Origin: Candidatus Methanoplasma sp.
Lineage (GTDB): Archaea; Thermoplasmatota; Thermoplasmata; Methanomassiliicoccales; Methanomethylophilaceae
Assembly: GCA_031256955.1 (NCBI GenBank)
Contig: JAIRPP010000016.1
Location: 124,001-188,000, forward strand
Length of the DNA stretch: 64,000 nucleotides
Direction: 5' to 3'
This document shows positions 1 to 64,000 of this stretch, piece after piece; position 1 is the stretch's first letter; each line of letters begins with the position of its first letter. The position numbers were made by a program, and so were the translations under genes. The notes beneath the pieces were generated by a model. It saw nothing but the letters and a program-made list of their open reading frames with translations. It searched no databases and was not told the origin of the DNA.

Positions 1-1
1 A

Positions 2-907
2 ACGGGGCTGTTCAGGGACACGTTCCCCAACCTGATCGATCTGATAGACGACGCGGTCAAGCTGGTCTCCGCCCTCGACGAATCGGAGGAAGACAACTAC
101 CTCGCCGCGAACCTCAGGCGGGACATAATCGAGTCGATGGCGGGCGGCCTGACGGTGGACGAGGCCATCAGGCAGAACTCCGTGCGCATATTCGGATGCG
201 CGCCGGGATCGTACGGGACCGGGATCGACCACGCCATCGAGAGCGGGGAGTGGAAGACCGTGCAGGACCTGGCGGACATATACATCACGTGGGGCAGCTA
301 CGCCTACGGGCGCGGGATGTCCGGGGAGGGGATGCGCGACCAGTTCGTGAAGAGCTTCAGCCGGGTCGGGGTGACCGTCAAGAACATGCCGGACAAGGAG
401 ATAGACGCGCTGGACGCGGACGACGTGTACGGGTACCTGGGGGGGATGAACGCCTTCGTCCGCGCCTACGGGAAGAAGGACGCCATGTCCGTCATAGGCG
501 ACGGGTCCAACCCGGAGAGGCTGAAGGTGAGGGACGCGAAGGAGGAGCTGCAGCTCCTGTTCCGCAGCAAGGTCCTGAACCCGAAGTTCATAGAGGGCCT
601 GAAGAGGCACGGGTACAGGGGAGTGACGGAGGTGGCCAACCTGACGGAGTTCACGTTCGGGTGGGACGCGACCTCGGACGTGGTCGACGACTGGATGTAC
701 GAGAAGCTGGCCGAGAGGTACCTGTTCGACGACGACACCCGCGAGTGGATGGAGGACGAGAACCCCCACGCCATGATGGACGTGATGGACAGGCTCATGG
801 AGGCGTACGACCGCGGGATGTGGGACGCGAAGCCGGAGACCCTGGACAGGATGAGGGAGATCTACCTGGAGCTGGAGGAGAGGATAGAGGAGGTCACGGA
901 CAGGTGA
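2..907 (+). CDS. cobN: CobN / magnesium-chelatase H-like large subunit, C-terminal part (truncated by window start)
   Basis: Open frame from base 2 (TGLFRDTFPNLIDLIDDAVKLVSALDESEED...), closely similar to the C-terminus of the complete CobN at 10680-14429. Confidence 0.9.
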   Translation, partial: TGLFRDTFPNLIDLIDDAVKLVSALDESEEDNYLAANLRRDIIESMAGGLTVDEAIRQNSVRIFGCAPGSYGTGIDHAIESGEWKTVQDLADIYITWGSYAYGRGMSGEGMRDQFVKSFSRVGVTVKNMPDKEIDALDADDVYGYLGGMNAFVRAYGKKDAMSVIGDGSNPERLKVRDAKEELQLLFRSKVLNPKFIEGLKRHGYRGVTEVANLTEFTFGWDATSDVVDDWMYEKLAERYLFDDDTREWMEDENPHAMMDVMDRLMEAYDRGMWDAKPETLDRMREIYLELEERIEEVTDR

Positions 908-940
908 CGGGGGGCGGGGGGTCCCTCCCCCGCCCCGGGG

Positions 941-2281
941 TCAGAACCTGTACCCGGAGCGGTCGGGGAATATGAACGCGGCCGCGTACAGGGGGTAGCG
1001 CTCCACCCCCCTCTCGTCGGATGAGACGCCGTCTCCCCCCAGGAGGATGCCCCTGGGAACCCCGTAGACCCCCGACATCGCCCTCTCCAGCGACTTGGAC
1101 TCCATGCCCTTCCCTGATTTCACCTCGATCGCCGCTACGCCGGGCCCCATGCCGATCACGAAGTCCACCTCCATGTCCCTGTTCTTGCCCTTCTTCTCGA
1201 AGTACGTCGGCTCTATGCCGCGCCTGCCTATCTCGGATGCGACGAAGTTCTCCGCGACTGCCCCCAGGTTCGCATGGGCCTCCCCCTCGACTATGGCGAC
1301 GGCGAGCCCGTCGTCGAGCATGGACGCCAGCAGCCCCGGGTCCCACATGAACAGCTTGAAGACGCTGAACCTCTTGTTCAGAGCCAGGGGCTGGGTCGGC
1401 GCGTCGAGGTTGAGGCATCTGAACACTATCCCCGCGTCGACCAGCCATTCGAGCCCGCTCCCGTACATCCTAGACCCGACGTTCGCCTTCCCGTCGACCC
1501 CGCTGTACCTGAACCTCCCGCCGAGCTGCTCCGGCACGGACCTCAGGCACGCCCTGGCCTTGTCCTTGTCGCTGTATCTGGCGTATTTCGCTATGTCGTC
1601 CATGTAGCCGGAGACTATCTTCCTCTGTATGGCCAGGACCTTCCCCAGGTCGCGATGCCTCGCGAACGAATCGACCGCGTCCGGCATCCCCCCGACAACC
1701 AGGTACAGCCTTAGCATCCTGGACATCTCCTCGGCCGCGAACGCGGAGAGGGGCTTCTTCCCGCGGAGATCGGAGGCTATGCTGGAGACGGATTCCTCGG
1801 GTGTCCCCATCGCCCATAGGAACTCCTCGAAATCCAGCGAATGCATGTCTATCGCCTCCTCGTAGCCGACGGGGTACGAGGACACCTCCCTGTAGTTCAG
1901 CCCCATCAGGGATCCCGACGCGATCACGTCGAACCTGCCGTCCAGCGAGAAGGACTTCAGGGCGGTCCTGGCTCCGGGGCAGCTCTGTATCTCGTCGAGG
2001 AAGATCAGGGTCTTTTTAGGCAATAGGGGGACGTCGCGGAACCTGAGCGTGATCTCCGTCACCAGGGTGTCTATGTCCAGGTCCCCCTCGAAGATCCTCT
2101 TCAGCCTGGGGGAGATCTCGAAATTGATGTAGATGTAGTGAGGATAGGTCTTCGCGAACTCGTTCACGATGTACGTCTTCCCCACCTGCCTCGCGCCCTT
2201 TATCAGGAGGCATTTCTTCTCGGGATTGTCCTTCCATTTGAGAAGCTCTGACATCATTTTTCTCTTGAGCACGTTAGTCAT
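941..2281 (-). CDS. AAA (AAA_14) ATPase with DUF4143 C-terminal domain
   Basis: Walker A LIKGARQVGKTYIV, Walker B LIFLDEIQ, VIASGSLMGL motif, C-terminal nuclease-like VDFVIGMGPGVAAIEVKSG. Confidence 0.9.
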   Translation of the reverse strand: MTNVLKRKMMSELLKWKDNPEKKCLLIKGARQVGKTYIVNEFAKTYPHYIYINFEISPRLKRIFEGDLDIDTLVTEITLRFRDVPLLPKKTLIFLDEIQSCPGARTALKSFSLDGRFDVIASGSLMGLNYREVSSYPVGYEEAIDMHSLDFEEFLWAMGTPEESVSSIASDLRGKKPLSAFAAEEMSRMLRLYLVVGGMPDAVDSFARHRDLGKVLAIQRKIVSGYMDDIAKYARYSDKDKARACLRSVPEQLGGRFRYSGVDGKANVGSRMYGSGLEWLVDAGIVFRCLNLDAPTQPLALNKRFSVFKLFMWDPGLLASMLDDGLAVAIVEGEAHANLGAVAENFVASEIGRRGIEPTYFEKKGKNRDMEVDFVIGMGPGVAAIEVKSGKGMESKSLERAMSGVYGVPRGILLGGDGVSSDERGVERYPLYAAAFIFPDRSGYRF

Positions 2282-2336
2282 ATGAGCTGGATGCGTATTT
2301 ATTGCTATGTATCCTGAATGTTTTCAGATGAAACTT

Positions 2337-2449
2337 GCTACAAAGGTTAGCATTTATATGACAAATATTGCTACAAAGGTTAGCCTTTTCAAGATCAAAT
2401 ATGCTACAAAGGTTAGATTTCGGGAGATCGAACCCGCCACATGGGTTGA
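2337..2449. repeat. Direct repeat array GCTACAAAGGTTAG, 33-bp period, 3 exact copies plus 1 degenerate
   Basis: Exact copies at 2337-2350, 2370-2383, 2403-2416; degenerate GCCACATGGGTTGA at 2436-2449 in register. Confidence 0.9.
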
Positions 2450-2786
2450 ATCACGAGACCTGCGCCGCTCATGCCCGGCCGCGCATGCGCGTCACACATG
2501 CGGCGTCTGCATGACGGCCGTGGTTCGCCAGGGGTCAGGCCGCCTTTCCGCCGCCCGCCTGTAGCCCTTCCCGCGCACGGCCATGATCCTCATCCCTCAC
2601 GCGGCCATGGAGTCAGGGAAGAGGTACGGGCGCCCCGCATTCTCCGCGCCCCAGTCCCTCTTATCGGCGCCCTTTTCTACCTTCCCAGCCCTCTCCGACC
2701 TCGCCATCGAGCCACTTTCCCGATGGCCGGCCCCGCCCCGTCCGCGCCGTCTCACCGGCGGGGGCGGGGCCGCGAGCGCGCCCGGC

Positions 2787-3485
2787 TCATCCGCGCCCCC
2801 TCGCCATCGCGAGCCTCGGCATGTCCCCGCACACGGCCACCGACCCGTCCATCATCGCCAGGCACCCTATGACTCCGCCGATCCCGCAGACCTCCTCCGC
2901 CGCGCCCTTCAGATCCGACGGGCTCGATATCATGTTCCCCAGCCTGGTGGCGCACGCGTCCGCCAGCACGGGGTCCCCCGAGAACACGGCGGACAGGTCC
3001 GAGTTCCCCAGGGACACGGAGCGCCCCACCCTCCCCGACGAGGAGCACAGCCCCATTATCCTCCCGCCCGTGGCGGGAACCGCGAACGCCGCGTCGTCCA
3101 TGGAATCGTCGCCCGAGTATATCCTCACGATCGCCTCGCGGCTCGTCATGAGCGCGACGTCGCCCCCGTTGTCTATCACCGCGTGCGAGCACCCCTCCTC
3201 CGCGAGCCTCTCCGCCACGTGCGACGCGACCGCGCCCGCGACGGCCGCCATGGGGCCCACGCCGGCGGCGACGGACGCGGCGCACATCCTGCGTATCAGG
3301 GGCCTGTCCCCCCTCGCTGGCTCGCATGGGTGGAAGGTCAGCCCGAAGAAGGGATCGGCGTCGATCTTCTCCCTCACGATCGATCTCGCCTCCCTGACCG
3401 CGGACACGGCCGCCTGCCTGAACCTCGGCTCGGCGGACAATGCCAGCTCCGTCTCCCCTATGTGGATGTGCATGCGCTCGGTCAT
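2787..3485 (-). CDS. UPF0280 family protein (COG2122)
   Basis: Full-length ORF MTERMHIHIGETELALSAEPRF... with ASVAAGVGPMAAVAGAVASHVAE and VIDNGGDVAL motifs. Confidence 0.85.
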   Translation of the reverse strand: MTERMHIHIGETELALSAEPRFRQAAVSAVREARSIVREKIDADPFFGLTFHPCEPARGDRPLIRRMCAASVAAGVGPMAAVAGAVASHVAERLAEEGCSHAVIDNGGDVALMTSREAIVRIYSGDDSMDDAAFAVPATGGRIMGLCSSSGRVGRSVSLGNSDLSAVFSGDPVLADACATRLGNMISSPSDLKGAAEEVCGIGGVIGCLAMMDGSVAVCGDMPRLAMARGRG

Positions 3486-4594
3486 ATGGCCCCCGCCAGC
3501 CTGTCGCGGATCTCCCTCGCCGAAAGGGGTATGTTGGGGGAATCGGAGTTATGCGGCCTTATCAGGGCCTGTATGAAAGACGGCCCGCGCCCGCGCGCCT
3601 CCCTCACCGCCCTCTCCACTCCCTCCGCGTCCGAGACGGACGCGGTCGCCCCTATCCCGCAGGCCAGCGCCATCGCCTCCGTGTCCGACGTCAGGTATGC
3701 GGGGGTCTCCTGGTTCCCGGTGGACCCGAACGCGCCGTTGTCCAGGCACAGTATCGTCAGGTTGCGGGGCTTCGCGGCCGCGATCACCGGCAGTATCGAC
3801 GACCCCAGGACGCTCCCGTCCCCGTCTATGACCAGCACGCGCCTCTCCGTGGACAGCGCCAGCCCCAGCCCTATGGGCGAAGCCTGGGTGTAGCTCCCGA
3901 GCATGTAGAAGTTCAGATCGCGGTCGCGGGCCGCGAAGGCCTCTTTCGACGGCACCCCTATGTTAGATACGACCGCGTCGCCGTCGCCTATCCCGCGCAT
4001 GGCCGCGCCTATGGCCTCCAGCCTTGTCATCGAGGGCGGGGAGACCCTCTTCTCCAGGCGGACCGAGACGGCGCGCGACCTCTCCGGGAGCGCGGGCCCC
4101 CCCTCGGGCTGCTCCCCCCAGAACCCCGGGCGTATCAGCGCGACGGCGACTGACCCCTCTTCGAAGGCGGATCGGACCACGCCCCTGATCTTCCACGCGT
4201 CCCGGGGGCCCCTCACGTCCTCGTGCGCTATGCCCAGCGCGTCCAGCATCCTCGGCAGCCTCAGGTTGAACGGCTTCTGCGCCTCTATCGGCTCCCCGTC
4301 CACGCCCCTCCAGCTGGCCAGTACGGGCAGCGGGAGCCCGTACAGCGACGTCAGGGACATGAGGGCGTTTGCCATGTTCCCCAGGCCCGAGCTCTGTATG
4401 GACATGGCGGGCCTCCTCCCGCCCAGGGACGCGCCCGCGCACACCCCCACCCCGTCCTCCTCCCGCACGAGGTCCACGACCTCGAACCTCCCGCGCATCT
4501 CCGCCGTGAACCCCCTGTTGCGGTCGCACGGGAGGCTTGCTATCAAATCCACGCCCTCCGACCTCAGGATCTCCGCCACCAGCTCCTCATTCAT
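3482..4594 (-). CDS. comDE: Sulfopyruvate decarboxylase, fused alpha/beta subunits (coenzyme M biosynthesis)
   Basis: TPP-enzyme architecture; VREEDGVGVCAGASLGGRRPAMSIQSSGLGNMANALMSL (ComD) followed by VIDGDGSVLGSSILPVIAAAKPRNLTILCLDNGAFGSTGNQ (ComE). Confidence 0.88.
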   Translation of the reverse strand: MNEELVAEILRSEGVDLIASLPCDRNRGFTAEMRGRFEVVDLVREEDGVGVCAGASLGGRRPAMSIQSSGLGNMANALMSLTSLYGLPLPVLASWRGVDGEPIEAQKPFNLRLPRMLDALGIAHEDVRGPRDAWKIRGVVRSAFEEGSVAVALIRPGFWGEQPEGGPALPERSRAVSVRLEKRVSPPSMTRLEAIGAAMRGIGDGDAVVSNIGVPSKEAFAARDRDLNFYMLGSYTQASPIGLGLALSTERRVLVIDGDGSVLGSSILPVIAAAKPRNLTILCLDNGAFGSTGNQETPAYLTSDTEAMALACGIGATASVSDAEGVERAVREARGRGPSFIQALIRPHNSDSPNIPLSAREIRDRLAGAI

Positions 4595-5834
4595 TCAGAA
4601 TCCTCCTCATCTCCTCGTCCGTCTCTCCCCCGCCGAGCCTCGCCTCCGGCTTTATCTTGACTAGGTCCAGATCCTCCTCCGCGCGGTCCGCCCCGCCGCC
4701 GGTCAGGTTCAGGAACACGCGCTCCCCCTCCGATATCCCGCCGTCCCCCGCCGCGCGGATCAGGGACGCCAGCGCGACGCAGGCGGCCGGGTCCAGAGAC
4801 GCGGACTCCATGGAGGACCACAGCTTCCCGGCGGACCTCGCCTCGGCCTCGGACACCCCGTAGAACCTGCCCCCGCACGCCGACATTGCGTCGAACACCC
4901 CTCCCGCCGCCCCGTACGGGGGCCTGCGGTTGGCCAGCACGTCGGCGTACGCCCCGCCCGCGCCCGGGGTCTCCAGGTCCTCTCCGGAGATCTCCCTGCG
5001 CCCCGCCTCCCACGCCCTCTTCATCGGCGCGAAGGACAGGTTCTGCGACAGGTCCAGCTCAGGGAGCCTGTCCCCGAAGCGGCCGTCCCCTATGAGCCTC
5101 ATGGACGCCTCCCATGCGGATATCGCGCCCGTGCCGCTCCCGACGGCCTGGAAATAGCGGTCCGGCAGCCGGCCCATCGCCAGCGCCCCCTCCAGGAGGA
5201 CCGTCCCCATGCCGTCCCTCCGGGCGACGTTCCTCGCGCCGCCCTCCGGGATGAGGCCCCCCGCCGAAGCCGCCCTCTCGGCCATGCGGATCGCGTCCGC
5301 GTAGTCGCCCCTGACCTCGAACAGCCTGGCATAGCCGCCGTCCCCGGTGGCCCTCACCCTCCCGGCGGAGCCTTCCGGGACGAATATGACGCATCTGCGC
5401 CCGGTCTCCCCCGAGACCTGGGCGAACGCCCGCGCCGTGTTGCCGGCGGACGCGAGCGCGACGGTCCCGCCCCCGAGGTCCCCTATGCGGGAGTACGTGG
5501 GGAGGGCCTCCAGCTCCTTGAACGAGCAGGACTTCGCGAAGGCGCCCCTCTCGGGATGGTATCCCGTGAACCCTATCCACAGGTCCCTCACCCCCAGCTC
5601 CCTGGACAGGCGCTCGCTGCGGAACGCGACCGGGGACGCGTCGGTACCGATCACAGAGCGGACCGGGAGCCAGTCGTAGAACCTGTACATCCCCGGCATG
5701 TCCCTGACGGCCAGCCTCGCGGCCCTGTACTCGGTTCTCATCAGCCCTCTCCCGAGGGGCGGGGGGTCGCGCAGGATCCCCGCGCAGTCTCCCGCGAGCT
5801 CCCCTCCGGGGAGCCTCAGCGCGTATTCGCCCAT
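4587..5834 (-). CDS. Cysteate synthase (threonine synthase-like PLP enzyme)
   Basis: FAKSCSFKELEALPTYSRIGDLGGGTVALASAGNTARAFA; next to comDE; ATGA overlap with upstream gene places start at 5834. Confidence 0.82.
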   Translation of the reverse strand: MGEYALRLPGGELAGDCAGILRDPPPLGRGLMRTEYRAARLAVRDMPGMYRFYDWLPVRSVIGTDASPVAFRSERLSRELGVRDLWIGFTGYHPERGAFAKSCSFKELEALPTYSRIGDLGGGTVALASAGNTARAFAQVSGETGRRCVIFVPEGSAGRVRATGDGGYARLFEVRGDYADAIRMAERAASAGGLIPEGGARNVARRDGMGTVLLEGALAMGRLPDRYFQAVGSGTGAISAWEASMRLIGDGRFGDRLPELDLSQNLSFAPMKRAWEAGRREISGEDLETPGAGGAYADVLANRRPPYGAAGGVFDAMSACGGRFYGVSEAEARSAGKLWSSMESASLDPAACVALASLIRAAGDGGISEGERVFLNLTGGGADRAEEDLDLVKIKPEARLGGGETDEEMRRILNE

Positions 5835-7078
5835 CAGAGCGCCCTCAGGTTCCAGTCCCCCTGCTCTACCCTCCTCTTGAGGATCTCGCACAGCTCCTCG
5901 CCCTTCTTGCGGGACGACTGCCTGAGGGTTATGGGGATCTCCCTCCCCTCGTGCGTCACGCTCCCCATGCTGATGGAGAACACCCCTCCCGGGCACCTCG
6001 ACGCGCAGTACCCGCACGACATGCAGAGAGATCCGTCGATCCCCCCGCCGTAGGAGACTGCGCCCGTCGGGCACGATTCCTCGGCCTCGCACTCCCTGCA
6101 CCCTATGCACTTCCCCCGGTCTGCGGCCACGTCCCTGTCGGTGCCCCTCCACACCGACGAGTAGTCCCCCTTGGACCTCACGGCCCGGTCGTGTGCGTCC
6201 GCCATGGGGAGGGGGGAGCCCTCGTCCAGCACGGACAGGTCGTCGAAGGCCTTCTGGTCGGTCACCGGGATGGCGAACGCCACCGACGTGAGGCACTCGG
6301 GGCCCTCCGAGGTCCTGAACCCGCCCATGTACTCGGGCATCATCCCCTCCAGGTCCGCCGCCACGGAGAGGTTGGGCTTGTGCGCCCCGCTCCGCGACCC
6401 CGTCCCTATGACTATGCCCGGGGCGCCGTTCAGCAGGACGGACGCTCCCGGGCGTATGTACCTCATGTCGGGGTCGTTCTGCAGCGGGTTGATCTCCCCG
6501 CAGCCGCTGACCGTGGCCTCCGACATGGATCCCCCTATCCCGCCCCTGGCGGAGAAGATGGTGTCGTAGCTCTCCTCGGACTCGTTGAAGAAGCACGTGT
6601 AGTTCTTGAACGCCCCCCTGGTGAGCACCATCCTGGCGAACACCAGGTCCTTCTTGGTCACGCGGCTCTCGAAGACCCTCCCCTCGGCCCACACCCTCAC
6701 CTCTATGGAGTCCCCCCTGGCTATGTCTCTGAACAGATGGCCTCCGCCGTACCCGTCGTCCCTGTGGGCGGTGCCGTTCACGATGCAGTCCACCACCCCG
6801 AGGGATTCGTTGGGGCACGGCCCGACGGTCCCGGGGACCCCGTTCAGCTCTATGCGGTCCGCCTTCTTGAACTCGGGCGGGGACGAGACCGGCACGGTCA
6901 GTATCATCATGGTCCCCGACATGACCCCGAACGTGCCGCACGTCACCGCGTCCACGTCGCCTGGGCCTATCGGGTCCCCCCTGCGTATCATCTCCTTGAA
7001 CTCGGACGCGGTGTACACCCTGGCCCTCCCCTCGGAGATCCTTCCCTGTATTTCGTCTATGTCCGTCACGGCTCTCAC
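5834..7078 (-). CDS. Methanogenesis marker 16 / DUF39 (COG1900) thiol-forming enzyme fused to 2x[4Fe-4S] ferredoxin
   Basis: TCGTFGVMSGTMMILTVPVSSPPEFKKADRIELNGVP...; C-terminal CIGCRECEAEESCPTGAV and CMSCGYCASRCPGGVF; GTG start. Confidence 0.85.
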   Translation of the reverse strand: MRAVTDIDEIQGRISEGRARVYTASEFKEMIRRGDPIGPGDVDAVTCGTFGVMSGTMMILTVPVSSPPEFKKADRIELNGVPGTVGPCPNESLGVVDCIVNGTAHRDDGYGGGHLFRDIARGDSIEVRVWAEGRVFESRVTKKDLVFARMVLTRGAFKNYTCFFNESEESYDTIFSARGGIGGSMSEATVSGCGEINPLQNDPDMRYIRPGASVLLNGAPGIVIGTGSRSGAHKPNLSVAADLEGMMPEYMGGFRTSEGPECLTSVAFAIPVTDQKAFDDLSVLDEGSPLPMADAHDRAVRSKGDYSSVWRGTDRDVAADRGKCIGCRECEAEESCPTGAVSYGGGIDGSLCMSCGYCASRCPGGVFSISMGSVTHEGREIPITLRQSSRKKGEELCEILKRRVEQGDWNLRAL

Positions 7079-7082
7079 CAGG

Positions 7083-7727
7083 TCACAGTATGATTATGTC
7101 CTCTATGCGTATCTGGAGCCCCCAGGGCTTCTTCATCACCATGTTCACCAGGCCCGTGTGGGCCCTGTCCAGCATGCACAGGCCCGGGAGGAAGGTGAAC
7201 CTCTCCCCGAACCTGGGCTCCTCGGTTATGGGCAGGGCCCTGCCCTCGAACCCCAGCATGTGGTACGCCTTGACGTCCTTCACCTCCCTGTCGCGGGAAT
7301 AGGCGGGGCCCACCACGTGGCCCGTTATGACCCCGGTGTCCGCGTCCGCGTCGAGGACGCGGAGCACGTGCTGCACCGGGCACCCCGCCCCCGCCGGGCG
7401 CCCCACCACTATGTCCCCCCTGGAGATGCCCCACCTCTCGACGAGGTCGGGCCTGAACGGCAGGACTATCTTCCTGGCGGACGGCTCCCCGGGCATCGGC
7501 TGCACCACGAAGGAGTACTTCTGCCCGACCACGTCGGATCCGCTGTACCTCTGCATCAGGCTGATCCCCTGCGCCGCGGTCTTGGCCGAGAAGAACGGGC
7601 AGGCGTCCCTGCTCAGGGACCCGTCCCCGACCGCCGCGGCGAACTCGCCGCACGTGCCGCGCCCGCACGCCCCGCAGTCCCTCCCGGGGGGAGACCACTC
7701 ACTCTCCGCGGTAGACGTTGTCGGCAT
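7083..7727 (-). CDS. Fe-S cluster protein with ACS/CODH gamma-like N-terminal [4Fe-4S] motif
   Basis: CGACGRGTCGEFAAAVGDGSLSRDACPFF cysteine motif; conserved operon position. Confidence 0.7.
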   Translation of the reverse strand: MPTTSTAESEWSPPGRDCGACGRGTCGEFAAAVGDGSLSRDACPFFSAKTAAQGISLMQRYSGSDVVGQKYSFVVQPMPGEPSARKIVLPFRPDLVERWGISRGDIVVGRPAGAGCPVQHVLRVLDADADTGVITGHVVGPAYSRDREVKDVKAYHMLGFEGRALPITEEPRFGERFTFLPGLCMLDRAHTGLVNMVMKKPWGLQIRIEDIIIL

Positions 7728-8412
7728 CCTCTATCCTCCTTATCACGCCGAAGTGGCTCTGCCACCCTATGTCCTTCTTGCCTATGCACACGGTGCACAC
7801 CCCCAGCGGGGGCGAGCCCCTGAGCTCCGCCGCGGGCGAGTCCTCCGCCGCCCCGGCGGAATCCATCAGGCGGTAGAGGTGCCTCAGGCCCGTGCCCTGG
7901 ACCGCGTTGGTCTCCACGATGTCCATCTCGGGGGACACCCTGCGGATGGACTCCCTGAACACCTCCTTCTCCGCCTGCGATATGAGGTCCGTCTTGGTGA
8001 CTATGCACGCGTCGGACAGGGCTATCATCGGCGCCATCTTCAGCGGCGCGCGGGTCCCGGACAGGGCGGACACGACGCATATCCCCAGGGAGCCCGTTAT
8101 GTACGGGGTGCACCTGAGGCACAGCCCCGCGCTCTCCAGTATCAGGACGTCTGCGCCCTCGCCCTCCGCCCAATCGATGGCGTCGCGCACGACCATGATC
8201 CCCATGTGGTCCGGGCACAGGTCCCCGGAGTACACCTTCTTCGTCGGTATCCCGAACTCCGCCCTCAGCTCCTCGTCCTCGAAGGCTGCCACCACGTCTA
8301 TCTTCAGATAGGCGGCCTTCGCGCGCCCGCCCAGGTGCCTTATCATGTTCTTTATCACGGCGGTCTTGCCCGCGCTGGGCGGGCCCGCCACCACCATCAG
8401 CCTGACGCTCAC
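7699..8412 (-). CDS. CobW/HypB/UreG-like P-loop GTPase
   Basis: GPPSAGKTAVIKNMI Walker A, CVVSALSGTRAP, TKTDL; GTG start overlapping TGA of 8409-9191. Confidence 0.75.
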   Translation of the reverse strand: MSVRLMVVAGPPSAGKTAVIKNMIRHLGGRAKAAYLKIDVVAAFEDEELRAEFGIPTKKVYSGDLCPDHMGIMVVRDAIDWAEGEGADVLILESAGLCLRCTPYITGSLGICVVSALSGTRAPLKMAPMIALSDACIVTKTDLISQAEKEVFRESIRRVSPEMDIVETNAVQGTGLRHLYRLMDSAGAAEDSPAAELRGSPPLGVCTVCIGKKDIGWQSHFGVIRRIEDADNVYRGE

Positions 8413-9191
8413 AGCGCCCCGCCCCCCGTTATGACCTCTCCCGCCCTGATCCTCTCGCGCACGCGGGAGAGGGCCTCGTCCATCCCGCGGACGGACGCCA
8501 GCGCCTCCCTCTCCGAATCCCGCGGCCTGAGGACGGATTCCACCCTCCCGTCCCTCATGACTATCCTGCGGTCCGATATCATGGACACGTAGGGGTCGTG
8601 GGTGACGAATATGACCGCCCTCTCCAGGCTCCTGAGCGTGGCTATGACCGCGTCCCTGAAGATCCCGGCGTTCTCTATCTCGTCCAGGAGGAGTATGGGC
8701 GCGTCGGAGATGGCCACCGCGTCCGCGATCATCAGCGAGCGGGTCTGCCCCCCCGACAGGGAGGACATCTTGAAGCGGGCGTCTATCTTCTCGCCCGTGA
8801 ACCCGTTGGCCAGATCGAGGGCCCTCTCGGCCATGCCCTCGCCCGCGCTGCCCCTTATGCTGGCGTGCATGTCCAGGAACTCCCGTACGGTCAGGTCGGC
8901 GAGGCACTTGGTGTTCTGGGTTATCATCGCCACGGGCTTGCGCGCGGGGTCTCTGGAAAACTCGTCCGGAGGCGCCTCCCCGTTGAAATCGATCCTGCGC
9001 CCGGTGACCGTGTCGCCCTGCGCGAAGACCTCTATGTCGTTTATGAAAGCGGTTTTGCCCGATCCCGTCGGGCCGACGATGGAGATCGTGTCTCCGGGGT
9101 TTATGTCGATTGGGTCGAAATTCTCTAGCTCTCCGCCCTTGGAGGTCCCTGGATGGACCGTGATCGTGATCTTCGCGTTCCGCTCGATCAT
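8409..9191 (-). CDS. ABC-type ATPase (stand-alone)
   Basis: GPTGSGKTAFIND Walker A, LSGGQTRSLMIADA signature, ILLLDEIENAG Walker B; ATG at 9191 (alternative 9224). Confidence 0.8.
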   Translation of the reverse strand: MIERNAKITITVHPGTSKGGELENFDPIDINPGDTISIVGPTGSGKTAFINDIEVFAQGDTVTGRRIDFNGEAPPDEFSRDPARKPVAMITQNTKCLADLTVREFLDMHASIRGSAGEGMAERALDLANGFTGEKIDARFKMSSLSGGQTRSLMIADAVAISDAPILLLDEIENAGIFRDAVIATLRSLERAVIFVTHDPYVSMISDRRIVMRDGRVESVLRPRDSEREALASVRGMDEALSRVRERIRAGEVITGGGAL

Positions 9192-9559
9192 AGGGGGTCC
9201 GACGCGGGCTTGGTTATTATACATTTTGGATAATATTTCCTTAATAGGATAATAAATATTTTGAATGCCTATAATGTACCTCGCCCGCCGGGCCGAGAGA
9301 AGGGCGGGCGAGATGGGGGGAGGAGCGGGGATGCGAGCGGCCTCCCGCATGCGTTTTCGGATGAAAGTTCGGGATAGAGTTCGGGATAAGGTCGTCTCGA
9401 CCCGTCTCAGATGATCGCATCGCGCCTTCGAAGCGGACCTGTCCCTCCTCTCGAAAAACATGGCATAAGGAGGTAAGGGGTTTGGAGGAGGAAGCCGTTT
9501 CCGAGCGCATGGCGCGCCCGCCAGTGATCCTGCCGCGGCTCTCCCGAGCCGCCCGCGAA

Positions 9560-9610
9560 CGGGTTTGCAAGGGGTTTGAAAAGGGTTTGGAGGAAGAGTA
9601 AGGGGTTTGC
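9560..9610 (+). repeat. Four closely spaced AAGGGGTTTG-type motifs downstream of the 9630-10499 ABC ATPase gene
   Basis: cgggtttg, aaggggtttg, aaaagggtttgg, taaggggtttgc; a further copy at 9475-9485. Confidence 0.6.
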
Positions 9611-9629
9611 GGGGGCAATGGCGCGACGC

Positions 9630-10499
9630 TCAGCACGCCTCCACCGGGCTTGGTTTCGACGCGGCCCCCCTGTGCCTCTTCTTGGCGGCCGCCATCCTCG
9701 CCCCGGGCGCGGAGTCGTCTGTCATCGGTATGGAGTCCCTGAGTATCACGTGAGGCCTGCCCTCGTCCTCCACGACCCTGGAGGCCACGCCGTACACGGC
9801 GGCCAGGTTGTCCTCGGTTATGACCTCCGACGGGGAGCCCACGGAGTATATGTCTCCCCTGTGCATCAGGATCACCTCGTCCGCGAACTTGGAGGCTATG
9901 TTTATGTCGTGGCTTATCATGATGACCAGCATGCCCTTCTCGGAGGACAGGGACTTGAGCATCTTGGTGACCTCCAGCTGGTGCCTTATGTCCAGGTTGG
10001 ACGTGGGCTCGTCCAGCAGGAGTATCTTCGGCTCCTGGACCAGGCCCCTGGCCAGCATGACCTTCTGGTGCTGCCCCGCGGACAACTCGTTGAAGGGCCT
10101 CATCGCCAGGTGGGATATCCCCAGGGTCCTGAGCGCGTCGTAGACTATGTCCAGGTCCCTGTCCAGGGTCTTCCATTTGCTGTGCGGGTGCCTCCCCATG
10201 AGCACCGTGTCCACCACGGTCAGCGGGAAGGTGTCGTTGGCGGAGTACGGGACGTACCCTATGCTCTTCGCCATCTCCCTTATCGTTATCTCCCTCACAT
10301 CCTTCCCGTCCAGGAAGACCGCCCCGGAGTCCGGGGAGAGGATCTTGTTGATGCAATGGATCAGAGTGGACTTCCCGACGCCGTTCGGCCCCAATATGGA
10401 CACGAACTTCGCCCCGTCCAGCTCCATGGATATGTCGTTCAGCACGGGGACGCTGGAGTACCCGAATTCCACGCTGTCTATCTTCAGATGCATTTTCAA
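9630..10499 (-). CDS. FecE/BtuD-type ABC transporter ATP-binding protein
   Basis: GPNGVGKSTLIHCINKIL, LSAGQHQKVMLARGLVQEPKILLLDEPTSNLD. Confidence 0.9.
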   Translation of the reverse strand: MKMHLKIDSVEFGYSSVPVLNDISMELDGAKFVSILGPNGVGKSTLIHCINKILSPDSGAVFLDGKDVREITIREMAKSIGYVPYSANDTFPLTVVDTVLMGRHPHSKWKTLDRDLDIVYDALRTLGISHLAMRPFNELSAGQHQKVMLARGLVQEPKILLLDEPTSNLDIRHQLEVTKMLKSLSSEKGMLVIMISHDINIASKFADEVILMHRGDIYSVGSPSEVITEDNLAAVYGVASRVVEDEGRPHVILRDSIPMTDDSAPGARMAAAKKRHRGAASKPSPVEAC

Positions 10500-10510
10500 C
10501 CGCCCATAGG

Positions 10511-10527
10511 TTGGATGTAGTATCCAA
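10511..10527. promoter_or_regulatory. 17-bp operator-like palindrome TTGGATGTAGTATCCAA
   Basis: Perfect 6-5-6 inverted repeat just upstream of the ABC ATPase start. Confidence 0.75.
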
Positions 10528-10657
10528 TTATGTCATGGGCGCACTTGGTATATATAACCGGCAGATGGCTGGATGAGTTGATTGAGCGCCTGCGGGGCGG
10601 TTTTCGAGCCGCGGGCGCGTATAGGGCGCGCTTAGCCGCGCTCGGCTCCATTATATA

Positions 10658-10674
10658 ATGGATTATACATCCAA
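10658..10674. promoter_or_regulatory. 17-bp operator-like palindrome ATGGATTATACATCCAA
   Basis: Between TATA-like TTATATAA and cobN start (10680). Confidence 0.75.
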
Positions 10675-10679
10675 CTTTC

Positions 10680-13600
10680 ATGAAGATGAAAGTCGTGTCC
10701 CTCTCCATCCGCACCTCCGACGCCAGGACCCTCGCGGAGCCCGCCAGGAGGCTCGAGGCCGACCTCGGCGTGGCCTGCGACCTCTACTGCGTCAACTGCG
10801 AGGACGCGGACGACGACATCCTGGTCTTCAGAGAGCTCGAGAGGAGGACCCTGGAGGCGGACTTCGTGTTCGTCAAGTGCATGTCCGACGCGTCCAGGTT
10901 CAACATGTTCGAGAGGTACGAGAAGGCCCTCGCCGGATGCAGGGGGTACGTGTTCCTGAACTCCGGGAGCCTGGAGGTCTCCACCATATACCGCCCCCTG
11001 TTCAAGGGGTCGGACGGGGACTTCGTCGCGCTCAGGGCGTTCGCGTCCAACAGGGGCCCGGAGAACGAGTACGGGATCCTGCGCTGGGCGGCGAAGGCCC
11101 TGGGGCTCACGTCGGAGCCCGTGCCTCGGCCAGTGGAGCAGAGGCAGGCGGGGATCTACCATCCCGGGTTCCCCAGGGACGTCGGGAGGGCGGAGTACAT
11201 GAAGTCGCTCGACCCGGGCAGGATATGCGCCGGCATCCTGTTCCCCAACAACCTGTGGCTGTACGGGAACACCGCCCACATAGACGCGCTGGTGGAGGCC
11301 CTGGACGCGGAGGGGGTGGACTCGATCCCCGTCTTCTTCTCCCTCGCGTCCTTCAGCGCGGAGGGGGTGGAGGGGACGAGGGCGTGCGTGAGGGAGCACT
11401 TCACCGACGGGGGCGGGCCGGTCATCGACGTCCTCATCGTCTGCTCCCCCTTCTCGCAGCTGATAAACTCCAGGTCCAAGCGCGGGATGCGCACCGAGGA
11501 CTCCGACAACTACTACCGCACCCTGCTCAACGTGCCCGTGATACAGGCGATGAGCGTCAGCGGGGACTACGCGGACTTCGAGAGCGACAAGATCGGGCTC
11601 GGGAAGCGCGACGTCTCCGCCAGCGTCGCGTGGCCCGAGATAGACGGGCAGATAATCTCCGTGCCCATATGCTCCACCCCCGGCGGGGGCGAGATGAAGC
11701 GCGCCTCCCCCATACCCGACAGGATAGGGCACCTGGCCCGCCTCGCCAGGGGGTGGGGGTCGCTCAGGCGCAAGCCCGTCGGCGAGCGCAGGGTCGCCAT
11801 ACTGCTCTACCAGCACAGGCCCGATTCGGGGAACATCGGCGGGGCGGCGGGGCTGGACGCGGTCGAGAGCGTGTCCGACATGCTCCGGAGGATGCATGAG
11901 GCGGGATACCGCGTGGAGGGGGTCCCGGGGTCCGGGAGGGAGCTGGTGGAGGAGATCCTGGACGGGGTGACCAACGACCTCGACTCCATGAGCGCGGGGA
12001 GGATGCGCGAGAAGGCGGCCGCGCTCGTCCCGCCCGGCGAGTACGCGGCGCGGTTCTCCGAGATACCGGAGTTCGACAGGGAGATGATGAGGGCGGAGTG
12101 GGGGGACCCTCCGGGGGAGATATGCGTGGACGGGGGGGACCTGGTGATACCGGGGCTGCTGAAGGGCAACGTCTTCATAGGGTACCAGCCGCTGAGGGGG
12201 TGGGGGGAGAGGATGGAGGGGGACTATCACGACCCCACCCTGTTCGCCCAGCACCAGTACCTCGCGTACTACAGATGGATAAGGGACTCCTTCAAGGCAG
12301 ACCTGGTCATGCACATAGGCACCCACGGCACTCTGGAGTGGCTCCCGGGGAAGAACGTGGGCCTGTCCGCGAAGTGCGACCCCGACGTGGTGCTGGACGG
12401 GATGCCGAACATCTACCCGTACATAATAGACGACCCGGGCGAGGGCGTACAGGCCAAGCGCAGGACCGAGTCCGTCCTCATAGGGCACATGTGCCCGACC
12501 ATGGCGCGGGCGGGGTCCTACGAGGAGCTGGACCGCGCCAACGTCCCGCTCCAGGAGTACTTCAGGTGCGCCGGGTCCGCGCCCGAGGAGAGGAGGCGCG
12601 AGCTGGCCTCGCAGATATACTCCGTCGCCAGGGAGCTGAGCCTCCTCAGCGACCTGGGGATCGAGGGGGACCCGGGGCCCGACGGGTTCGAGCCGTTCAT
12701 AGGCAGGCTGCACGACTATCTGACCGAGGTGAGGGACGCGATCATACGGTCCGACCTGCACGTGCTCGGGAGGCCTCCGAGCGGGAGGCACATGGACGAG
12801 GCGGTGTACTCCCTCACGCGGCTGGACAACGGAGAGGTCCCGTCGCTGCGCTATGCGTTCGCGGAGGGCATGGGCATCGATCTGAGGAGGATGCTGGACG
12901 ACCCGTCGGGGACCACCGGCGGGGAGGTCAACAGCGCGCTCGTCGACAAAGCGGACGGGGAGCTCCAGGCGTTCATCGGGAGGATGAGGGCGGCGGGGTA
13001 CGACAGGGAGGCGTGCATGAGGGACCTGAGGGAGAGGATCGGGGAGCCCTCCCGGGACCTGGAGGCCGCCGTGGCCTTCGCGTGCGACTCCCTCGCCCCG
13101 AACATAATGAGGATGGCGGACGAGATGGACCACGTCATGCTCGGGCTGGACGGCGGGTACGTCCCGCCGGGGCCGTCCGGCGCCCCCACCCGCGGGAACG
13201 CGGACATCCTGCCCATGGGCAGGAACTACTACGGCATCGATCCGGACTCGGTCCCCAGCCGCGCCTCCTGGGAGACCGGCAGGAAGATGGCGGACCAGAT
13301 GATAGAGAGGTACGTGGAGAAGATGGGGGAGCATCCGAGGGAGATCGGGTTCATCATCTGGGCCACGGACACCATGAAGACGGGCGGGGACGACGTGGCG
13401 TACGTCCTGTGGCTGATGGGGGCCAGGCCCGTATGGTCCAGGGAAGGCGGCCAGGTGATCGGGCTGGAGGCGGTGCCGCTGGGCGAGCTGGGGCGCCCGA
13501 GGGTCGACGTGACCGTGAACATAACCGGGCTGTTCAGGGACACGTTCCCGAACCTCATCGACCTGATAGACGACGCGGTGAAGCTCGTTTCGGGCCTCGA

Positions 13601-14429
13601 CGAGTCCGAGGAGGACAACGCCCTGGCGGCCAACCTCAGGAGGGACATAGTCGAGGGGATCGCAGGGGGGATCGGCGCGGAGGAGGCCAGGAGGAGGGGC
13701 TCCGTCCGCATATTCGGAGCCCCTCCGGGCGCCTACGGGACCGGGGTGAACAAGATGATCGAGTCGGGGGCGTGGAAGACCGTGAGCGACCTGGCCGACG
13801 TCTACATCGACTGGTGCTCCCACGGGTACGCCCGGGGGAGCTACGGGGACAGCCTGAGGGAGGAGTTCGTGAGGAGGTTCAGCAGGGTGGGGGCCACGGT
13901 CAAGAACATGCCCGACCGCGAGATAGACCTGCTGGACTGCGACGACGTCTACGAGTACCTGGGCGGGATGAACGCCTTCGTCCGCGCCTACGGGAGGAAG
14001 GACGCGATCTCCGTGATGGGCGACGGCTCGGACCCTAAGAGGCTCAAGATACGGGACGCGGCGGAGGAGCTCGGCTACGTCTTCAGGAGCAAGGTCCTGA
14101 ACCCGAAGTTCATCTCCGGGCTGAAGGAGCACGGGTACCGCGGGGCGGCGGAGCTGGCCAACATAGCGGAGTACGCCATGGCGTGGGACGCCACGTCGGG
14201 CATAGCGAGCGACTGGATGTACGAGGGCATGGCGGAGAGGTTCCTCTTCGACGAGGACACGCGGGAGTGGATGGAGGACGCCAACATACACGCGATGAAG
14301 AACATCCTCGACAGGCTGCACGAGGCCATCGAGCGCGGGCTGTGGGACGCGGACGCGGGCACGAGGGAGAGGCTCACGGGCCTCTACAGGGACGTGGAGG
14401 GCAGGATCGAGGAGGCGACCGACCGTTAA
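10680..14429 (+). CDS. cobN: Cobaltochelatase CobN / Mg-chelatase H-like large subunit
   Basis: 1249 aa; FAQHQYLAYYRWIRDSFKADLVMHIGTHGTLEWLPGKNVGLS; VTVNITGLFRDTFPNLIDLIDDAVKLV. Confidence 0.93.
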   Translation: MKMKVVSLSIRTSDARTLAEPARRLEADLGVACDLYCVNCEDADDDILVFRELERRTLEADFVFVKCMSDASRFNMFERYEKALAGCRGYVFLNSGSLEVSTIYRPLFKGSDGDFVALRAFASNRGPENEYGILRWAAKALGLTSEPVPRPVEQRQAGIYHPGFPRDVGRAEYMKSLDPGRICAGILFPNNLWLYGNTAHIDALVEALDAEGVDSIPVFFSLASFSAEGVEGTRACVREHFTDGGGPVIDVLIVCSPFSQLINSRSKRGMRTEDSDNYYRTLLNVPVIQAMSVSGDYADFESDKIGLGKRDVSASVAWPEIDGQIISVPICSTPGGGEMKRASPIPDRIGHLARLARGWGSLRRKPVGERRVAILLYQHRPDSGNIGGAAGLDAVESVSDMLRRMHEAGYRVEGVPGSGRELVEEILDGVTNDLDSMSAGRMREKAAALVPPGEYAARFSEIPEFDREMMRAEWGDPPGEICVDGGDLVIPGLLKGNVFIGYQPLRGWGERMEGDYHDPTLFAQHQYLAYYRWIRDSFKADLVMHIGTHGTLEWLPGKNVGLSAKCDPDVVLDGMPNIYPYIIDDPGEGVQAKRRTESVLIGHMCPTMARAGSYEELDRANVPLQEYFRCAGSAPEERRRELASQIYSVARELSLLSDLGIEGDPGPDGFEPFIGRLHDYLTEVRDAIIRSDLHVLGRPPSGRHMDEAVYSLTRLDNGEVPSLRYAFAEGMGIDLRRMLDDPSGTTGGEVNSALVDKADGELQAFIGRMRAAGYDREACMRDLRERIGEPSRDLEAAVAFACDSLAPNIMRMADEMDHVMLGLDGGYVPPGPSGAPTRGNADILPMGRNYYGIDPDSVPSRASWETGRKMADQMIERYVEKMGEHPREIGFIIWATDTMKTGGDDVAYVLWLMGARPVWSREGGQVIGLEAVPLGELGRPRVDVTVNITGLFRDTFPNLIDLIDDAVKLVSGLDESEEDNALAANLRRDIVEGIAGGIGAEEARRRGSVRIFGAPPGAYGTGVNKMIESGAWKTVSDLADVYIDWCSHGYARGSYGDSLREEFVRRFSRVGATVKNMPDREIDLLDCDDVYEYLGGMNAFVRAYGRKDAISVMGDGSDPKRLKIRDAAEELGYVFRSKVLNPKFISGLKEHGYRGAAELANIAEYAMAWDATSGIASDWMYEGMAERFLFDEDTREWMEDANIHAMKNILDRLHEAIERGLWDADAGTRERLTGLYRDVEGRIEEATDR

Positions 14430-14662
14430 CGCCTCTCCCCCTCGCCGCCCCCGAAGCGCTCCGCGTACCGCTCGGAGCTGGACTTGGAGCATGCGAGGCA
14501 CGCCGCCACCAGGACGAACAGGGACAGGATCGAGGCGAGGAAGGAGCACGACGCCGTGAGCGCGTCGGGGTCGCCCCTGAGGAATGCGATGCAGGCGGCC
14601 AGGGCGAGGACTAGCGTCGATACGACCGCTATAGAGACCGTCGCGAGTATCCTTCTTTCCAT
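14426..14662 (-). CDS. Small membrane protein (two predicted TM helices)
   Basis: MERRILATVSIAVVSTLVLALAACIAFL...SCSFLASILSLFVLVAACLAC. Confidence 0.5.
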   Translation of the reverse strand: MERRILATVSIAVVSTLVLALAACIAFLRGDPDALTASCSFLASILSLFVLVAACLACSKSSSERYAERFGGGEGERR

Positions 14663-14718
14663 GGCCGTGGAACGACCGCCGCGGATTTAACACATGCGCC
14701 CATGAAGAGCCTTATCTA

Positions 14719-14735
14719 TTGGATAATACATCCAT
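14719..14735. promoter_or_regulatory. 17-bp operator-like palindrome TTGGATAATACATCCAT
   Basis: Upstream of chlI-like gene (GTG 14763). Confidence 0.72.
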
Positions 14736-14762
14736 GTCCAAGGTGATCTCATCGAGGACGAC

Positions 14763-15785
14763 GTGCGGGCGCAGTTCCCATTCTCCAGGATAGTCGGACA
14801 GGAGGGCATGAAGAAGGCCCTCCTCCTGAACATAGCCGACCCCGGCATAGGCGGGGTCCTGATCAAGGGCGAGAAGGGGACCGCCAAGTCCACCGCGGTG
14901 AGGTCCCTGGCGCAGATCCTCCCGCCGAGGACGGTCGTGGAGGGGTGCCCCTTCCGCTGCGGATTCGGGGGGGAGGGGGGATACTGCCCGTACTGCATGG
15001 AGAAGATCGCGGAGGGGAGGGCTCTCTCTCCCGCCTCCTCCCCCATGAGGGTGGTCGAGCTGCCGCTCAGCGCGACCGAGGACAGGGTCGCGGGGACCCT
15101 GGACCTGGAGCGCGTGCTGAAGACCGGCGAGAAGAGGTTCGAGCCCGGGGTGCTGGCGCAGGCCAACGGCAACCTCCTGTACGTGGACGAGGTCAACCTG
15201 CTGGACGACCACCTGGTGGACCTCCTGCTGGACTCCGCGGCCATGGGCGTGAACTACGTCGAGAGGGAGGGGGTCTCCTTCTCCCACCCCGCCAGGTTCG
15301 TCCTGGTGGGGACCATGAACCCCGAGGAGGGCGATCTCAGGCCCCAGCTGCTGGACAGGTTCGGGCTGTCGGTGGACGTGGCGGGGGACCTGGACCCCAA
15401 GAAGAGGGCGGAGGTCGTCAGGCGGAGGCTGGCGTTCGACGCCGACCCCGCGGGATACATGGAATCGTGCGCGGAAGAGACCGGGAGGATCAGGGATTCG
15501 GTTTCGAGGGCGAGGGGGCTCCTCCCCCGGGTCGAGGCGGGCGAGGACCTCATAGACGCGGTCGTGTCCGTCACGTCCCGCTTCGGAGTGGACGGGCACC
15601 GCGCCGACATCACGCTCATGAGGGCCGCCAGGGCGAACGCGGCCCTCGACGGGCGGTCCAGGGTGGAGAAGGGGGACGTGCGCTCCACCGCCGAGCTGGT
15701 CCTCTCCCATCGCATGAAGAGGCGGCCGTTCGACAAGCCGGGCCTCGACGGCGCGGAGCTGGAGAAATGCCTGCAGAGCCTGTGA
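14763..15785 (+). CDS. Magnesium/cobalt chelatase ATPase subunit I (ChlI/BchI-like)
   Basis: IVGQEGMKKALLLNIADPGIGGVLIKGEKGTAKSTAVRSLA; LLYVDEVNLLDDHLVDLLLD. Confidence 0.9.
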   Translation: MRAQFPFSRIVGQEGMKKALLLNIADPGIGGVLIKGEKGTAKSTAVRSLAQILPPRTVVEGCPFRCGFGGEGGYCPYCMEKIAEGRALSPASSPMRVVELPLSATEDRVAGTLDLERVLKTGEKRFEPGVLAQANGNLLYVDEVNLLDDHLVDLLLDSAAMGVNYVEREGVSFSHPARFVLVGTMNPEEGDLRPQLLDRFGLSVDVAGDLDPKKRAEVVRRRLAFDADPAGYMESCAEETGRIRDSVSRARGLLPRVEAGEDLIDAVVSVTSRFGVDGHRADITLMRAARANAALDGRSRVEKGDVRSTAELVLSHRMKRRPFDKPGLDGAELEKCLQSL

Positions 15786-17644
15786 CGGGCGGGTATCCGT
15801 TCTCCGCGGTGGTCGGGGCGGGCGCGGCCAAGTCCGCCATCAGATGCGCCCTGGTCAACCCCGCCATAAAGGCGGTCCTGATCCGCGGGGGAGGGGGGAC
15901 GGGCAAGAGCACTATAGCCCGCGCGATCGCGGGCGTTTCTTCCAGGAGGATCGTGAACTGCCCGCCGGGCGTCACGGAGGAGCAGCTGTTCGGCGGGATA
16001 GACATAGAGAAGGCGCTGAGGGACGGGAGGGCGGAGGCCTCCGAGGGCCTGCTGGAGAGGTGCGGGGGCGGGGTGATGGTCATAGACGACGCGAACCTGA
16101 TGGACCCCGCGACGCTCGCGTCCGTGTTCGACTGCGTCGCTACGGGCGAGGCGAGGATCGAAAGAGGGGCGGTGTCCGCGAGGATCCCGTGCGACTTCCT
16201 CCTGGTGGCGACGGTCCGCCCGGGGGAGCCCGACCTGTCCCCGCACATGCTGGACAGGTTCGACCTGTGCGCGTACATGGAGGAGCCCGGGGAGGGCGAG
16301 AGGAAAGAGGCCCTCAGGAGGGGCAGGGACTTCTCCGCGGACCCGAAAGGGTTCGCCGAGAGGCACGGGAGGGAGGAGGCGGAGGAGGCCGCGCTCATCG
16401 AGAGGGCGTCGAGGATACTCCCCGCCGCGACCATCTCCGACGGGCTGGCCTCCATCATATCCGAGCTGTGCCAGAGGACCGGCGCGGCGGGGTGCCGCGG
16501 CGACCTGGCCATGGCTCGGTGCTCCATGGCGCTCGCCGCCCTGAGCGGGCGGGACGAGGTGACCAAGAGGGACGTGGAGGAGGCGGCCGCGCTATGCCTC
16601 GCCCATCGGAGGGGGGACGCCCCCCCGCCGCCTCCGCCGGACAGAGGGGGTGGAGACGGAGGCGAAGAGGATGATGACGGGCCCCCGCCGAGCGGGGGCG
16701 ACGAGCCCGGGGAGAGCGGGCGGGAGCCTTCGGGGGAGGAGGCGGACCGCCCCCCTCCGCCGGAGGGGGAGGCTCTCCCGGACATAGAGGAGATCATGTT
16801 CGAGATCGGCAGGCAGTTCAGGGTCATAGACTACATAGGGGCCGCCGGGGAGAGGGCCCGCAGGACCAAGGCCCGCAAGGGCCGCAGGGCGATGGCGGAG
16901 AGCGCGGACGGCACAGGGAGGCGCGCCGGGCACAGGATCCCCGCCGGGCGCGCCAGGGACGTGGCCTTCGACGCGACCATAATCGCGGCCGCGCCGCATC
17001 AGAGGGATAGGGACAGGGGCGGGCTCGCCGTGAAGATAGAGGAGGGGGACCTCAGGGAGAAGATACGGGAGAGGCGGTGCGGGTGCACCATCCTGTTCCT
17101 GGTGGACGCCAGCGGCTCGCTGGGAGCCAGGCGGAGGATGGCCGCCGTGAAGGGTGCGGTCCATTCGATGCTGAGGGACAGCTACGTCAGGCGCGACAGG
17201 GTCGGGCTGATGGCCTTCAGGAGGGATTCGGCGGAGCTGGTGCTGCCGCCCACCAGGTCGGTGGAGTACGGGCTCAGGAAGCTGGAGGAGCTGCCCACGG
17301 GCGGCAGGACCCCGCTGGGGGCGGCGCTGGAGAAGGCGCACGGATACATGTCTTCGAACCCGGGGCGCCGCCAGGGGGAGAGGCTCTTCATCGTGCTGGT
17401 CACCGACGGGAGGGCGAACGCGCCCCTGGCGGAGGGCGCGGACGCCACGGAGGAGGCGAGGGTGATCGCGGAGGGACTGGCCTCCCGCGGGATCGGATGG
17501 ATAGTGGTGGACGCTGGGCTCAGCTACCCGCACTTCCCAGACGCGGAGATCCTCGCCGAGAGGCTGCGCGCGAGCTATTTCAGGCTTGAGGACCTGGACG
17601 CGGACGGGCTCGCGGACAACGTCAGGATGGTCCTGGGCGCCTGA
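15767..17644 (+). CDS. Chelatase subunit D (AAA + proline-rich acidic linker + VWA; ChlD/BchD/CobT-like)
   Basis: IRGGGGTGKSTIARAIAG, VIDDANLMD, C-terminal MIDAS LFLVDASGSLGARRRM; ATG at 15767 overlaps end of subunit I. Confidence 0.88.
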   Translation: MPAEPVTGGYPFSAVVGAGAAKSAIRCALVNPAIKAVLIRGGGGTGKSTIARAIAGVSSRRIVNCPPGVTEEQLFGGIDIEKALRDGRAEASEGLLERCGGGVMVIDDANLMDPATLASVFDCVATGEARIERGAVSARIPCDFLLVATVRPGEPDLSPHMLDRFDLCAYMEEPGEGERKEALRRGRDFSADPKGFAERHGREEAEEAALIERASRILPAATISDGLASIISELCQRTGAAGCRGDLAMARCSMALAALSGRDEVTKRDVEEAAALCLAHRRGDAPPPPPPDRGGGDGGEEDDDGPPPSGGDEPGESGREPSGEEADRPPPPEGEALPDIEEIMFEIGRQFRVIDYIGAAGERARRTKARKGRRAMAESADGTGRRAGHRIPAGRARDVAFDATIIAAAPHQRDRDRGGLAVKIEEGDLREKIRERRCGCTILFLVDASGSLGARRRMAAVKGAVHSMLRDSYVRRDRVGLMAFRRDSAELVLPPTRSVEYGLRKLEELPTGGRTPLGAALEKAHGYMSSNPGRRQGERLFIVLVTDGRANAPLAEGADATEEARVIAEGLASRGIGWIVVDAGLSYPHFPDAEILAERLRASYFRLEDLDADGLADNVRMVLGA

Positions 17645-17702
17645 CCGCGGACATAGAGAAAAAAAAGGGGGGGGGGGGGTAAGCCGTTTGGCGGGGCCGC
17701 GG

Positions 17703-18998
17703 TCAGGGCGAGACCATGTCCCTGGTTATCTTGAACACCCCGTCCGCGCTCGCGTCGTACCCGGATGCGCGCAGGTTGTCCATGAAGAGGTCCACGAACC
17801 TCTGGTTCATCCTCTCGCCGTAGTCCTCCCCGAATATCTCGGGATAGAAGATCGACGCCATGTACGCTATCCTGACGGGCACGGGCATGCTCCCGTTGAG
17901 GATCATGTACCCCCCGCTCCCGTAGGCGTCCATCGCCTTGAAATACTGGGAGTATCCGTCCCAGACCTCCTGCATCCTGCCCTGGGTCACGGGCCCGTAC
18001 TCTATGCCCACCCAGTGGATGATGTAGTCCGCCTGGTACCTGGGCTCCAGGAGCCACTCGTCCCCGATCATGAACCTCTTGGTGGTGGCGGGCCAGTCCG
18101 CGAGGTTGTTCGCCCCTGCGGTCCGCGACGCGATGTAGTAGTCGGACGAGGTCCCGCTGAGATAGTTGTCCATCGCCACCGTGAGGGCTGTGGGGCGCGC
18201 GGATTCCGATATCAGGCCGGGCCCCGTCTTGGATAGGACGTGGGCCGTGATCCCGTCGCAGAACTCGGCGTACTCGTTGGCGCTGTCCTCGCACTGGAGC
18301 AGATACCCCAGCGTGATGGCCCCGGCGAGGGACTTGGTGCCTTCGGCCGCCGCTATCCTGACCACGTCTATCCCGGCGGCGGCGAAGGAGGCGTGGTTGG
18401 GGACGTACATCGCGCTGTCCTGCGTTATCACGGCGGACACGGGGTATTTGGATACCTCCTCCGCGTTCGCGCTGAACCTCACGTCGCTGATCCTCGGGAG
18501 CGACGCCAGGTCGGAGAACAGGGTGGAGTCCAAGTCCCCTCCCGAGACCGACTTTATCTTGCCGGCCGCGCCGATGGACTTCACTATGGCTATGACCTCG
18601 GGGCCCACCACGCATGCGGCGGATATGGGGTAGCCGACCTTCCCCTGCATGAGCCTGCCGCCGAAATAGTAGTCGTAGTTGATGGTCATCTCCTCGCGCT
18701 TTACCATCCTCTTGACCATGTCGAGGTCCGCCTGATCGACTCTCCCGTCGAGGTTCGCGTCGGCGTAGGGGATCTCCCCCGCCTCGCCGGCCAGTATCTT
18801 CTCCAGCGCGGCGACGTCCTCCTGGTCGAGGTAGTCGTCGTTGTTCGCGTTGCCGTATATCATCAGGCGGCCGGTGTCGTCGGAGGACCTGTACCTCCCC
18901 GCGCCGTCGTCGCCGGACAGGAGGTACAGCCCCGCGCCGGCGACGGCTACGATCAGGACTATGAGAACGGAGATCAGCTTCGCATTGGGCATGTTCAT
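17703..18998 (-). CDS. FecB/BtuF-type ABC substrate-binding protein with N-terminal dockerin-like EF-hand repeats
   Basis: Signal-anchor MNMPNAKLISVLIVLIVAVAGAGLYLL; NANNDDYLDQEDVAALEKILAG...DANLDGRVDQADLDMVKRMV; PBP fold. Confidence 0.85.
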   Translation of the reverse strand: MNMPNAKLISVLIVLIVAVAGAGLYLLSGDDGAGRYRSSDDTGRLMIYGNANNDDYLDQEDVAALEKILAGEAGEIPYADANLDGRVDQADLDMVKRMVKREEMTINYDYYFGGRLMQGKVGYPISAACVVGPEVIAIVKSIGAAGKIKSVSGGDLDSTLFSDLASLPRISDVRFSANAEEVSKYPVSAVITQDSAMYVPNHASFAAAGIDVVRIAAAEGTKSLAGAITLGYLLQCEDSANEYAEFCDGITAHVLSKTGPGLISESARPTALTVAMDNYLSGTSSDYYIASRTAGANNLADWPATTKRFMIGDEWLLEPRYQADYIIHWVGIEYGPVTQGRMQEVWDGYSQYFKAMDAYGSGGYMILNGSMPVPVRIAYMASIFYPEIFGEDYGERMNQRFVDLFMDNLRASGYDASADGVFKITRDMVSP

Positions 18999-19001
18999 CA
19001 G

Positions 19002-19018
19002 TTGGATGTATACTCCAA
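19002..19018. promoter_or_regulatory. 17-bp operator-like palindrome TTGGATGTATACTCCAA
   Basis: Immediately 5' of the 18998 start codon. Confidence 0.72.
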
Positions 19019-19124
19019 CAATATATATTATTGTGTCTCCACCATCTCGCGCGGAATCACGCCCGACCCTCCTGTGAAACAAAGTTTATCTACGTGCGCC
19101 CGTTAGCATAGCCAGGCGAGTCAG

Positions 19125-19355
19125 ATGGAGTCGAATCCTTTCTTCGAAGACATGATCATAGACACGCCCGAGAAGGCGCGCAACCTTGAGAGGGCCTTCG
19201 AGGAGGCGGAGAAGCGCGGTCCGCTCGTCATAGTTGGCGCACACAAGCCCAACGATGACCCCGAGAGGATTCTTAAGTTCATGATGGCTGATGAAAAGAC
19301 GGCGGCCATAATAAGAGCGCGCACAGCCGAGCTGAACGCTGGCCAGAATATCTAA
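19125..19355 (+). CDS. Small acidic protein, candidate antitoxin of GNAT toxin-antitoxin pair
   Basis: 76 aa MESNPFFEDMIIDTPEKARNLERAFEEAEKRG... directly upstream of GNAT gene, same strand. Confidence 0.55.
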   Translation: MESNPFFEDMIIDTPEKARNLERAFEEAEKRGPLVIVGAHKPNDDPERILKFMMADEKTAAIIRARTAELNAGQNI

Positions 19356-19422
19356 TCGAAGCCCGTCGGGCGCAACAGTTTTGTGAACGCCACAAGGGGA
19401 TCGGCATATTCGAGGCGGACAA

Positions 19423-19956
19423 ATGGAGTACGACACTCTGTCGCTGAGGGCGCTCATCGAATCGTGCGGAGAGTATTCCGCGCAATCCAGGCTGGATTCT
19501 TTCAGGTGTCGCAGAGACCTCCATAGGGAGGCCTATCTGCGCAACTCCGCCATGCCCCTCGAGAAGAGGGAGATGAGCCGCACCTACCTCATCGTTTCAA
19601 AGAGCGACGAGATCTGGGGATACTATTCGCTCGGCATGAAGTGCCTGGAGATCCGGGACGACGCCGTGGTCTCGTCCTCCATGAGACGGAAGATGAACGT
19701 CAACGAAGAGACGGGGGTCGCCCAGTCCTATCTCCTCGGACAGCTGGGCAGATCCGACGATTCGCCGAAGGGGCTCGGGGAGATGATGCTGGCTGACGCG
19801 TTGGACATCTTCAGAGACGCCAACCTGCTGATCGGTTGCAGGATGGTCAGGCTGGACTGTTCCGCGGATCTCGTGCCATACTATAAAAAGCACGGCTTCG
19901 TGAAGATAGGCAGGAGCAGATCCAAAGACCTGGACCAGCTCGTGATGATCCTGTGA
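19423..19956 (+). CDS. GNAT-family N-acetyltransferase (candidate toxin)
   Basis: LLGQLGRSDDSPKGLGEMMLADALDIF...VRLDCSADLVPYYKKHGFVKIG acetyltransferase core. Confidence 0.75.
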   Translation: MEYDTLSLRALIESCGEYSAQSRLDSFRCRRDLHREAYLRNSAMPLEKREMSRTYLIVSKSDEIWGYYSLGMKCLEIRDDAVVSSSMRRKMNVNEETGVAQSYLLGQLGRSDDSPKGLGEMMLADALDIFRDANLLIGCRMVRLDCSADLVPYYKKHGFVKIGRSRSKDLDQLVMIL

Positions 19957-20003
19957 GCCCGCCGGGCGCGTACGCTCCGCGCTCGCGCCCAGCCACCTCG
20001 GGC

Positions 20004-20405
20004 TCAGACCCATTTCGCATACAGCGTCATGTCGCCGTAGACCCTGTCTTCCGAGAAGAGCCACGGAGTATTACATTCCTCGTCCGCGTGCCACCCGTCG
20101 AACGTCGACCCGTCCCGATGCGGGTCCTGCGGAGGGCTCAGCAGGGACCCCTCGCCCACATCCCTGCTCCCCACGGGCGACCCTCCCATGCTGTTGAATT
20201 CCACGGTGTACGCCTGAGAGCCCTGTCCGCCCCCGACGGGGCCTTCGCCCGGGGCCCCGGCCCCCGCCCAGACCGCGATTATCGCGACGGACATCGCCGC
20301 GATGCCTGCGATCAGGAGCGCCATCGCCGCGGGGGCGGCCCTGCCCGTTCGTCTCCTAGATGCCTTTAAACTATCGTCTATGCTCGCATTTCCCATCCTA
20401 TGCAC
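20004..20405 (-). CDS. Membrane-anchored protein with one InlB B-repeat (Listeria-Bacteroides repeat)
   Basis: One N-terminal TM; YTVEFNSMGGSPVGS...FDGWHADEECNTPWLFSEDRVYGDMTLYAKWV. Confidence 0.7.
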   Translation of the reverse strand: MHRMGNASIDDSLKASRRRTGRAAPAAMALLIAGIAAMSVAIIAVWAGAGAPGEGPVGGGQGSQAYTVEFNSMGGSPVGSRDVGEGSLLSPPQDPHRDGSTFDGWHADEECNTPWLFSEDRVYGDMTLYAKWV

Positions 20406-20520
20406 CCCTGGCTGATAGAATCGCTTCCAAGGATGGTTTGAAGGTTATAAACATTGCCGTCTAAAACGGGTCCGGCGCAGGTTGCGGATGAATGAAAAAG
20501 AAGGGGTTTGGGGGATTCCG

Positions 20521-21813
20521 TCAGGCCTTGATCATGTCCCTCTTGATCAGGAACGTCCCGTCCTCAGTCACGTCGTATCCCGACGCGCTGAGGTTGTCCA
20601 TGAACGAGTCTATGAACCTCTGATGCATCTTGTCCCCGTAGTCCGCCCCGAAGATCTCGGGATAGAATATCGATGCCATGTACGCTATCCTCACCGGGAC
20701 GGGCATGTTCGCGTTGAGTATGATGTACCTGCCGTCCTTGTACGCGTCCATCGCCTCGAAGTACACCGAATACGTGCCCCAGGTCTTCGCCAGGTCCGCG
20801 TCGGTGAACGAGTCGTAGCCGATGGACCTGTTGTGGATTATGTAGTCCGACCTGTACTTCGCCTCCAGCAGCCACTCGTCGCCGCGGGCGAAGGTCTTGG
20901 TCGAAGAGGCCCAGTCGGCTATGTTTATCGCGCCCGCTATCTGCGACGCGGCGTAATAGTCCGAGGAGGTCCCGCTGACGGAGTTGACCATGGTCACGCA
21001 CAGCGCCGTGACCCTGTCGGAATCGCTGATCCTGCCGGGGCCGACCTTCTGGGCCATCGCCCCCAGGACGCCGTCGCAGAACTCGGCGTACCTGTTGGCG
21101 CGCTCCTCGCACTGGAAGAGGTATCCCAGGGTTATCACCCCGGCTATGGATTCGACGGCGTTCCTAGCGGATATCCTCACTATGTCTATCCCGGCGGCCT
21201 CCGCCCCGGGATACTCGTAGGCGGACGACGCCGGCGTGTCCATGAGGATCATCGCGGAGACGTCGTATTTCGACATCTCCTCCATGCTGACGGAGGACCC
21301 GTTCTCACCCACCGAGGGGAGACCGATGATGTCGGAGTACATGGTGCGGTCGAACGATCCGACGGAGACGCACGTTATCGCGCCGACCCCGCCTATGGAC
21401 TTGATGGCCAGGATCGCGTCGGTGCCTATGACGCAGGACGCCGTTATGGGGTACTTCACGTCGCCCGGCATCAGCCTGCCCCCGCGGTAGTAGTCGTATT
21501 TTATTGTCATCTCCTCGCGCTTGATCATCCTCTCCACCAGGGCGACGTCGTCCCGATCCACATTCCCGTCCCGGTTCGCGTCTGCGTACGGGGTCTCATC
21601 CGCGTCGCCCGATATGATCCTCTCCAGCATCTCGAGGTCCTCCCCGTCCAGGTAGTCGTCGTTGTTCGCGTTGCCGTATACCATCAGGCGGCCGGTGTCG
21701 TCGGACGACCTGTACGCGCCGCCCCCGCCCCCGCCGTTCATGAGATAGACGGCCGCGCAGGACGCCGCCAGAATCGCCACGATCGCGACGGCCATGAGTT
21801 TCGCTTTATTCAT
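20521..21813 (-). CDS. FecB/BtuF-type ABC substrate-binding protein with N-terminal dockerin-like repeats (paralogue of 17703-18998)
   Basis: MNKAKLMAVAIVAILAASCAAVYLMN...NANNDDYLDGEDLEMLERIISGDADETPYADANRDGNVDRDDVALVERM. Confidence 0.85.
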   Translation of the reverse strand: MNKAKLMAVAIVAILAASCAAVYLMNGGGGGGAYRSSDDTGRLMVYGNANNDDYLDGEDLEMLERIISGDADETPYADANRDGNVDRDDVALVERMIKREEMTIKYDYYRGGRLMPGDVKYPITASCVIGTDAILAIKSIGGVGAITCVSVGSFDRTMYSDIIGLPSVGENGSSVSMEEMSKYDVSAMILMDTPASSAYEYPGAEAAGIDIVRISARNAVESIAGVITLGYLFQCEERANRYAEFCDGVLGAMAQKVGPGRISDSDRVTALCVTMVNSVSGTSSDYYAASQIAGAINIADWASSTKTFARGDEWLLEAKYRSDYIIHNRSIGYDSFTDADLAKTWGTYSVYFEAMDAYKDGRYIILNANMPVPVRIAYMASIFYPEIFGADYGDKMHQRFIDSFMDNLSASGYDVTEDGTFLIKRDMIKA

Positions 21814-21823
21814 GTTACCGAAG

Positions 21824-21840
21824 ATGGATGTATAATCCAA
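21824..21840. promoter_or_regulatory. 17-bp operator-like palindrome ATGGATGTATAATCCAA
   Basis: 11 bp 5' of the 21813 start codon. Confidence 0.75.
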
Positions 21841-21899
21841 CTAAATATAATCCTATCTGATCGGGAGGGGCAAGACCATTAAATATGGGGTCGCCTTAT

Positions 21900-21916
21900 T
21901 TGGACGTATTATCCAA
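21900..21916. promoter_or_regulatory. 17-bp operator-like palindrome TTGGACGTATTATCCAA
   Basis: Upstream of permease 21984; partial second palindrome TTGGACGCCCAA at 21922-21933. Confidence 0.72.
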
Positions 21917-21983
21917 TTGATTTGGACGCCCAAGGGGCGGCGGGCCTCATAACGATTGACGAAACGGGAAGGGATCGACCGAC

Positions 21984-23066
21984 ATGGATGCAGAGGGCGA
22001 AGACACGGCTTTCAGGGACGGCTACCGCCGCTACACGGCCCGCAAGCTGCTCTTCATAGCCTGCATCGCCCTGGGGATCTTCATAGTGTCCGGCGTCGCC
22101 CTCACCATCGGCGGGAGGGACATCGGCTTCTTCCAGGTGTACGGGATCGCCCTCGACCACCTGGGGGGCGCGACTTACGCCCAGGGGAGCTCCGAATGGT
22201 GGGACGACTACATAGTCTGGAACATCCGGCTCCCCCGCATAGCCATGGCCATCGTCGCCGGGGCGGGCCTCGCCGTGGGCGGGGCCGCCATGCAGGCGGT
22301 GGTGAAGAACCCCCTGGCGGACCCGTACACCACCGGCATATCCTCCGGGGCGGTGTTCGGGGTGGCGGTGGCGCTCGTCCTGGGGTTCTCGGCGTCGTCA
22401 GGGTTCGGAGGATACGGGCTGGTGGTCAACGCGTTCCTGTTCGGGCTCATACCGGCGGGCGCGATCATATTCATCTCCAGGTTCTCCAGCGCGTCGCCCG
22501 TGACCATAATCCTGGCGGGCATAGCCCTCTCGTACCTGTTCACCGCGCTCAGCACCCTGCTCCTGGTCACGGCCAACACGGAGACGCTCCAGCAGGCGTA
22601 CCTCTGGCAGATAGGCACCCTGCAGGGCGCGGTGTGGTCCGACCTGCCCCTGATGGCGGCCGCGACCCTCGCGGGGAGCGTCTTCATGATGCTCTCCACG
22701 AAGAAGCTGAACCTGCTGACCCTGGGGGACGACAGCGCGAAGAGCCTCGGGCTGGACGCGGAGGGCTTCAGGATGCTCATCCTGGTGGCCCTGTCCATGA
22801 TGACCGCCAGCGTGATAGGGTTCACGGGCATAATCGGGTTCGTGGGGCTGGTCTCCCCGCACATAATGAGGATATTCCTGGGATCGGACAACAGGTACAT
22901 ACTGCCCGCGTCCGCCATGTTCGGGGCGCTGTTCCTGCTGGCCGCGGACCTGGCGTCCCGCATGCTCATCTACCCCGGGGAGATCCCGGTGGGCATAGTC
23001 ATGTCCTTCGTGGGCGGGCCCCTGTTCCTCCTGCTGATTATAACGTCCAAGAAGGGGGTGTGGTGA
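21984..23066 (+). CDS. FecCD/BtuC-type ABC transporter permease
   Basis: VWNIRLPRIAMAIVAGAGLAVGGAAMQAVVKNPLADPYTTGISSGA. Confidence 0.92.
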   Translation: MDAEGEDTAFRDGYRRYTARKLLFIACIALGIFIVSGVALTIGGRDIGFFQVYGIALDHLGGATYAQGSSEWWDDYIVWNIRLPRIAMAIVAGAGLAVGGAAMQAVVKNPLADPYTTGISSGAVFGVAVALVLGFSASSGFGGYGLVVNAFLFGLIPAGAIIFISRFSSASPVTIILAGIALSYLFTALSTLLLVTANTETLQQAYLWQIGTLQGAVWSDLPLMAAATLAGSVFMMLSTKKLNLLTLGDDSAKSLGLDAEGFRMLILVALSMMTASVIGFTGIIGFVGLVSPHIMRIFLGSDNRYILPASAMFGALFLLAADLASRMLIYPGEIPVGIVMSFVGGPLFLLLIITSKKGVW

Positions 23067-23136
23067 GACGCCCGCGCCGACGCTCTCGGAGTTCAGGAGC
23101 GCGTACCTCAGGTACCTCTCCAAGAAGGTCCTGTTC

Positions 23137-24138
23137 GTGGCGGCCTGCCTGGCGGTCGCGTTCCTGACCATGGGGTTCGAGCTGTCGTCCGGCAAGTACG
23201 GCATAGGCTTCCTGGAATCCTACGGCGTGCTGGCGGACCACATCATGGGCGCCCCCCCGTACGATTCCATGAAGGACTACGTCATATGGGACCTCCGCTT
23301 CCCGCGCGCCATAGCGGGGGTGGCCGTGGGCGCGGGGCTCGGGGTGTGCGGCGCCGCCATGCAGAGCGCCATGAAGAACCCGCTGGCGGACCCGTACACC
23401 ACTGGGATAGCGTCGGGGGCGTCCTTCGGCGCGTGCCTGGCGATAGTGCTGGGCCTGAGCATCGTGCCCGGGCTGTACGGTGAGAGCGCGACGATAGTCA
23501 ACGCGTTCGCCTTCTCCCTCATACCCGCGGCGATAATCATCCTGGTCTCCAGGTTCAAGGCGAGCGCGACCCCCGCGACCATGATACTCATAGGGATCGC
23601 CGTGATGTACGTCTTCACCGCGGCGACCACCATGATGAAGGTGACCGCGTCGGAGGAGTCGCTGGCGGAGATATACATATGGAACGTCGGGACCCTCGGG
23701 AAGGCGGGATGGGGCAACGTGTGGCTCATGGTCGCGGCCGCCGCCGCGGGCATAGCGGCGTTCGTCGCGCTGGCCAGGAGGCTGAACGTGCTGGTGATGT
23801 GCGACAGGGGCGCGGTGGCCCTGGGGGTGGACCCCAAGAGGACCAGGATGGCGACCCTGGGCGCGGTGTCCCTCGTGACCGCCGTGCTCGTGGGGTTCTC
23901 CGGCACGATAGGGTTCGTAGGGCTGGTCGCGCCGCACATGGTCAGGATGTTCCTCGGATCGGACAACAGGTACCTGGTCCCCGCGTCGGCGGCGTTCGGC
24001 GCGATGATGCTGCTGGCGGCGGACTGCGTGGCGAAGAGCGCGGGGTCCACCGGGCTCCCGGTGGGGACGATAACCGCGCTGATCGGCGGGCCGCTGTTCC
24101 TGTACCTCCTGATCAAGCAGAGCAAATACAGCTGGTGA
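23137..24138 (+). CDS. FecCD/BtuC-type ABC transporter permease (second copy; true N-terminus apparently frameshifted)
   Basis: IWDLRFPRAIAGVAVGAGLGVCGAAMQSAMKNPLADPYTTGIASGA; coding-like sequence extends to ~23065 without an in-frame start. Confidence 0.88.
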   Translation: MAACLAVAFLTMGFELSSGKYGIGFLESYGVLADHIMGAPPYDSMKDYVIWDLRFPRAIAGVAVGAGLGVCGAAMQSAMKNPLADPYTTGIASGASFGACLAIVLGLSIVPGLYGESATIVNAFAFSLIPAAIIILVSRFKASATPATMILIGIAVMYVFTAATTMMKVTASEESLAEIYIWNVGTLGKAGWGNVWLMVAAAAAGIAAFVALARRLNVLVMCDRGAVALGVDPKRTRMATLGAVSLVTAVLVGFSGTIGFVGLVAPHMVRMFLGSDNRYLVPASAAFGAMMLLAADCVAKSAGSTGLPVGTITALIGGPLFLYLLIKQSKYSW

Positions 24139-24161
24139 CTCGGAGGCGCGCGGGCCCCGCG

Positions 24162-25085
24162 TCACGATCCCGGATCCGGCGCGAAATGGCCCATGACCGC
24201 CCTGGCGACGTGCTCCGCCAGCTTCACGGGCACCGCGTTCCCGATCATCTGCTCGTTCTCCGTCTTGGACCCCGTCCATACGAACGACGGCGGGAACGTC
24301 TGCACCATGGCGCGCTCCAGGGTCGTCAGCGGGCGGACGCCGTCCCCCGGCGGGCACGCGTCGCCGGGATTGCCCCGGTACCCCTTCGGGACGGGCCTGT
24401 TGACCCCCCTCATGGTGGGGGCGGGCTCGTCCACGGAGAATATCGCCCTCCTGGAGTAGTTCCTGGGATGCCTGTAGTAGAACTCGAACCCCAGCGAGCC
24501 TCCCGAGTGCTCCCTCAGCGTCAGCGGCCTCTCGGCGAGGCCCCTCCGGAGCCCCTCGGCCATGAACCCGTCGGCCTCGCCCAGCGCGCCCACGCATATG
24601 AGCCTCTTGCGGCTCTGCGGCACCCCGCAGAGCGACGCGTCCAGCACCGCCTCCGTGAGCCCGTACCCGGCCCCCTTGAAGATCTCCCTCGCCTCCCCGT
24701 AGGCCCCGCTCCTCAGGGACCTGGCGACGTTCTCCATCACGAACAGCCTCGGGCGGACCGCGTCCACTATCCTCGCGTAGCACACCGTCAGGCTCGCCCT
24801 GTCCGATTCGACGCGCTTGCCCGCGGATGAGAAGTCCTGGCACGGCGGGCCCCCGATTATGGCGTCGGGGCGGTCGGACGCGATCGCCGGTATGGCGGAG
24901 GCCATGTCGGACAGGTCCGCCTTCCTGACGGGATGGCGGAAGTTGGCCGAATAGCACTCCACCGCCGCGTCCCAATACTCGTACGCGGCCACGATCTCGA
25001 ACCCCGCGTTCTGGAACCCGAGGGACATCCCGCCGCATCCCGAGAACAGCTCCACCGCGCGCATCTCCGGAACCTCGCCAGGCAA
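24162..25085 (-). CDS. DNA (cytosine-5)-methyltransferase
   Basis: ELFSGCGGMSLGFQNAGF, GGPPCQDFSSAGKR, MENVARSL, QSRKRLICVG motifs. Confidence 0.9.
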   Translation of the reverse strand: MPGEVPEMRAVELFSGCGGMSLGFQNAGFEIVAAYEYWDAAVECYSANFRHPVRKADLSDMASAIPAIASDRPDAIIGGPPCQDFSSAGKRVESDRASLTVCYARIVDAVRPRLFVMENVARSLRSGAYGEAREIFKGAGYGLTEAVLDASLCGVPQSRKRLICVGALGEADGFMAEGLRRGLAERPLTLREHSGGSLGFEFYYRHPRNYSRRAIFSVDEPAPTMRGVNRPVPKGYRGNPGDACPPGDGVRPLTTLERAMVQTFPPSFVWTGSKTENEQMIGNAVPVKLAEHVARAVMGHFAPDPGS

Positions 25086-25126
25086 TGCATGATCATGTTC
25101 TTAAACGTCTTCCGCATGTCCCCCTC

Positions 25127-25999
25127 ATGGAGACGGCCAGGTCATCGATTCGGAATTTCGTGGTGGGGGCGCTCGTCGGCGTGGTGTCCATGCTGCCGGG
25201 CATAAGCGGGGCCATCCTGGCGGTCTGCTTCAAAGTATACGAGAGGGCCATCCACGACATAGCGCACGTCAGGGAGGTCTTCAGGGCCGAGTTCTGGTTC
25301 CTCGCGGCCATAGGCGCAGGGATACTCGCGGGGATGTTCGCGGGGGCCCTCGCCCTGGACTTCTTCCTCGAGAACTACCGCATGATGACGATCTTCGCCG
25401 CCGCGGGCCTGATACTGGGGCAGCTGCCCATGCTGCACAGGGAGTCCGGCGGGCTGAGGGGCGCGTCTGCGGGGAACGCGGCCGCGCTGTCCCTCGGGCT
25501 GCTCCTAGCCGCGTTCCTGCTGGCGCTCAACGTCGCAGGGATCGTGGACACCAGCGGGGGGTCTTCCGACAGGGACCTCATGTCCGACGGCGCCGCGTCC
25601 TACGGATACATGATCGCGATAGGCCTCATCATGGCCGTGTCCAAGCTCGTCCCGGGCATAAGCGGGGCGACGGTCCTGCTGGCGATGGGGCTGATGGACC
25701 CCCTCACGAAGGGGGTCGCCGGATTCGACATGCCCCTCCTGGCCGCGTTCGGGCTGGGGCTGGTCGGGGGGATACTGCTGTTCTCCAAGGCTGTGGACTT
25801 CGCGCTCGCCCGCTGCCGCCGCTCCACGTACATGCTCATACTCGGCCTGACGGTCGGGTCGCTGTTCCTGATAGCCTACGACGGGGTCGGGCTGGCCGGC
25901 GGCGCGTCCGACCTCGCGGTCGGGGCGATAGCCGCCGCGGCGGGAGCCGCGGTCAGCCTCTGGATGGCCTGGATAGGGGACAGGGCGAAGACGGCGTGA
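25127..25999 (+). CDS. DUF368 family membrane protein (polyprenyl-phosphate translocase-like)
   Basis: VVGALVGVVSMLPGISGAILAV and MAVSKLVPGISGATVLLAMG duplicated PGISGA motifs. Confidence 0.8.
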   Translation: METARSSIRNFVVGALVGVVSMLPGISGAILAVCFKVYERAIHDIAHVREVFRAEFWFLAAIGAGILAGMFAGALALDFFLENYRMMTIFAAAGLILGQLPMLHRESGGLRGASAGNAAALSLGLLLAAFLLALNVAGIVDTSGGSSDRDLMSDGAASYGYMIAIGLIMAVSKLVPGISGATVLLAMGLMDPLTKGVAGFDMPLLAAFGLGLVGGILLFSKAVDFALARCRRSTYMLILGLTVGSLFLIAYDGVGLAGGASDLAVGAIAAAAGAAVSLWMAWIGDRAKTA

Positions 26000-26106
26000 G
26001 CCGCGCCGTGCCTCTCCGCGATGGGGCATACTGTGTCGCGCATCTCGCCTATCTCGTACGCCTTGTCGGAAACGGGGCGACCCATCGGTGTGCGCATAGC
26101 CCACAT
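25969..26106 (-). pseudogene. Possible relic of a nucleotidyltransferase (MntA-like) N-terminus
   Basis: VSDKAYEIGEMRDTVCPIAERHGAAHAVFALS resembles the NTase N-terminus; the catalytic GSxxRG-D-D region is absent. Confidence 0.35.
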
Positions 26107-26301
26107 GGATAAAACGATCTGCTCAGATGCACGCGAAGCGAAGTGATGGAAAACAGGGCGGACGGGATGGATGGGTGTGCTTTGTCCGCCCTGGGGACGA
26201 TGCGCTTTGGAGATGCACCCGTCTCGATCTATCCATCTCCGAAGGGGTATTTCAAACGGGGCCCGGAGGGGTCGCCGAAAGTGGGCCGGAACCCGAAAGC
26301 G

Positions 26302-27987
26302 TCACTTGCGCTTGTGGCGGATCTTGACGGCTATGCCCCTGCGCAGCTCCTCCATCTCCCTGCCGGACATCTCCGCCACGCCCACCCCGGCCACCTCCCC
26401 GTTCCTGACGACGATCGCCTCGTCCCCTATCCTTATGCGGCGGTCGGCCGATTCGACCCCGACCGCGAACAGGTTGCCCTTCATCTCGAAGTCGGTCATC
26501 TCCACCGCGTTGGAGACCCGCGCCAGGGCCTCCGCGCCCTCCAGGGTGAGGGAGACCATCCCCCTCTCCGGGGTCAGCATGCCCAGCTGGACCTTGTTGC
26601 TCCTGTCGGACGGGTCCTCGCGGATGATCTTCCAGTACGGGAACTTGCCTATGGCGTAGGTGTCCGCGTCCATGATCGCGTCCGCCCCCTCCCTCCCGAA
26701 CTGGAACGCCAGGACGGACTTCGCCATCTCCCTCCTCTCGGTGAAGTCGCTGGCGGGCTCCATCCCCCTGGTGGCCTCCCTCAGCGCGGAGTCCAGCCTC
26801 TTCAGCGACGCGGGGGACGCGGGGTCCCCCACGGCGGTGCGCGTCATGTCCGCCACGCCGTCGAGGACGTCTCCGTCCAGATGCGATATGACCGAATCGT
26901 ACCCCTGCGCTATGAGGGCGGAGACCATGCCCCTTATCATCGCCCTCTCCTCGCACTTCCACTCGCCCGTGACCGGTATGTCGTACGAGTTGGCGGGGTA
27001 CATGACGTCCAGCTCCCTCGGGACGATCCCCAGGGGGGACGTCACCACGACCTCGTGGACGAGCGTGTCGTGCCTGGCGGTGTGTATGGCGGACGCGAAC
27101 GCCTTGTGGGACTTGGACGTGTGGTACGGCTTCTTGGCGGAGCACGGGAGCAGGAGCAGGACGCGCTTGTGCGGGGGCTTGGAGTAGCGCTCGGCGATCC
27201 TGTCCCTGTGCCTGCGCAGGTCCGGCCTCCTGAGCGCCTGCGTGGTGTTGCAGGCGAACCTCCCGCCGACCGTCGGGCACGCCTCCTCCTGGTACGCGTA
27301 GGCGGCGTCGTCGAATATCCTGAGGGCCGCGACGGACGAGGTGGACGAGGGGGCGCGCTGGTCTACCAGCTCCCTCAGCCTCCCGGCGGCTGTGAACGCC
27401 CTCGCCTTCGCGCACTCCGCCTCCAGGTCCGACGCGTTCTCATCGGACACGTCCCTGTCGGCGCGGGCCTCCCCCTCGGGCATGAGCCTGGCGCCCCTGA
27501 TCCCCGCGGCGATCGCCAGGGAGCCGTCGAAGACGTCCACGCCCATGTACGTGAGCAGGGCGATCGTCGACGGCTCCGCTATGCCCAGCATGCACAGCAG
27601 GCGGCCCGGGCCGGCCGCCTCCCTGAGCCTCACCACCGACTCCGCCAGCCTCCTGGGGCTCCCGCGGAGCTCGAACGCGTTGGGGACCACCACCATCTCG
27701 GCGTCGCAGGGGATGGCCAGGGGGTCCGGCAGCGGGAGCCTGGCGACGCACACGGGCCCGAACGAGGCGGGGCCCGAGGACTGCCTGGACGAGGCGGTGG
27801 GCATGACGGGGGGGTCCAGCGGGGCCTCCGCGCCCATCAGCCTCAGCACCCTGGAGGATCCGTCGCGCGACACGCTCACGGGGCCCTCCGAAGACATGAC
27901 GAACGGGGTCGAGACGGACTCGCCCCCCCTCTTGTATTCGCAGATCCTCCCGCGGTGCGATCTCGCGACGACCTCTAACATGGCCAT
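26302..27987 (-). CDS. arcS: Archaeosine synthase ArcS / TGT-like protein with PUA domain
   Basis: LLLLPCSAKKPYHTSKSHKAF, YDIPVTGEWKCEERAM, C-terminal PUA RIRIGDEAIVVRNGEVAGVGVAEMSGREM. Confidence 0.85.
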   Translation of the reverse strand: MAMLEVVARSHRGRICEYKRGGESVSTPFVMSSEGPVSVSRDGSSRVLRLMGAEAPLDPPVMPTASSRQSSGPASFGPVCVARLPLPDPLAIPCDAEMVVVPNAFELRGSPRRLAESVVRLREAAGPGRLLCMLGIAEPSTIALLTYMGVDVFDGSLAIAAGIRGARLMPEGEARADRDVSDENASDLEAECAKARAFTAAGRLRELVDQRAPSSTSSVAALRIFDDAAYAYQEEACPTVGGRFACNTTQALRRPDLRRHRDRIAERYSKPPHKRVLLLLPCSAKKPYHTSKSHKAFASAIHTARHDTLVHEVVVTSPLGIVPRELDVMYPANSYDIPVTGEWKCEERAMIRGMVSALIAQGYDSVISHLDGDVLDGVADMTRTAVGDPASPASLKRLDSALREATRGMEPASDFTERREMAKSVLAFQFGREGADAIMDADTYAIGKFPYWKIIREDPSDRSNKVQLGMLTPERGMVSLTLEGAEALARVSNAVEMTDFEMKGNLFAVGVESADRRIRIGDEAIVVRNGEVAGVGVAEMSGREMEELRRGIAVKIRHKRK

Positions 27988-28098
27988 TGCGATGCGCGGG
28001 GGGTTATTAATCCTTGGCACGGGCGGCGGGCCCGCGGGCGCGCCCTTCGCCGGGACCGGGAGACAAAGGGTTATATCGTGACTTTAGAATGGGGACCC

Positions 28099-29028
28099 AT
28101 GGACTTCTACGACAGGGATATCGTGTCCATCCGAGACCTCGACAGGGACAGCATCGAGCAGATCCTCGACATGTCCGAGAAGATGGTGCCCTACGCCAGG
28201 GGCGAGAAGGTCAAGAGGGCGCTGGACGGCAGGCTCCTGGGCAACCTGTTCTTCGAGCCGTCGACCAGGACCAAGCTCTCCTTCGAGAGCGCCGCCTACA
28301 GGCTCGGGTGCGACGTGATAGACGTCTCCGAGATGTCCATGACGTCGATGTCCAAGGGCGAGACCCTGGCGGACACGATAAGGATGGTGGACGCGTACTG
28401 CGACGCGATCGTCCTCAGGCACCCCCACGAGGGGGCCGCGAGGCTCGCCGCCAAGTTCTCAGAGAACCCCGTGATAAACGCGGGCGACGGCGCGGGGTCC
28501 CATCCCACGCAGACCCTCCTGGACCTGTTCACCATGAGGAGGTCCAAGGGCTCGCTTGACGGCCTCAACGTGGCCCTGGTGGGCGACCTGAAGTACGGGC
28601 GCACGGTGCACTCCCTGGTGGAGGCCCTGACCCTGTTCGGCGCCAACCTCACGTTCGTGGCGCCCGAGAGCCTGCAGATGCCCTCCGACATATTCAGCCA
28701 CATCGCCAGCAGGGGGTGCTCCCCCGTCAAGACCGCGGCCCTGGAGGACGTCATAGACAAGGCGGACGTGCTCTACGTCACCCGCATACAGAGGGAGAGG
28801 TTCCCGGACCCGGCGGAGTACCAGAAGGTCGCCGGGACCTACCGCATAAGCAACGCCGTCCTGCGCGAGGCGAAGAGCGACATGATAATAATGCACCCGC
28901 TACCGAGGGTGGACGAGATCCTGCCCGAGGTGGACGGGACCGCGCACGCCAAGTACTTCGAGCAGGCGTTCAACGGCGTGCCCGTGAGGATGGCGATACT
29001 GTGCGCCGTGCTGGGGGGCGAGGTCTGA
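28099..29028 (+). CDS. pyrB: Aspartate carbamoyltransferase catalytic subunit
   Basis: FFEPSTRTKLSFESAAYRLG, HPTQTLLDLFTM, HPLPRVDEI. Confidence 0.97.
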   Translation: MDFYDRDIVSIRDLDRDSIEQILDMSEKMVPYARGEKVKRALDGRLLGNLFFEPSTRTKLSFESAAYRLGCDVIDVSEMSMTSMSKGETLADTIRMVDAYCDAIVLRHPHEGAARLAAKFSENPVINAGDGAGSHPTQTLLDLFTMRRSKGSLDGLNVALVGDLKYGRTVHSLVEALTLFGANLTFVAPESLQMPSDIFSHIASRGCSPVKTAALEDVIDKADVLYVTRIQRERFPDPAEYQKVAGTYRISNAVLREAKSDMIIMHPLPRVDEILPEVDGTAHAKYFEQAFNGVPVRMAILCAVLGGEV

Positions 29029-29507
29029 TGACCGACGCCGTGAAGATAGCCGAGACTAAGATCCCGCCCATAAGGAACGGGACGGTCATAGACCACATAG
29101 CCAACGGGCAGTCCCTCAACGTCCTCAAGATACTGGGCGTGAACGAGGGGAACATAGACTCGGTCATAAGCATAGGCATGCACGTCCGCTCCTCCAAGGG
29201 GAGCGGGTGGAAGGACATAATCAAGATCGAGGACAGGGAGCTGGACCCCAAGGAGGTCGACAAGATCGGCCTGATCGCTCCCGACGCCACCATCGCGATA
29301 ATCCGCGACTACTACATCGCCGAGAAGTTCAAGGTCCACATGGACGACAGCGTCCTCGGCCTCGCCAGGTGCAGCAACCCCAACTGCATAACTAACCGCG
29401 GGGAGCCCGTCACCCCCGAGTTCAGGGTGGAGTCCAGGGCTCCCCCCAGGCTCAGGTGCGTGTACTGCGACAGGACCCTCGCCAACGTGTCGGACAACCT
29501 CCTATGA
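29028..29507 (+). CDS. pyrI: Aspartate carbamoyltransferase regulatory subunit
   Basis: NGTVIDHIANGQSLNVLKIL; zinc site CSNPNCITN...LRCVYCDR. Confidence 0.97.
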   Translation: MTDAVKIAETKIPPIRNGTVIDHIANGQSLNVLKILGVNEGNIDSVISIGMHVRSSKGSGWKDIIKIEDRELDPKEVDKIGLIAPDATIAIIRDYYIAEKFKVHMDDSVLGLARCSNPNCITNRGEPVTPEFRVESRAPPRLRCVYCDRTLANVSDNLL

Positions 29508-30034
29508 GCGCGCCCGTGCTGATCGTGGCGGGGATGCCGGGCGCCGGCAAGGAGGAGTTCCTCTCGGTGGCCGCGTCCATGGGCGTGCCCTTCGTGAGGA
29601 TGGGGGACCTCGTCAGGGAGCGCCACGCCGCCTCCGGCTCCGAGCTGAGCCTGGGCGAGTTCGCGGGCCGGGAGAGGGAGGCCCACGGGCAGGGGGTCTG
29701 GGCGGAGAGGTCCGTCGAGAAGATCGGCCCGGGCGTGTTCCTGGTGGACGGGTGCCGCGGGATGAGCGAGGTGCGCGCGTTCCGGGGAGCCGGGCGCGAC
29801 GCGGCGATCATAGGCATCCACGCCCCCCCGGCCGCGCGCTACGCGAGGCTGCTGGAGAGGGGGCGCGCGGACGCGCCGAGGGACATGGCGGATTTCGAGG
29901 AGCGCGACGCGAGGGAGCTCTCGTGGGGGCTGGGGGAGGTCCTGGCGCTGGCGGACGTCATGATCTCGAACGGCGGGTCGCTGGAGAGCTTCCGCTCTGA
30001 GGCGCGCAAGGTTCTGAGGGAGGAGATCGGATGA
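29504..30034 (+). CDS. UPF0200-type P-loop kinase (adenylate/dephospho-CoA kinase-like)
   Basis: MSAPVLIVAGMPGAGKEEFLSVAASMGVPFVRMGDLVRE. Confidence 0.8.
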   Translation: MSAPVLIVAGMPGAGKEEFLSVAASMGVPFVRMGDLVRERHAASGSELSLGEFAGREREAHGQGVWAERSVEKIGPGVFLVDGCRGMSEVRAFRGAGRDAAIIGIHAPPAARYARLLERGRADAPRDMADFEERDARELSWGLGEVLALADVMISNGGSLESFRSEARKVLREEIG

Positions 30035-30297
30035 GGTTCACAACCATCAGGCTGTGCGGGGGCAAGGCGCTCATGGCGGTCCCGGCGGAGGAGCTGGACC
30101 TGGACCTGGCGCGCGTCGCAGACGCCCTGGAGAAGGGAGGCGTCGCCGTGAAGAAGAGGGACGAGATGATGGTGGTGGCGGAGTGGGGCGGCGCGGAGGC
30201 GACGATCTACTCCCAGGGGAAGATAATGTTCTTCCCCATGAAGGACAAGGCCGCCTGCGTCCGCAACGCCCTGGAGATATTAGAAACAGTGAAATGA
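30031..30297 (+). CDS. Conserved small archaeal protein, unknown function
   Basis: 88 aa, ATGA overlap with upstream gene. Confidence 0.65.
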   Translation: MRFTTIRLCGGKALMAVPAEELDLDLARVADALEKGGVAVKKRDEMMVVAEWGGAEATIYSQGKIMFFPMKDKAACVRNALEILETVK

Positions 30298-30318
30298 CGG
30301 CTTCGCCATCCAGTCGCC

Positions 30319-30795
30319 ATGAGCGATGCGCAGGGCCGTTCCGAGTTCCCGGATTTCCCGATGTTCGTCAGCCTGCGCGGGCGCAGGTGCGTCGTGGTGG
30401 GAGGGGGGAAAATAGGGCTGAGGCGCGCGGAGACGCTGCTGAGGTACGGGGCGGAAGTGACCCTCGTGTCCCCCGAGACGGCGAGGGAGCTGTCGCACCC
30501 GTCCCTGACCGTGCTGAGGAGGGCGTATTCCAAGGGGGACCTGGAAGGCGCGTTCCTGGCGGTCGCCGCCACGAGCGACCGCGAGGCCAACCGCAGGGTC
30601 GGGCTCGACGCGGCGGAGATGGGGATCCTCGCGAGCGTGGCCGACCGCGCGGAGGAATGCACCTTCAAGTTCCCGGCCACCGCGGTCGCGGGCGGGCTCA
30701 GCGTCGGGCTGGTGACCCTGGACGGGGACCATGCGCTGGCGAAGGCTTCCGCGCAGAGGATCAGGGATCTCTTCGGCGGCGGGCGCGAAGGTTGA
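30319..30795 (+). CDS. Precorrin-2 dehydrogenase / siroheme synthase N-terminal type
   Basis: MFVSLRGRRCVVVGGGKIGLRRAETLLRYGAEVTLVSPE. Confidence 0.85.
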   Translation: MSDAQGRSEFPDFPMFVSLRGRRCVVVGGGKIGLRRAETLLRYGAEVTLVSPETARELSHPSLTVLRRAYSKGDLEGAFLAVAATSDREANRRVGLDAAEMGILASVADRAEECTFKFPATAVAGGLSVGLVTLDGDHALAKASAQRIRDLFGGGREG

Positions 30796-30832
30796 TAACC
30801 CGGCGCGCCGATGCGCAGGCGGTGGCGGGGGA

Positions 30833-31591
30833 ATGGCGACGATATATTGCTTCACATCCACGGGCAACAGCCTGTTCGCGGCGAGGAGGATAGCGGGCGA
30901 GATCGGGGCCGAGGTGGTCCCGATGACGGGCGAGGCTCCCGCGGCGAACGGGGACGGAGTCATAGGGTTCGTGTTCCCGGTGTTCTTCTGGGGGGTCCCC
31001 AACATAGTGCGGAGGTTCGTCGAGAGGCTGGAGATATCCGACCCGGGCGCGTACGTGTTCGCCGTGGCGACCTATGGGGGAGCCGCGCCCGGGGCCGTGG
31101 GGGAGATCCGGGGCCTCCTGCGCGGCGCGGGGCTGTCTTACGCCGCCAGCGTGAAGACGGTGGAGAACTACATACCGAAGTACAAGGCGAAGGATTCGCC
31201 GGGGCTGCGCGCGAGGACGGAGGCCAGGCTCGCCGAGGTCGCCCGCGACGTGGCCGCGCGCGAGACGAACCGCGCGGGCAGGCACTGGGCGCTCAACCGC
31301 GCGTTCCACAGGCTGTTCCCCGGCAGGGACCCGGGATGCGATTCCAGGTTCGTGGTGTCCGCGTCGTGCACCGGGTGCGGCGCGTGCGCCGAGGCGTGCC
31401 CCGTCGGCAACATATCCGCGTCCGCGTCCGGGCCCGTGTTCGCGCACGGCTGCGAGCATTGCCTGTCCTGCGTCCACCTGTGCCCCGCCGAGGCCATCGA
31501 CTGGGGAGGGTCGCAGGGGAAGGAGAGGTACGTGCATCCCGACGTCGGGGCCGAAGGGATCGTGCAGTTCAGGAAGGGGCGCCGCGGGTGA
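30833..31591 (+). CDS. EFR1-type flavodoxin-ferredoxin fusion
   Basis: MATIYCFTSTGNSLFAARRIA flavodoxin; CTGCGACAEACPVGNI and CEHCLSCVHLCPAEAI. Confidence 0.88.
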   Translation: MATIYCFTSTGNSLFAARRIAGEIGAEVVPMTGEAPAANGDGVIGFVFPVFFWGVPNIVRRFVERLEISDPGAYVFAVATYGGAAPGAVGEIRGLLRGAGLSYAASVKTVENYIPKYKAKDSPGLRARTEARLAEVARDVAARETNRAGRHWALNRAFHRLFPGRDPGCDSRFVVSASCTGCGACAEACPVGNISASASGPVFAHGCEHCLSCVHLCPAEAIDWGGSQGKERYVHPDVGAEGIVQFRKGRRG

Positions 31592-31652
31592 GGATCCGCC
31601 CCTCTCGCCCCCAGCATCCATGTTTAAATAGTAATTGCCAATCATTCACAGC

Positions 31653-32390
31653 ATGGATGTGCTTGCGAAGCTCGTCGTCGCGTTCGCGATATCGGTCGTT
31701 CTCTCGATAGCGGCGCACAGGCTGAGGATGCTGACCGCGGGCGGCGCGTGCGCCGCGCTCTTCGTAGGATACATAGTGGGGCTGTTCGGGTCCCTGGAAT
31801 GGCTCCTGGTCCTGACGGGGTTCACCGCCGCGGGGCTGGCCGCCACCCGCATAAGCCTGGGCCTGAAGCTCGGGATCGGGCTGGAGGAGGACGCCGGCGA
31901 GAGGACCCACCGCAACGTGCTGGGGGTCGGGATGCCGCCGTGCGCCGTCGCGGTGGCCTACACCCTGGTCAACCATTTCATAGGGGCGCGCTACAACGAC
32001 GAGCTCACCGTCGCATTCCTCTGCACCATAACGGTCGCGGCCGCCGACACGATGGCCAGCGAGATAGGGATCAGGGACGTGAGGGTCTGGCTCATAACCA
32101 GCTTCAAGAGGGTTAGGAGGGGCACTGACGGCGGCGTGTCCCCGTCGGGCATGGCGGCGGCGCTGGCGGGATCCGCCGTGTCCGCGGTCATCGGGTGGTC
32201 CGTGTTCTTCGGCGGGCTGGACGCGAGGGTCGCGATCCCCTTCGCCGCGGGAGTGGCGGGATGCCTGCTGGACAGCGTCCTCGGGGCGACCGTGGAATCC
32301 AAGGGGCTCATGTCGAAGTACGCCAACAACTGCGTCACCGCGATGGCGGGGGCGGCCATAGGGACGGCCCTGTTCTATTATCTCGGATGA
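31653..32390 (+). CDS. DUF92/TIGR00297 membrane protein
   Basis: ERTHRNVLGVGMPPCAVAVAY, AAADTMASEIG, GTDGGVSPSGMAAAL, GCLLDSVLGATVE. Confidence 0.85.
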   Translation: MDVLAKLVVAFAISVVLSIAAHRLRMLTAGGACAALFVGYIVGLFGSLEWLLVLTGFTAAGLAATRISLGLKLGIGLEEDAGERTHRNVLGVGMPPCAVAVAYTLVNHFIGARYNDELTVAFLCTITVAAADTMASEIGIRDVRVWLITSFKRVRRGTDGGVSPSGMAAALAGSAVSAVIGWSVFFGGLDARVAIPFAAGVAGCLLDSVLGATVESKGLMSKYANNCVTAMAGAAIGTALFYYLG

Positions 32391-32511
32391 TCCGGGGCTC
32401 GCCCGGCCGATCGAGAGGGGCCGCCGCCGAGGCATGGATGAAAAATAGCCGGGCGATTCCGCCCGGCCGGTGAAGGGGTTTGGCGCCGGGGGCTCGCGCC
32501 CCGGGCGCCGG

Positions 32512-33462
32512 TCAGAGCCCGCAGAGCCTGAGCAGGGTCTTCCACTTGCGGTCGACCTCGCTCTGGATGCTCTCGGCCACGCCGGCCCATCTGGGGTCGC
32601 TCAGGTGCTTGAACCTGCCCTGGGACTTGATCCATTCGGACACGGGCTTCTTCTCCGCCTTGCCCTCGGCTATCCTGAGGCTCTCGGCGGAGAGGGCGTA
32701 GTCCGTGCCGTTGACGACCTCGTACAGGGGCCAGACGCACGTCTCCGCCGCGAGGCGGGAGATGTTTATGGTCTGGTCGGACGGGAACCTCCATCCCCTG
32801 GGGCAGGGCGCTATGGCGTTTATGTACGCCGGCCCGCCGCACTCGAACGCCTTGGCGGACTTGGAGACCAGGTCCTTCCACGCGTGCGGGGCGACCTGCG
32901 CCACATAGGGTATCCCGTGCGCGGTCATGATCTGAGTCATGTCCTTGGGGAACTCCTTCTTCCCGGGGGACTCCTTCCCGGCCCAGGACGTGGTGGTGGA
33001 CGCGCCCCTGCCGGTCGCGCTGGACCTCTGTATCCCGGTGTTCATGTACGCCTCGTTGTTGAGGCAGACGAACACCATCTTGTGGCCCCTCTCCATGGCT
33101 CCCGAGAGCGCCTGGAGGCCGATGTCGTACGTCCCGCCGTCGCCGGCGAAGTTGACGAACTTTATCTCGCCCTCGATCTTGCCCTGCCTCTTGAGGGACT
33201 GGTACGCGGACTCCACGCCCGCGCACGTGGCCGCGCCGTTGCCGAACGCGGTGTGTATGTACGGGACGTTCCACGACGTGTACGGGAATATGGTCGTGGA
33301 GACCTCGAAGCACCCGGTGGAGCAGGAGACGACCACGTCGTCCTCCGTGCCCATCAGGACCTGCCTCGCTATTATGGACTCGGGGCATCCGGCGCACAGC
33401 CTGTGCCCGCTCGCCAGCCTGTCCGGGGACCTGCTGAGCTCCTTGAGGGATGTGGCGGTCAC
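32512..33462 (-). CDS. porB: Pyruvate:ferredoxin oxidoreductase beta subunit
   Basis: GHRLCAGCPESIIARQVL, FAGDGGTYDIGLQALSGAMERGH TPP motif; GTG start. Confidence 0.93.
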   Translation of the reverse strand: MTATSLKELSRSPDRLASGHRLCAGCPESIIARQVLMGTEDDVVVSCSTGCFEVSTTIFPYTSWNVPYIHTAFGNGAATCAGVESAYQSLKRQGKIEGEIKFVNFAGDGGTYDIGLQALSGAMERGHKMVFVCLNNEAYMNTGIQRSSATGRGASTTTSWAGKESPGKKEFPKDMTQIMTAHGIPYVAQVAPHAWKDLVSKSAKAFECGGPAYINAIAPCPRGWRFPSDQTINISRLAAETCVWPLYEVVNGTDYALSAESLRIAEGKAEKKPVSEWIKSQGRFKHLSDPRWAGVAESIQSEVDRKWKTLLRLCGL

Positions 33463-34631
33463 TGGACCACCCCCAGGTAGTTGACCCTCTTCGCCCTGCC
33501 TTCTATGGAATCCGCGAGCGCCTTCTTGAAATCCGATACCATGGTGTCCGCCCCTCCGAGGCCGTATATGTAGTTGTACATCGCGGGCACGGAGCCGTTC
33601 TCCATGGCCGCGGCCACTATCTCCGGGAACATCGGGCCGTACGACCCGACGCTCAGGTGCCTGTCCATCACGACGACCGTCTTCTTGCCCCTCATGGTGC
33701 GCGCGAGGTCCGCTATGGGCCAGGGCCTGTAGAGGCGGGGCATGGCGACCCCGACCTTGTACCCCTCGTGCCTGAGCCTGTCCACCGCCTCCCTCATGGT
33801 GCCGAAGGAGGACCCCAGGACTATGGCTATCGCCTCCGCGTCGTCGCACCTGTACTCCTCGACCGCCTCGTACCTCCTGCCGGACACCGCCTCGAACTCG
33901 CAGAAGACCTCCTTCGCGACCTCCAGCGCCTTGTCCATGGCCAGGACCGTCTGGTACTTGTGCGGGAAGTAGTACAGCGGGCCGTCGAGCAGGTTGTGGG
34001 ACACGGGATGCGCCACGTCCAGCAGCGGGTGCAGCGGCTTGTGCTCGCCCACGAACTTCTTGACGACCGCGTCGTCCAGCGGGGCCATCCTCTCGGTGGC
34101 GTGGGTCAGTATGAACCCGTCCAGGTTCACCAGGCACGGCAGCTGGACCTCGTGGTGCTCCGCTATCCTCGGCGCGATTATGGACATGTCGTACGCCTGC
34201 TGCACGTTCTCGGCGAACAGGGTGATCCACCCGCAGTCCCTGGCGGACATTACGTCGCCGTGGTCGTTGTTGATGTTGATCGGGCCGCTGACCGCTCTGT
34301 TGGCGACGGCCATTATGACCGGGACCCTCATGGACGACGCTATGGGGAGCATCTCCCACATGTACGCCAGCCCCTGCGACGCGGTCGCGGTGAACGTCCT
34401 CGCCCCGGCGGACGCGGACGTGGTGCAGAGGGTGAGCGCGCTGTGCTCCGACTCCACGCATACGAACTCCGTGGAGACCTCCCCGTCCGCCACGTACTCC
34501 GCGAACTTCTCGACTATGATCGTCTGCGGCGTTATGGGGTACGCCGCGCAGACGTCGGGATCGATCTGCTTCCACGCCAGCGCGACCGCGGAGTCCCCGT
34601 TTATCGCTATGTCCGTGTGATGGCCGCTCAT
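33459..34631 (-). CDS. porA: Pyruvate:ferredoxin oxidoreductase alpha subunit
   Basis: AAYPITPQTIIVEKFAEYVADGEVSTEFVCVESEHSAL. Confidence 0.95.
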   Translation of the reverse strand: MSGHHTDIAINGDSAVALAWKQIDPDVCAAYPITPQTIIVEKFAEYVADGEVSTEFVCVESEHSALTLCTTSASAGARTFTATASQGLAYMWEMLPIASSMRVPVIMAVANRAVSGPININNDHGDVMSARDCGWITLFAENVQQAYDMSIIAPRIAEHHEVQLPCLVNLDGFILTHATERMAPLDDAVVKKFVGEHKPLHPLLDVAHPVSHNLLDGPLYYFPHKYQTVLAMDKALEVAKEVFCEFEAVSGRRYEAVEEYRCDDAEAIAIVLGSSFGTMREAVDRLRHEGYKVGVAMPRLYRPWPIADLARTMRGKKTVVVMDRHLSVGSYGPMFPEIVAAAMENGSVPAMYNYIYGLGGADTMVSDFKKALADSIEGRAKRVNYLGVVQ

Positions 34632-34912
34632 GCCCTCTCCTCCGTCATGGATATGGCGTCCTTCGGGCACGCCTCGGCGCATATGCCGCAGCCCTTGCAG
34701 TGGCTGAGCTTGAAGCCCTCCAGCTTGGCGTCCTTGACGACGACGCAGCTGTCGGGGCAGTAGATCCAGCACGTGAGGCAGTTTATGCACTTCCCGCGGT
34801 CCAGGACGGGGGTCTGGCTGCGCCAGTCCCCGGTCTTGAACTCCTCGGAGTTGCCCGCCTTGAGGACGCGGTCCCCTATGGCCATCGCTCTGTAGTCGGC
34901 TATGTTGACCAT
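34628..34912 (-). CDS. porD: Pyruvate:ferredoxin oxidoreductase delta subunit (2x[4Fe-4S])
   Basis: CINCLTCWIYCPDSCVVV...CKGCGICAEACPKDAI. Confidence 0.94.
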   Translation of the reverse strand: MVNIADYRAMAIGDRVLKAGNSEEFKTGDWRSQTPVLDRGKCINCLTCWIYCPDSCVVVKDAKLEGFKLSHCKGCGICAEACPKDAISMTEERA

Positions 34913-35469
34913 CACTTCACCTCCTCGTACGCCCTCTTCAGGGCGGCGACGTTCTTGTCTATGACCGCCTTGCTGAACTTGCCCTCGAACTTCGAGACCA
35001 GGTTCTCCTCCATCTCCTCGTAGGATATGATCGGCCTGACCTTGACGAGCGCGCCCAGCATGGACGTGTTGGCCATGGGCCTGCCCATCTCCTCGGTGGA
35101 GATCCTGGTCGCGTCCACCGCGTGGCACTTCCTGTCCGTGCCTATGGCTTTGCGGAGGGCCTCCGGCGTGCCGGGGTAGTTGGCTATTATGACCCCGTCC
35201 TCCTTCAGCCCCCTGGCGACGTCGACGTGGCCGACCAGGGTGGGATCGACCACTATGACGATGTCGGGCTCGTAGACCTGGGTGTGGACCCTTATGGGGT
35301 TGTCCGAGATCCTGGCGAACGCCCTTATGGGGGCGCCCATCCTCTCGGGACCGAACTCGGGGAAGGCTTTCACGTATTTCCCCGCGTATATGGTGGCCTC
35401 GGCGAGTATCTCATTCGCTGTGACGATACCCTGGCCCCCCCTTCCATGCCAGCAGATTTCAGTATCCAT
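34912..35469 (-). CDS. porC: Pyruvate:ferredoxin oxidoreductase gamma subunit
   Basis: ICWHGRGGQGIVTANEILAEATIYAGKYVKAFPEFGPERMGAPIRAF. Confidence 0.95.
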   Translation of the reverse strand: MDTEICWHGRGGQGIVTANEILAEATIYAGKYVKAFPEFGPERMGAPIRAFARISDNPIRVHTQVYEPDIVIVVDPTLVGHVDVARGLKEDGVIIANYPGTPEALRKAIGTDRKCHAVDATRISTEEMGRPMANTSMLGALVKVRPIISYEEMEENLVSKFEGKFSKAVIDKNVAALKRAYEEVK

Positions 35470-35485
35470 GGTGAATCAACTAAAA

Positions 35486-35501
35486 AGACGAATATTCGTC
35501 T
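35486..35501. promoter_or_regulatory. Perfect 16-bp palindrome AGACGAATATTCGTCT upstream of por operon
   Basis: Read directly; 17 bp upstream of porC start. Confidence 0.65.
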
Positions 35502-35736
35502 CTGATTTAAACCCTTGCGTGGTTCGCGCTTCGAAATGCGTTAAATATTAAATAAACGCCATAAAACACAAATCAACTACGCTTTTGCTATGAAAAACGA
35601 TTTTTTATTCCGAATTTCGAAGAAGCGCTCGCATCGCTCCGAGAGCCGCGGAGCCCTTCTCGAAACTGCCGGGAAAGAGAAGAGAAAGGGCCCGGGCGCG
35701 CCGGCGCGCCAGGGCGTTTGGCCGGGGCCGCGCCCC

Positions 35737-36444
35737 TCAGTCCTCGGGGCTCCCGCGCCCGTACAGCCCTATGAAGGCCAGCGCGGCGACCGCCGCGCCT
35801 ATGAGAGGCGCGACGATGAAGACCCAAAGCTCCGGCAGGGACGTGCTCAGGTCGGAGAACAGGGCGGGCCCTATGCTCCTGGCCGGGTTGACAGAGGTCC
35901 CCGTCAGGGGTATGCCCACTATGTGCACGAAAGTCAGCGTGAGCCCGATCACGATCCCCGCGACCGCCCCGTTGGACTTGCGGGAGGTCGCGCCCAGGAC
36001 CGCGAAGACGAATATGAACGTCAGGATCGCCTCGGCCAGGATCGCCGCGCCCGCGCCTATGGCGGTGAAGCCGTTGGACCCCAGGGCCCCGCCGGTGTGG
36101 TCGATGAGGCCGCCGGCGTCCACCAGCCCCCAGAGGAGGGCCGCGCCGATTATCGCGCCTATGACTTGGAATATGACGTACCCTATGAAGTCGGCGACGC
36201 CGATCCTCTTGGCGATGAGCGCTCCGAGCGACACCGCAGGGTTTATGTGGCAGCCCGAGACGGGCCCTATGACGTACGCCGCCGCCACTATGGCCAGGCC
36301 GAACGCGAGCGCGACGGCCAGATGGCCCCCGCCGACGTCCGCGCCCAGGAACACGGCCGAGCCGCACCCCATGAAGACCAGGATCGCCGTTCCGATCAGC
36401 TCTGCGAAATATTTCCTCAGAATGTTGGCTTTGTTTGATTCCAT
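35737..36444 (-). CDS. MIP-family aquaporin/glycerol channel (AqpM-like)
   Basis: SGCHINPAVSL and GTSVNPARSIGPAL NPA motifs. Confidence 0.93.
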   Translation of the reverse strand: MESNKANILRKYFAELIGTAILVFMGCGSAVFLGADVGGGHLAVALAFGLAIVAAAYVIGPVSGCHINPAVSLGALIAKRIGVADFIGYVIFQVIGAIIGAALLWGLVDAGGLIDHTGGALGSNGFTAIGAGAAILAEAILTFIFVFAVLGATSRKSNGAVAGIVIGLTLTFVHIVGIPLTGTSVNPARSIGPALFSDLSTSLPELWVFIVAPLIGAAVAALAFIGLYGRGSPED

Positions 36445-36620
36445 CGATTCATCCGCCCCCCCTCCCCGCGACAGCGGGGCGGGTCGCCCGTGGATCGACA
36501 TGCCGCATATATCAACGTGGCGGGGCCGCTCCAGGTCCCGCGCCCGGATTAACTATATAATAAAGCGACAGGTTCCCGCATCACCGCCCGGCAAGACACG
36601 CCCGGAGGAGAGGATTGGCG

Positions 36621-39560
36621 ATGATAAAGCAGGTCCGCGCGAATTATGACGCACCGACGATCGAGAGAGAGGTCAGGGGGCGCTGGGAGTCCGAGCGCCT
36701 ATACGAGAGGACGAAGGAGCTGAGGTCGGGAGGGGAGAGGCTGAACTTCCTCGACGGGCCGCCGTACACCACGGGGTCCATACACCTGGGCACGGCCATG
36801 AACAAGACCGTGAAGGACGTCCTGATAAGGTACTGGAGGATGAAGGGCTACAACGTGCGCGACCAGCCCGGGTTCGACATGCACGGCCTGCCCATAGAGG
36901 TGCAGGTGGAGAAGAAGATCGGGGTGCACTCCAAGAAAGAGATCGAGGAGATGGGCATAGACAGGTTCGTGGACATCTGCAAGAGGCACGCCACAGAGCT
37001 CCGCGCCAGCATGACGGAGCAGTTCAAGCAGCTGGGGGTGTGGATGGATTGGGACAGGCCCTACCAGACGCTCCTCCCGGAATTCATAGAGTCCGCCTGG
37101 TGGACCGTCGGCAAGGCCCATGAGAAGGGGCTCCTGGGGCCTGCGTCCAGGGTGGTCACCTGGTGCCCCAGGTGCGAGACCGCCATAGCGGACGCGGAGA
37201 TGGAGTACAGCGACGAGACGGACCCGTCGATCATGGTCAGGTTCCCCCTGAAGGGCGACCCGGGCGCGTCCCTGGTCATATGGACCACCACGCCCTGGAC
37301 GCTGCCGTCCAACATGGCGGTGGCGGCGCACCCTGACAAAACCTATGCGAAGGCCAGGCTCTCCGGCCCCAAGGGGGCCGAGACGGTCGTGTGCATGGAG
37401 TCCAGGCTGGAGCACGTCGCGAGGGAGGGCGGGTTCGAGGGCTTCGAGGTCCTGGAGAGGCTCCAGGGGAGGGAGCTGGAGGGGCTGGAGTACGAGCCCC
37501 CGTTCGACATATCCCCGGACGCGCTGAAGAGGACGGAGAACACGTACCGCGTGGCCCTGGCGGATTACGTTGAAGACGACAACACGGGGCTCGTCCACAC
37601 CGCCCCCGGCTTCGGGCCAGACGACTTCATGACGGGGAAGAGGTACGGCTTGGCCCCGTTCTGCCCGGTGGGCGAATCGGGCAGGTTCACGGACGGCTTC
37701 CCCATGATGGCCGGGAAGAAGGTCAGGGCGTCCAACGACGACATCGTGAAATACCTTGGCGAGAAGGGGATCCTCTTCGCATCCGGCAAGATAAAGCACA
37801 GGTACGGCCACTGCTGGAGGTGCAAGTCCCCCGTGATCTACAGGAACACGCGCCAGTGGTTCATAGACGTTCCCAAGGTGAAGGACGGGATGCTGGCGGA
37901 GATAGACCGCGTGAAGTGGGTCCCCGACTGGGCGGGGGCGGCCAGGGAGAGGAACTGGGTGGAGGGCGCGAGGGAATGGTGCGTCACCCGCCAGAGGTAC
38001 TGGGGCATACCGCTCCCCGTGTGGGAGTGCGGGTGCGGGGAGACGAGGGTGGCCTCGCAGTACTCCGACCTCCGCGAGGGCGAGGGGTACACAGAGGGCA
38101 TGGACCCCCACCGCCCGTGGATAGACGGGGTGACGTTCAAGTGCGGGTGCGGCGGGACCATGCGCAGGGTCAAGGACGTCATGGACGTCTGGTTCGATTC
38201 CGGAGTGGCGGGCTGGGCGCAGTTCGGCTACCCCGCGAAGAGGGAGGAGTTCGAGGCGTGGGGCGGGCAGGCGGGCTTCATAGTGGAGGCGCACGACCAG
38301 ACCAGGGGATGGTTCTACACGCAGCTGGGCGCGGGGATGGCCGCCTTCGGCCGCGCGCCCTACGACGAGGTCATGATGCACGGCTGGGTGCTGGACCCCA
38401 AGGGGCAGAAGATGTCCAAGTCCCTCGGAAACGTCATAGAGCCGCTGGAGATCATAAACGAGCTGGGGGCGGACTCCCTCAGGCTCTACCTGATCAAGTC
38501 CAACGCGCCGTGGGAGGACACCGCGTTCCAGAAGGACGGCCCGAAGAACGCCAGGAAGGTCCTGAACACGTATTGGAACGTGGTCAACTTCGCGTCCACG
38601 TACATGAGCATGGACGGGTACGACCCCGGCGCGCACTCGCTCGAGTCCGTGTCCGGGCGCCTCAGGGGCGAGGACAGGTGGATGATCTCCAGGACGGAGA
38701 AGATGAGGCGCGCGGTCACCGCCGCCCTCGAGGCCAGGGAGCTGCACAAGGCGGCCCGCGCCATAGAGGACTACGTCTCGGAGGACCTGTCCAGATGGTA
38801 CGTCCGCCTGGTCAGGGACAGGAGCTGGGCGGAGGACGAGGGCTCCGCCGGCGACAAGGAGGCGTCCTACTTCACGCTGCGCTACGCGGTGATGGCGGCC
38901 GCCGTCGCCATGGCGCCCATAGCCCCGCACATAGCGGAGGAGGTCTACGGCCACATGGGAGGGGCGCTCGCGTCCGTGCACATGGAGGACTGGGACGCGG
39001 GCGACGAGAGCCTGATCGACGAGGGGCTGGAGCGCAGCATGGCCCTGGTCCAGAACGTGATCGAGATCGTCGCGGCCGAGAGGGCCAAGATGGGCAGCAA
39101 GCTCAGGTGGCCCCTCAAGGGGATCTCCATACGCGGGAGGGACGCGGGCTCGGAGGAGGCCGTGAAGGCGTTCGGCGGGGTGCTGGCGCAGCAGGGCAAC
39201 GTCAAGAGCGTGACGTACGGGGAGCTGAGCGGGGAGGCGATACCGTTCGCGGAGGGGGACATATCCATAGACTTCGAGGTCACCCCCGAGATAGAGGCCG
39301 AGGGGTACGCGAGGGAGCTCATACGCCGGATACAGCAGATGAGGAAGGACATGAGGCTCAGCGTGGAGAGGCACATAAACTGCGACGTGCGCGCGGAGCA
39401 GCGCCTCGTCGGGCTCCTGGAGCCGTGGGCGGGCCACATAGCGGGGGAGGTCAGGGCCAGGAAGCTGGTCTTCACGGACAGCCCCGGCGGGGACGACGTG
39501 AAGGTGTGGGACGTGGACGGGAAGGAGATGGAGATAGGGATCTCGCCCGCGGAGCAGTGA
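36621..39560 (+). CDS. ileS: Isoleucyl-tRNA synthetase
   Basis: DGPPYTTGSIHLGTAMNKTVKD HIGH region; GQKMSKSLGNV KMSKS motif. Confidence 0.97.
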   Translation: MIKQVRANYDAPTIEREVRGRWESERLYERTKELRSGGERLNFLDGPPYTTGSIHLGTAMNKTVKDVLIRYWRMKGYNVRDQPGFDMHGLPIEVQVEKKIGVHSKKEIEEMGIDRFVDICKRHATELRASMTEQFKQLGVWMDWDRPYQTLLPEFIESAWWTVGKAHEKGLLGPASRVVTWCPRCETAIADAEMEYSDETDPSIMVRFPLKGDPGASLVIWTTTPWTLPSNMAVAAHPDKTYAKARLSGPKGAETVVCMESRLEHVAREGGFEGFEVLERLQGRELEGLEYEPPFDISPDALKRTENTYRVALADYVEDDNTGLVHTAPGFGPDDFMTGKRYGLAPFCPVGESGRFTDGFPMMAGKKVRASNDDIVKYLGEKGILFASGKIKHRYGHCWRCKSPVIYRNTRQWFIDVPKVKDGMLAEIDRVKWVPDWAGAARERNWVEGAREWCVTRQRYWGIPLPVWECGCGETRVASQYSDLREGEGYTEGMDPHRPWIDGVTFKCGCGGTMRRVKDVMDVWFDSGVAGWAQFGYPAKREEFEAWGGQAGFIVEAHDQTRGWFYTQLGAGMAAFGRAPYDEVMMHGWVLDPKGQKMSKSLGNVIEPLEIINELGADSLRLYLIKSNAPWEDTAFQKDGPKNARKVLNTYWNVVNFASTYMSMDGYDPGAHSLESVSGRLRGEDRWMISRTEKMRRAVTAALEARELHKAARAIEDYVSEDLSRWYVRLVRDRSWAEDEGSAGDKEASYFTLRYAVMAAAVAMAPIAPHIAEEVYGHMGGALASVHMEDWDAGDESLIDEGLERSMALVQNVIEIVAAERAKMGSKLRWPLKGISIRGRDAGSEEAVKAFGGVLAQQGNVKSVTYGELSGEAIPFAEGDISIDFEVTPEIEAEGYARELIRRIQQMRKDMRLSVERHINCDVRAEQRLVGLLEPWAGHIAGEVRARKLVFTDSPGGDDVKVWDVDGKEMEIGISPAEQ

Positions 39561-39636
39561 GCCCCGGAAACATGTTCGTGCGGCGGGGGGCGAGAGCCTC
39601 CCGCCGAGTCCTTTTCATCCGCCCTGACCGCAGTTT

Positions 39637-39719
39637 ATGAAAAACCTTCAATGACTTTTATGAAAAACCTTCATTTACTTCAATGAAAAACCTTCAATAA
39701 CCTTTATGAAAAAATCTAT
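39637..39719. repeat. Direct repeat array ATGAAAAACCTTCA, 23-bp period, 3 exact copies plus 1 degenerate
   Basis: 39637-39650, 39660-39673, 39683-39696 exact; ATGAAAAAATCTAT at 39706-39719 in register. Confidence 0.95.
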
Positions 39720-39721
39720 AT

Positions 39722-41023
39722 TTGTTCAGAACGCATGTCTCATCCATGGCTTTGACCATGGAGGGCTACAGGCCCAGGCTCATGGACGCCCATATAAGCG
39801 GCATGATGAAGGCGTTCGGGGCCGTGTGCGTAGAGGGGCCGAAATGGTGCGGGAAGACGTGGACGTCCCTGAGCCACGCCGACAGCGCGTTCGACGTCGG
39901 AGACAAGAGCGGCGGCTTCCAGAACAGGATGCTGGCGTCCATGGATCCCGACGTCGCGCTCCGGGGCGCGGAGCCGCGCCTGATCGACGAATGGCAGGAG
40001 GCCCCGGCCATATGGGACGCAGTGCGCGCGGAGGTCGACTCGAGCGCCGCCAAAGGAAGGTTCATACTGTCCGGGTCGTCGACGCCCAGGGCGAAGGGGG
40101 TGATGCACAGCGGGGCCGGGCGCATAGGCTCGGTCAGGATGCGCACGATGTCCCTGTTCGAATCGGGGGATTCCGGAGGTCAGGCGTCCCTGAGGGACAT
40201 TTTCGGGCGGGGGCTCAGCATGACCGACTGCGGGGAGACGGGGCTGGAGAGGCTTGCGCATCTGGCGGTCCGCGGCGGATGGCCGGGGTCCATAGGGCTC
40301 GGCGGCGATCTATGCGGGCTGGTCCCCAGGGACTATCTGGAGAAGGCGGCGAGGGACGCCGCCAGGCTCGACGGCAGGGAGCGCGATTCCGAGAAGATGC
40401 GCATGCTGATCAGGTCCCTAGCCCGCAACGAGAGCACCCTCGCCGGCAAGGAGGCGCTCAAGAGGGACATGATGGGCTCGGACGGGGAGAGGATCTCGGA
40501 CAACACCCTGTCCGAATACCTGGACTGCCTCGGCCGCATGTTCCTGACGGACGACCAGCCGTCTTTCAGCCCGAACTCGAGATCGTCCGTGCGCGTCGGG
40601 AAATCCGGCAAGAGGCATCTGGCGGACCCGTCCCTGGCGGTCGCCGCCCTCGAGATGGGCGCGGAGGGCCTCGTCAGAGACTTGAAGACGTTCGGATTCA
40701 TATTCGAGGCCATGTGCGCCCGCGACCTGCGCATATACGCCGAGGCGTCCGGAGGCAGGCTGTCCCACTATCGGGACGGCAACGGCAACGAGATCGACGC
40801 GGTGGTGGAGATGCGCGACGGGTCGTGGGGCGCGTTCGAGGCGAAGCTGGGCGCGGACGGGGTCGACGAGGCTGCGGAGAACCTGCTGAGGATAGCGAAG
40901 CTGCTGGAGAGGAACGGGGCGAGGCCCCCGAGCGCGCTGTGCGTGGTGTGCGGGGCGGCCAGGTACGCGTACCGCCGCCCCGACGGGGTGCACGTGGCCC
41001 CCCTGACGTCCCTGCGGGACTGA
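39722..41023 (+). CDS. AAA (AAA_14) ATPase with DUF4143 C-terminal domain
   Basis: VCVEGPKWCGKTWTSL, LIDEWQEAP, FILSGSSTP, nuclease-like NEIDAVVEMRDGSWGAFEAKLG. Confidence 0.88.
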   Translation: MFRTHVSSMALTMEGYRPRLMDAHISGMMKAFGAVCVEGPKWCGKTWTSLSHADSAFDVGDKSGGFQNRMLASMDPDVALRGAEPRLIDEWQEAPAIWDAVRAEVDSSAAKGRFILSGSSTPRAKGVMHSGAGRIGSVRMRTMSLFESGDSGGQASLRDIFGRGLSMTDCGETGLERLAHLAVRGGWPGSIGLGGDLCGLVPRDYLEKAARDAARLDGRERDSEKMRMLIRSLARNESTLAGKEALKRDMMGSDGERISDNTLSEYLDCLGRMFLTDDQPSFSPNSRSSVRVGKSGKRHLADPSLAVAALEMGAEGLVRDLKTFGFIFEAMCARDLRIYAEASGGRLSHYRDGNGNEIDAVVEMRDGSWGAFEAKLGADGVDEAAENLLRIAKLLERNGARPPSALCVVCGAARYAYRRPDGVHVAPLTSLRD

Positions 41024-41033
41024 CCCCGGGGGA

Positions 41034-41819
41034 TCAGCGCCCAGCCGCGCCCGTCATCTCCAGGACGACGTCGCGCGTCTTCGGCACGAGGATCTCCCCG
41101 CGCGCCCCCACGTCACCGGGGAGCGCCCATGCGAACTCCGTGTTCTCGTGGTTCAGGGACGGGGCCGCGCCCTCCGCCAGATAGGCGAACGGGTGCACCT
41201 CCCACATCGTTCCGCCGCCCCTCACGAGGATCGGGGGCAGGGACGCGAACGGCTCCCCGACGCGTATCCCGGTCTCCTCGAACACCTCCCTGCGGGCGGC
41301 CGCCTCCGGCTCCTCCCCCGGCTCTATCTTGCCCGCGGCGAGGGACCACGCGCCCGGGAACGACTTCGCGCCCATGGGCCTCTTCAGCAGGAGGACCCTC
41401 CCGCCGGAGACCACCGCCGAGCTGGCGACCCTGACCAGGGGCAGGCCCCTTATCTCCACGGTCCCGGAATCCCCGTCCACGACGACGTCGTCCCCGTCCT
41501 CCAGGAGGCCTATGTCCACGGAATCCACCATGGGCACCGACGATATGACCGCGCCCGTCGTGACTATGGTCTCCGCCTCCCTGTTTATCAGCGCGGCCGG
41601 GGCCTTGCCGTGGACCATCAGGTCGTACACCACGAAGGATCCGACTGTGCTCCCCTTGCCCTTGGGGAAGGCGAACGCCTTCCCGGCTATGTTCCCCTCG
41701 CGCCCGACCAGGTCCCCCGTGGACCCGTTGACGCCGCCCAGGAAGCTGAACGCCTCGCCCACCTTTACGACCCTGCCCTCCGCCCTCCCGGGCGATATGG
41801 GGCGCCCTTTGAGAATCAT
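41034..41819 (-). CDS. DUF126 (mevalonate-5-phosphate dehydratase small subunit) fused to a Nudix hydrolase domain
   Basis: N-term MILKGRPISPGRAEGRVVKVGEAFSFLGGVN...GKGSTVGSFVVYDL; C-term Nudix box GKIEPGEEPEAAARREVFEETGI. Confidence 0.85.
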   Translation of the reverse strand: MILKGRPISPGRAEGRVVKVGEAFSFLGGVNGSTGDLVGREGNIAGKAFAFPKGKGSTVGSFVVYDLMVHGKAPAALINREAETIVTTGAVISSVPMVDSVDIGLLEDGDDVVVDGDSGTVEIRGLPLVRVASSAVVSGGRVLLLKRPMGAKSFPGAWSLAAGKIEPGEEPEAAARREVFEETGIRVGEPFASLPPILVRGGGTMWEVHPFAYLAEGAAPSLNHENTEFAWALPGDVGARGEILVPKTRDVVLEMTGAAGR

Positions 41820-43012
41820 GTCACTATCTCCATCAGCCCGGATATGTCGCGGCACACTGTCTTCTGCGAGCACAGCGTGGGCAGGTAGTTCCCCGCCTTG
41901 GCGGAGTTGGTGCCCGTGCGCTGGAAGGACCCCTCTATGGGGGCCACCACCATGCACGTGTCGGCCAGGACGGGGCCGAACGCCTCCAGCACCCTGACCT
42001 CCTCCCTGCATGCGTCCCTGACCTCGGACGAGGTGCAGAACCACACCTCCACGTCCCTCCTCGCCTTCTTCTTGCCCTTCAGGAACGCGGCTATGTCCCT
42101 GACCTCCTTCGCGCTCAGGTGGGGGCACCCCAGCGCGATGAGCTGCACGTCGTCCGCGGTGTTCAGCCTCCCGCGGGCCTCCTCCAGCTCCCTCTCCCCG
42201 ATATGGATCGATTCCAGCCCGTCCAGGCCCTCGGAGAACCGCGCGGCCTCGGGGGTGACGCCCTCCACGTGGTACAGCGCGACCGAGCCGGACGCGGCCA
42301 TGGCCGCGCACAGGGTCTTGGCGTCGTCCGCCCCGGGGGATATCCCCTTGAAATAAGGCACGCCCCCGCCTATGGCCGACCCGACGGCCTGGCCCAGCAT
42401 CGAGTACCCGAACGCGGTGCCGTCCGTCTCCGCCTCGACGACCACCGTCGGCCTCCTGTTCTCGTCCAGATGGAGGCCGTAGCTCGCGGTTCTGCCGACT
42501 ATGGCCGCCGCCAGCGCCCCGGGGCCGCCCTCGCGGTTGGTCCTGGCCCCTATGAACGAGTTGACGAACGAGAGCGCCGACGACTCCGCCCATGCGACGT
42601 GGTCTCCGAACCGGGGCACGTTGGCCCCGAGGTACGGGGTGCACGAGCAGGTGGTCCTCACGCCCATCCTCCCGTATAGGTCTATTATCTCGAGCTGCTT
42701 CTCGGCGAAGCCCTCGCTGATGCGCATCTCCCTCCACCTGTCCCTGTCCATGCCGACGGGGTTGAGCGTGGACGGGACCGACACCTTCGACCCGCTGGCG
42801 GCCAGGTCGGACAGGTACTTCAGCCCGCCGTCGCCTATGGTCTTGTAGGACGCCCCGGACAGGTGCGCCGACGATATGGGCACGAGGCGCTCCGCCCCGT
42901 ATATCCTGCCGAGCGCGACTATGAGCTCCATGGCCTTCCTGCGGCCGTCCCCGGACTCTCCCGCGAGGATCGACTCCTCTTCCCTGGTGAGGCGCATCCC
43001 GATCGCCGTCAC
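41816..43012 (-). CDS. AcnX-type aconitase / mevalonate-5-phosphate dehydratase large subunit
   Basis: RLVPISSAHLSGASYKTIGDGGLKYL, STLNPVGMD, TCSCTPYLGANVPRFGDHVAWAESSAL; GTG start. Confidence 0.85.
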   Translation of the reverse strand: MTAIGMRLTREEESILAGESGDGRRKAMELIVALGRIYGAERLVPISSAHLSGASYKTIGDGGLKYLSDLAASGSKVSVPSTLNPVGMDRDRWREMRISEGFAEKQLEIIDLYGRMGVRTTCSCTPYLGANVPRFGDHVAWAESSALSFVNSFIGARTNREGGPGALAAAIVGRTASYGLHLDENRRPTVVVEAETDGTAFGYSMLGQAVGSAIGGGVPYFKGISPGADDAKTLCAAMAASGSVALYHVEGVTPEAARFSEGLDGLESIHIGERELEEARGRLNTADDVQLIALGCPHLSAKEVRDIAAFLKGKKKARRDVEVWFCTSSEVRDACREEVRVLEAFGPVLADTCMVVAPIEGSFQRTGTNSAKAGNYLPTLCSQKTVCRDISGLMEIVT

Positions 43013-43137
43013 TGCGGGGCTATCGCCCTGAGGCAGACGGGGAGGTTCTTCTTCTCGTCCCTGTGGAAGGCCACGCAGAGCGAGCAGTCTCCGTGCCTGG
43101 GGCAGTCGTTGTTCTTGCAGCTGCAGATTGCGTCCAT
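43009..43137 (-). CDS. 42-aa cysteine-rich microprotein (DUF6485-like)
   Basis: MDAICSCKNNDCPRHGDCSLCVAFHRDEKKNLPVCLRAIAPQ; stop overlaps AcnX GTG start; below ORF-track cutoff. Confidence 0.7.
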   Translation of the reverse strand: MDAICSCKNNDCPRHGDCSLCVAFHRDEKKNLPVCLRAIAPQ

Positions 43138-43278
43138 GCCCGGAGGATAGCCGATTCGGGTTATAACCTTAACCTGGCCGCGCCGGGGCGAGCGGGCGAG
43201 AGAAAAAACGGGAAGAGGCGGCCCGCCCCCCGGCGGGCGCCTCGTTTATGATGCGGTCGTCTGCGGCCTGGGTCGGCC

Positions 43279-45618
43279 TCACCCGTCGCGGGACACTCCC
43301 CAGATCACGGTGCGGTTCTCATTGTTCCACTCCGCGTCCCATCCGGGCGGGACGTTCCCCGCCCCAGGGTCTGCGACGCCCGTCTTTATCACCAGCGACG
43401 TGTCACAGAAGTTGAACGCCCTGTACCCCACAGAGGTCACGCTCGACGGGATGTACACCTCCGTCAGGGCGCTGCATCCCTCGAACGCCCTCTGCCCGAT
43501 GCTGACGACGTTCTCGTGTATCTCGATCGACGTCATATGCAAGCTGCCTTGGAAAGTGTAGTCGTTGATCGCGGTCACGCCGGGCGGAACCTTGAACGAT
43601 ACCAGATTGGTTGTTATGAACGCGCTCTCATCGATGTACGTCACGCTATCCGGGATGTTCACCGTGGTGATCGGGCGGTTCTGGAACGATTTGATCTGGG
43701 TCACGTGCATCCCGTCGGACCATTCGGGTATGACGACGTCGCCGGACACGTTCGATCCGTACACCGTGCAGTTCCCGCCGCCTATGCTGATGAAGATGAG
43801 CAGATTAGTGCCCATCCAGTACGCGTAGGCGGTGACGCTGGACGTGCTCGACCACGCGGCCGCGGCGGATCCGTCGGGCCCTGCGTACTTGGTCCCGCCG
43901 CCGCCTATGGCGGAGAACCAGCCTCCGAACCTGTACGGGGAGTTGGAGGGAGTCGGCATGGAATAGGAGGATTCTCCCTGGGATATGTACATGGACTTGA
44001 CCCCTTCGCCCGCGTCGGCGCCCTGGTAGTCGAACGTGACTAGGGACCCGGGGGGGTTCCATTTCGCATGCAGGGTGATGTCCTTGGTCACCACGTCCTT
44101 GCCGAAGTCCCATTCGGTGGCGTAAGTGTCCTCCTTGTACCATGCATCGAAGGTGTATCCGTCCCTCGTCGGCGCCGGGCTCGGCGCGGATATCTTGGAG
44201 CCGTGGACCACGGATGTGATCTGGGCGACGCTCGATCCCCCGTGGGAGTCGAACGACACGGTATAGGTTTTGATCGTCCACTTGGCGTGCAGGATTCTGT
44301 TCGCGGTAACCGTGTCCGTTCCGAAGTTCCACTGGTTGGTGCACGCCTCCTCCTTGAACCAGCCTCCGAAGGAGTATCCTTCCCTCGTCGGCTCGGTGGG
44401 CGCGGTTATCTTCGCGCCGCTGCTCACGGACGTGATCGGATCGACGTCCGATCCCCCGTGGGAGTCGAACGTCACCGTGTACGTCTCCGCCCACTTCGCG
44501 TGCAGGGTGAAGTCCGTGGTGACCGTGTCGGACGCGAAGTTCCACAGGTTGTTGTACGCCTCCTCCTTGTACCACGCCACGAACTCGTACCCGTCCCTCG
44601 TCGGCGTGGCGGGCGCGGTTATCTTGGAGCCGTGGACCACGGACGTGATCTGATCGACGCTTGATCCCCCATGGGAGTCGAACGTCACGGTGTAGGTCTT
44701 GGCCGACCACTTGGCGTTCAGGGTGATGTCGACGGTGACGGTGTCGGAAGCGAACTTCCATTCGTCGAGGCACCCGGCGTCCTTGAACCATCCGTCGAAA
44801 GAGGATCCGTCCTTCGTCGGCGCCGGGCTCGGCGCGGTTATCTTCGCGCCGTGGCTCACGGGCGTGATCGGGGCGACGCTCGATCCCCCGTTGGAGTTGA
44901 ACGTCACGGTGTATGTCTTAGCCGTCCACTTGGCGTACAGGACGGAGTTCGCGGTCACTACGTCCGCGTCGAAGTCCCATTGGATATTGAACCCGGCGTC
45001 CTTGAACCATCCGCCGAAGGAGTAGCCGTCCCTGACCGGAGCCGGCGGCGCGGGTATCTTGGAGCCCCCGGCCACGCCGGAGACCACGGTCTTGGTGCCG
45101 TCGCCGTTGTCGAACGTGACGGTGTACGTCGCAGAGTATCCCGAGTCCCCGCCTCCCTGTCCCCCGTTTCCGGAGCCGGATCCCGAGCCGCCGCTGTCCG
45201 GCGCCTCCAGCATCCATTTGGCGTACAGGGTGACGTCGCCGTAGACCCTGTAGGCGGCGAAGTCCCAAGCGTTGACGCAGTCCGCCTCCCTGTACCACCC
45301 GCCGAAGGCATAGCCTTCGGCGGACGGCGCCACAGGCGCGGACACGGTCGATCCGTCCCTGACGGACGCCTTCTGATATACGTCCCCGAAGCTCTCGAAC
45401 GTCACGGAGTGGGTGGCGGAATAGCTCCCGCCCCCGGAGTCCCCGCCTCCGTTCCCTCCGTTCCCGTTTCCGCCGTTGCCGCTCCCGCCTCCGTCGGCGG
45501 AGCCGCTCCCGATCGCGACGAGCGCGACCGCGCAGGCCGCGGCCGCTACGAGCAGGAGCAATGCGAGCAGCGCGATATATTTCTTAGAATGTCCCCTCTC
45601 TGATTCCCTTTCGTCCAT
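43279..45618 (-). CDS. Large surface protein: N-terminal TM, InlB B-repeats, C-terminal BspA-like LRR
   Basis: Repeated YTVTFDSHGGSSV...W units; LRR VTYIDESAFITTNLVSFKVPPGVTAINDYTF. Confidence 0.85.
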   Translation of the reverse strand: MDERESERGHSKKYIALLALLLLVAAAACAVALVAIGSGSADGGGSGNGGNGNGGNGGGDSGGGSYSATHSVTFESFGDVYQKASVRDGSTVSAPVAPSAEGYAFGGWYREADCVNAWDFAAYRVYGDVTLYAKWMLEAPDSGGSGSGSGNGGQGGGDSGYSATYTVTFDNGDGTKTVVSGVAGGSKIPAPPAPVRDGYSFGGWFKDAGFNIQWDFDADVVTANSVLYAKWTAKTYTVTFNSNGGSSVAPITPVSHGAKITAPSPAPTKDGSSFDGWFKDAGCLDEWKFASDTVTVDITLNAKWSAKTYTVTFDSHGGSSVDQITSVVHGSKITAPATPTRDGYEFVAWYKEEAYNNLWNFASDTVTTDFTLHAKWAETYTVTFDSHGGSDVDPITSVSSGAKITAPTEPTREGYSFGGWFKEEACTNQWNFGTDTVTANRILHAKWTIKTYTVSFDSHGGSSVAQITSVVHGSKISAPSPAPTRDGYTFDAWYKEDTYATEWDFGKDVVTKDITLHAKWNPPGSLVTFDYQGADAGEGVKSMYISQGESSYSMPTPSNSPYRFGGWFSAIGGGGTKYAGPDGSAAAAWSSTSSVTAYAYWMGTNLLIFISIGGGNCTVYGSNVSGDVVIPEWSDGMHVTQIKSFQNRPITTVNIPDSVTYIDESAFITTNLVSFKVPPGVTAINDYTFQGSLHMTSIEIHENVVSIGQRAFEGCSALTEVYIPSSVTSVGYRAFNFCDTSLVIKTGVADPGAGNVPPGWDAEWNNENRTVIWGVSRDG

Positions 45619-45855
45619 TTCCCCCTTGAGATCGAATGTGGATCGCTCATCGCATTGATTTGAGACTTTATAAAAGATATGTCGGCTCGGCTCGGTCCCG
45701 GCCAGAGCGGGGCCCGTTCGGAATGGGGGCGCATCGCCTCCGCGCACGTCGATGCCCCCTCCTGCCGAATGCGCGGCCGCGCGGGGGCGCCGCTTCGAGA
45801 TCGGGAAAGAAAAAAAGAAAAGACGGCCGGGCCGCCGATCGGCGGCCCGGCTCGT

Positions 45856-48567
45856 TTACGGGTTCCTGGGCTTGCCCCATTCCACTTCGATGCCCGCGTT
45901 CCACGTCGAATTCCATCCCTCGGGAGCCTCATCCCACCCCGTGTAGAGATGGAGGCCGGAGTCGCATCCTTTGAACACCCTCGCGTCCATCGTCGTCACG
46001 CTGGCCGGTATGTACATCTCCGTCAGGCACTCGCAGTTGAGGAACGCCTCCTCCCCTATGCTCTCCAGCCCGTCGGGGAGGGTTATGTTCTCCAAGCTCA
46101 TGCAGTTGGCGAACGCTAGCTCGCCTATGCTCTTGAGCCCCGCGGGGAGGGTCACGCTCGTCAGGAAATCCGCATACTGGAACGCCCAGCCCCCTATGGA
46201 TTCGACCGTGTCCGGGAGGGTTATGCTTCTGATGCCGCATCCTTCGAACGCGGACTCGCCTATCTCGGTCACGTTTCCGAGGAACTCGACGCTCTCCAGG
46301 CTCTCGCAGTATAGGAACGCGCACAGGGGTATGACGGTCACCCCGCTGGGGATCCTGACCGATTCGAGATTGGTACAGCCATCGAACGCGCTCTCCCCCA
46401 TGCTCACGACCGTCTCCGGGATGGAGACGGAAGCGATGAGACAGTCTTTGAATCCCTCATCCGCTATGGAGACCACCCTCATTCCGTCGTAGTACTCGGG
46501 TATTACGACCGCGCCCTTGAGAGAATCGTTCGTGCTTCTCACAGAGCAGGTCCCCGACCCGAGAGAGGTATATTTCTGCCCAGGAGACCCTTTCCAGTAC
46601 GCGTACGCCGTGATGTTAGCCGTCCCGGACCACGCGTCCAGGGAGTCTCCGTCCTCGTCCGCGAGTATGCTCCCTCCCCCGCCTATGGCCGTGTACCAGC
46701 CCCCGAACGTGTACGGGGCGCGGCCGGGCACCGGCATCTTGTAGGACGCCTGCCCGTCGGCGATCGTCATGGACTCCATCGTTTTGCCCGTGGTCGCGTT
46801 CTGGTAGTCGAACGTCACGAGCGATCCCAGGGCGCTCCACTTGGCGTGCAGGGTCATGTTCTCGGTAACCGTGTCAGACGCGAAGTTCCATGCGTTGGAG
46901 TATCCGCTCTCTTTATACCACGCCGCGAACTCGTACCCGTCCCTCGTCGGCGCCGGGCTCGGCGCGGTTATCTTCGCGCCGTGGACCACGGATGTGATCT
47001 GGGCGACGCTCGATCCCCCATGGGAATCGAACGACACGGTATAGGTTTTGATCGTCCACTTGGCGTGCAGGATTCTGTTCGCGGTAACCTCGTCCGTGCC
47101 GAAGTTCCACGGGTTGGTGCACGCTTCCTCCTTGAACCAGCCTCCGAAGGAGTATCCGTCCCTCGTCGGCTCGGTGGGCGCGGTTATCTTGGAGCCGTGG
47201 ACCACGGACGTGATCGGATCGACCGCCGTGCCCCCGTGCGAGTCGAACGACACGGCATATGTTTTGATCGTCCACTTGGCGTGCAGGATTCTGTTCGCGG
47301 TAACCTCGTCCGTGCCGAAGTTCCACGGGTTGGTGCACGCTTCCTCCTTGAACCAGCCTCCGAAGGAGTATCCTTCCCTCGTCGGCTCGTCTGGCGCGGT
47401 TATCTTGGAGCCGTGGACCACGGACGTGATCGGATCGACCGCCGTGCCCCCGTGCGAGTCGAACGCCACCGTGTGCGTCTGCACCCACTTGGCGTGCAGG
47501 GTCATGTTCTCGGTCACCGCGTCCTCTTCGAAATTCCATGCGGTGACGTATGCCGCCTCCCTGTACCACGCCACGAACGCGTGGCCGTCCCTGGTCGGCG
47601 CCGGGCTCGGCGCGTCTATCTTCGCGCCGTGCTCTACCGACGCCTTGGGCTGGACCTCCGATCCCCCCTGCGAGTCGAACGCCACCGTGTACGTGGCTTT
47701 GTCCCATTTGGCGTAGAGCACGGTGGGGCCCGTCACGGCGTCGGAGTCGAAGATCCATTCTCTGACGCAATCGCTCTCCCGATACCACGCCACGAAGGTG
47801 CGGCCCTCCCAGACGGGATCGTCGGGCGCGGCTATGGTGGAGCCGTATTCGGCGGTCGTCCCCCGGACCGCGGGGCCTCCCTGCGTGTCGAAGGACACGT
47901 CGTACGTGTCGATCCTCCATTTGGCGTACAGGACCGTGTCCGCGGTCACCCTGTCCTCGTCGAAGTTCCATCTGGCGCCGAACGCGGAGTCCTTGTACCA
48001 TCCCTCGAAGGTGTGGCCCGCCCTGGCCGGGTTCGGCGGCGCGGGCAGCTTCGCGCCTGCGCCCACTCCCGTGATCTCGACCTTGGTCCCGTCGCCGAGC
48101 TCCAGGGTCACCCTGTACGTCGGGGGTTGCGCGGGGTCGTCGTCTTCCGACCCGCTCCCCCCGCCGCCCTGTCCCGCGCCGCTCAGGGACCACTTGGCGT
48201 ACAGGGTTATGTCGCCGTAGACCCTGTGCGTCTGGAAGTCCCAAATGTTGACGCAGTCGTCCTCCATGAACCACCCGCCGAAGTCGTATCCCTCGACGGA
48301 CGGCCTGGCGGGGGCGGATATCGTCGATCCCTCCCTCGCCGACGCCTTGGCGTACTCGCTCCCGAAGCTCTCGAACGTGACGGAGTAGGTGGCGGAATAC
48401 CCTCCGTCCCCTCCGCCGCCCCCGTCCCCGTTCTTTCCGCCGTCGTCTGAGCCGCTCCAGATCGCGACGAGCGCGACCGCGCATGCCGCGACGGCCACCA
48501 GCAGGATCATGGCCAAAGCCATGATCTCTCTCTTAGAATGTCCCCTATCTGATTCCCCTTCGCCCAT
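45856..48567 (-). CDS. Large surface protein paralogue: N-terminal TM, InlB B-repeats, C-terminal BspA-like LRR
   Basis: Same architecture and MGEGESDRGHSKREIMALAMILLVAVAACAVALVAI N-terminus. Confidence 0.85.
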   Translation of the reverse strand: MGEGESDRGHSKREIMALAMILLVAVAACAVALVAIWSGSDDGGKNGDGGGGGDGGYSATYSVTFESFGSEYAKASAREGSTISAPARPSVEGYDFGGWFMEDDCVNIWDFQTHRVYGDITLYAKWSLSGAGQGGGGSGSEDDDPAQPPTYRVTLELGDGTKVEITGVGAGAKLPAPPNPARAGHTFEGWYKDSAFGARWNFDEDRVTADTVLYAKWRIDTYDVSFDTQGGPAVRGTTAEYGSTIAAPDDPVWEGRTFVAWYRESDCVREWIFDSDAVTGPTVLYAKWDKATYTVAFDSQGGSEVQPKASVEHGAKIDAPSPAPTRDGHAFVAWYREAAYVTAWNFEEDAVTENMTLHAKWVQTHTVAFDSHGGTAVDPITSVVHGSKITAPDEPTREGYSFGGWFKEEACTNPWNFGTDEVTANRILHAKWTIKTYAVSFDSHGGTAVDPITSVVHGSKITAPTEPTRDGYSFGGWFKEEACTNPWNFGTDEVTANRILHAKWTIKTYTVSFDSHGGSSVAQITSVVHGAKITAPSPAPTRDGYEFAAWYKESGYSNAWNFASDTVTENMTLHAKWSALGSLVTFDYQNATTGKTMESMTIADGQASYKMPVPGRAPYTFGGWYTAIGGGGSILADEDGDSLDAWSGTANITAYAYWKGSPGQKYTSLGSGTCSVRSTNDSLKGAVVIPEYYDGMRVVSIADEGFKDCLIASVSIPETVVSMGESAFDGCTNLESVRIPSGVTVIPLCAFLYCESLESVEFLGNVTEIGESAFEGCGIRSITLPDTVESIGGWAFQYADFLTSVTLPAGLKSIGELAFANCMSLENITLPDGLESIGEEAFLNCECLTEMYIPASVTTMDARVFKGCDSGLHLYTGWDEAPEGWNSTWNAGIEVEWGKPRNP
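47045..47380 (-). repeat. Near-identical 216-bp tandem coding repeats inside the InlB-repeat gene
   Basis: GTTTTGATCGTCCACTTGGCGTGCAGGATTCTGTTCGCGGTAACC at 47045 and 47261; the same unit at 44267 in the neighbouring gene. Confidence 0.8.
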
Positions 48568-48699
48568 TTATCTCCCCCCAGAGATAGAATTTAGACTGCT
48601 GGACCATCCACCTATGGCTTTATAAAAGCCCATGGTGGGAAGCCGCTCCGGGACCGCCCGGGGAGGGCGGGCGGAGCCCGCCCCGCCCCCTCCGGGGCC

Positions 48700-49506
48700 T
48701 CAGCGCGTGAAGAACGCCCTTCCCCTGTCCATCAGCTCCCTGAACTCCGACGGGTCGTCGCTCAGGGACGCCCTCCTCACGGCATCCACCGCGTCGGAGA
48801 ACTCCCTCCACATATCCTCCCTGCCGGAGTTGAGATGCTGTATCTCGTAGTACAGGGACGGGTCCTCCAGCGCCACGGACCTGTTGGTGTCGATGCTCTT
48901 GCCGAACGTGGTGGACGCCACGTTCTCGAACACCGAGAACGGTATCCCGCTCCTCTCCAGGACGGTGAAGAAGGCTATGTTGACCGCGTGGCTCAGACCG
49001 AGCACGTAGGACATGTGCCTGTCGTGGTCCTCCACCGGCATGCGCGTGAAGATCGCGCCGCGCCCGCCGAAGAGATCCTCCGCCATGTCCATGGCCTCCG
49101 CGCTGCCGCAGTCGCAGACGATTATGTTCCTCCCGTGGATGGAGGCCTCCCCCGGCCCGAACATCGGGTGCACGGAGCATACGCGCCTCCTGCCCCCCAT
49201 GTCCCTCAGCGCGCCCGCGAACGGGGACTTGAGGGAGGACACGTCGAAGATCAGCTGGTCCCCGCATATCCCGTCCAGCTCGGCCAGGATCCCCCCGACG
49301 GACGATATGGGCGCGGACACGGCGACGGCGTCGCAGCCCGCGGCCGCGTCGAGCGCCAGGCCGTTCCCGGACGCGGGGTCCACGATGGACACCGAATGGC
49401 CGGACCTCTCGAACAGGCGGGCCATCCACCCGCCCATCTTCCCGCATCCCCCGACTATGCATATCCTCAGGCCCTCCCGCGGGCCCGTCCGGTCAGACAG
49501 TGTCAT
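48700..49506 (-). CDS. tyrA: Prephenate dehydrogenase
   Basis: ICIVGGCGKMGGWMARLFERSGHSVSI; VHPMFGPGEASIHGRNIIVCD. Confidence 0.88.
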   Translation of the reverse strand: MTLSDRTGPREGLRICIVGGCGKMGGWMARLFERSGHSVSIVDPASGNGLALDAAAGCDAVAVSAPISSVGGILAELDGICGDQLIFDVSSLKSPFAGALRDMGGRRRVCSVHPMFGPGEASIHGRNIIVCDCGSAEAMDMAEDLFGGRGAIFTRMPVEDHDRHMSYVLGLSHAVNIAFFTVLERSGIPFSVFENVASTTFGKSIDTNRSVALEDPSLYYEIQHLNSGREDMWREFSDAVDAVRRASLSDDPSEFRELMDRGRAFFTR

Positions 49507-49524
49507 TCGCGCGTCTCCGTGTTA

Positions 49525-49543
49525 AGTGTTAGCACGTAGCACT
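49525..49543. promoter_or_regulatory. Operator-like inverted repeat AGTGTTA-GCACG-TAGCACT upstream of tyrA
   Basis: 7-bp arms (one mismatch) next to TATATTATATATG. Confidence 0.45.
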
Positions 49544-49615
49544 ATATTATATATGTATATTGCGGCGAAACGGAAGCCCGCGGATCTCCGCGGGCGGCGC
49601 CCGCTCCCGGAGCGG

Positions 49616-50716
49616 TCACCTCTTCACGATTATCGTGAGGACGTCCTCGTCCTCCACCACGTGGTCCATGCCGACCGTCTGCCCCGGGAACTTCGCGCTC
49701 GCGCCCCAGACCATGGCGTACCTGAAGTTGTTCTTGAAGTCCCGGTGTATGACCTCGCACACCTCGCCGACGGTGTTGCCCTTCTTGACGATGAGCGGCT
49801 CCGCCATGTCCGCCTCCTGCCCCTGGGGCTTGAGGTATATGCGGATCATCTCGATGGTGTCGTACAGGGTCTGCTTGAGGTCGTCCATCCCCATGCCCGT
49901 GGCGGCGGACACCGGGACGGTGACGTGGTCCGAGTGCATCTTCTGGACCGCCTCCAGCTGCCCGGGCTTGGCCAGGTCGACCTTGTTGATCGCCATGACC
50001 GCCTTTATGTACACCCTGTTGCCGGCCAGCACGTCCAGCATCTGCTCCACGTCTATGTCCTCCCTCACCACAACCGTCGCGTTGATGTGCCCGTAGGCGG
50101 AGGTCATCTCCCTGATCGTGTCCACGTCTATCTTGGTGAGCTTCACCGTCGGCTTCACCAGTATCCCGCCCTGCCCCGACGGGGTTATGACCACATCCGG
50201 CTTGGACTGGTTGAGGCGTATCGCCGCGTTGTACAGCTCCTTCATCAGGACGTTCATGTTCGGGTTGAAGATGTCCACCACCATCAGGATCACGTCGGCC
50301 GCCCTGGCGGCCGCTATGACCTCCCTCCCCCTGCCCTTGCCGCGGGACGCGTCCTTTATGAGCCCGGGCATGTCCAGGATCTGTATCTTGGCGTGGTTGT
50401 ACTCCAGAACCCCGGGGACCACGTCCAGCGTGGTGAAGTGGTACGCGCCCACCTCGGACTTCGCCCCGGTGAGCTGGTTCAGCAGCGTGGACTTCCCCAC
50501 GGAGGGGAACCCGACCAGGGCGACGGTGGCGTTCCCGGCCTTCTTGACGTAGAAACCCTTGACGGGGCCCTTGGACGCCTTCCTCTTCTCGTCCTCGGCG
50601 GACAGCTTGGCTATCTTGGCCTTGAGCTTGCCTATGTGGGACTCGGTGGCTTTGTTGTACTTGGTGTTGGATATCTGGTCCTCCAGCTCTTTGATCTGAT
50701 CCTCGATGGTGGCCAT
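49616..50716 (-). CDS. DRG-family GTPase
   Basis: VALVGFPSVGKSTLLNQLTGAKSEVGAYHFTTLDVVPG; C-terminal TGS domain. Confidence 0.95.
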   Translation of the reverse strand: MATIEDQIKELEDQISNTKYNKATESHIGKLKAKIAKLSAEDEKRKASKGPVKGFYVKKAGNATVALVGFPSVGKSTLLNQLTGAKSEVGAYHFTTLDVVPGVLEYNHAKIQILDMPGLIKDASRGKGRGREVIAAARAADVILMVVDIFNPNMNVLMKELYNAAIRLNQSKPDVVITPSGQGGILVKPTVKLTKIDVDTIREMTSAYGHINATVVVREDIDVEQMLDVLAGNRVYIKAVMAINKVDLAKPGQLEAVQKMHSDHVTVPVSAATGMGMDDLKQTLYDTIEMIRIYLKPQGQEADMAEPLIVKKGNTVGEVCEVIHRDFKNNFRYAMVWGASAKFPGQTVGMDHVVEDEDVLTIIVKR

Positions 50717-50847
50717 GACATCCTCCCTCCCCTCTGATGGACAAGCCGTATATATTCTTTGATAGGTTTAGACGGCGAAAATGGCCTCGCCCGCGCGGAT
50801 CCCGCCGTCCGCGATACGTTTTAATCGGGGGACCGTATGGAGGGTGC

Positions 50848-51903
50848 ATGGATCCGGCGACGGAATCGGGTTTTGGCGGAAAGATATGGGCCATAGGCCC
50901 GAAGAGGATCGCCCTCACGGCGGCGGCGTTCGCCTTCGCGCTGCTCCTCACGCTGTTCGGATTCAGCGCGAGCTGCTTCGGCATGCTGATAATCGCAGTC
51001 ATACTGTACATGGCCCCGCGCCTGATGAGGGTGGGCGGGATGAGGTTCATGGCGGCCTTCGGCGCGGTGTTCGCGGCCGCGGCCATACTGATCGGGGGCC
51101 TCGCGATGGCGCCGGGGTACGTGAGCGAGATAGACGGGGACCCGCCCGACGGCGACTGGTTCAAGAACGTCAGGTTCGAATGCTCGGAAGGCGAGGTCAG
51201 GATCTCCGCCGACGTCGTCGGAGACGTTAGCAAGGTTGCGTTCTTCTACGGCGCGGTCGAGGGCATAGGGTTCAGGTCCATATACGGGACTCAGGGCGAG
51301 AAGGCCGATCTGGAGGTTTCCGACGGCAAGGCCTCGGGGACCGTGACCCTGGACAAGGGCAAGCTGTACGTGGGGCACGTGGGCGCCCTGAAGGAGGACG
51401 GGGGCGCGGACCCCGACCGCAGGAGCTACGACGCGGCCCTGACGGGGGCGTACTCGGGGAGCGTTTCCTCCCTGTCCCTGTACGGGTGCGCCGTGGCCAC
51501 GATCTACGTCATGATATTCTACTTCATGATCCTGGTCTTCTCGGCGTTCATGAGGTCCAGGCTGGAGAAGACCCGCGAGATGCTGGAGAGCCAGGGGCGC
51601 CTGTACCCGCAGGGGCACGGCAGGTGCTCCGAGTGCGGGTCCATAGTCCTGCCCGGAGAAGTCGTCTGCAAGAAGTGCGGGGCGTACATAGACCGCCCGG
51701 ACGAGATGAAGCCCGACAAGAAGGAGTATTTCGAATGCTCCGAGTGCGGCGCGGAGGTCCCGGAAGACGCGGCGAAGTGCCCGAGGTGCGGAGTCTCCTT
51801 CGACGAGGGCGAGGAGGACGAGACGAAGGAGTGCCCGGAGTGCCTGGCGCTGATCCACGCCTCGTACACGTTCTGCCCCATGTGCGGCGCGAACTTCAAG
51901 TGA
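50848..51903 (+). CDS. Membrane protein with three C-terminal zinc-ribbon modules
   Basis: Two N-terminal TMs, one central TM; CSECGSIVLPGEVVCKKCG, CSECGAEVPEDAAKCPRCG, CPECLALIHASYTFCPMCG. Confidence 0.75.
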   Translation: MDPATESGFGGKIWAIGPKRIALTAAAFAFALLLTLFGFSASCFGMLIIAVILYMAPRLMRVGGMRFMAAFGAVFAAAAILIGGLAMAPGYVSEIDGDPPDGDWFKNVRFECSEGEVRISADVVGDVSKVAFFYGAVEGIGFRSIYGTQGEKADLEVSDGKASGTVTLDKGKLYVGHVGALKEDGGADPDRRSYDAALTGAYSGSVSSLSLYGCAVATIYVMIFYFMILVFSAFMRSRLEKTREMLESQGRLYPQGHGRCSECGSIVLPGEVVCKKCGAYIDRPDEMKPDKKEYFECSECGAEVPEDAAKCPRCGVSFDEGEEDETKECPECLALIHASYTFCPMCGANFK

Positions 51904-51965
51904 CCGCCCGCGGGGGAGGCGCGCCCCGCGGGGCGCGCCTGCCCGCCATGGGATCGTTTCCGTGT

Positions 51966-52008
51966 ATATCCGAAACATCAGTAATTTTATATCCTGAGTT
52001 TCGGATAT
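51966..52008. repeat. 11-bp perfect inverted repeat ATATCCGAAAC...GTTTCGGATAT, arms 32 bp apart, overlapping start of ATPase gene
   Basis: Arms 51966-51976 and 51998-52008. Confidence 0.85.
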
Positions 52009-53230
52009 GCTCCGCATGCCTGTTCTAGACACGCCCCGCCCGCGCTATCTCTCCCGAGTCATGCCGTTCGCGGGGAACGGAAACGCGAAGGTCCTCATCG
52101 GGATCAGGAGGAGCGGCAAATCCACGCTCCTCAGGATGATGGCGGACTCCATGGGCCCGGGGATCGACGCCGTGTTCCTGGACATGGAGAGGTGGCAGAA
52201 CAGGAGCTACCGCGACCCCGATGCGCTATACGGTCTGATCTCGGGGTCTCTGGCCGGCGGCGGGCGCGGCTGCCTCTTCATCGACGAGGTGCAGGACGTG
52301 CGCGAATGGGAGTCGGTGATAAGGTCTCTGATAGCCGAGCGCCGCTGCGACGTCTATCTCTCGGGATCCAACTCGCGCCTGCTCTCCGGGGAGTTCGCCA
52401 CGTTCCTCAGCGGGAGGGTCAACGCGCTGGACGTCTTCACCCTGACCTTCTCGGAATGCCTCGAGTTCGAGGAGGCGTACAGGGGGCCCGCCGACCGCGA
52501 GGCGGTCTTCGACAAGTTCCTGCGCTTCGGCGGCTTCCCGAACGTCTGGCGCAACGACTATGCGGAATCCCAGGCGCACTCGGAGATATCGGACATAACG
52601 GACGCCATCATCAAGAGGGACATAGCGGACAGGCACGGCGTCAGGAACACGGAGGTCCTCGACAGGATATTGAGCTTCATATGCGACAACGTGGGGAACC
52701 CGATGTCGGTCAACAACATATTCGCCTCGCTCCGCTCGGAGGACGGATCGATCGGAAGGGACATGGTGTACGACTACGTGGGCTATCTGGAGGAATCGTG
52801 CCTCATAGTCAAAGCCCCGGCGTACGACGTCAAGGGCAGGAAGCATCTGACTTCGAAATACAAGTACTACCTCTCCGACATCGGGATAAAAAGCGCCCGC
52901 CTGGGCTTCAGGCCGGACGACATATCGGGCTACATGGAGAACATCCTGTACCTGGAGCTCCGCAGCAGGGGGTACGACGTATGGGTCGGGGACTGCGACG
53001 GGAGAGCGATAGACCTCGTGGGCGAGATGAACGGGAAGAAGGTGTACGTCCAGGCGACATCCGAGCTCAGCGGCGAAGAAACGGTTAGAAGGGAGTTCGG
53101 GAGCCTGAGGGGGATCGATGACAACCATCCGAAGTACGTGGTCACCCTGAGGGACGGCCCCTTGAACGCGGACATCGACGGGATAAGGTGCCGCAGGCTG
53201 ATCGACTTCCTGGAGATGAGGGAGTTCTGA
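52007..53230 (+). CDS. AAA (AAA_14) ATPase with DUF4143 C-terminal domain
   Basis: VLIGIRRSGKSTLLRMM, CLFIDEVQDV, VYLSGSNSRLLSGE, KKVYVQATSEL. Confidence 0.92.
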   Translation: MLRMPVLDTPRPRYLSRVMPFAGNGNAKVLIGIRRSGKSTLLRMMADSMGPGIDAVFLDMERWQNRSYRDPDALYGLISGSLAGGGRGCLFIDEVQDVREWESVIRSLIAERRCDVYLSGSNSRLLSGEFATFLSGRVNALDVFTLTFSECLEFEEAYRGPADREAVFDKFLRFGGFPNVWRNDYAESQAHSEISDITDAIIKRDIADRHGVRNTEVLDRILSFICDNVGNPMSVNNIFASLRSEDGSIGRDMVYDYVGYLEESCLIVKAPAYDVKGRKHLTSKYKYYLSDIGIKSARLGFRPDDISGYMENILYLELRSRGYDVWVGDCDGRAIDLVGEMNGKKVYVQATSELSGEETVRREFGSLRGIDDNHPKYVVTLRDGPLNADIDGIRCRRLIDFLEMREF

Positions 53231-53245
53231 CGGCTCTGGCCCGAA

Positions 53246-54572
53246 TCATGGGGCCTCTCCGAAAGAGCCGTCGCCTCCGACGAAATCCCCTATCCTCCAG
53301 ACCAGCCACAGCGGCACGCTCAGCGCGCCGTTCTTCCCGGCGCCGCCCATGCTGGCCCTGACGGCGCATTCGGGGCCGTACAGCGAGACGTATCTGGACA
53401 GGGACTTGGATTTGGACCCCTCCTCCGCCTTCACTTCGATCGGGACCGCCTTCATGCCGAAATCCGCCACGAAGTCCACCTCGGCCACGCCGTCCGACCG
53501 CCGGTAATACGGCGCCTTCCCCAGAACCGGGAGCTCGTTGAGGACGTGGTTCTCCGCCATCGCCCCCTTGAAATGGGAATATCTGTCGCTCGCGTCGAAC
53601 ATGAACCCGGGCGCGACCCCGGACAGCCGCCTCAGCGGCCCCACGTCCGAGAAGTAGAGCTTGAACATGGATTCGTCGGAATACGCGGACAGGGGCGCGC
53701 CGGGCCTGGATAACCTGCAGATCTTGTGCGCGAGCCCTGCGGAAACCAGCCACTCCAGGGCGTTCTCCAGGTCCCTGGCCCTGGCCCCCTTCCTGACGTG
53801 GCCGAACATGAAGCGCCTGTTCTCCTTGGACAGCTGCCGCGGTATGGAGCGCCATATCTGCGTGAGGTCGTTCAGATCCCTGGCGGCGTGCTTGCTGAAA
53901 TCGTCCACGTAATCCCTGAGGATCGCGTCCTGCACCTCTTCCAGAGAGGCTATGTTCTTCGCCTCCACCCACTCCGCCACCGCCGCGGGCATGCCCCCGA
54001 CGACGTAGTAGGTCCTCAGGTATCCCCTGAGCTTCTCCTCCAGCGATTCGGGGACGGGGTCTCCCAGGCTCTCAGATCGCGCAGATGCCCGCACAGCATC
54101 TCCTCCCCGTTGACCAGGAGGAACTCGCAGAAGCTCATGGGATAGAGGCGGATGCGGCTCACCTTCCCCACGGGAAAGGACTGGGGGCGCGAGAGCCTCA
54201 CGCCCAGGAGGGATCCGGCGCAACCGCGTGGTGCTCCGGGGCGTTCTCGCAGAAGCACTTCAGAGAGGTCAGCGCGCGGCCGCAGAACTGTATCTCGTCG
54301 AAGGACACGAGGGTCTCCCCGGGGATTATGGGCTTTCCGCGGAGCAGGCTCAGCTCGCTCACTATGCGGTGCGGGTCGAGGTCGCTGTCGAAATGTGACG
54401 AGAGGCTCCTGTCGTCCTCGAAGTTGAAGTACGCCACATCGCCGTAGCTGTCCCTGCCGAACTCCCGGATCAGGTACGTCTTCCCGCACTGCCTGACCCC
54501 CTCGACGATGAGGGGCTTCCTCCGGGGGCTGTCCTTCCACTCAGAAAGCCTGTCGTAGGCGACCCTGCGCAT
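53246..54572 (-). pseudogene. AAA/DUF4143 ATPase interrupted by two frameshifts
   Basis: N-term frame to ~54210 (GVRQCGKTYLIREFG), middle frame GSLLGVRLSRPQSFPVGKV...SFCEFLLVNGEEML, C-term frame from ~54070. Confidence 0.85.
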
Positions 54573-54608
54573 GCGTTTCTCATCCGCAGAGGCGTATTCA
54601 AATCTGGC

Positions 54609-54692
54609 TCACAAAAAAGCTAACGAATAATCTGGAGATCCTGCACATTTTCCTAACGAATGTTTGAGAGAAAATGCACATTTTCCTAACGA
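54609..54692. repeat. Direct repeat array TGCACATTTTCCTAACGA, 33-bp period, 2 exact copies plus 1 partial
   Basis: 54642-54659 and 54675-54692 exact; CTAACGA of the partial copy at 54620-54626 in register. Confidence 0.88.
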
Positions 54693-54777
54693 GAGGATCG
54701 ATGCGGAAACGCGCGTCGCCCGCGTCCGTGCGCGCGTAGCGATCCCGCGGATGCGCGCGGGCGGCGTGTGTGTTGAG

Positions 54778-54851
54778 CGGGCCCGCCGGGATTCGAACCC
54801 GGGTCTAGAGCTCCGGAGGCTCCTATGCTATCCAAGCTATACCACAGGCCC
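54778..54851 (-). tRNA. tRNA-Arg (anticodon CCG)
   Basis: Acceptor GGGCCTG/CGGGCCC, anticodon stem-loop GGAGC-CTCCGGA-GCTCT, T-loop GGTTCGAATCC. Confidence 0.9.
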
Positions 54852-54962
54852 GTGGTTGATTGAAAACGGAGTTCGGACGGTATCGTCTGCCGGGGCCTCG
54901 CGGCCCCGGCGATCCTGAGGCTCTGTCTTGAGAGGGAGAGAGCCGAATGAAGACCCGCCCGG

Positions 54963-55169
54963 TCAGTCTTTCTTGCTGAACTCGGTGTAGCCGCACTTCC
55001 CGCAGGACACGCGGTCCTTGTGGGCGGCCATGAACACGCCCGGCCCGCACTTGGGGCACACGGGCTTGGTCCTGGAGATCTTCCCGCCGTCCGTGCTGTA
55101 CGAGTCGCCCTTGCTCCGGGCCTTCTTCTTTTCCTTCTTCGCAGGTGCTTTCGCCGCCATGAACATCAC
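54963..55169 (-). CDS. rps27ae: 30S ribosomal protein S27ae
   Basis: [30 protein letters not shown]. Confidence 0.93.
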
Positions 55170-55480
55170 TCCTTCGCCGGGGGCTTATAGGCGTTCTCGT
55201 CCACTATCCCGTTCCTCTTGAGCTTGTACTCGGGCTCGTAGGCGAGGACGGACTTCTTGTCCTTGTACACCTTGGCGTACCCTTTGGACTTGCCTATCCC
55301 ATAGACGGACTCTATGCGGTCCACGACCACCAGGTCCCTCTTAGACTTCTCTCTCTTCGCTATCTCCTCTGCGACGGCGTTCCTTCCGGGCGTCGTCTCG
55401 CCGACGTGGTCTATGGTGAAATAGACCTCCGCGCGGTCCTGCAGGGGGTTCTCTTTCTTTTCCGTTATCTCTATCTTCAT
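55166..55480 (-). CDS. rps24e: 30S ribosomal protein S24e
   Basis: [41 protein letters not shown]. Confidence 0.93.
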
Positions 55481-55992
55481 TCCAACTCCTCCGTCATTCT
55501 CATGAGCGACCGAGCTTCCTCTCTGACGGCCTCGTCCGTGGTGACGACCATCATCCCCTTCCCGGGCCAGCCGTAGACTATGTTCGTGCCGTCCGGCGAC
55601 AGGAGGATGCACGGTATAACCGCGAGGTCCTCTTCGCCTTCGACGCGTATCAGCCTCTCTTTCCCGGTCAAAGCGTTTTCCACGGCCGCGAAGAGCTCCG
55701 CGGTTATGGTTCCCGCGGGGTTCCTCACGGTAGCCGGCTCCCGCCCCTCGGCGCGGACCAGATCGGCGAACCGGGTCATCCCGCGCCTCTCCGTCATCCC
55801 GTCGTATATGGACAGGTCCGGCACTATGCCGTGCTCCCTCGCCGCGAGCGATACCACGTCGCCCACGGTTATGAGTTTGCGTTTGGTGTCAATAGATGAC
55901 AGTCCTTCTTCGCTCAGGGCCTTTCCCAGCGGGGCCTGGAAGAACTCCCTCTTGGATTCGGGAACCCTCCTGTCCGCGCCGGCCATGCTCAT
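55477..55992 (-). CDS. DUF359 GTP-dependent dephospho-CoA kinase
   Basis: ITVGDVVSLAAREHGIVPDLSIYDGMTERR...VRNPAGTITAELFAAVENAL; EGEEDLAVIPCIL. Confidence 0.9.
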   Translation of the reverse strand: MSMAGADRRVPESKREFFQAPLGKALSEEGLSSIDTKRKLITVGDVVSLAAREHGIVPDLSIYDGMTERRGMTRFADLVRAEGREPATVRNPAGTITAELFAAVENALTGKERLIRVEGEEDLAVIPCILLSPDGTNIVYGWPGKGMMVVTTDEAVREEARSLMRMTEELE

Positions 55993-56180
55993 CTGACCTT
56001 CAGAGCGTATTTGCCGTTTGCGGCTATCCCCATCTTGCGGGCGATGTCGGACTTCTCGAAGTCCACCACCGCCACCAGGCCCTGCCATTCCTTGGAGGTC
56101 TGGCCCCCGCACCTCGGGCACGTGTCGCCCTCCGTGACGAAATAGCACTGCTTGCACGCCCTGTACGAAGGCCCCGCCAT
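55989..56180 (-). CDS. spt4: Transcription elongation factor Spt4 (RpoE'')
   Basis: ACKQCYFVTEGDTCPRCGGQTSKEWQGLVAVVD. Confidence 0.93.
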   Translation of the reverse strand: MAGPSYRACKQCYFVTEGDTCPRCGGQTSKEWQGLVAVVDFEKSDIARKMGIAANGKYALKVR

Positions 56181-56758
56181 CAGGCCTCACCTTTCTGGGG
56201 CTGCTGCTGCCTGTTCTTCCGGTCCTCCTCCAGCCACTGGAGCTTCCCGAGCCCGGGCTGGCGCATGGTGAGGCCGATCTTGCTGTCCTGGGGGTTCTTC
56301 TCGTTCAGGTCCACGCTGACTATCCTCGCCCTGACGACGTCGCCGACGGCGAGCGCCCTGTTGGTGTCCTTCCCGACGAGCCTCTGGTTCGCCTCGTCTA
56401 TGTCGACGCGGTCGTCCATGACCTGGCTTATGTGGAGCAGGCCGTCCAGCGGCCCGAACCTCACGAACGCGCCGAACTTGAGGATCTCCACCACTTCGCC
56501 CTCGATGATCTCGTTGTCCCTCGGCTTGAACGAGATCTGCTCGTATCTGACCGCCTGGTACACCGCCCCGTCCCCGTGCACTATGCGCCCGGGGCCTACG
56601 GCCCTGACGTTCCTTATGAGCACGGTGAGGGCCTTGTCCTCCCCCAGCCTGCCCTCGAAGGAATCCCACGTGAGGGCGTCCACTACCTTCCCGATGTCCT
56701 CGTCGAGCTTCGCCGGCGGGATGCGGACCACCCTCTCGGCTTCTGTTAACACATACAT
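56180..56758 (-). CDS. rpoE1: DNA-directed RNA polymerase subunit E' (Rpb7-like)
   Basis: MYVLTEAERVVRIPPAKLDEDIGKVVDALTWDSFEGRL; S1 domain. Confidence 0.95.
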   Translation of the reverse strand: MYVLTEAERVVRIPPAKLDEDIGKVVDALTWDSFEGRLGEDKALTVLIRNVRAVGPGRIVHGDGAVYQAVRYEQISFKPRDNEIIEGEVVEILKFGAFVRFGPLDGLLHISQVMDDRVDIDEANQRLVGKDTNRALAVGDVVRARIVSVDLNEKNPQDSKIGLTMRQPGLGKLQWLEEDRKNRQQQPQKGEA

Positions 56759-56861
56759 GGCGGATCCTCTTGAATGCAGGGAGTATGGCTCCCTTATATA
56801 AATCCATTCGTAGGCGCGATTATAGAAAAAAATGGGAAGCGGGCCGGCGCCCGCGTTTGGA

Positions 56862-59033
56862 TCACACGACGACGAACAGGACCGCCGTCACGAGGCATAT
56901 CGTGGACAGCAGCTTCACCAGGACGTGGATCGAGGGGCCCGCCGTGTCCTTGAAGGGGTCTCCGACGGTGTCTCCGACGACCGCGGCCGCGTGCGCCGGG
57001 GACCTCTTGCCCCCGTGCTGCCCGGTCTCGATGTACTTCTTGGCGTTGTCCCAGGCCCCTCCCCCGTTGTTGAGGAAGTTGGCCATGAAGATCCCCATGC
57101 CGGTGCCCACCATTATGAGCGCCCCGACCGCGTTGTAGGCGATCTCCGGGAACACGAGCCTGTATATGAGCCCGAACGCCACGGGGACCAGTATGGGCAG
57201 GAGCGCGGGCACGACCATCGCCTTCAGCGCGCCGCGCGTGGCTATGTCCACGCACCTGGCGTAGTCCGGCTGGGACGTCCCCTCCATTATGCCCTTGTCC
57301 TCGCGGAACTGCCTGCGGACCTCCTCGATCATCTCCCCGGCGGCCGTTCCCACGGCGCGTATGGAGAGGGACGCGAAGAACGCCACCAGGACTATCCCTA
57401 TGAGCCCGCCGACGAATATCAGCGGGTCTCCGAGGTTGACGTAGAACACTTCCGCCAGCGGGATCCCCTTGATCTCGGCCACGATCTCGAAGAACGCGGC
57501 GAAGAGCAGGAACGCGGCGAGGGCGGCGGACGCCATCGCGTATCCCTTGGTGAGCGCCTTGGTGGTGTTGCCGGCGGCGTCCAGCTTGTCGGTCCTCCTC
57601 CTGACCTCCTCGGGCTGGTCGGACATCTCCGCTATGCCGCCCGCGTTGTCGGTTATCGGGCCGAAGGTGTCCTCGGCGAGTATGAACGCGGAGGACGCGA
57701 GCATGGCTATGGTGCCTATCGCGGTCCCGTAGAGGCCGTAGGTGGAGACGCCGTCGAAGAGCCCGCCCGCGGCGGGGTCGGCGGCGTTGCCGAGCACGTA
57801 GGTCGCTATGATGGCGACGACTATGCACACGATCGGGAGGACCGTGGACTCCATGCCTATGGATATGCCGTAGATGACGTTGGTGGCCGGGCCCGTCTCC
57901 GACGCCTTGGCTATGCTCTTGACGGGCTTGTGGTCGCCGGTGTAGTACTGGGTGAGGTAGACTATGGCGAGCCCGAGGGCTATGCCGACTATCCCGCACC
58001 CGACGTAGTAGTACCATCCGTCGATCTCGTCTTTGAGCAGCCAGTACGTGGCGAACGCCAGCGAGGCTATGACTATGGCGAGCGTGACGTAGTAGCCCAG
58101 GTTGAGGGCCTTGCACACGTCGGCGTCCTCGTCCCTCACGCGGACGGCGAATATGCCGACCAGGGACGCTATGAGGCCGAACGCCATGAGGACGAGCGGC
58201 AGGAACACCCAGTTGAGGGACATCTGGGGGGACAGCGCGAAGACGGCGGTCCCTATGACCATCGAGCCGATTATCTCCGCGGCGGTGGACTCGAATATGT
58301 CCGCCCCGCGGCCGGCGCAGTCGCCGACGTTGTCGCCCACGAGGTCCGCTATGACGGCGGGGTTCCTCGGGTCGTCCTCGGGTATGCCCGCCTCGACCTT
58401 GCCGACGAGGTCGGCGCCGACGTCGGCGGCCTTGGTGTATATGCCGCCGCCCAGCTGGGCGAACAGCGCGGCCATGGAGGCCCCGAACGCGTATCCGACC
58501 ACCGCGTGCAGCGTGTCGGTCATCGTCCCGTCGATGAGCGAGTCGTACGCGAAGACCACCCCGAAGAGGCCCGCGAGGGACAGGGTGGAGACCGCTATCC
58601 CGGAGATCGCCCCTCCGCGGAACGAGCACAGGAACGCCTCCTTGAAGGAGGAGCGCGCCGCGCTGGCGACGCGGATGTTGGCGTTGACCGACACCCTCAT
58701 CCCTATGTACCCGGAGAGGATCGAGAATCCAGCCCCAATCAGGAAGGCCGCCGCGACCTTGAAGTTGAGGTAGTTCGAGAAGTCGCCTCCGGCGAGCGAG
58801 CATAGCGCGATCACGATCGCGAGAACGATGCTTATGATCCCTATCGTCTTGTACTGGCGCCGCAGGTATGCCATGGCGCCGGTCTCTATCGCGTCGGATA
58901 TCTTCTGCATCTCAGGGGTCCCTTTGTCCTTGGACCATATGCCCCTGTAGAAGAACAGAGCGAACAGCAGCGCGACGAGGGCCGAGACGGGGATCATGAA
59001 CAACAGGTTGTTTACATCCAGTAGATCTATCAT
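56862..59033 (-). CDS. hppA: Membrane-bound (H+/Na+) pyrophosphatase
   Basis: GGGIYTKAADVGADLVGKVEAGIPEDDPRNPAVIADLVGDNVGDCAGRGADIFES. Confidence 0.97.
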   Translation of the reverse strand: MIDLLDVNNLLFMIPVSALVALLFALFFYRGIWSKDKGTPEMQKISDAIETGAMAYLRRQYKTIGIISIVLAIVIALCSLAGGDFSNYLNFKVAAAFLIGAGFSILSGYIGMRVSVNANIRVASAARSSFKEAFLCSFRGGAISGIAVSTLSLAGLFGVVFAYDSLIDGTMTDTLHAVVGYAFGASMAALFAQLGGGIYTKAADVGADLVGKVEAGIPEDDPRNPAVIADLVGDNVGDCAGRGADIFESTAAEIIGSMVIGTAVFALSPQMSLNWVFLPLVLMAFGLIASLVGIFAVRVRDEDADVCKALNLGYYVTLAIVIASLAFATYWLLKDEIDGWYYYVGCGIVGIALGLAIVYLTQYYTGDHKPVKSIAKASETGPATNVIYGISIGMESTVLPIVCIVVAIIATYVLGNAADPAAGGLFDGVSTYGLYGTAIGTIAMLASSAFILAEDTFGPITDNAGGIAEMSDQPEEVRRRTDKLDAAGNTTKALTKGYAMASAALAAFLLFAAFFEIVAEIKGIPLAEVFYVNLGDPLIFVGGLIGIVLVAFFASLSIRAVGTAAGEMIEEVRRQFREDKGIMEGTSQPDYARCVDIATRGALKAMVVPALLPILVPVAFGLIYRLVFPEIAYNAVGALIMVGTGMGIFMANFLNNGGGAWDNAKKYIETGQHGGKRSPAHAAAVVGDTVGDPFKDTAGPSIHVLVKLLSTICLVTAVLFVVV

Positions 59034-59136
59034 TGTGTTATTCCCCAATGTGCCTGAATAAGGCAAACCGCTGTTCCTATATAATAGTTGAATACGGAAT
59101 CGCAGGGCGCGCACGCATGCGCGCGCCTCGCCCGGG

Positions 59137-59640
59137 TCACGCAAACGGGCCCATGCCCAGCCCGGCCGCCTCCGCCACGTCGGCGACCCTGCCGCACTCC
59201 GCCCTCCCCCCGGACACTGAGCACAGGAGCAGCTCCCCGTCCTCCGCCACCAGGCCGGGGCCGAACGTCACCAGCGGGTTCAGCACGTCCTTCCCGAACA
59301 CCTCCGCGGCGCACGCCGCGCCCACGTCGCACGTGAGGGACAGGACCACGTCCGCCCCGTCCAGGACGGCGCGGTCCTCCTTCGCCCTGACCTTGTCCTG
59401 CAGGCAGGACGCGGACGTGTGCATCGCCCCGGCCACGTCTATCCCGTCGCGGGACAGGGCGTCGGCCAGCCTCGCGGCGGCGTCCGCCCCGCCGACCCCG
59501 GCGCAGAGCCTGGCGCAGGTGTTGCACGTCCATATCGCGACCCTCTTGCCCCTGAGGGCCTCCAGCAGCCCGCCGTAGTCCCTGTCCCTGGCCATCATCA
59601 GCACGCCCTCGATCCTCCTGCGCACGCCATATTCCCCCAT
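59137..59640 (-). CDS. MetV-like (methylene-THF reductase C-terminal type) Cys-containing protein
   Basis: LLEALRGKRVAIWTCNTCARLCAGVGG...CLQDKVRAKEDRAVLDGADVVLSLTCDVGAACAAEVF. Confidence 0.55.
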   Translation of the reverse strand: MGEYGVRRRIEGVLMMARDRDYGGLLEALRGKRVAIWTCNTCARLCAGVGGADAAARLADALSRDGIDVAGAMHTSASCLQDKVRAKEDRAVLDGADVVLSLTCDVGAACAAEVFGKDVLNPLVTFGPGLVAEDGELLLCSVSGGRAECGRVADVAEAAGLGMGPFA

Positions 59641-59778
59641 ATCCCGTCGGGGAATAAAGAGGTTGCCCGCGGGGCGGAGGCCCCTCCGCGGCGGGGGGCG
59701 GCGCGCGGAGAAGGGGGCGATCCCGGTCGAGCGTGCAAACGTCTTTAAATACAACCGACGTCTCACGCGCCAGCACGA

Positions 59779-60729
59779 GTGATTAAAATGGCCGATCTGA
59801 AGCTCATACCAGTCAAAGACATCAGGATCAAGAAGGGCGCGACCGTCAACGACCTCCTGAAGGCCATGGGGAGGTCCGGCGGGTTCACCGCGCAGAAGCT
59901 GGCCGACGCCACCGACATAGCGGAGGCCATGGTGAAGAAGGAGGGGTGCCTCAAGATCCTCTCGTTCCCCGCGTGCATAATGGCGACCGGGACCCGCGGG
60001 GTCATCGTCGACATGGTCAGGAACCGCATGGTGGACCTGATCATAACCACGTGCGGCACCCTCGACCACGACATAGCGAGGAGCTACGCCGACTACTACA
60101 AGGGCGACTTCATGATGGACGACGAGATGCTCAGGGAGGAGCACGAGATCAGCAGGCTCGGGAACGTGCTGGTCCCCGACTCCTGCTACGGGACGGTCCT
60201 GGAGGAGAACCTCCTGCCCATGTTCGACGACATATTCCGCGACAGCCAGTCCATGTCCACGCACGAGATCATCGATGCGGTGGGGTCGAGGATGAAGGAC
60301 CCCGACAGCCTCCTGTTCCAGTGCCACGACAAGGGCGTGCCCGTGGTGGTCCCGGGGATCACCGACGGGTCCTTCGGGTGCCAGCTGTGGATGTACTACC
60401 AGACCCACCGCAAGCTGAGGATAGACCTCTTCGCGGACGAGCAGATGCTGAGCGAGATGACCAACGCCGCCAAGCGCACCGGCGCGATAATCATCGGGGG
60501 AGGGATCTCCAAGCACCACGTGATCTGGTGGAACCAGTTCAGGGGCGGCCTGGACTACTGCATATACCTGACCACCGCCGAGGAGTACGACGGGTCCCTG
60601 TCCGGGGCCAGGATAAGGGAGGCCGTGTCCTGGGGGAAGGTCAAGAGCGGCGCCAAGAAGATGACGGTCGAGGGGGACGCGACCATAACCCTGCCCCTGA
60701 TCTACGCCGGGCTGGCGGACAGGGTCTGA
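59779..60729 (+). CDS. dys: Deoxyhypusine synthase
   Basis: TTCGTLDHDIARSYADYYKGDF; GGGISKHHVIWWNQFRGGLDYCIYLTTA. Confidence 0.95.
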   Translation: MIKMADLKLIPVKDIRIKKGATVNDLLKAMGRSGGFTAQKLADATDIAEAMVKKEGCLKILSFPACIMATGTRGVIVDMVRNRMVDLIITTCGTLDHDIARSYADYYKGDFMMDDEMLREEHEISRLGNVLVPDSCYGTVLEENLLPMFDDIFRDSQSMSTHEIIDAVGSRMKDPDSLLFQCHDKGVPVVVPGITDGSFGCQLWMYYQTHRKLRIDLFADEQMLSEMTNAAKRTGAIIIGGGISKHHVIWWNQFRGGLDYCIYLTTAEEYDGSLSGARIREAVSWGKVKSGAKKMTVEGDATITLPLIYAGLADRV

Positions 60730-60730
60730 C

Positions 60731-61732
60731 ATGCCGAAGAAGATCCTGGCCCTGCCCGGGGACGGCGTTGGCCCCGAGGTGGTGTCCGCCGCCGCGAGCG
60801 TCGTCGAGGCCGTCGCGGGCGGGAAGGTGGAGATCGCGTTCGCGGACATAGGGGAGTCCGCCTTCGAGGCCACCGGGCACCGCCTGCCTCCCGAGACGAT
60901 AGACCTGGCGACGGAGGCCGACGCGATAATCGCGGGCACGGTGGCGGACAAGCCGTCCGACAGGAGGTACGGCAACCCGGTCCGCGCGCTGAAGAAGCAG
61001 CTGGGCCTCTACGCCGTCCTGCGCAGGTTCTCCCCGCTCCTCCCCGCGCCGGGGCGGAGGCCCATGGACGTCTTCGTGGTCACCGGGAACCCGGACGCCC
61101 TGCTGAACGTGACCGAGACCGAGAGCCTGGACGGAGTCATGATGCAGAAGTACCTCTCCGCGGGGAGCTGCGCCAGGCTGTTCCGGAAGACCGCTCAGGT
61201 GGCGGAGGCCGGCGGGCGCAGGAGGATAACGTGCGCCCACCGCGCGGCGGCGTTCCCCGCGTCCGACGGCCTGTTCCTGGACCGCTTCTACAAGGAGTTC
61301 GCCGCGTCGGAGTTCATGATCGGGGACATGGAGGTGGAGCAGGCGGCCGCCGAGATGGTCATGGACCCGGGGTCCATGGACGTGATCGTGTCCACGGACC
61401 TGTACGGCAGCGTCCTGGCGGGGGTCGGCGCGGGGCTGGTGGGCGGGGGGTATCTGACCCCGATGGGGAGCCTGGGGGACTCCTCCGGCCTGTTCGAGCC
61501 CATGCACGGGCCGAGGGCGGACATGGCCGACAAGGGCGAGGTCAACCCCACGTCCGCCATCCTGTCCGCGGCGATGGCCCTGGACCAGGCGGGGCTCCGC
61601 GCCGAGGCGGAGGCCGTCAGGGCCTCCGTGAGGTCCGCGTACGCCAGGGGGGCGGTCACCCCCGACGCCGGGGGGAGCCTCGGGACGGCTGGCTTCTGCG
61701 ACGAGGTCGTTGAAGGTCTTAAAAAGCCGTGA
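60731..61732 (+). CDS. 3-isopropylmalate / homoisocitrate dehydrogenase family
   Basis: LPGDGVGPEVV; NPTSAILSAAMALD; EPMHGPRADMADKGEVNP. Confidence 0.88.
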   Translation: MPKKILALPGDGVGPEVVSAAASVVEAVAGGKVEIAFADIGESAFEATGHRLPPETIDLATEADAIIAGTVADKPSDRRYGNPVRALKKQLGLYAVLRRFSPLLPAPGRRPMDVFVVTGNPDALLNVTETESLDGVMMQKYLSAGSCARLFRKTAQVAEAGGRRRITCAHRAAAFPASDGLFLDRFYKEFAASEFMIGDMEVEQAAAEMVMDPGSMDVIVSTDLYGSVLAGVGAGLVGGGYLTPMGSLGDSSGLFEPMHGPRADMADKGEVNPTSAILSAAMALDQAGLRAEAEAVRASVRSAYARGAVTPDAGGSLGTAGFCDEVVEGLKKP

Positions 61733-61747
61733 GTCATCAATGCTTGG

Positions 61748-62803
61748 ATGATCGACAGAGGACACAGGGGCTGCGTGGAGGCCGCCCTGGCCCACGAGGC
61801 CGGGGCCCGCACGCCAGTCAACAACTTCGCCATCGTGACCGCAGCCCGCAGCGCGGGGATGACGGTAGACGAGGCCAGATGGCGCCCGGAGGTCTCCGCC
61901 ACCGTATCCATAGACTACGCCCTGAAGACGCGCTCGGACTTCGTCAAGCCGATCCTGGACTCGCAGGCTCCGTTCGCGGACCTGGGCGCGGAGGTCTCCT
62001 TCCCGGAGGACGACTACGGGTACATAAGGAGCCACCTGGTGAAAGATGCGGAGGACGTCGATTCCCTGGCGTTCTTCGACCCCCGGGCGGCTGAGGAGTG
62101 CCCCTTCTTCTCGAAGATCTTCGTGGAGGGGCTGGAGGCCACGGCCGCCGCGCTCCCCGAGGACCTCCACGTGTGCGGGCTCTCCTGGGGGCCGTTCACG
62201 ACCGCCGGGCTCCTCATGGGCGCGGAGCAGATGCTCATGGCGACGTTCATGGACAGGGACATGGTGCGCTCGCTTGTGGACAAGTCCGCCGGGTTCGTCC
62301 TGGACATGCAGGCGGCGATGCTGGAGGCCGGCGCCACGGTGATATGGATGGCCGACCCCACGTCGTCCGGGGACATGATCTCCCCGGGAATGTTCGAGGA
62401 CCTGTCCTTCGGGGCGATAAAGAGCGTGATGGAGGGCGCGAAGGCCGCCTCGGGCGCCCCCGCGTTCCTGCACATATGCGGGGACACGACGGGCATCCTG
62501 CCCATGATCCCGGATACGGGCACGGACTGCTTCAGCTTCGACCACGCGGTGGACATCGCGGCGGCCAAGGGCCTCGCCGGGAAGAGGGTCGCCCTCATGG
62601 GCAACATAGACCCCGTGAAGCTGATAATGGACGGGAGCCCGGAGGCGGTGGCGAGGGAGTGCGCCCGCATGATCGGGATCGCCGGGACCGAGGGCGGGTA
62701 CGTCATCGCCCCCGGGTGCGAGACGCCGCAGAGCAGCCCCGACGCCAACGTGGAGGCGATGGGGCGGGCCGGGACGGAGTACTGGCTCGGGAACGGGAGA
62801 TGA
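61748..62803 (+). CDS. MtaA/MtbA-like methylcobamide:CoM methyltransferase (UroD fold)
   Basis: AFLHICGDTTGILPMI (Zn ligand motif), VALMGNIDPVKLIMDGSPEAV, IAPGCETP. Confidence 0.88.
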   Translation: MIDRGHRGCVEAALAHEAGARTPVNNFAIVTAARSAGMTVDEARWRPEVSATVSIDYALKTRSDFVKPILDSQAPFADLGAEVSFPEDDYGYIRSHLVKDAEDVDSLAFFDPRAAEECPFFSKIFVEGLEATAAALPEDLHVCGLSWGPFTTAGLLMGAEQMLMATFMDRDMVRSLVDKSAGFVLDMQAAMLEAGATVIWMADPTSSGDMISPGMFEDLSFGAIKSVMEGAKAASGAPAFLHICGDTTGILPMIPDTGTDCFSFDHAVDIAAAKGLAGKRVALMGNIDPVKLIMDGSPEAVARECARMIGIAGTEGGYVIAPGCETPQSSPDANVEAMGRAGTEYWLGNGR

Positions 62804-62833
62804 GCGGGCTGGCGCGATAGAAGTGGGAGATAG

Positions 62834-62917
62834 TGCAAGGGAAGGGATTTGAACCCTTGGACCACTAAGGACTAGGCCCTCAACCTAGCGTCGTTGGCCA
62901 AGCTTGACTACCCTTGC
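62834..62917 (-). tRNA. tRNA-Leu (anticodon GAG)
   Basis: Acceptor GCAAGGG/CCCTTGC, anticodon stem-loop CTAGG-TTGAGGG-CCTAG, long variable arm. Confidence 0.92.
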
Positions 62918-63078
62918 GAATGTGCGCTTGAATGGGCATGCAGTAGATAAGCTTTTGCGCAGGGGAGCGGCGCGCCGCGCTCCCGCGGCCCGCTGTCCCA
63001 CAGCGGGCGCTGAAAAGATTCTAATAGGGCCCGCGCTATTTCATATTATATTGGTATGCATACTATGGAATCAAAGGT

Positions 63079-64000
63079 ATGAATATCAAAAGAACCTACG
63101 GGACCAACATGCCAAAGACCATTTATCTAGACAACGCGGCCACGACCGCGGTGAAGCGGGAGGTCTTCGACGCGATGGCCCCGTACTTCACGGAGCAGTA
63201 CGGGAACCCGTCCAGCATCCACGAGTTCGGAGCCAGGTGCGGGGTCGCCTGCGACGAGGCCAGGGCGAAGGTCGCGAAGGTGATCGGAGCGAACCCGCAG
63301 GAGATCTACTTCACCTCCGGGGGGACCGAGTCCGACAACTGGGCGATCAAATCGACCGCGTACGCTAAAAAAGAGAAGGGCAGGCATATAATCACCACCA
63401 GGATAGAGCACCACGCGGTCATGGAGACCTGCGAGTTCCTCAAGCGCGACGGGTTCGACGTCACCTTCCTGGACGTCGACGACCAGGGCCTGGTGGACCC
63501 CGCGAAGCTGGAGGCGGCCATCCGCCCGGACACGATACTCATATCCGTCATATACGCCAACAACGAGATCGGCACGGTGCAGCCCATAGCCGAGATCGGC
63601 AGGATCGCCCGCGCCAGGGGCGTGCTGTTCCACACCGACGCCGTCCAGGCGTTCGGCCACGTCCCCATAGACGTGGACGCGGAGAACATAGACCTCCTCA
63701 GCGCCAGCGGCCACAAGATACACGGCCCCAAGGGCATAGGGTTCCTGTACATGAGGAAGGGCGTGAAGCTCCCCCCGCTGATGCACGGCGGGCACCACGA
63801 GAGGGGGCGCCGCGCGGGCACGCTCAACGTGCCCGGGATAGTCGGGCTGGGGAAGGCGGCGGAGATCGCCGGCGCGGAGATGGCCGCCAACGCCGAGCGC
63901 GTGACCGCCCTCCGCGACAGGCTCATAAAGGGCATGCTGTCGGAGATCCCGCACTCCAGGCTCAACGGGCACCCCACCAAAAGGCTGCCCGGCAACGCCA
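63079..64000 (+). CDS. Cysteine desulfurase NifS/IscS (truncated by window end)
   Basis: YLDNAATTAVKREVFDAMAPYF; FTSGGTESDNWAIK; HTDAVQAFGHVPIDV; SGHKIHGPKGIGFLY. Confidence 0.95.
   Translation, partial: MNIKRTYGTNMPKTIYLDNAATTAVKREVFDAMAPYFTEQYGNPSSIHEFGARCGVACDEARAKVAKVIGANPQEIYFTSGGTESDNWAIKSTAYAKKEKGRHIITTRIEHHAVMETCEFLKRDGFDVTFLDVDDQGLVDPAKLEAAIRPDTILISVIYANNEIGTVQPIAEIGRIARARGVLFHTDAVQAFGHVPIDVDAENIDLLSASGHKIHGPKGIGFLYMRKGVKLPPLMHGGHHERGRRAGTLNVPGIVGLGKAAEIAGAEMAANAERVTALRDRLIKGMLSEIPHSRLNGHPTKRLPGNA

Follow-up and report, generated by a model that had tools for sequence, protein, structure and literature searches.

A coenzyme M operon of Candidatus Methanoplasma that ends in a UPF0280 gene, and a candidate sulfur-delivery role for UPF0280 beside ComF

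Coenzyme M synthesis, COG1900 enzymes and the Methanoplasma locus

The final step of coenzyme M (CoM) synthesis was disputed for years. Chadwick and colleagues deleted cs (cysteate synthase), comDE and the gene of methanogenesis marker 16 (MMP16) in Methanosarcina acetivorans (MA3297-MA3299); the MMP16 mutant grew poorly without CoM and was a CoM auxotroph without sulfide (PMC12068725). According to an earlier report, as cited in that paper, MJ1681 enables E. coli to convert sulfoacetaldehyde to CoM. In many lineages, MMP16, now called ComF, clusters with the sulfoacetaldehyde genes, and an ATPase, a GTPase and a COG2000 Fe-S protein are encoded nearby; which sulfur donor ComF uses, and how many electrons, is left undecided (PMC12068725). 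For M. acetivorans MMP16, the core cysteines C200 and C202 were published as dispensable. For the Methanomassiliicoccales, CoM synthesis by the cysteate route was inferred in 2014 (PMC4153887).

A related system, L-aspartate semialdehyde sulfurtransferase (L-ASST, MA1821-MA1822), combines a COG1900a protein with a separate NIL-ferredoxin and acts in homocysteine synthesis together with COG2122, or UPF0280 (MA1715, DvMF_0044). In M. acetivorans, for which no double mutant was obtained, L-ASST seems to compensate for the loss of MMP16 (PMC12068725). In Desulfovibrio, COG2122 is required for homocysteine synthesis and its fitness values correlate with those of DUF39 (r = 0.98; PMC5764234). MA1715 has been connected with the assimilation of sulfide into homocysteine and cysteine (PMC5764234; PMC9431491), and the MA1715 mutant of M. 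acetivorans, as reported in PMC5764234, was rescued at low sulfide by either cysteine or homocysteine. COG2122 is a distant relative of ApbE; a role in the persulfidation of SepCysS was also suggested (PMC5764234).

The window analysed here is a stretch of 64,000 nucleotides from Candidatus Methanoplasma sp. (GCA_031256955.1, contig JAIRPP010000016.1, positions 124,001 to 188,000). It contains four minus-strand genes in tandem, each of which touches or overlaps the next, namely MMP16, cysteate synthase, a fused comDE and UPF0280. The cluster extends upstream of MMP16, so that its order from 5' to 3' on the minus strand is ABC-type ATPase, CobW/HypB-type GTPase, Fe-S protein, MMP16, cysteate synthase, comDE and UPF0280. 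The features are as follows.

2787-3485, minus strand: UPF0280/COG2122, final gene of the operon (NF003324, 204 bits; PDB 2o34, E 3.5e-29)
3482-4594, minus strand: comDE, sulfopyruvate decarboxylase, two subunits fused, 370 aa (TIGR03845, 170 bits; TIGR03846, 212 bits)
4587-5834, minus strand: cysteate synthase, PLP-dependent (TIGR03844, 504 bits, cut-off 325; placed by start codons)
5834-7078, minus strand: MMP16, predicted ComF, COG1900d (DUF39, HcyBio) with two C-terminal [4Fe-4S] motifs (TIGR03287, 489 bits; PF01837, 290 bits)
7083-7727, minus strand: Fe-S protein with a PF04060 domain, probably COG2000 (PF04060, 34.5 bits; conserved beside MMP16)
7699-8415, minus strand: CobW/HypB/UreG-type GTPase, start approximate (PF02492, 49 bits; TIGR00073 hypB, 67 bits, under its cut-off)
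8409-9461, minus strand: ABC-type ATPase, with which the cluster probably begins; start codon at 9461 (ATG) or further downstream (PF00005, 59 bits)

The ATG of cysteate synthase shares one base with the stop codon of MMP16, and we therefore placed this gene at 4587-5834. Its overlap with comDE is 8 bases long, and that of comDE with UPF0280 is 4 bases long (ATGA). Because the junctions overlap or almost touch, joint transcription and coupled translation of the whole cluster are likely. The alpha part of ComDE scored above its cut-off (169.6 against 147.95 bits) and the beta part slightly below (212.1 against 221.5 bits). The ATPase and GTPase genes are conserved in related clusters. The original prediction had described a minus-strand operon of a DUF39 protein with two [4Fe-4S] motifs, cysteate synthase, comDE and UPF0280, and the curated-model scores and the junctions confirm it.

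On both sides of this region, CobN/Mg-chelatase-like genes lie on the plus strand; the one at 10680-14429 is complete (PF02514, 1166 bits), and 1-907 is a C-terminal CobN-like piece that enters from the window edge and resembles the end of the complete gene. An AAA_14/DUF4143 ATPase, a member of an ordinary archaeal gene family, is encoded downstream of the operon (941-2281, minus strand).

The DUF39-ferredoxin protein scored 489.4 bits against TIGR03287 (methan_mark_16; cut-off 363.95) over profile positions 1-390 of 391. It consists of a COG1900 domain (PF01837) fused to Fer4 with two [4Fe-4S] motifs, and all eight cluster cysteines (residues 324-362) were invariant among 20 homologues. Among named organisms, the nearest relative is Candidatus Methanoplasma glyptotermitis, with 76% identity in MMP16; the contig scan with MMP16 otherwise gave only two Chloroflexi matches, which are due to chance and involve the ferredoxin part. 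As in the cluster MA3297-MA3299, the genes for sulfoacetaldehyde formation, cs and comDE, adjoin MMP16, which belongs to the same TIGR03287 family as MA3299 and MJ1681, and the ATPase, GTPase and probable COG2000 Fe-S protein are likewise at its side. Judged from its sequence, the protein is methanogenesis marker 16, the CoM synthase ComF, with an activity predicted from its orthologues. Thus the original prediction, that this protein forms CoM, agrees with the published work on orthologues (PMC12068725), but it is not new, and the step that it described as missing had already been assigned to ComF between 2019 and 2025. Unlike the M. acetivorans cluster, the operon of the window ends in UPF0280.

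UPF0280 across the Methanomassiliicoccales

The UPF0280 protein matched NF003324 with an E value of 2.8e-60 over 232 aa; its score was under the equivalog cut-off of 275 bits, which only 33 of 148 genomes passed. The entry 2o34 is filed as 'Hypothetical protein'. Cys147, in the motif GxCSSS, was invariant (67/67, CoM-linked copies included), and the nearly invariant Cys68 and Cys178 were kept in CoM-linked and L-ASST-linked copies alike.

We surveyed 148 genomes of this one order, many of them incomplete (the window genome is 88% complete). The COG1900 type of partial matches was set by bits per position or by span, and a few may be misassigned. The genomes are related and the counts non-independent, and the p-values below, which ignore relatedness, are to be read as descriptions. 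UPF0280 was found in 107 of the 109 genomes that have a COG1900 enzyme, against 3 of the 39 that have none (Fisher, 1.8e-28, relatedness ignored). It was present in 87/89 genomes with L-ASST only, in 13/13 with both enzymes and in 7/7 with MMP16 only; among genomes without L-ASST, the last figure compares with 3/39 in those that also lack MMP16 (2.2e-6, relatedness ignored). Of these three exceptions, G071 has its UPF0280 next to comDE where a contig breaks off, and its MMP16 probably lies beyond the break; the remaining two genomes are 67% and 73% complete. Within the genus of the window, all four genomes with a COG1900 gene possessed UPF0280 and 12 of the 13 without one lacked it, G071 being the exception.

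The position of the gene followed the enzymes present. In the seven genomes with MMP16 only, which belong to four genera, UPF0280 was always directly behind comDE, whereas in the 13 genomes with MMP16 and L-ASST it was always in the L-ASST operon; in G098 and G038 the order DUF39, NIL-ferredoxin (PF09383), UPF0280 was observed directly. G058, G059, G032, G039, G040 and G096 also have the order MMP16-cs-comDE-UPF0280, and the linkage is thus not confined to the window genome. A single UPF0280 family occurs in both kinds of operon, and this placement suggests one sulfur-delivery protein common to the CoM and homocysteine pathways.

Several observations concern loss of the pathway. In 12 of the 17 genomes of the window genus, some of them 99% complete, MMP16, ComD and cysteate synthase over cut-off and UPF0280 were all missing, and because of this these organisms are probably CoM auxotrophs. 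G126, a genome that is 99% complete, has ComD over cut-off (G126:C22:23652-24128) and neither MMP16 nor cysteate synthase over cut-off. The cysteate synthase gene of G056 contains one in-frame TAG (L075:1033-1035); both read-through and a pseudogene are possible, and pyrrolysine is known in Methanomassiliicoccales.

The MMP16 proteins of the window's family formed one clade, and within it operons that carry UPF0280 were mixed with operons that lack it. UPF0280 is lacking from the MMP16 operons of G098, G043, G055 and G056. The contigs of G055 and G056 stop short of its expected position, and in G098 and G043 the sequence behind comDE showed no UPF0280 remnant. The CoM-linked UPF0280 proteins fell into two groups on the best tree, yet a single clade was not rejected (p-AU 0.18). 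Accordingly, UPF0280 either entered the operon repeatedly, or entered it a single time and later disappeared from it in those genomes whose L-ASST operon provided a copy. Under either history, the UPF0280 copies look interchangeable between the two COG1900 enzymes.

These data also bear on whether UPF0280 is a mere passenger beside ComF, that is, a general sulfide-assimilation gene that by chance followed comDE in a single ancestor and has been inherited in this place. The CoM-linked cases all fall within one family and, as a single origin is compatible with the tree, may be traceable to one event. Further, MA1715 is not reported within the CoM cluster of M. acetivorans and is unlinked to MMP16, and from the account of its mutant in PMC5764234, in which cysteine or homocysteine sufficed for rescue, any need of MA1715 for CoM in that species must be partial; COG2122 is so not strictly needed for CoM there. 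However, a general gene would be expected also in genomes without a COG1900 gene, and UPF0280 was missing from 36 of 39 such genomes. The two groups on the best tree, and the position of the UPF0280-lacking operons of G098 and G043 inside the same MMP16 clade, also speak against a passenger. We consider the passenger explanation unlikely.

Homocysteine and other possible partners of UPF0280

The original prediction also allowed that the enzyme serves both substrates, so that a single COG1900 enzyme with UPF0280 would make CoM and homocysteine in the window genome. This genome has just one COG1900/DUF39 gene and one UPF0280 gene, which gives the DUF39 copy count that the prediction had called for; no L-ASST gene was found in it, though one could lie in the missing part of the genome. 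The apparent compensation for MMP16 loss by L-ASST in M. acetivorans would also fit one enzyme acting on both substrates. The L-ASST system and the window operon have in common a COG1900 enzyme, two [4Fe-4S] clusters and UPF0280.

In contrast, the ferredoxin is fused in the window protein and separate in L-ASST, and the window enzyme is linked to cs-comDE and not to the operon DUF39-NIL/ferredoxin-UPF0280. No NIL domain was found in the window MMP16 protein, and no separate NIL-ferredoxin gene was present among the identified genes of its cluster. The motif around Cys54 of L-ASST, GTFGAMCSSGAF, was kept in 6/6 aligned L-ASST proteins and is replaced by GTFGVMSGTMM in the window MMP16; its cysteine was equated with Cys54 of MA1821 by the motif, MA1821 itself being outside the alignment. 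An L-ASST protein from the same order scored 142 bits against TIGR03287, below the cut-off. Further, the window genome encodes an O-acetylhomoserine sulfhydrylase (611 bits) and thus has another source of homocysteine; the six other genomes with MMP16 only gave candidate matches similar to it in length and score. Since the essential-cysteine motif is missing and this sulfhydrylase is present, the window MMP16 is, on the evidence of its sequence, not the homocysteine enzyme. A dual role is not needed, and we regard it as very improbable.

The least probable explanation, to which we give hardly any weight, is that UPF0280 serves some other enzyme, for example SepCysS in cysteine synthesis, or is an ApbE-like flavin transferase: its distant relationship to ApbE and the suggested role in SepCysS persulfidation (PMC5764234) would accord with this, but SepCysS was over cut-off in 0 of the 148 genomes (best 51 bits, cut-off 365), which rejects it as the partner within Methanomassiliicoccales and has no bearing elsewhere.

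A second kind of MMP16 was observed at L084:7095-8375, L085:5726-7006, L104:5904-7178 and L105:5364-6644 (G135, G133, G016 and G127). These proteins are 59-69% identical among themselves and 44% identical to a com-linked MMP16, exceed the TIGR03287 cut-off where checked (444-459 bits) and have no neighbouring genes in common. Neither comDE nor cysteate synthase was over cut-off in G133 and G135. The second kind may act on a different substrate.

A proposed role for UPF0280 in coenzyme M synthesis

We propose that CoM is made here by the phosphoserine route with MMP16 as ComF, and that UPF0280 supplies the COG1900 enzyme that a genome has, here ComF, with sulfur derived from sulfide; we hold this to be probable. 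Cysteate synthase would make cysteate, which a general aminotransferase encoded elsewhere would convert to sulfopyruvate, and ComDE would decarboxylate sulfopyruvate to sulfoacetaldehyde. ComF would then exchange the aldehyde oxygen for a thiol, with its two fused [4Fe-4S] clusters as the source of electrons. UPF0280 would capture sulfide, or a persulfide made from sulfide, carry or activate the sulfur, possibly on the invariant Cys147, and pass it to the enzyme. Species with L-ASST would keep their single UPF0280 gene in the L-ASST operon, and species with MMP16 only, including that of the window, would keep it in the CoM operon.

The participation of UPF0280 in CoM formation, as stated in the original prediction, thus has good comparative support; the protein would be an accessory that carries sulfur for ComF and would not belong to the terminal enzyme itself. 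In MMP16, the core cysteine (Cys193 in the window) is nearly invariant and is replaced by Gly in G096 (L071), in which the CoM operon is otherwise the same and intact. This replacement would agree with the dispensable C200 and C202 of M. acetivorans if Cys193 is their counterpart, and would make a separate sulfur carrier more attractive. More generally, we lean towards UPF0280/COG2122 being a sulfur-delivery partner of COG1900 aldehyde sulfurtransferases, which ComF requires to make CoM efficiently when sulfide is low.

By text search of the accessible literature, we found no link of COG2122, UPF0280 or MA1715 to CoM. The main text of PMC12068725 has no COG2122/UPF0280 in CoM clusters and names MA1715 solely with L-ASST. 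As far as the accessible literature shows, the connection of UPF0280 to CoM is therefore new, and it is moderately well supported.

If UPF0280 feeds ComF, the question of the sulfur donor becomes testable with two proteins of one operon. The lineage of the window lacks SepCysS and, apparently, L-ASST; these two, known or suspected as partners, make the outcome in Methanosarcina hard to read. If the proposal is true, it would also connect the disappearance of CoM synthesis from many gut methanogens with that of a single sulfur-delivery gene.

What the first reader, a model, noticed from the sequence alone, without database searches (positions are those of the whole stretch)
39614..41023. Each of four DUF4143 AAA ATPase genes carries its own private, regularly spaced repeat array at its 5' end
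Sequence shows four AAA_14/DUF4143 genes (941-2281, 39722-41023, 52007-53230, 53246-54572). Each has an AT-rich 5' region with a different short motif in fixed register: GCTACAAAGGTTAG at 33 bp, ATGAAAAACCTTCA at 23 bp, ATATCCGAAAC/GTTTCGGATAT with arms 32 bp apart, TGCACATTTTCCTAACGA at 33 bp. No other gene in the window has such repeats. Motifs differ between loci but architecture is conserved, which suggests each ATPase (or a linked factor) recognises a cognate array: autoregulation, a replicon- or parS-like site, or a self/non-self system. In the ileS-side array (39637-39719) the last degenerate copy sits at the start of the gene. DUF4143 ATPases have a poorly defined function, so specific ATPase-iteron pairing would be new.
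Basis: partly seen in the sequence, partly recalled or inferred. Interest (0 to 1): 0.82.

Follow-up and report, generated by a model that had tools for sequence, protein, structure and literature searches.

The report
ATPase genes reading private operator arrays
Dozens of related genes for a putative virus-defence ATPase-nuclease in this gut-type archaeon each carry their own short repeated DNA code in front of them, and sequence comparison indicates that each protein reads its own code, probably to switch its own gene off, so this very common protein family of unknown function now has a testable rule.

Summary
The genome has 49 DUF4143 matches; 37 of 45 complete AAA_14-DUF4143 genes have significant repeats in the 200 bp before the start, against 11 of 113 control genes (p~1e-18). 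The repeat sequence is private to each gene (the focal motif occurs three times genome-wide, all here), but spacing is fixed by protein clade: 23 bp, 32-33 bp, 39-42 bp or palindromic; the sister DUF234 family has mostly 15 bp. In 80 bacterial and archaeal homologues of the focal protein, 70 have significant direct repeats, all at 23 or 46 bp. In bacteria the last copy commonly fills the gap between the -35 and -10 boxes. Motif core bases covary with residues 251-253 at the start of the predicted recognition helix of the protein's own winged helix, found independently in archaea and bacteria. Best explanation: each protein binds its own array and represses its own promoter. Binding and repression were not tested in the laboratory. 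The family is PDC-S01, one of the commonest unvalidated 'defence' families; I found no report of these arrays. The covariation test was inconclusive for the 33-bp clade and not done for the others.

The parts
39637..39719 (+). private operator array of the focal gene: ATGAAAAACCTTCA-type unit, three full copies at 23 bp and a degenerate fourth at 39706, ending at a TATA-like box
   Evidence: z 26; motif found only here in the 1.56-Mb genome, up to 1 mismatch
39746..41023 (+). clade I AAA_14-wHTH-DUF4143 ATPase (425 aa), start ATG 39746
   Evidence: Pfam, PADLOC PDC-S01; AF2 model pLDDT 93.9
39821..40162 (+). AAA+ ATPase domain (Walker A GPKWCGKT, DEWQ)
   Evidence: best structural matches 2QEN, 2FNA, then NB-ARC proteins
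40388..40621 (+). winged helix-turn-helix, residues 215-292 (my reading of the model's helices and strands)
   Evidence: predicted structure
40493..40513 (+). residues 250-256, N-terminus of the recognition helix: the stretch that best predicts the repeat core
   Evidence: covariation
40682..40975 (+). PD-(D/E)XK nuclease-type domain; E321, E349, D351, E365, K367 invariant in 72 homologues
39561..41033 (.). array + ATPase as a block between ileS and the convergent gene 41034-42737(-); this block is missing between the two genes in 12 of 16 congeners
2335..2420 (-). 33-bp array (GCTACAAAGGTTAG) of the clade II gene 941-2281
941..2281 (-). clade II AAA_14-DUF4143 ATPase
51966..52008 (.). inverted repeat ATATCCGAAAC / GTTTCGGATAT of the clade III gene; the right arm reaches the first possible ATG
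   Evidence: inverted z 5.4
52007..53230 (+). clade III AAA_14-DUF4143 ATPase
54620..54692 (-). 33-bp array (TGCACATTTTCCTAACGA) of the broken clade II gene
53246..54572 (-). clade II gene, frame-broken (AAA part 54198-54572, DUF4143 part 53246-54223)

Best explanation
Each gene is a self-contained unit: an array of mostly 2-6 copies of a private operator overlapping or adjoining the promoter, and a gene for a STAND-like AAA+ ATPase carrying a winged helix and a PD-(D/E)XK nuclease-type domain. The protein's own winged helix reads the operator through the N-terminal residues of its recognition helix, and several protomers bind side by side at a spacing set by the geometry of the clade. Occupancy of the last copy blocks the polymerase (bacteria) or TBP/TFB (archaea), so the protein keeps its own level low. 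Operator and recognition residues diverge together, so dozens of paralogues can each be controlled separately. SHOWN BY COMPUTATION: arrays, privacy of the focal motif, clade-specific spacing, promoter overlap in bacteria, covariation with the protein's own recognition helix (clade I). INFERRED: direct binding, repression, oligomerisation, extension of self-reading to the other clades. UNKNOWN: what relieves repression and what the nuclease-type domain acts on.
For: Enrichment over controls: 37/45 v 11/113 in this genome; 68/80 v 16/161 in bacterial/archaeal loci, p 1e-31. Several control hits are the same array seen from a divergent neighbour, and three are family genes themselves (L116 and L156 by Pfam; L164, a clade I gene). 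Clade-fixed spacing. Covariation: in 86 archaeal loci (Neff 81) the top residue-base pair is residue 253 with motif position 10 (Z 8.6), then position 9 (7.7); in 78 loci of the set (mostly bacterial) 253 with 9 (Z 8.3), plus 252 and 251. The predicted recognition helix begins at residue 252. In 80 disjoint nearest pairs residue 253 ranks first of 337 for predicting a core change: 31% differ if it is unchanged, 88% if changed. Nearest neighbour by residues 250-256 recovers 63% of core bases from proteins under 60% identical, whole protein 36%; rank 1 of 418 windows in archaea, above all 200 permutations. Associations at residue 253 agree with common amino acid-base preferences (Q-A, K-G, E or D with C on one strand, N with A on the other; P with TAA in 9 of 9). 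Promoter: -35 TTG at a fixed offset in 48/78 bacterial loci, -10 at +18 in 28 of the 55 with a clear box.
Against: No binding or expression data. 8 of 45 complete genes in this genome, and about 30% of clade III, show no significant repeat. Covariation for the 33-bp clade was inconclusive; clade III was not tested. Within bacteria alone the 250-256 window ranked 4th at the 60% cutoff (251-257 ranked first) without exceeding the permutation maximum, and at 50% there were too few comparators. Motif registers were fitted by EM, which can misplace weak arrays. Archaeal TATA position was not sharply fixed relative to the last copy. Upstream copies could also serve activation.
Confidence: 0.77

Rival explanations
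1. A different transcription factor, not the ATPase, reads the arrays; the ATPase is only the regulated gene.
For: Arrays look like ordinary promoter operators, and covariation cannot exclude an additional factor.
Against: Private motifs would need a separate private regulator for each gene. Motif core covaries with the ATPase's own predicted recognition helix in archaea and bacteria. The focal block holds only array and gene.
Confidence: 0.07
2. The protein binds its array as stated, but to activate its gene or to form a sensing or loading platform: protomers held inactive on the array and released, with nuclease activity, when the cell is attacked.
For: STAND-like AAA+wHTH fold shared with NB-ARC immune switches; nuclease-type residues invariant in clade I; family scored as defence candidate PDC-S01 (PMC12988326); multiple copies reach well upstream of the promoter.
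Against: Commonest copy position, between -35 and -10, is typical of repression. Nothing here shows activity in infection.
Confidence: 0.12
3. The array is part of a mobile element (homing or transposition site): ATPase and nuclease move the array-gene unit.
For: Block absent at the focal site in 12 of 16 congeners; closely similar genes in distant phyla; weak TniB resemblance of the AAA domain.
Against: No terminal repeats or target duplication noticed at the focal site; the array lies at one end only, at the promoter; a homing site should be interrupted by the insertion.
Confidence: 0.03
4. Artefact: AT-rich promoters give chance repeats.
For: Upstream regions are AT-rich and 10% of control genes pass p<=0.01.
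Against: Shuffles keep dinucleotide content; direct-repeat z values reach 58; exact 23- or 33-bp spacing recurs across phyla or genera.
Confidence: 0.01

Closest known systems
PDC-S01 (PADLOC phage defence candidate; AAA_14-DUF4143, COG1373)
   Same: The proteins belong to it by profile; ATPase plus PD-(D/E)XK as described in PMC12988326, which counts it as the fourth commonest defence system in prokaryotes and unvalidated.
   Different: Private operator arrays, clade-specific spacing and a recognition code are not mentioned in the passages I searched of PMC12988326 and were not found in the papers I could search.
RptR repressor of a defence island (PMC12255303)
   Same: Defence-locus protein that binds three direct repeats in its own promoter, overlapping the -10 box, and represses it.
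IniR / MalT-type STAND regulators (PMC5760070)
   Same: AAA+ ATPase resembling SSO1545 that binds a promoter.
   Different: IniR activates other genes and has a separate C-terminal DNA-binding domain; here the winged helix next to the ATPase seems to read the gene's own array and a nuclease-type domain follows.
Iterons of plasmid replication proteins (own knowledge)
   Same: Tandem about 20-bp repeats beside the gene of the binding protein, read by winged helices, with autoregulation.
   Different: No origin or replicon function indicated; chromosomal, tens of copies per genome.
Archaeal ATPases 2QEN and 2FNA, NB-ARC proteins CED-4 and plant NLRs
   Same: AAA plus winged helix arrangement, Z 15 to 12.
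   Different: I know of no cognate promoter array for these; no sequence homologue in PDB.

Membership tests
PDC-S01 (PADLOC) | match to PDC-S01 profiles over the whole protein | tested here: met
   E 4e-125, 4e-54, 9e-119 for the three intact window proteins
PDC-S01 (PADLOC) | protects against phage | not testable with these tools
   validation described as pending for most PDCs in PMC12988326
AAA_14-DUF4143 (COG1373) | both Pfam domains over the gathering score | tested here: met
   (window proteins over the cut-off); 72 of 72 clade I homologues match both at E <= 0.01
STAND-like AAA+ ATPase | AAA core followed by winged helix in the NB-ARC arrangement | tested here: met
   model pLDDT 93.9; 2QEN Z 15.3, CED-4 Z 12
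STAND-like AAA+ ATPase | ATP-dependent switching or oligomerisation | not testable with these tools
   Walker A and B residues conserved only
PD-(D/E)XK nuclease superfamily | E/D...D...ExK catalytic pattern in the core fold | tested here: met
   clade I E321, E349, D351, E365, K367 invariant; clade II E386-x-K388; clade III has Q349 where K is expected. No nuclease domain fold search was done on its own
Autorepressor with operator in own promoter | binding site overlaps -35/-10 or TATA of own gene | tested here: met
   bacteria; in archaea the arrays lie next to the start, exact TATA register not fixed
Autorepressor with operator in own promoter | protein binds the site and lowers transcription | not testable with these tools
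   only indirect: covariation
Plasmid iteron / parS replicon site | array at origin or partition locus with rep/par genes | tested here: not met
   arrays lie just before about 50 scattered genes; focal motif absent elsewhere in the genome
Transposon or homing element | terminal repeats or target duplication, or interrupted recognition site | tested here: inconclusive
   block absent in congeners but no ends recognised; one site only examined

The most novel reading that the evidence does not exclude
The whole PDC-S01 family (and its DUF234 sister family) is a set of DNA-coded private switches: each ATPase-nuclease assembles at a clade-fixed spacing on its own operator array, which serves both as autorepressor site and as a holding platform that releases or arms the nuclease when the cell's promoter state is disturbed, e.g. 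by a phage; operator and recognition helix diversify together, giving many independent immunity-like specificities in one genome.
Probability: 0.15. Interest if true: 0.93.

Novelty: new variant of a known kind. Interest (0 to 1): 0.83.

Why it matters
PDC-S01 is reported as the fourth commonest defence system in prokaryotes, with about 39,000 instances (PMC12988326), and I found no established mechanism. The arrays give it a first firm property: it is very likely a sequence-specific DNA-binding protein whose target can be read from its own promoter, and the residues that set specificity can be named (250-257, foremost 253). That makes binding, repression and derepression directly testable in laboratory strains, offers a natural library of many orthogonal repressor-operator pairs, and turns the question of what the family defends against into the question of what takes it off its operator.

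Tried and rejected
Chance/AT-richness: rejected by shuffles and control genes. Separate regulator: disfavoured by covariation. Selection for extra motif divergence among paralogues of one genome: not seen (mean core similarity 0.34-0.46 within v 0.36-0.49 between genomes at matched protein identity; only 1 of 299 same-genome pairs nearly share a core). Phage-borne origin: only 6 of 2.9 million viral contigs gave a homologue by the pattern search, though all 6 have 23- or 46-bp arrays; no PHROG match. Clade II covariation with 63 loci: inconclusive. Sequence homologue in PDB: none convincing. The whole genome was not available as a file, so controls came from ten 20-kb stretches and the window. 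Literature: DUF4143 1 paper, COG1373 7 papers, none seen to be about these arrays; the library lacks most subscription papers. A clade II alignment for a second structure prediction failed on coordinates and was not pursued.

Full report
WHAT WAS CLAIMED AND WHAT IS THERE. All four repeat sets are real. Scored against 200 dinucleotide-preserving shuffles, the three direct arrays have z = 26 (focal, 23 bp), 16 (33 bp) and 12 (33 bp), and the inverted repeat z = 5.4. The likely start of the focal gene is ATG 39746 (protein MALTMEGYRPRL..., the same kind of start as its paralogues), so the array 39637-39719 lies wholly upstream, next to a TATA-like box. The fourth gene is broken in two frames but keeps its array.

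GENOME-WIDE. The window is part of a 1.56-Mb, 17-contig genome (88% complete). The archaeal records among the named homologues are Methanomassiliicoccales / Methanomethylophilaceae, and the TATA-containing AT-rich promoters fit an archaeon. The genome has 49 DUF4143 and 56 AAA_14 matches. Of 45 complete genes with both domains, 37 have a direct or inverted repeat at p<=0.01 within 200 bp of the start, and 34 reach z>=5. Of 113 other genes with at least 80 bp of intergenic DNA, 11 and 6 do (Fisher p 1e-18).

SPACING FOLLOWS THE CLADE, SEQUENCE FOLLOWS THE GENE. Clade I (GPKWCGKT; focal gene) has 23 bp or its double; clade II (GARQVGKT/GVRQCGKT; window genes 941-2281 and 53246-54572) 32-33 bp; clade III (GMRRCGKS; window gene 52007-53230) 39-42 bp and palindromic half-sites; the sister ATPase_2-DUF234 proteins mostly 15 bp. 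On a tree of 50 proteins of this genome the four spacing classes need 3 changes, the minimum for four states. Other genomes agree: 80 clade I homologues at about 50-56% identity, mostly from Bacillota and other bacteria, have 70 significant arrays, all at 23 (64) or 46 (6) bp; 75 of 81 in archaeal relatives, nearly all at 23, 46 or 24 bp; 63 of 75 clade II genes, 62 of them at 32-34 bp. In contrast the repeat sequence is private: ATGAAAAACCTTCA with up to one mismatch occurs three times in the whole genome, all in this array. Among control genes near the homologues, 16 of 161 had repeats. At least four of these are the same array seen from a divergent neighbour, two with 33-bp arrays proved to be AAA_14-DUF4143 genes by Pfam, and one (L164) is another clade I gene. 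The unit is thus a signature of the family.

PROMOTER. Aligning the mostly bacterial loci on the last copy, a TTG starts at offset -5 in 48 of 78 loci, and a TATAAT-like box (5 of 6 or better, present in 55) starts most often at +18 (28 loci). A -35 box, a 17-bp spacer and a -10 box thus enclose the last copy. In both sets the last copy begins a median of 48-50 bp before the start codon. Such a position is typical of repressor sites (established knowledge).

WHO READS THE ARRAY. For 164 clade I loci I extracted the 23-bp consensus in common register and compared it with the protein alignment. In the archaeal set (86 loci, effective number 81) the top pair among all residue-base pairs is residue 253 with motif position 10 (Z 8.6), then 253 with position 9 (7.7). 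In the other set (78 loci), analysed separately, 253 pairs with 9 (8.3) and 8 (6.8), 252 with 9 and 251 with 10; the one stronger pair there (residue 343 with position 3) splits two subgroups and looks phylogenetic. The AlphaFold2 model (pLDDT 93.9) puts helices at 215-227, 235-242 and 252-264 followed by a wing: residues 251-253 are the N-terminus of the recognition helix. Relatedness was controlled in two ways. In 80 disjoint nearest pairs, residue 253 is first of 337 residues in predicting a change of core. Predicting the core from the locus most alike in a 7-residue window, with predictors of 60% identity or more excluded, window 250-256 is first of 418 (63% correct; whole protein 36%). 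It is first in archaea alone and above all 200 permutations; in the bacterial set alone the signal is weaker (251-257 first, within the permutation range). Residue-base preferences are chemically sensible. The same test for clade II was inconclusive.

THE PROTEIN. AAA+ ATPase, winged helix, PD-(D/E)XK-type domain with E321, E349, D351, E365 and K367 invariant in 72 homologues. The ATPase-winged helix part is closest to archaeal ATPases 2QEN and 2FNA (Z 15 and 14), then to NB-ARC switches such as CED-4 and plant NLRs (Z about 12). The Pfam DUF4143 match (residues 203-368) spans the winged helix and the core of the nuclease-type domain. The three intact window proteins match PADLOC PDC-S01, reported as the fourth commonest defence system in prokaryotes, with experimental validation pending for most PDCs (PMC12988326).

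UNIT. In 12 of 16 congeners a homologue of window gene 41034-42737(-) follows the ileS gene (within roughly 40 nt in the cases checked); here array and ATPase lie between them. So array and gene were gained together here, or lost together elsewhere; no transposon ends were recognised.

MECHANISM. Best supported: self-reading autorepressor with a multi-copy private operator. Shown by computation: array, privacy, spacing, promoter overlap, covariation with the own recognition helix in clade I. Inferred: binding, repression, side-by-side oligomers, extension to other clades. Unknown: trigger and target. The nearest worked example of the regulatory logic is RptR, which represses its own defence promoter through three direct repeats overlapping the -10 box (PMC12255303); RptR has a conserved site and is a separate small protein, whereas here the ATPase-nuclease appears to be its own repressor and each copy has a different code.

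LIMITS. Start codons are predicted; genomes are mostly metagenome assemblies; the 80 named loci are the best matches to the query and so biased towards clade I and its nearest branch; the literature library lacks most subscription papers, so absence of a report is weak evidence of novelty.

Noticed in passing
53246-54572 (-): Clade II ATPase gene broken into two overlapping frames (AAA part and DUF4143 part) while its 33-bp array is intact; recent decay or an assembly error.
   Followed up: partly
G000 C14:144019, C14:116933, C17:64312, C3:6509, C5:86332, C1:21852 (L077, L061, L078, L079, L076, L072): Six ATPases of the sister type (two checked by Pfam are ATPase_2-DUF234, one with recognisable HTH matches) also have upstream repeats, four of them at 15 bp, so the private-array principle may reach beyond DUF4143.
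   Followed up: partly
clade III proteins, e.g. window 52007-53230: The nuclease-type domain has conserved E334-x-D336 but Q349 where the catalytic lysine of ExK would be; a different or lost catalytic chemistry in this clade.
   Followed up: no
L131, L138, L141: In some bacteria a divergently transcribed gene shares the 23-bp array region, so the ATPase may also control a neighbour.
   Followed up: no
L344-L349: Six viral contigs carry clade I homologues (about 40% identity), all with 23- or 46-bp arrays.
   Followed up: partly
44129-45066 and 46836-47694: Long tandem repeats of about 213-219 bp inside long open frames, probably repetitive surface proteins.
   Followed up: no
G000 C5:206751 upstream (gene 37): A long CACT/TCAC tetranucleotide tract lies just upstream of a clade III ATPase promoter; possible phase-variable tract.
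   Followed up: no
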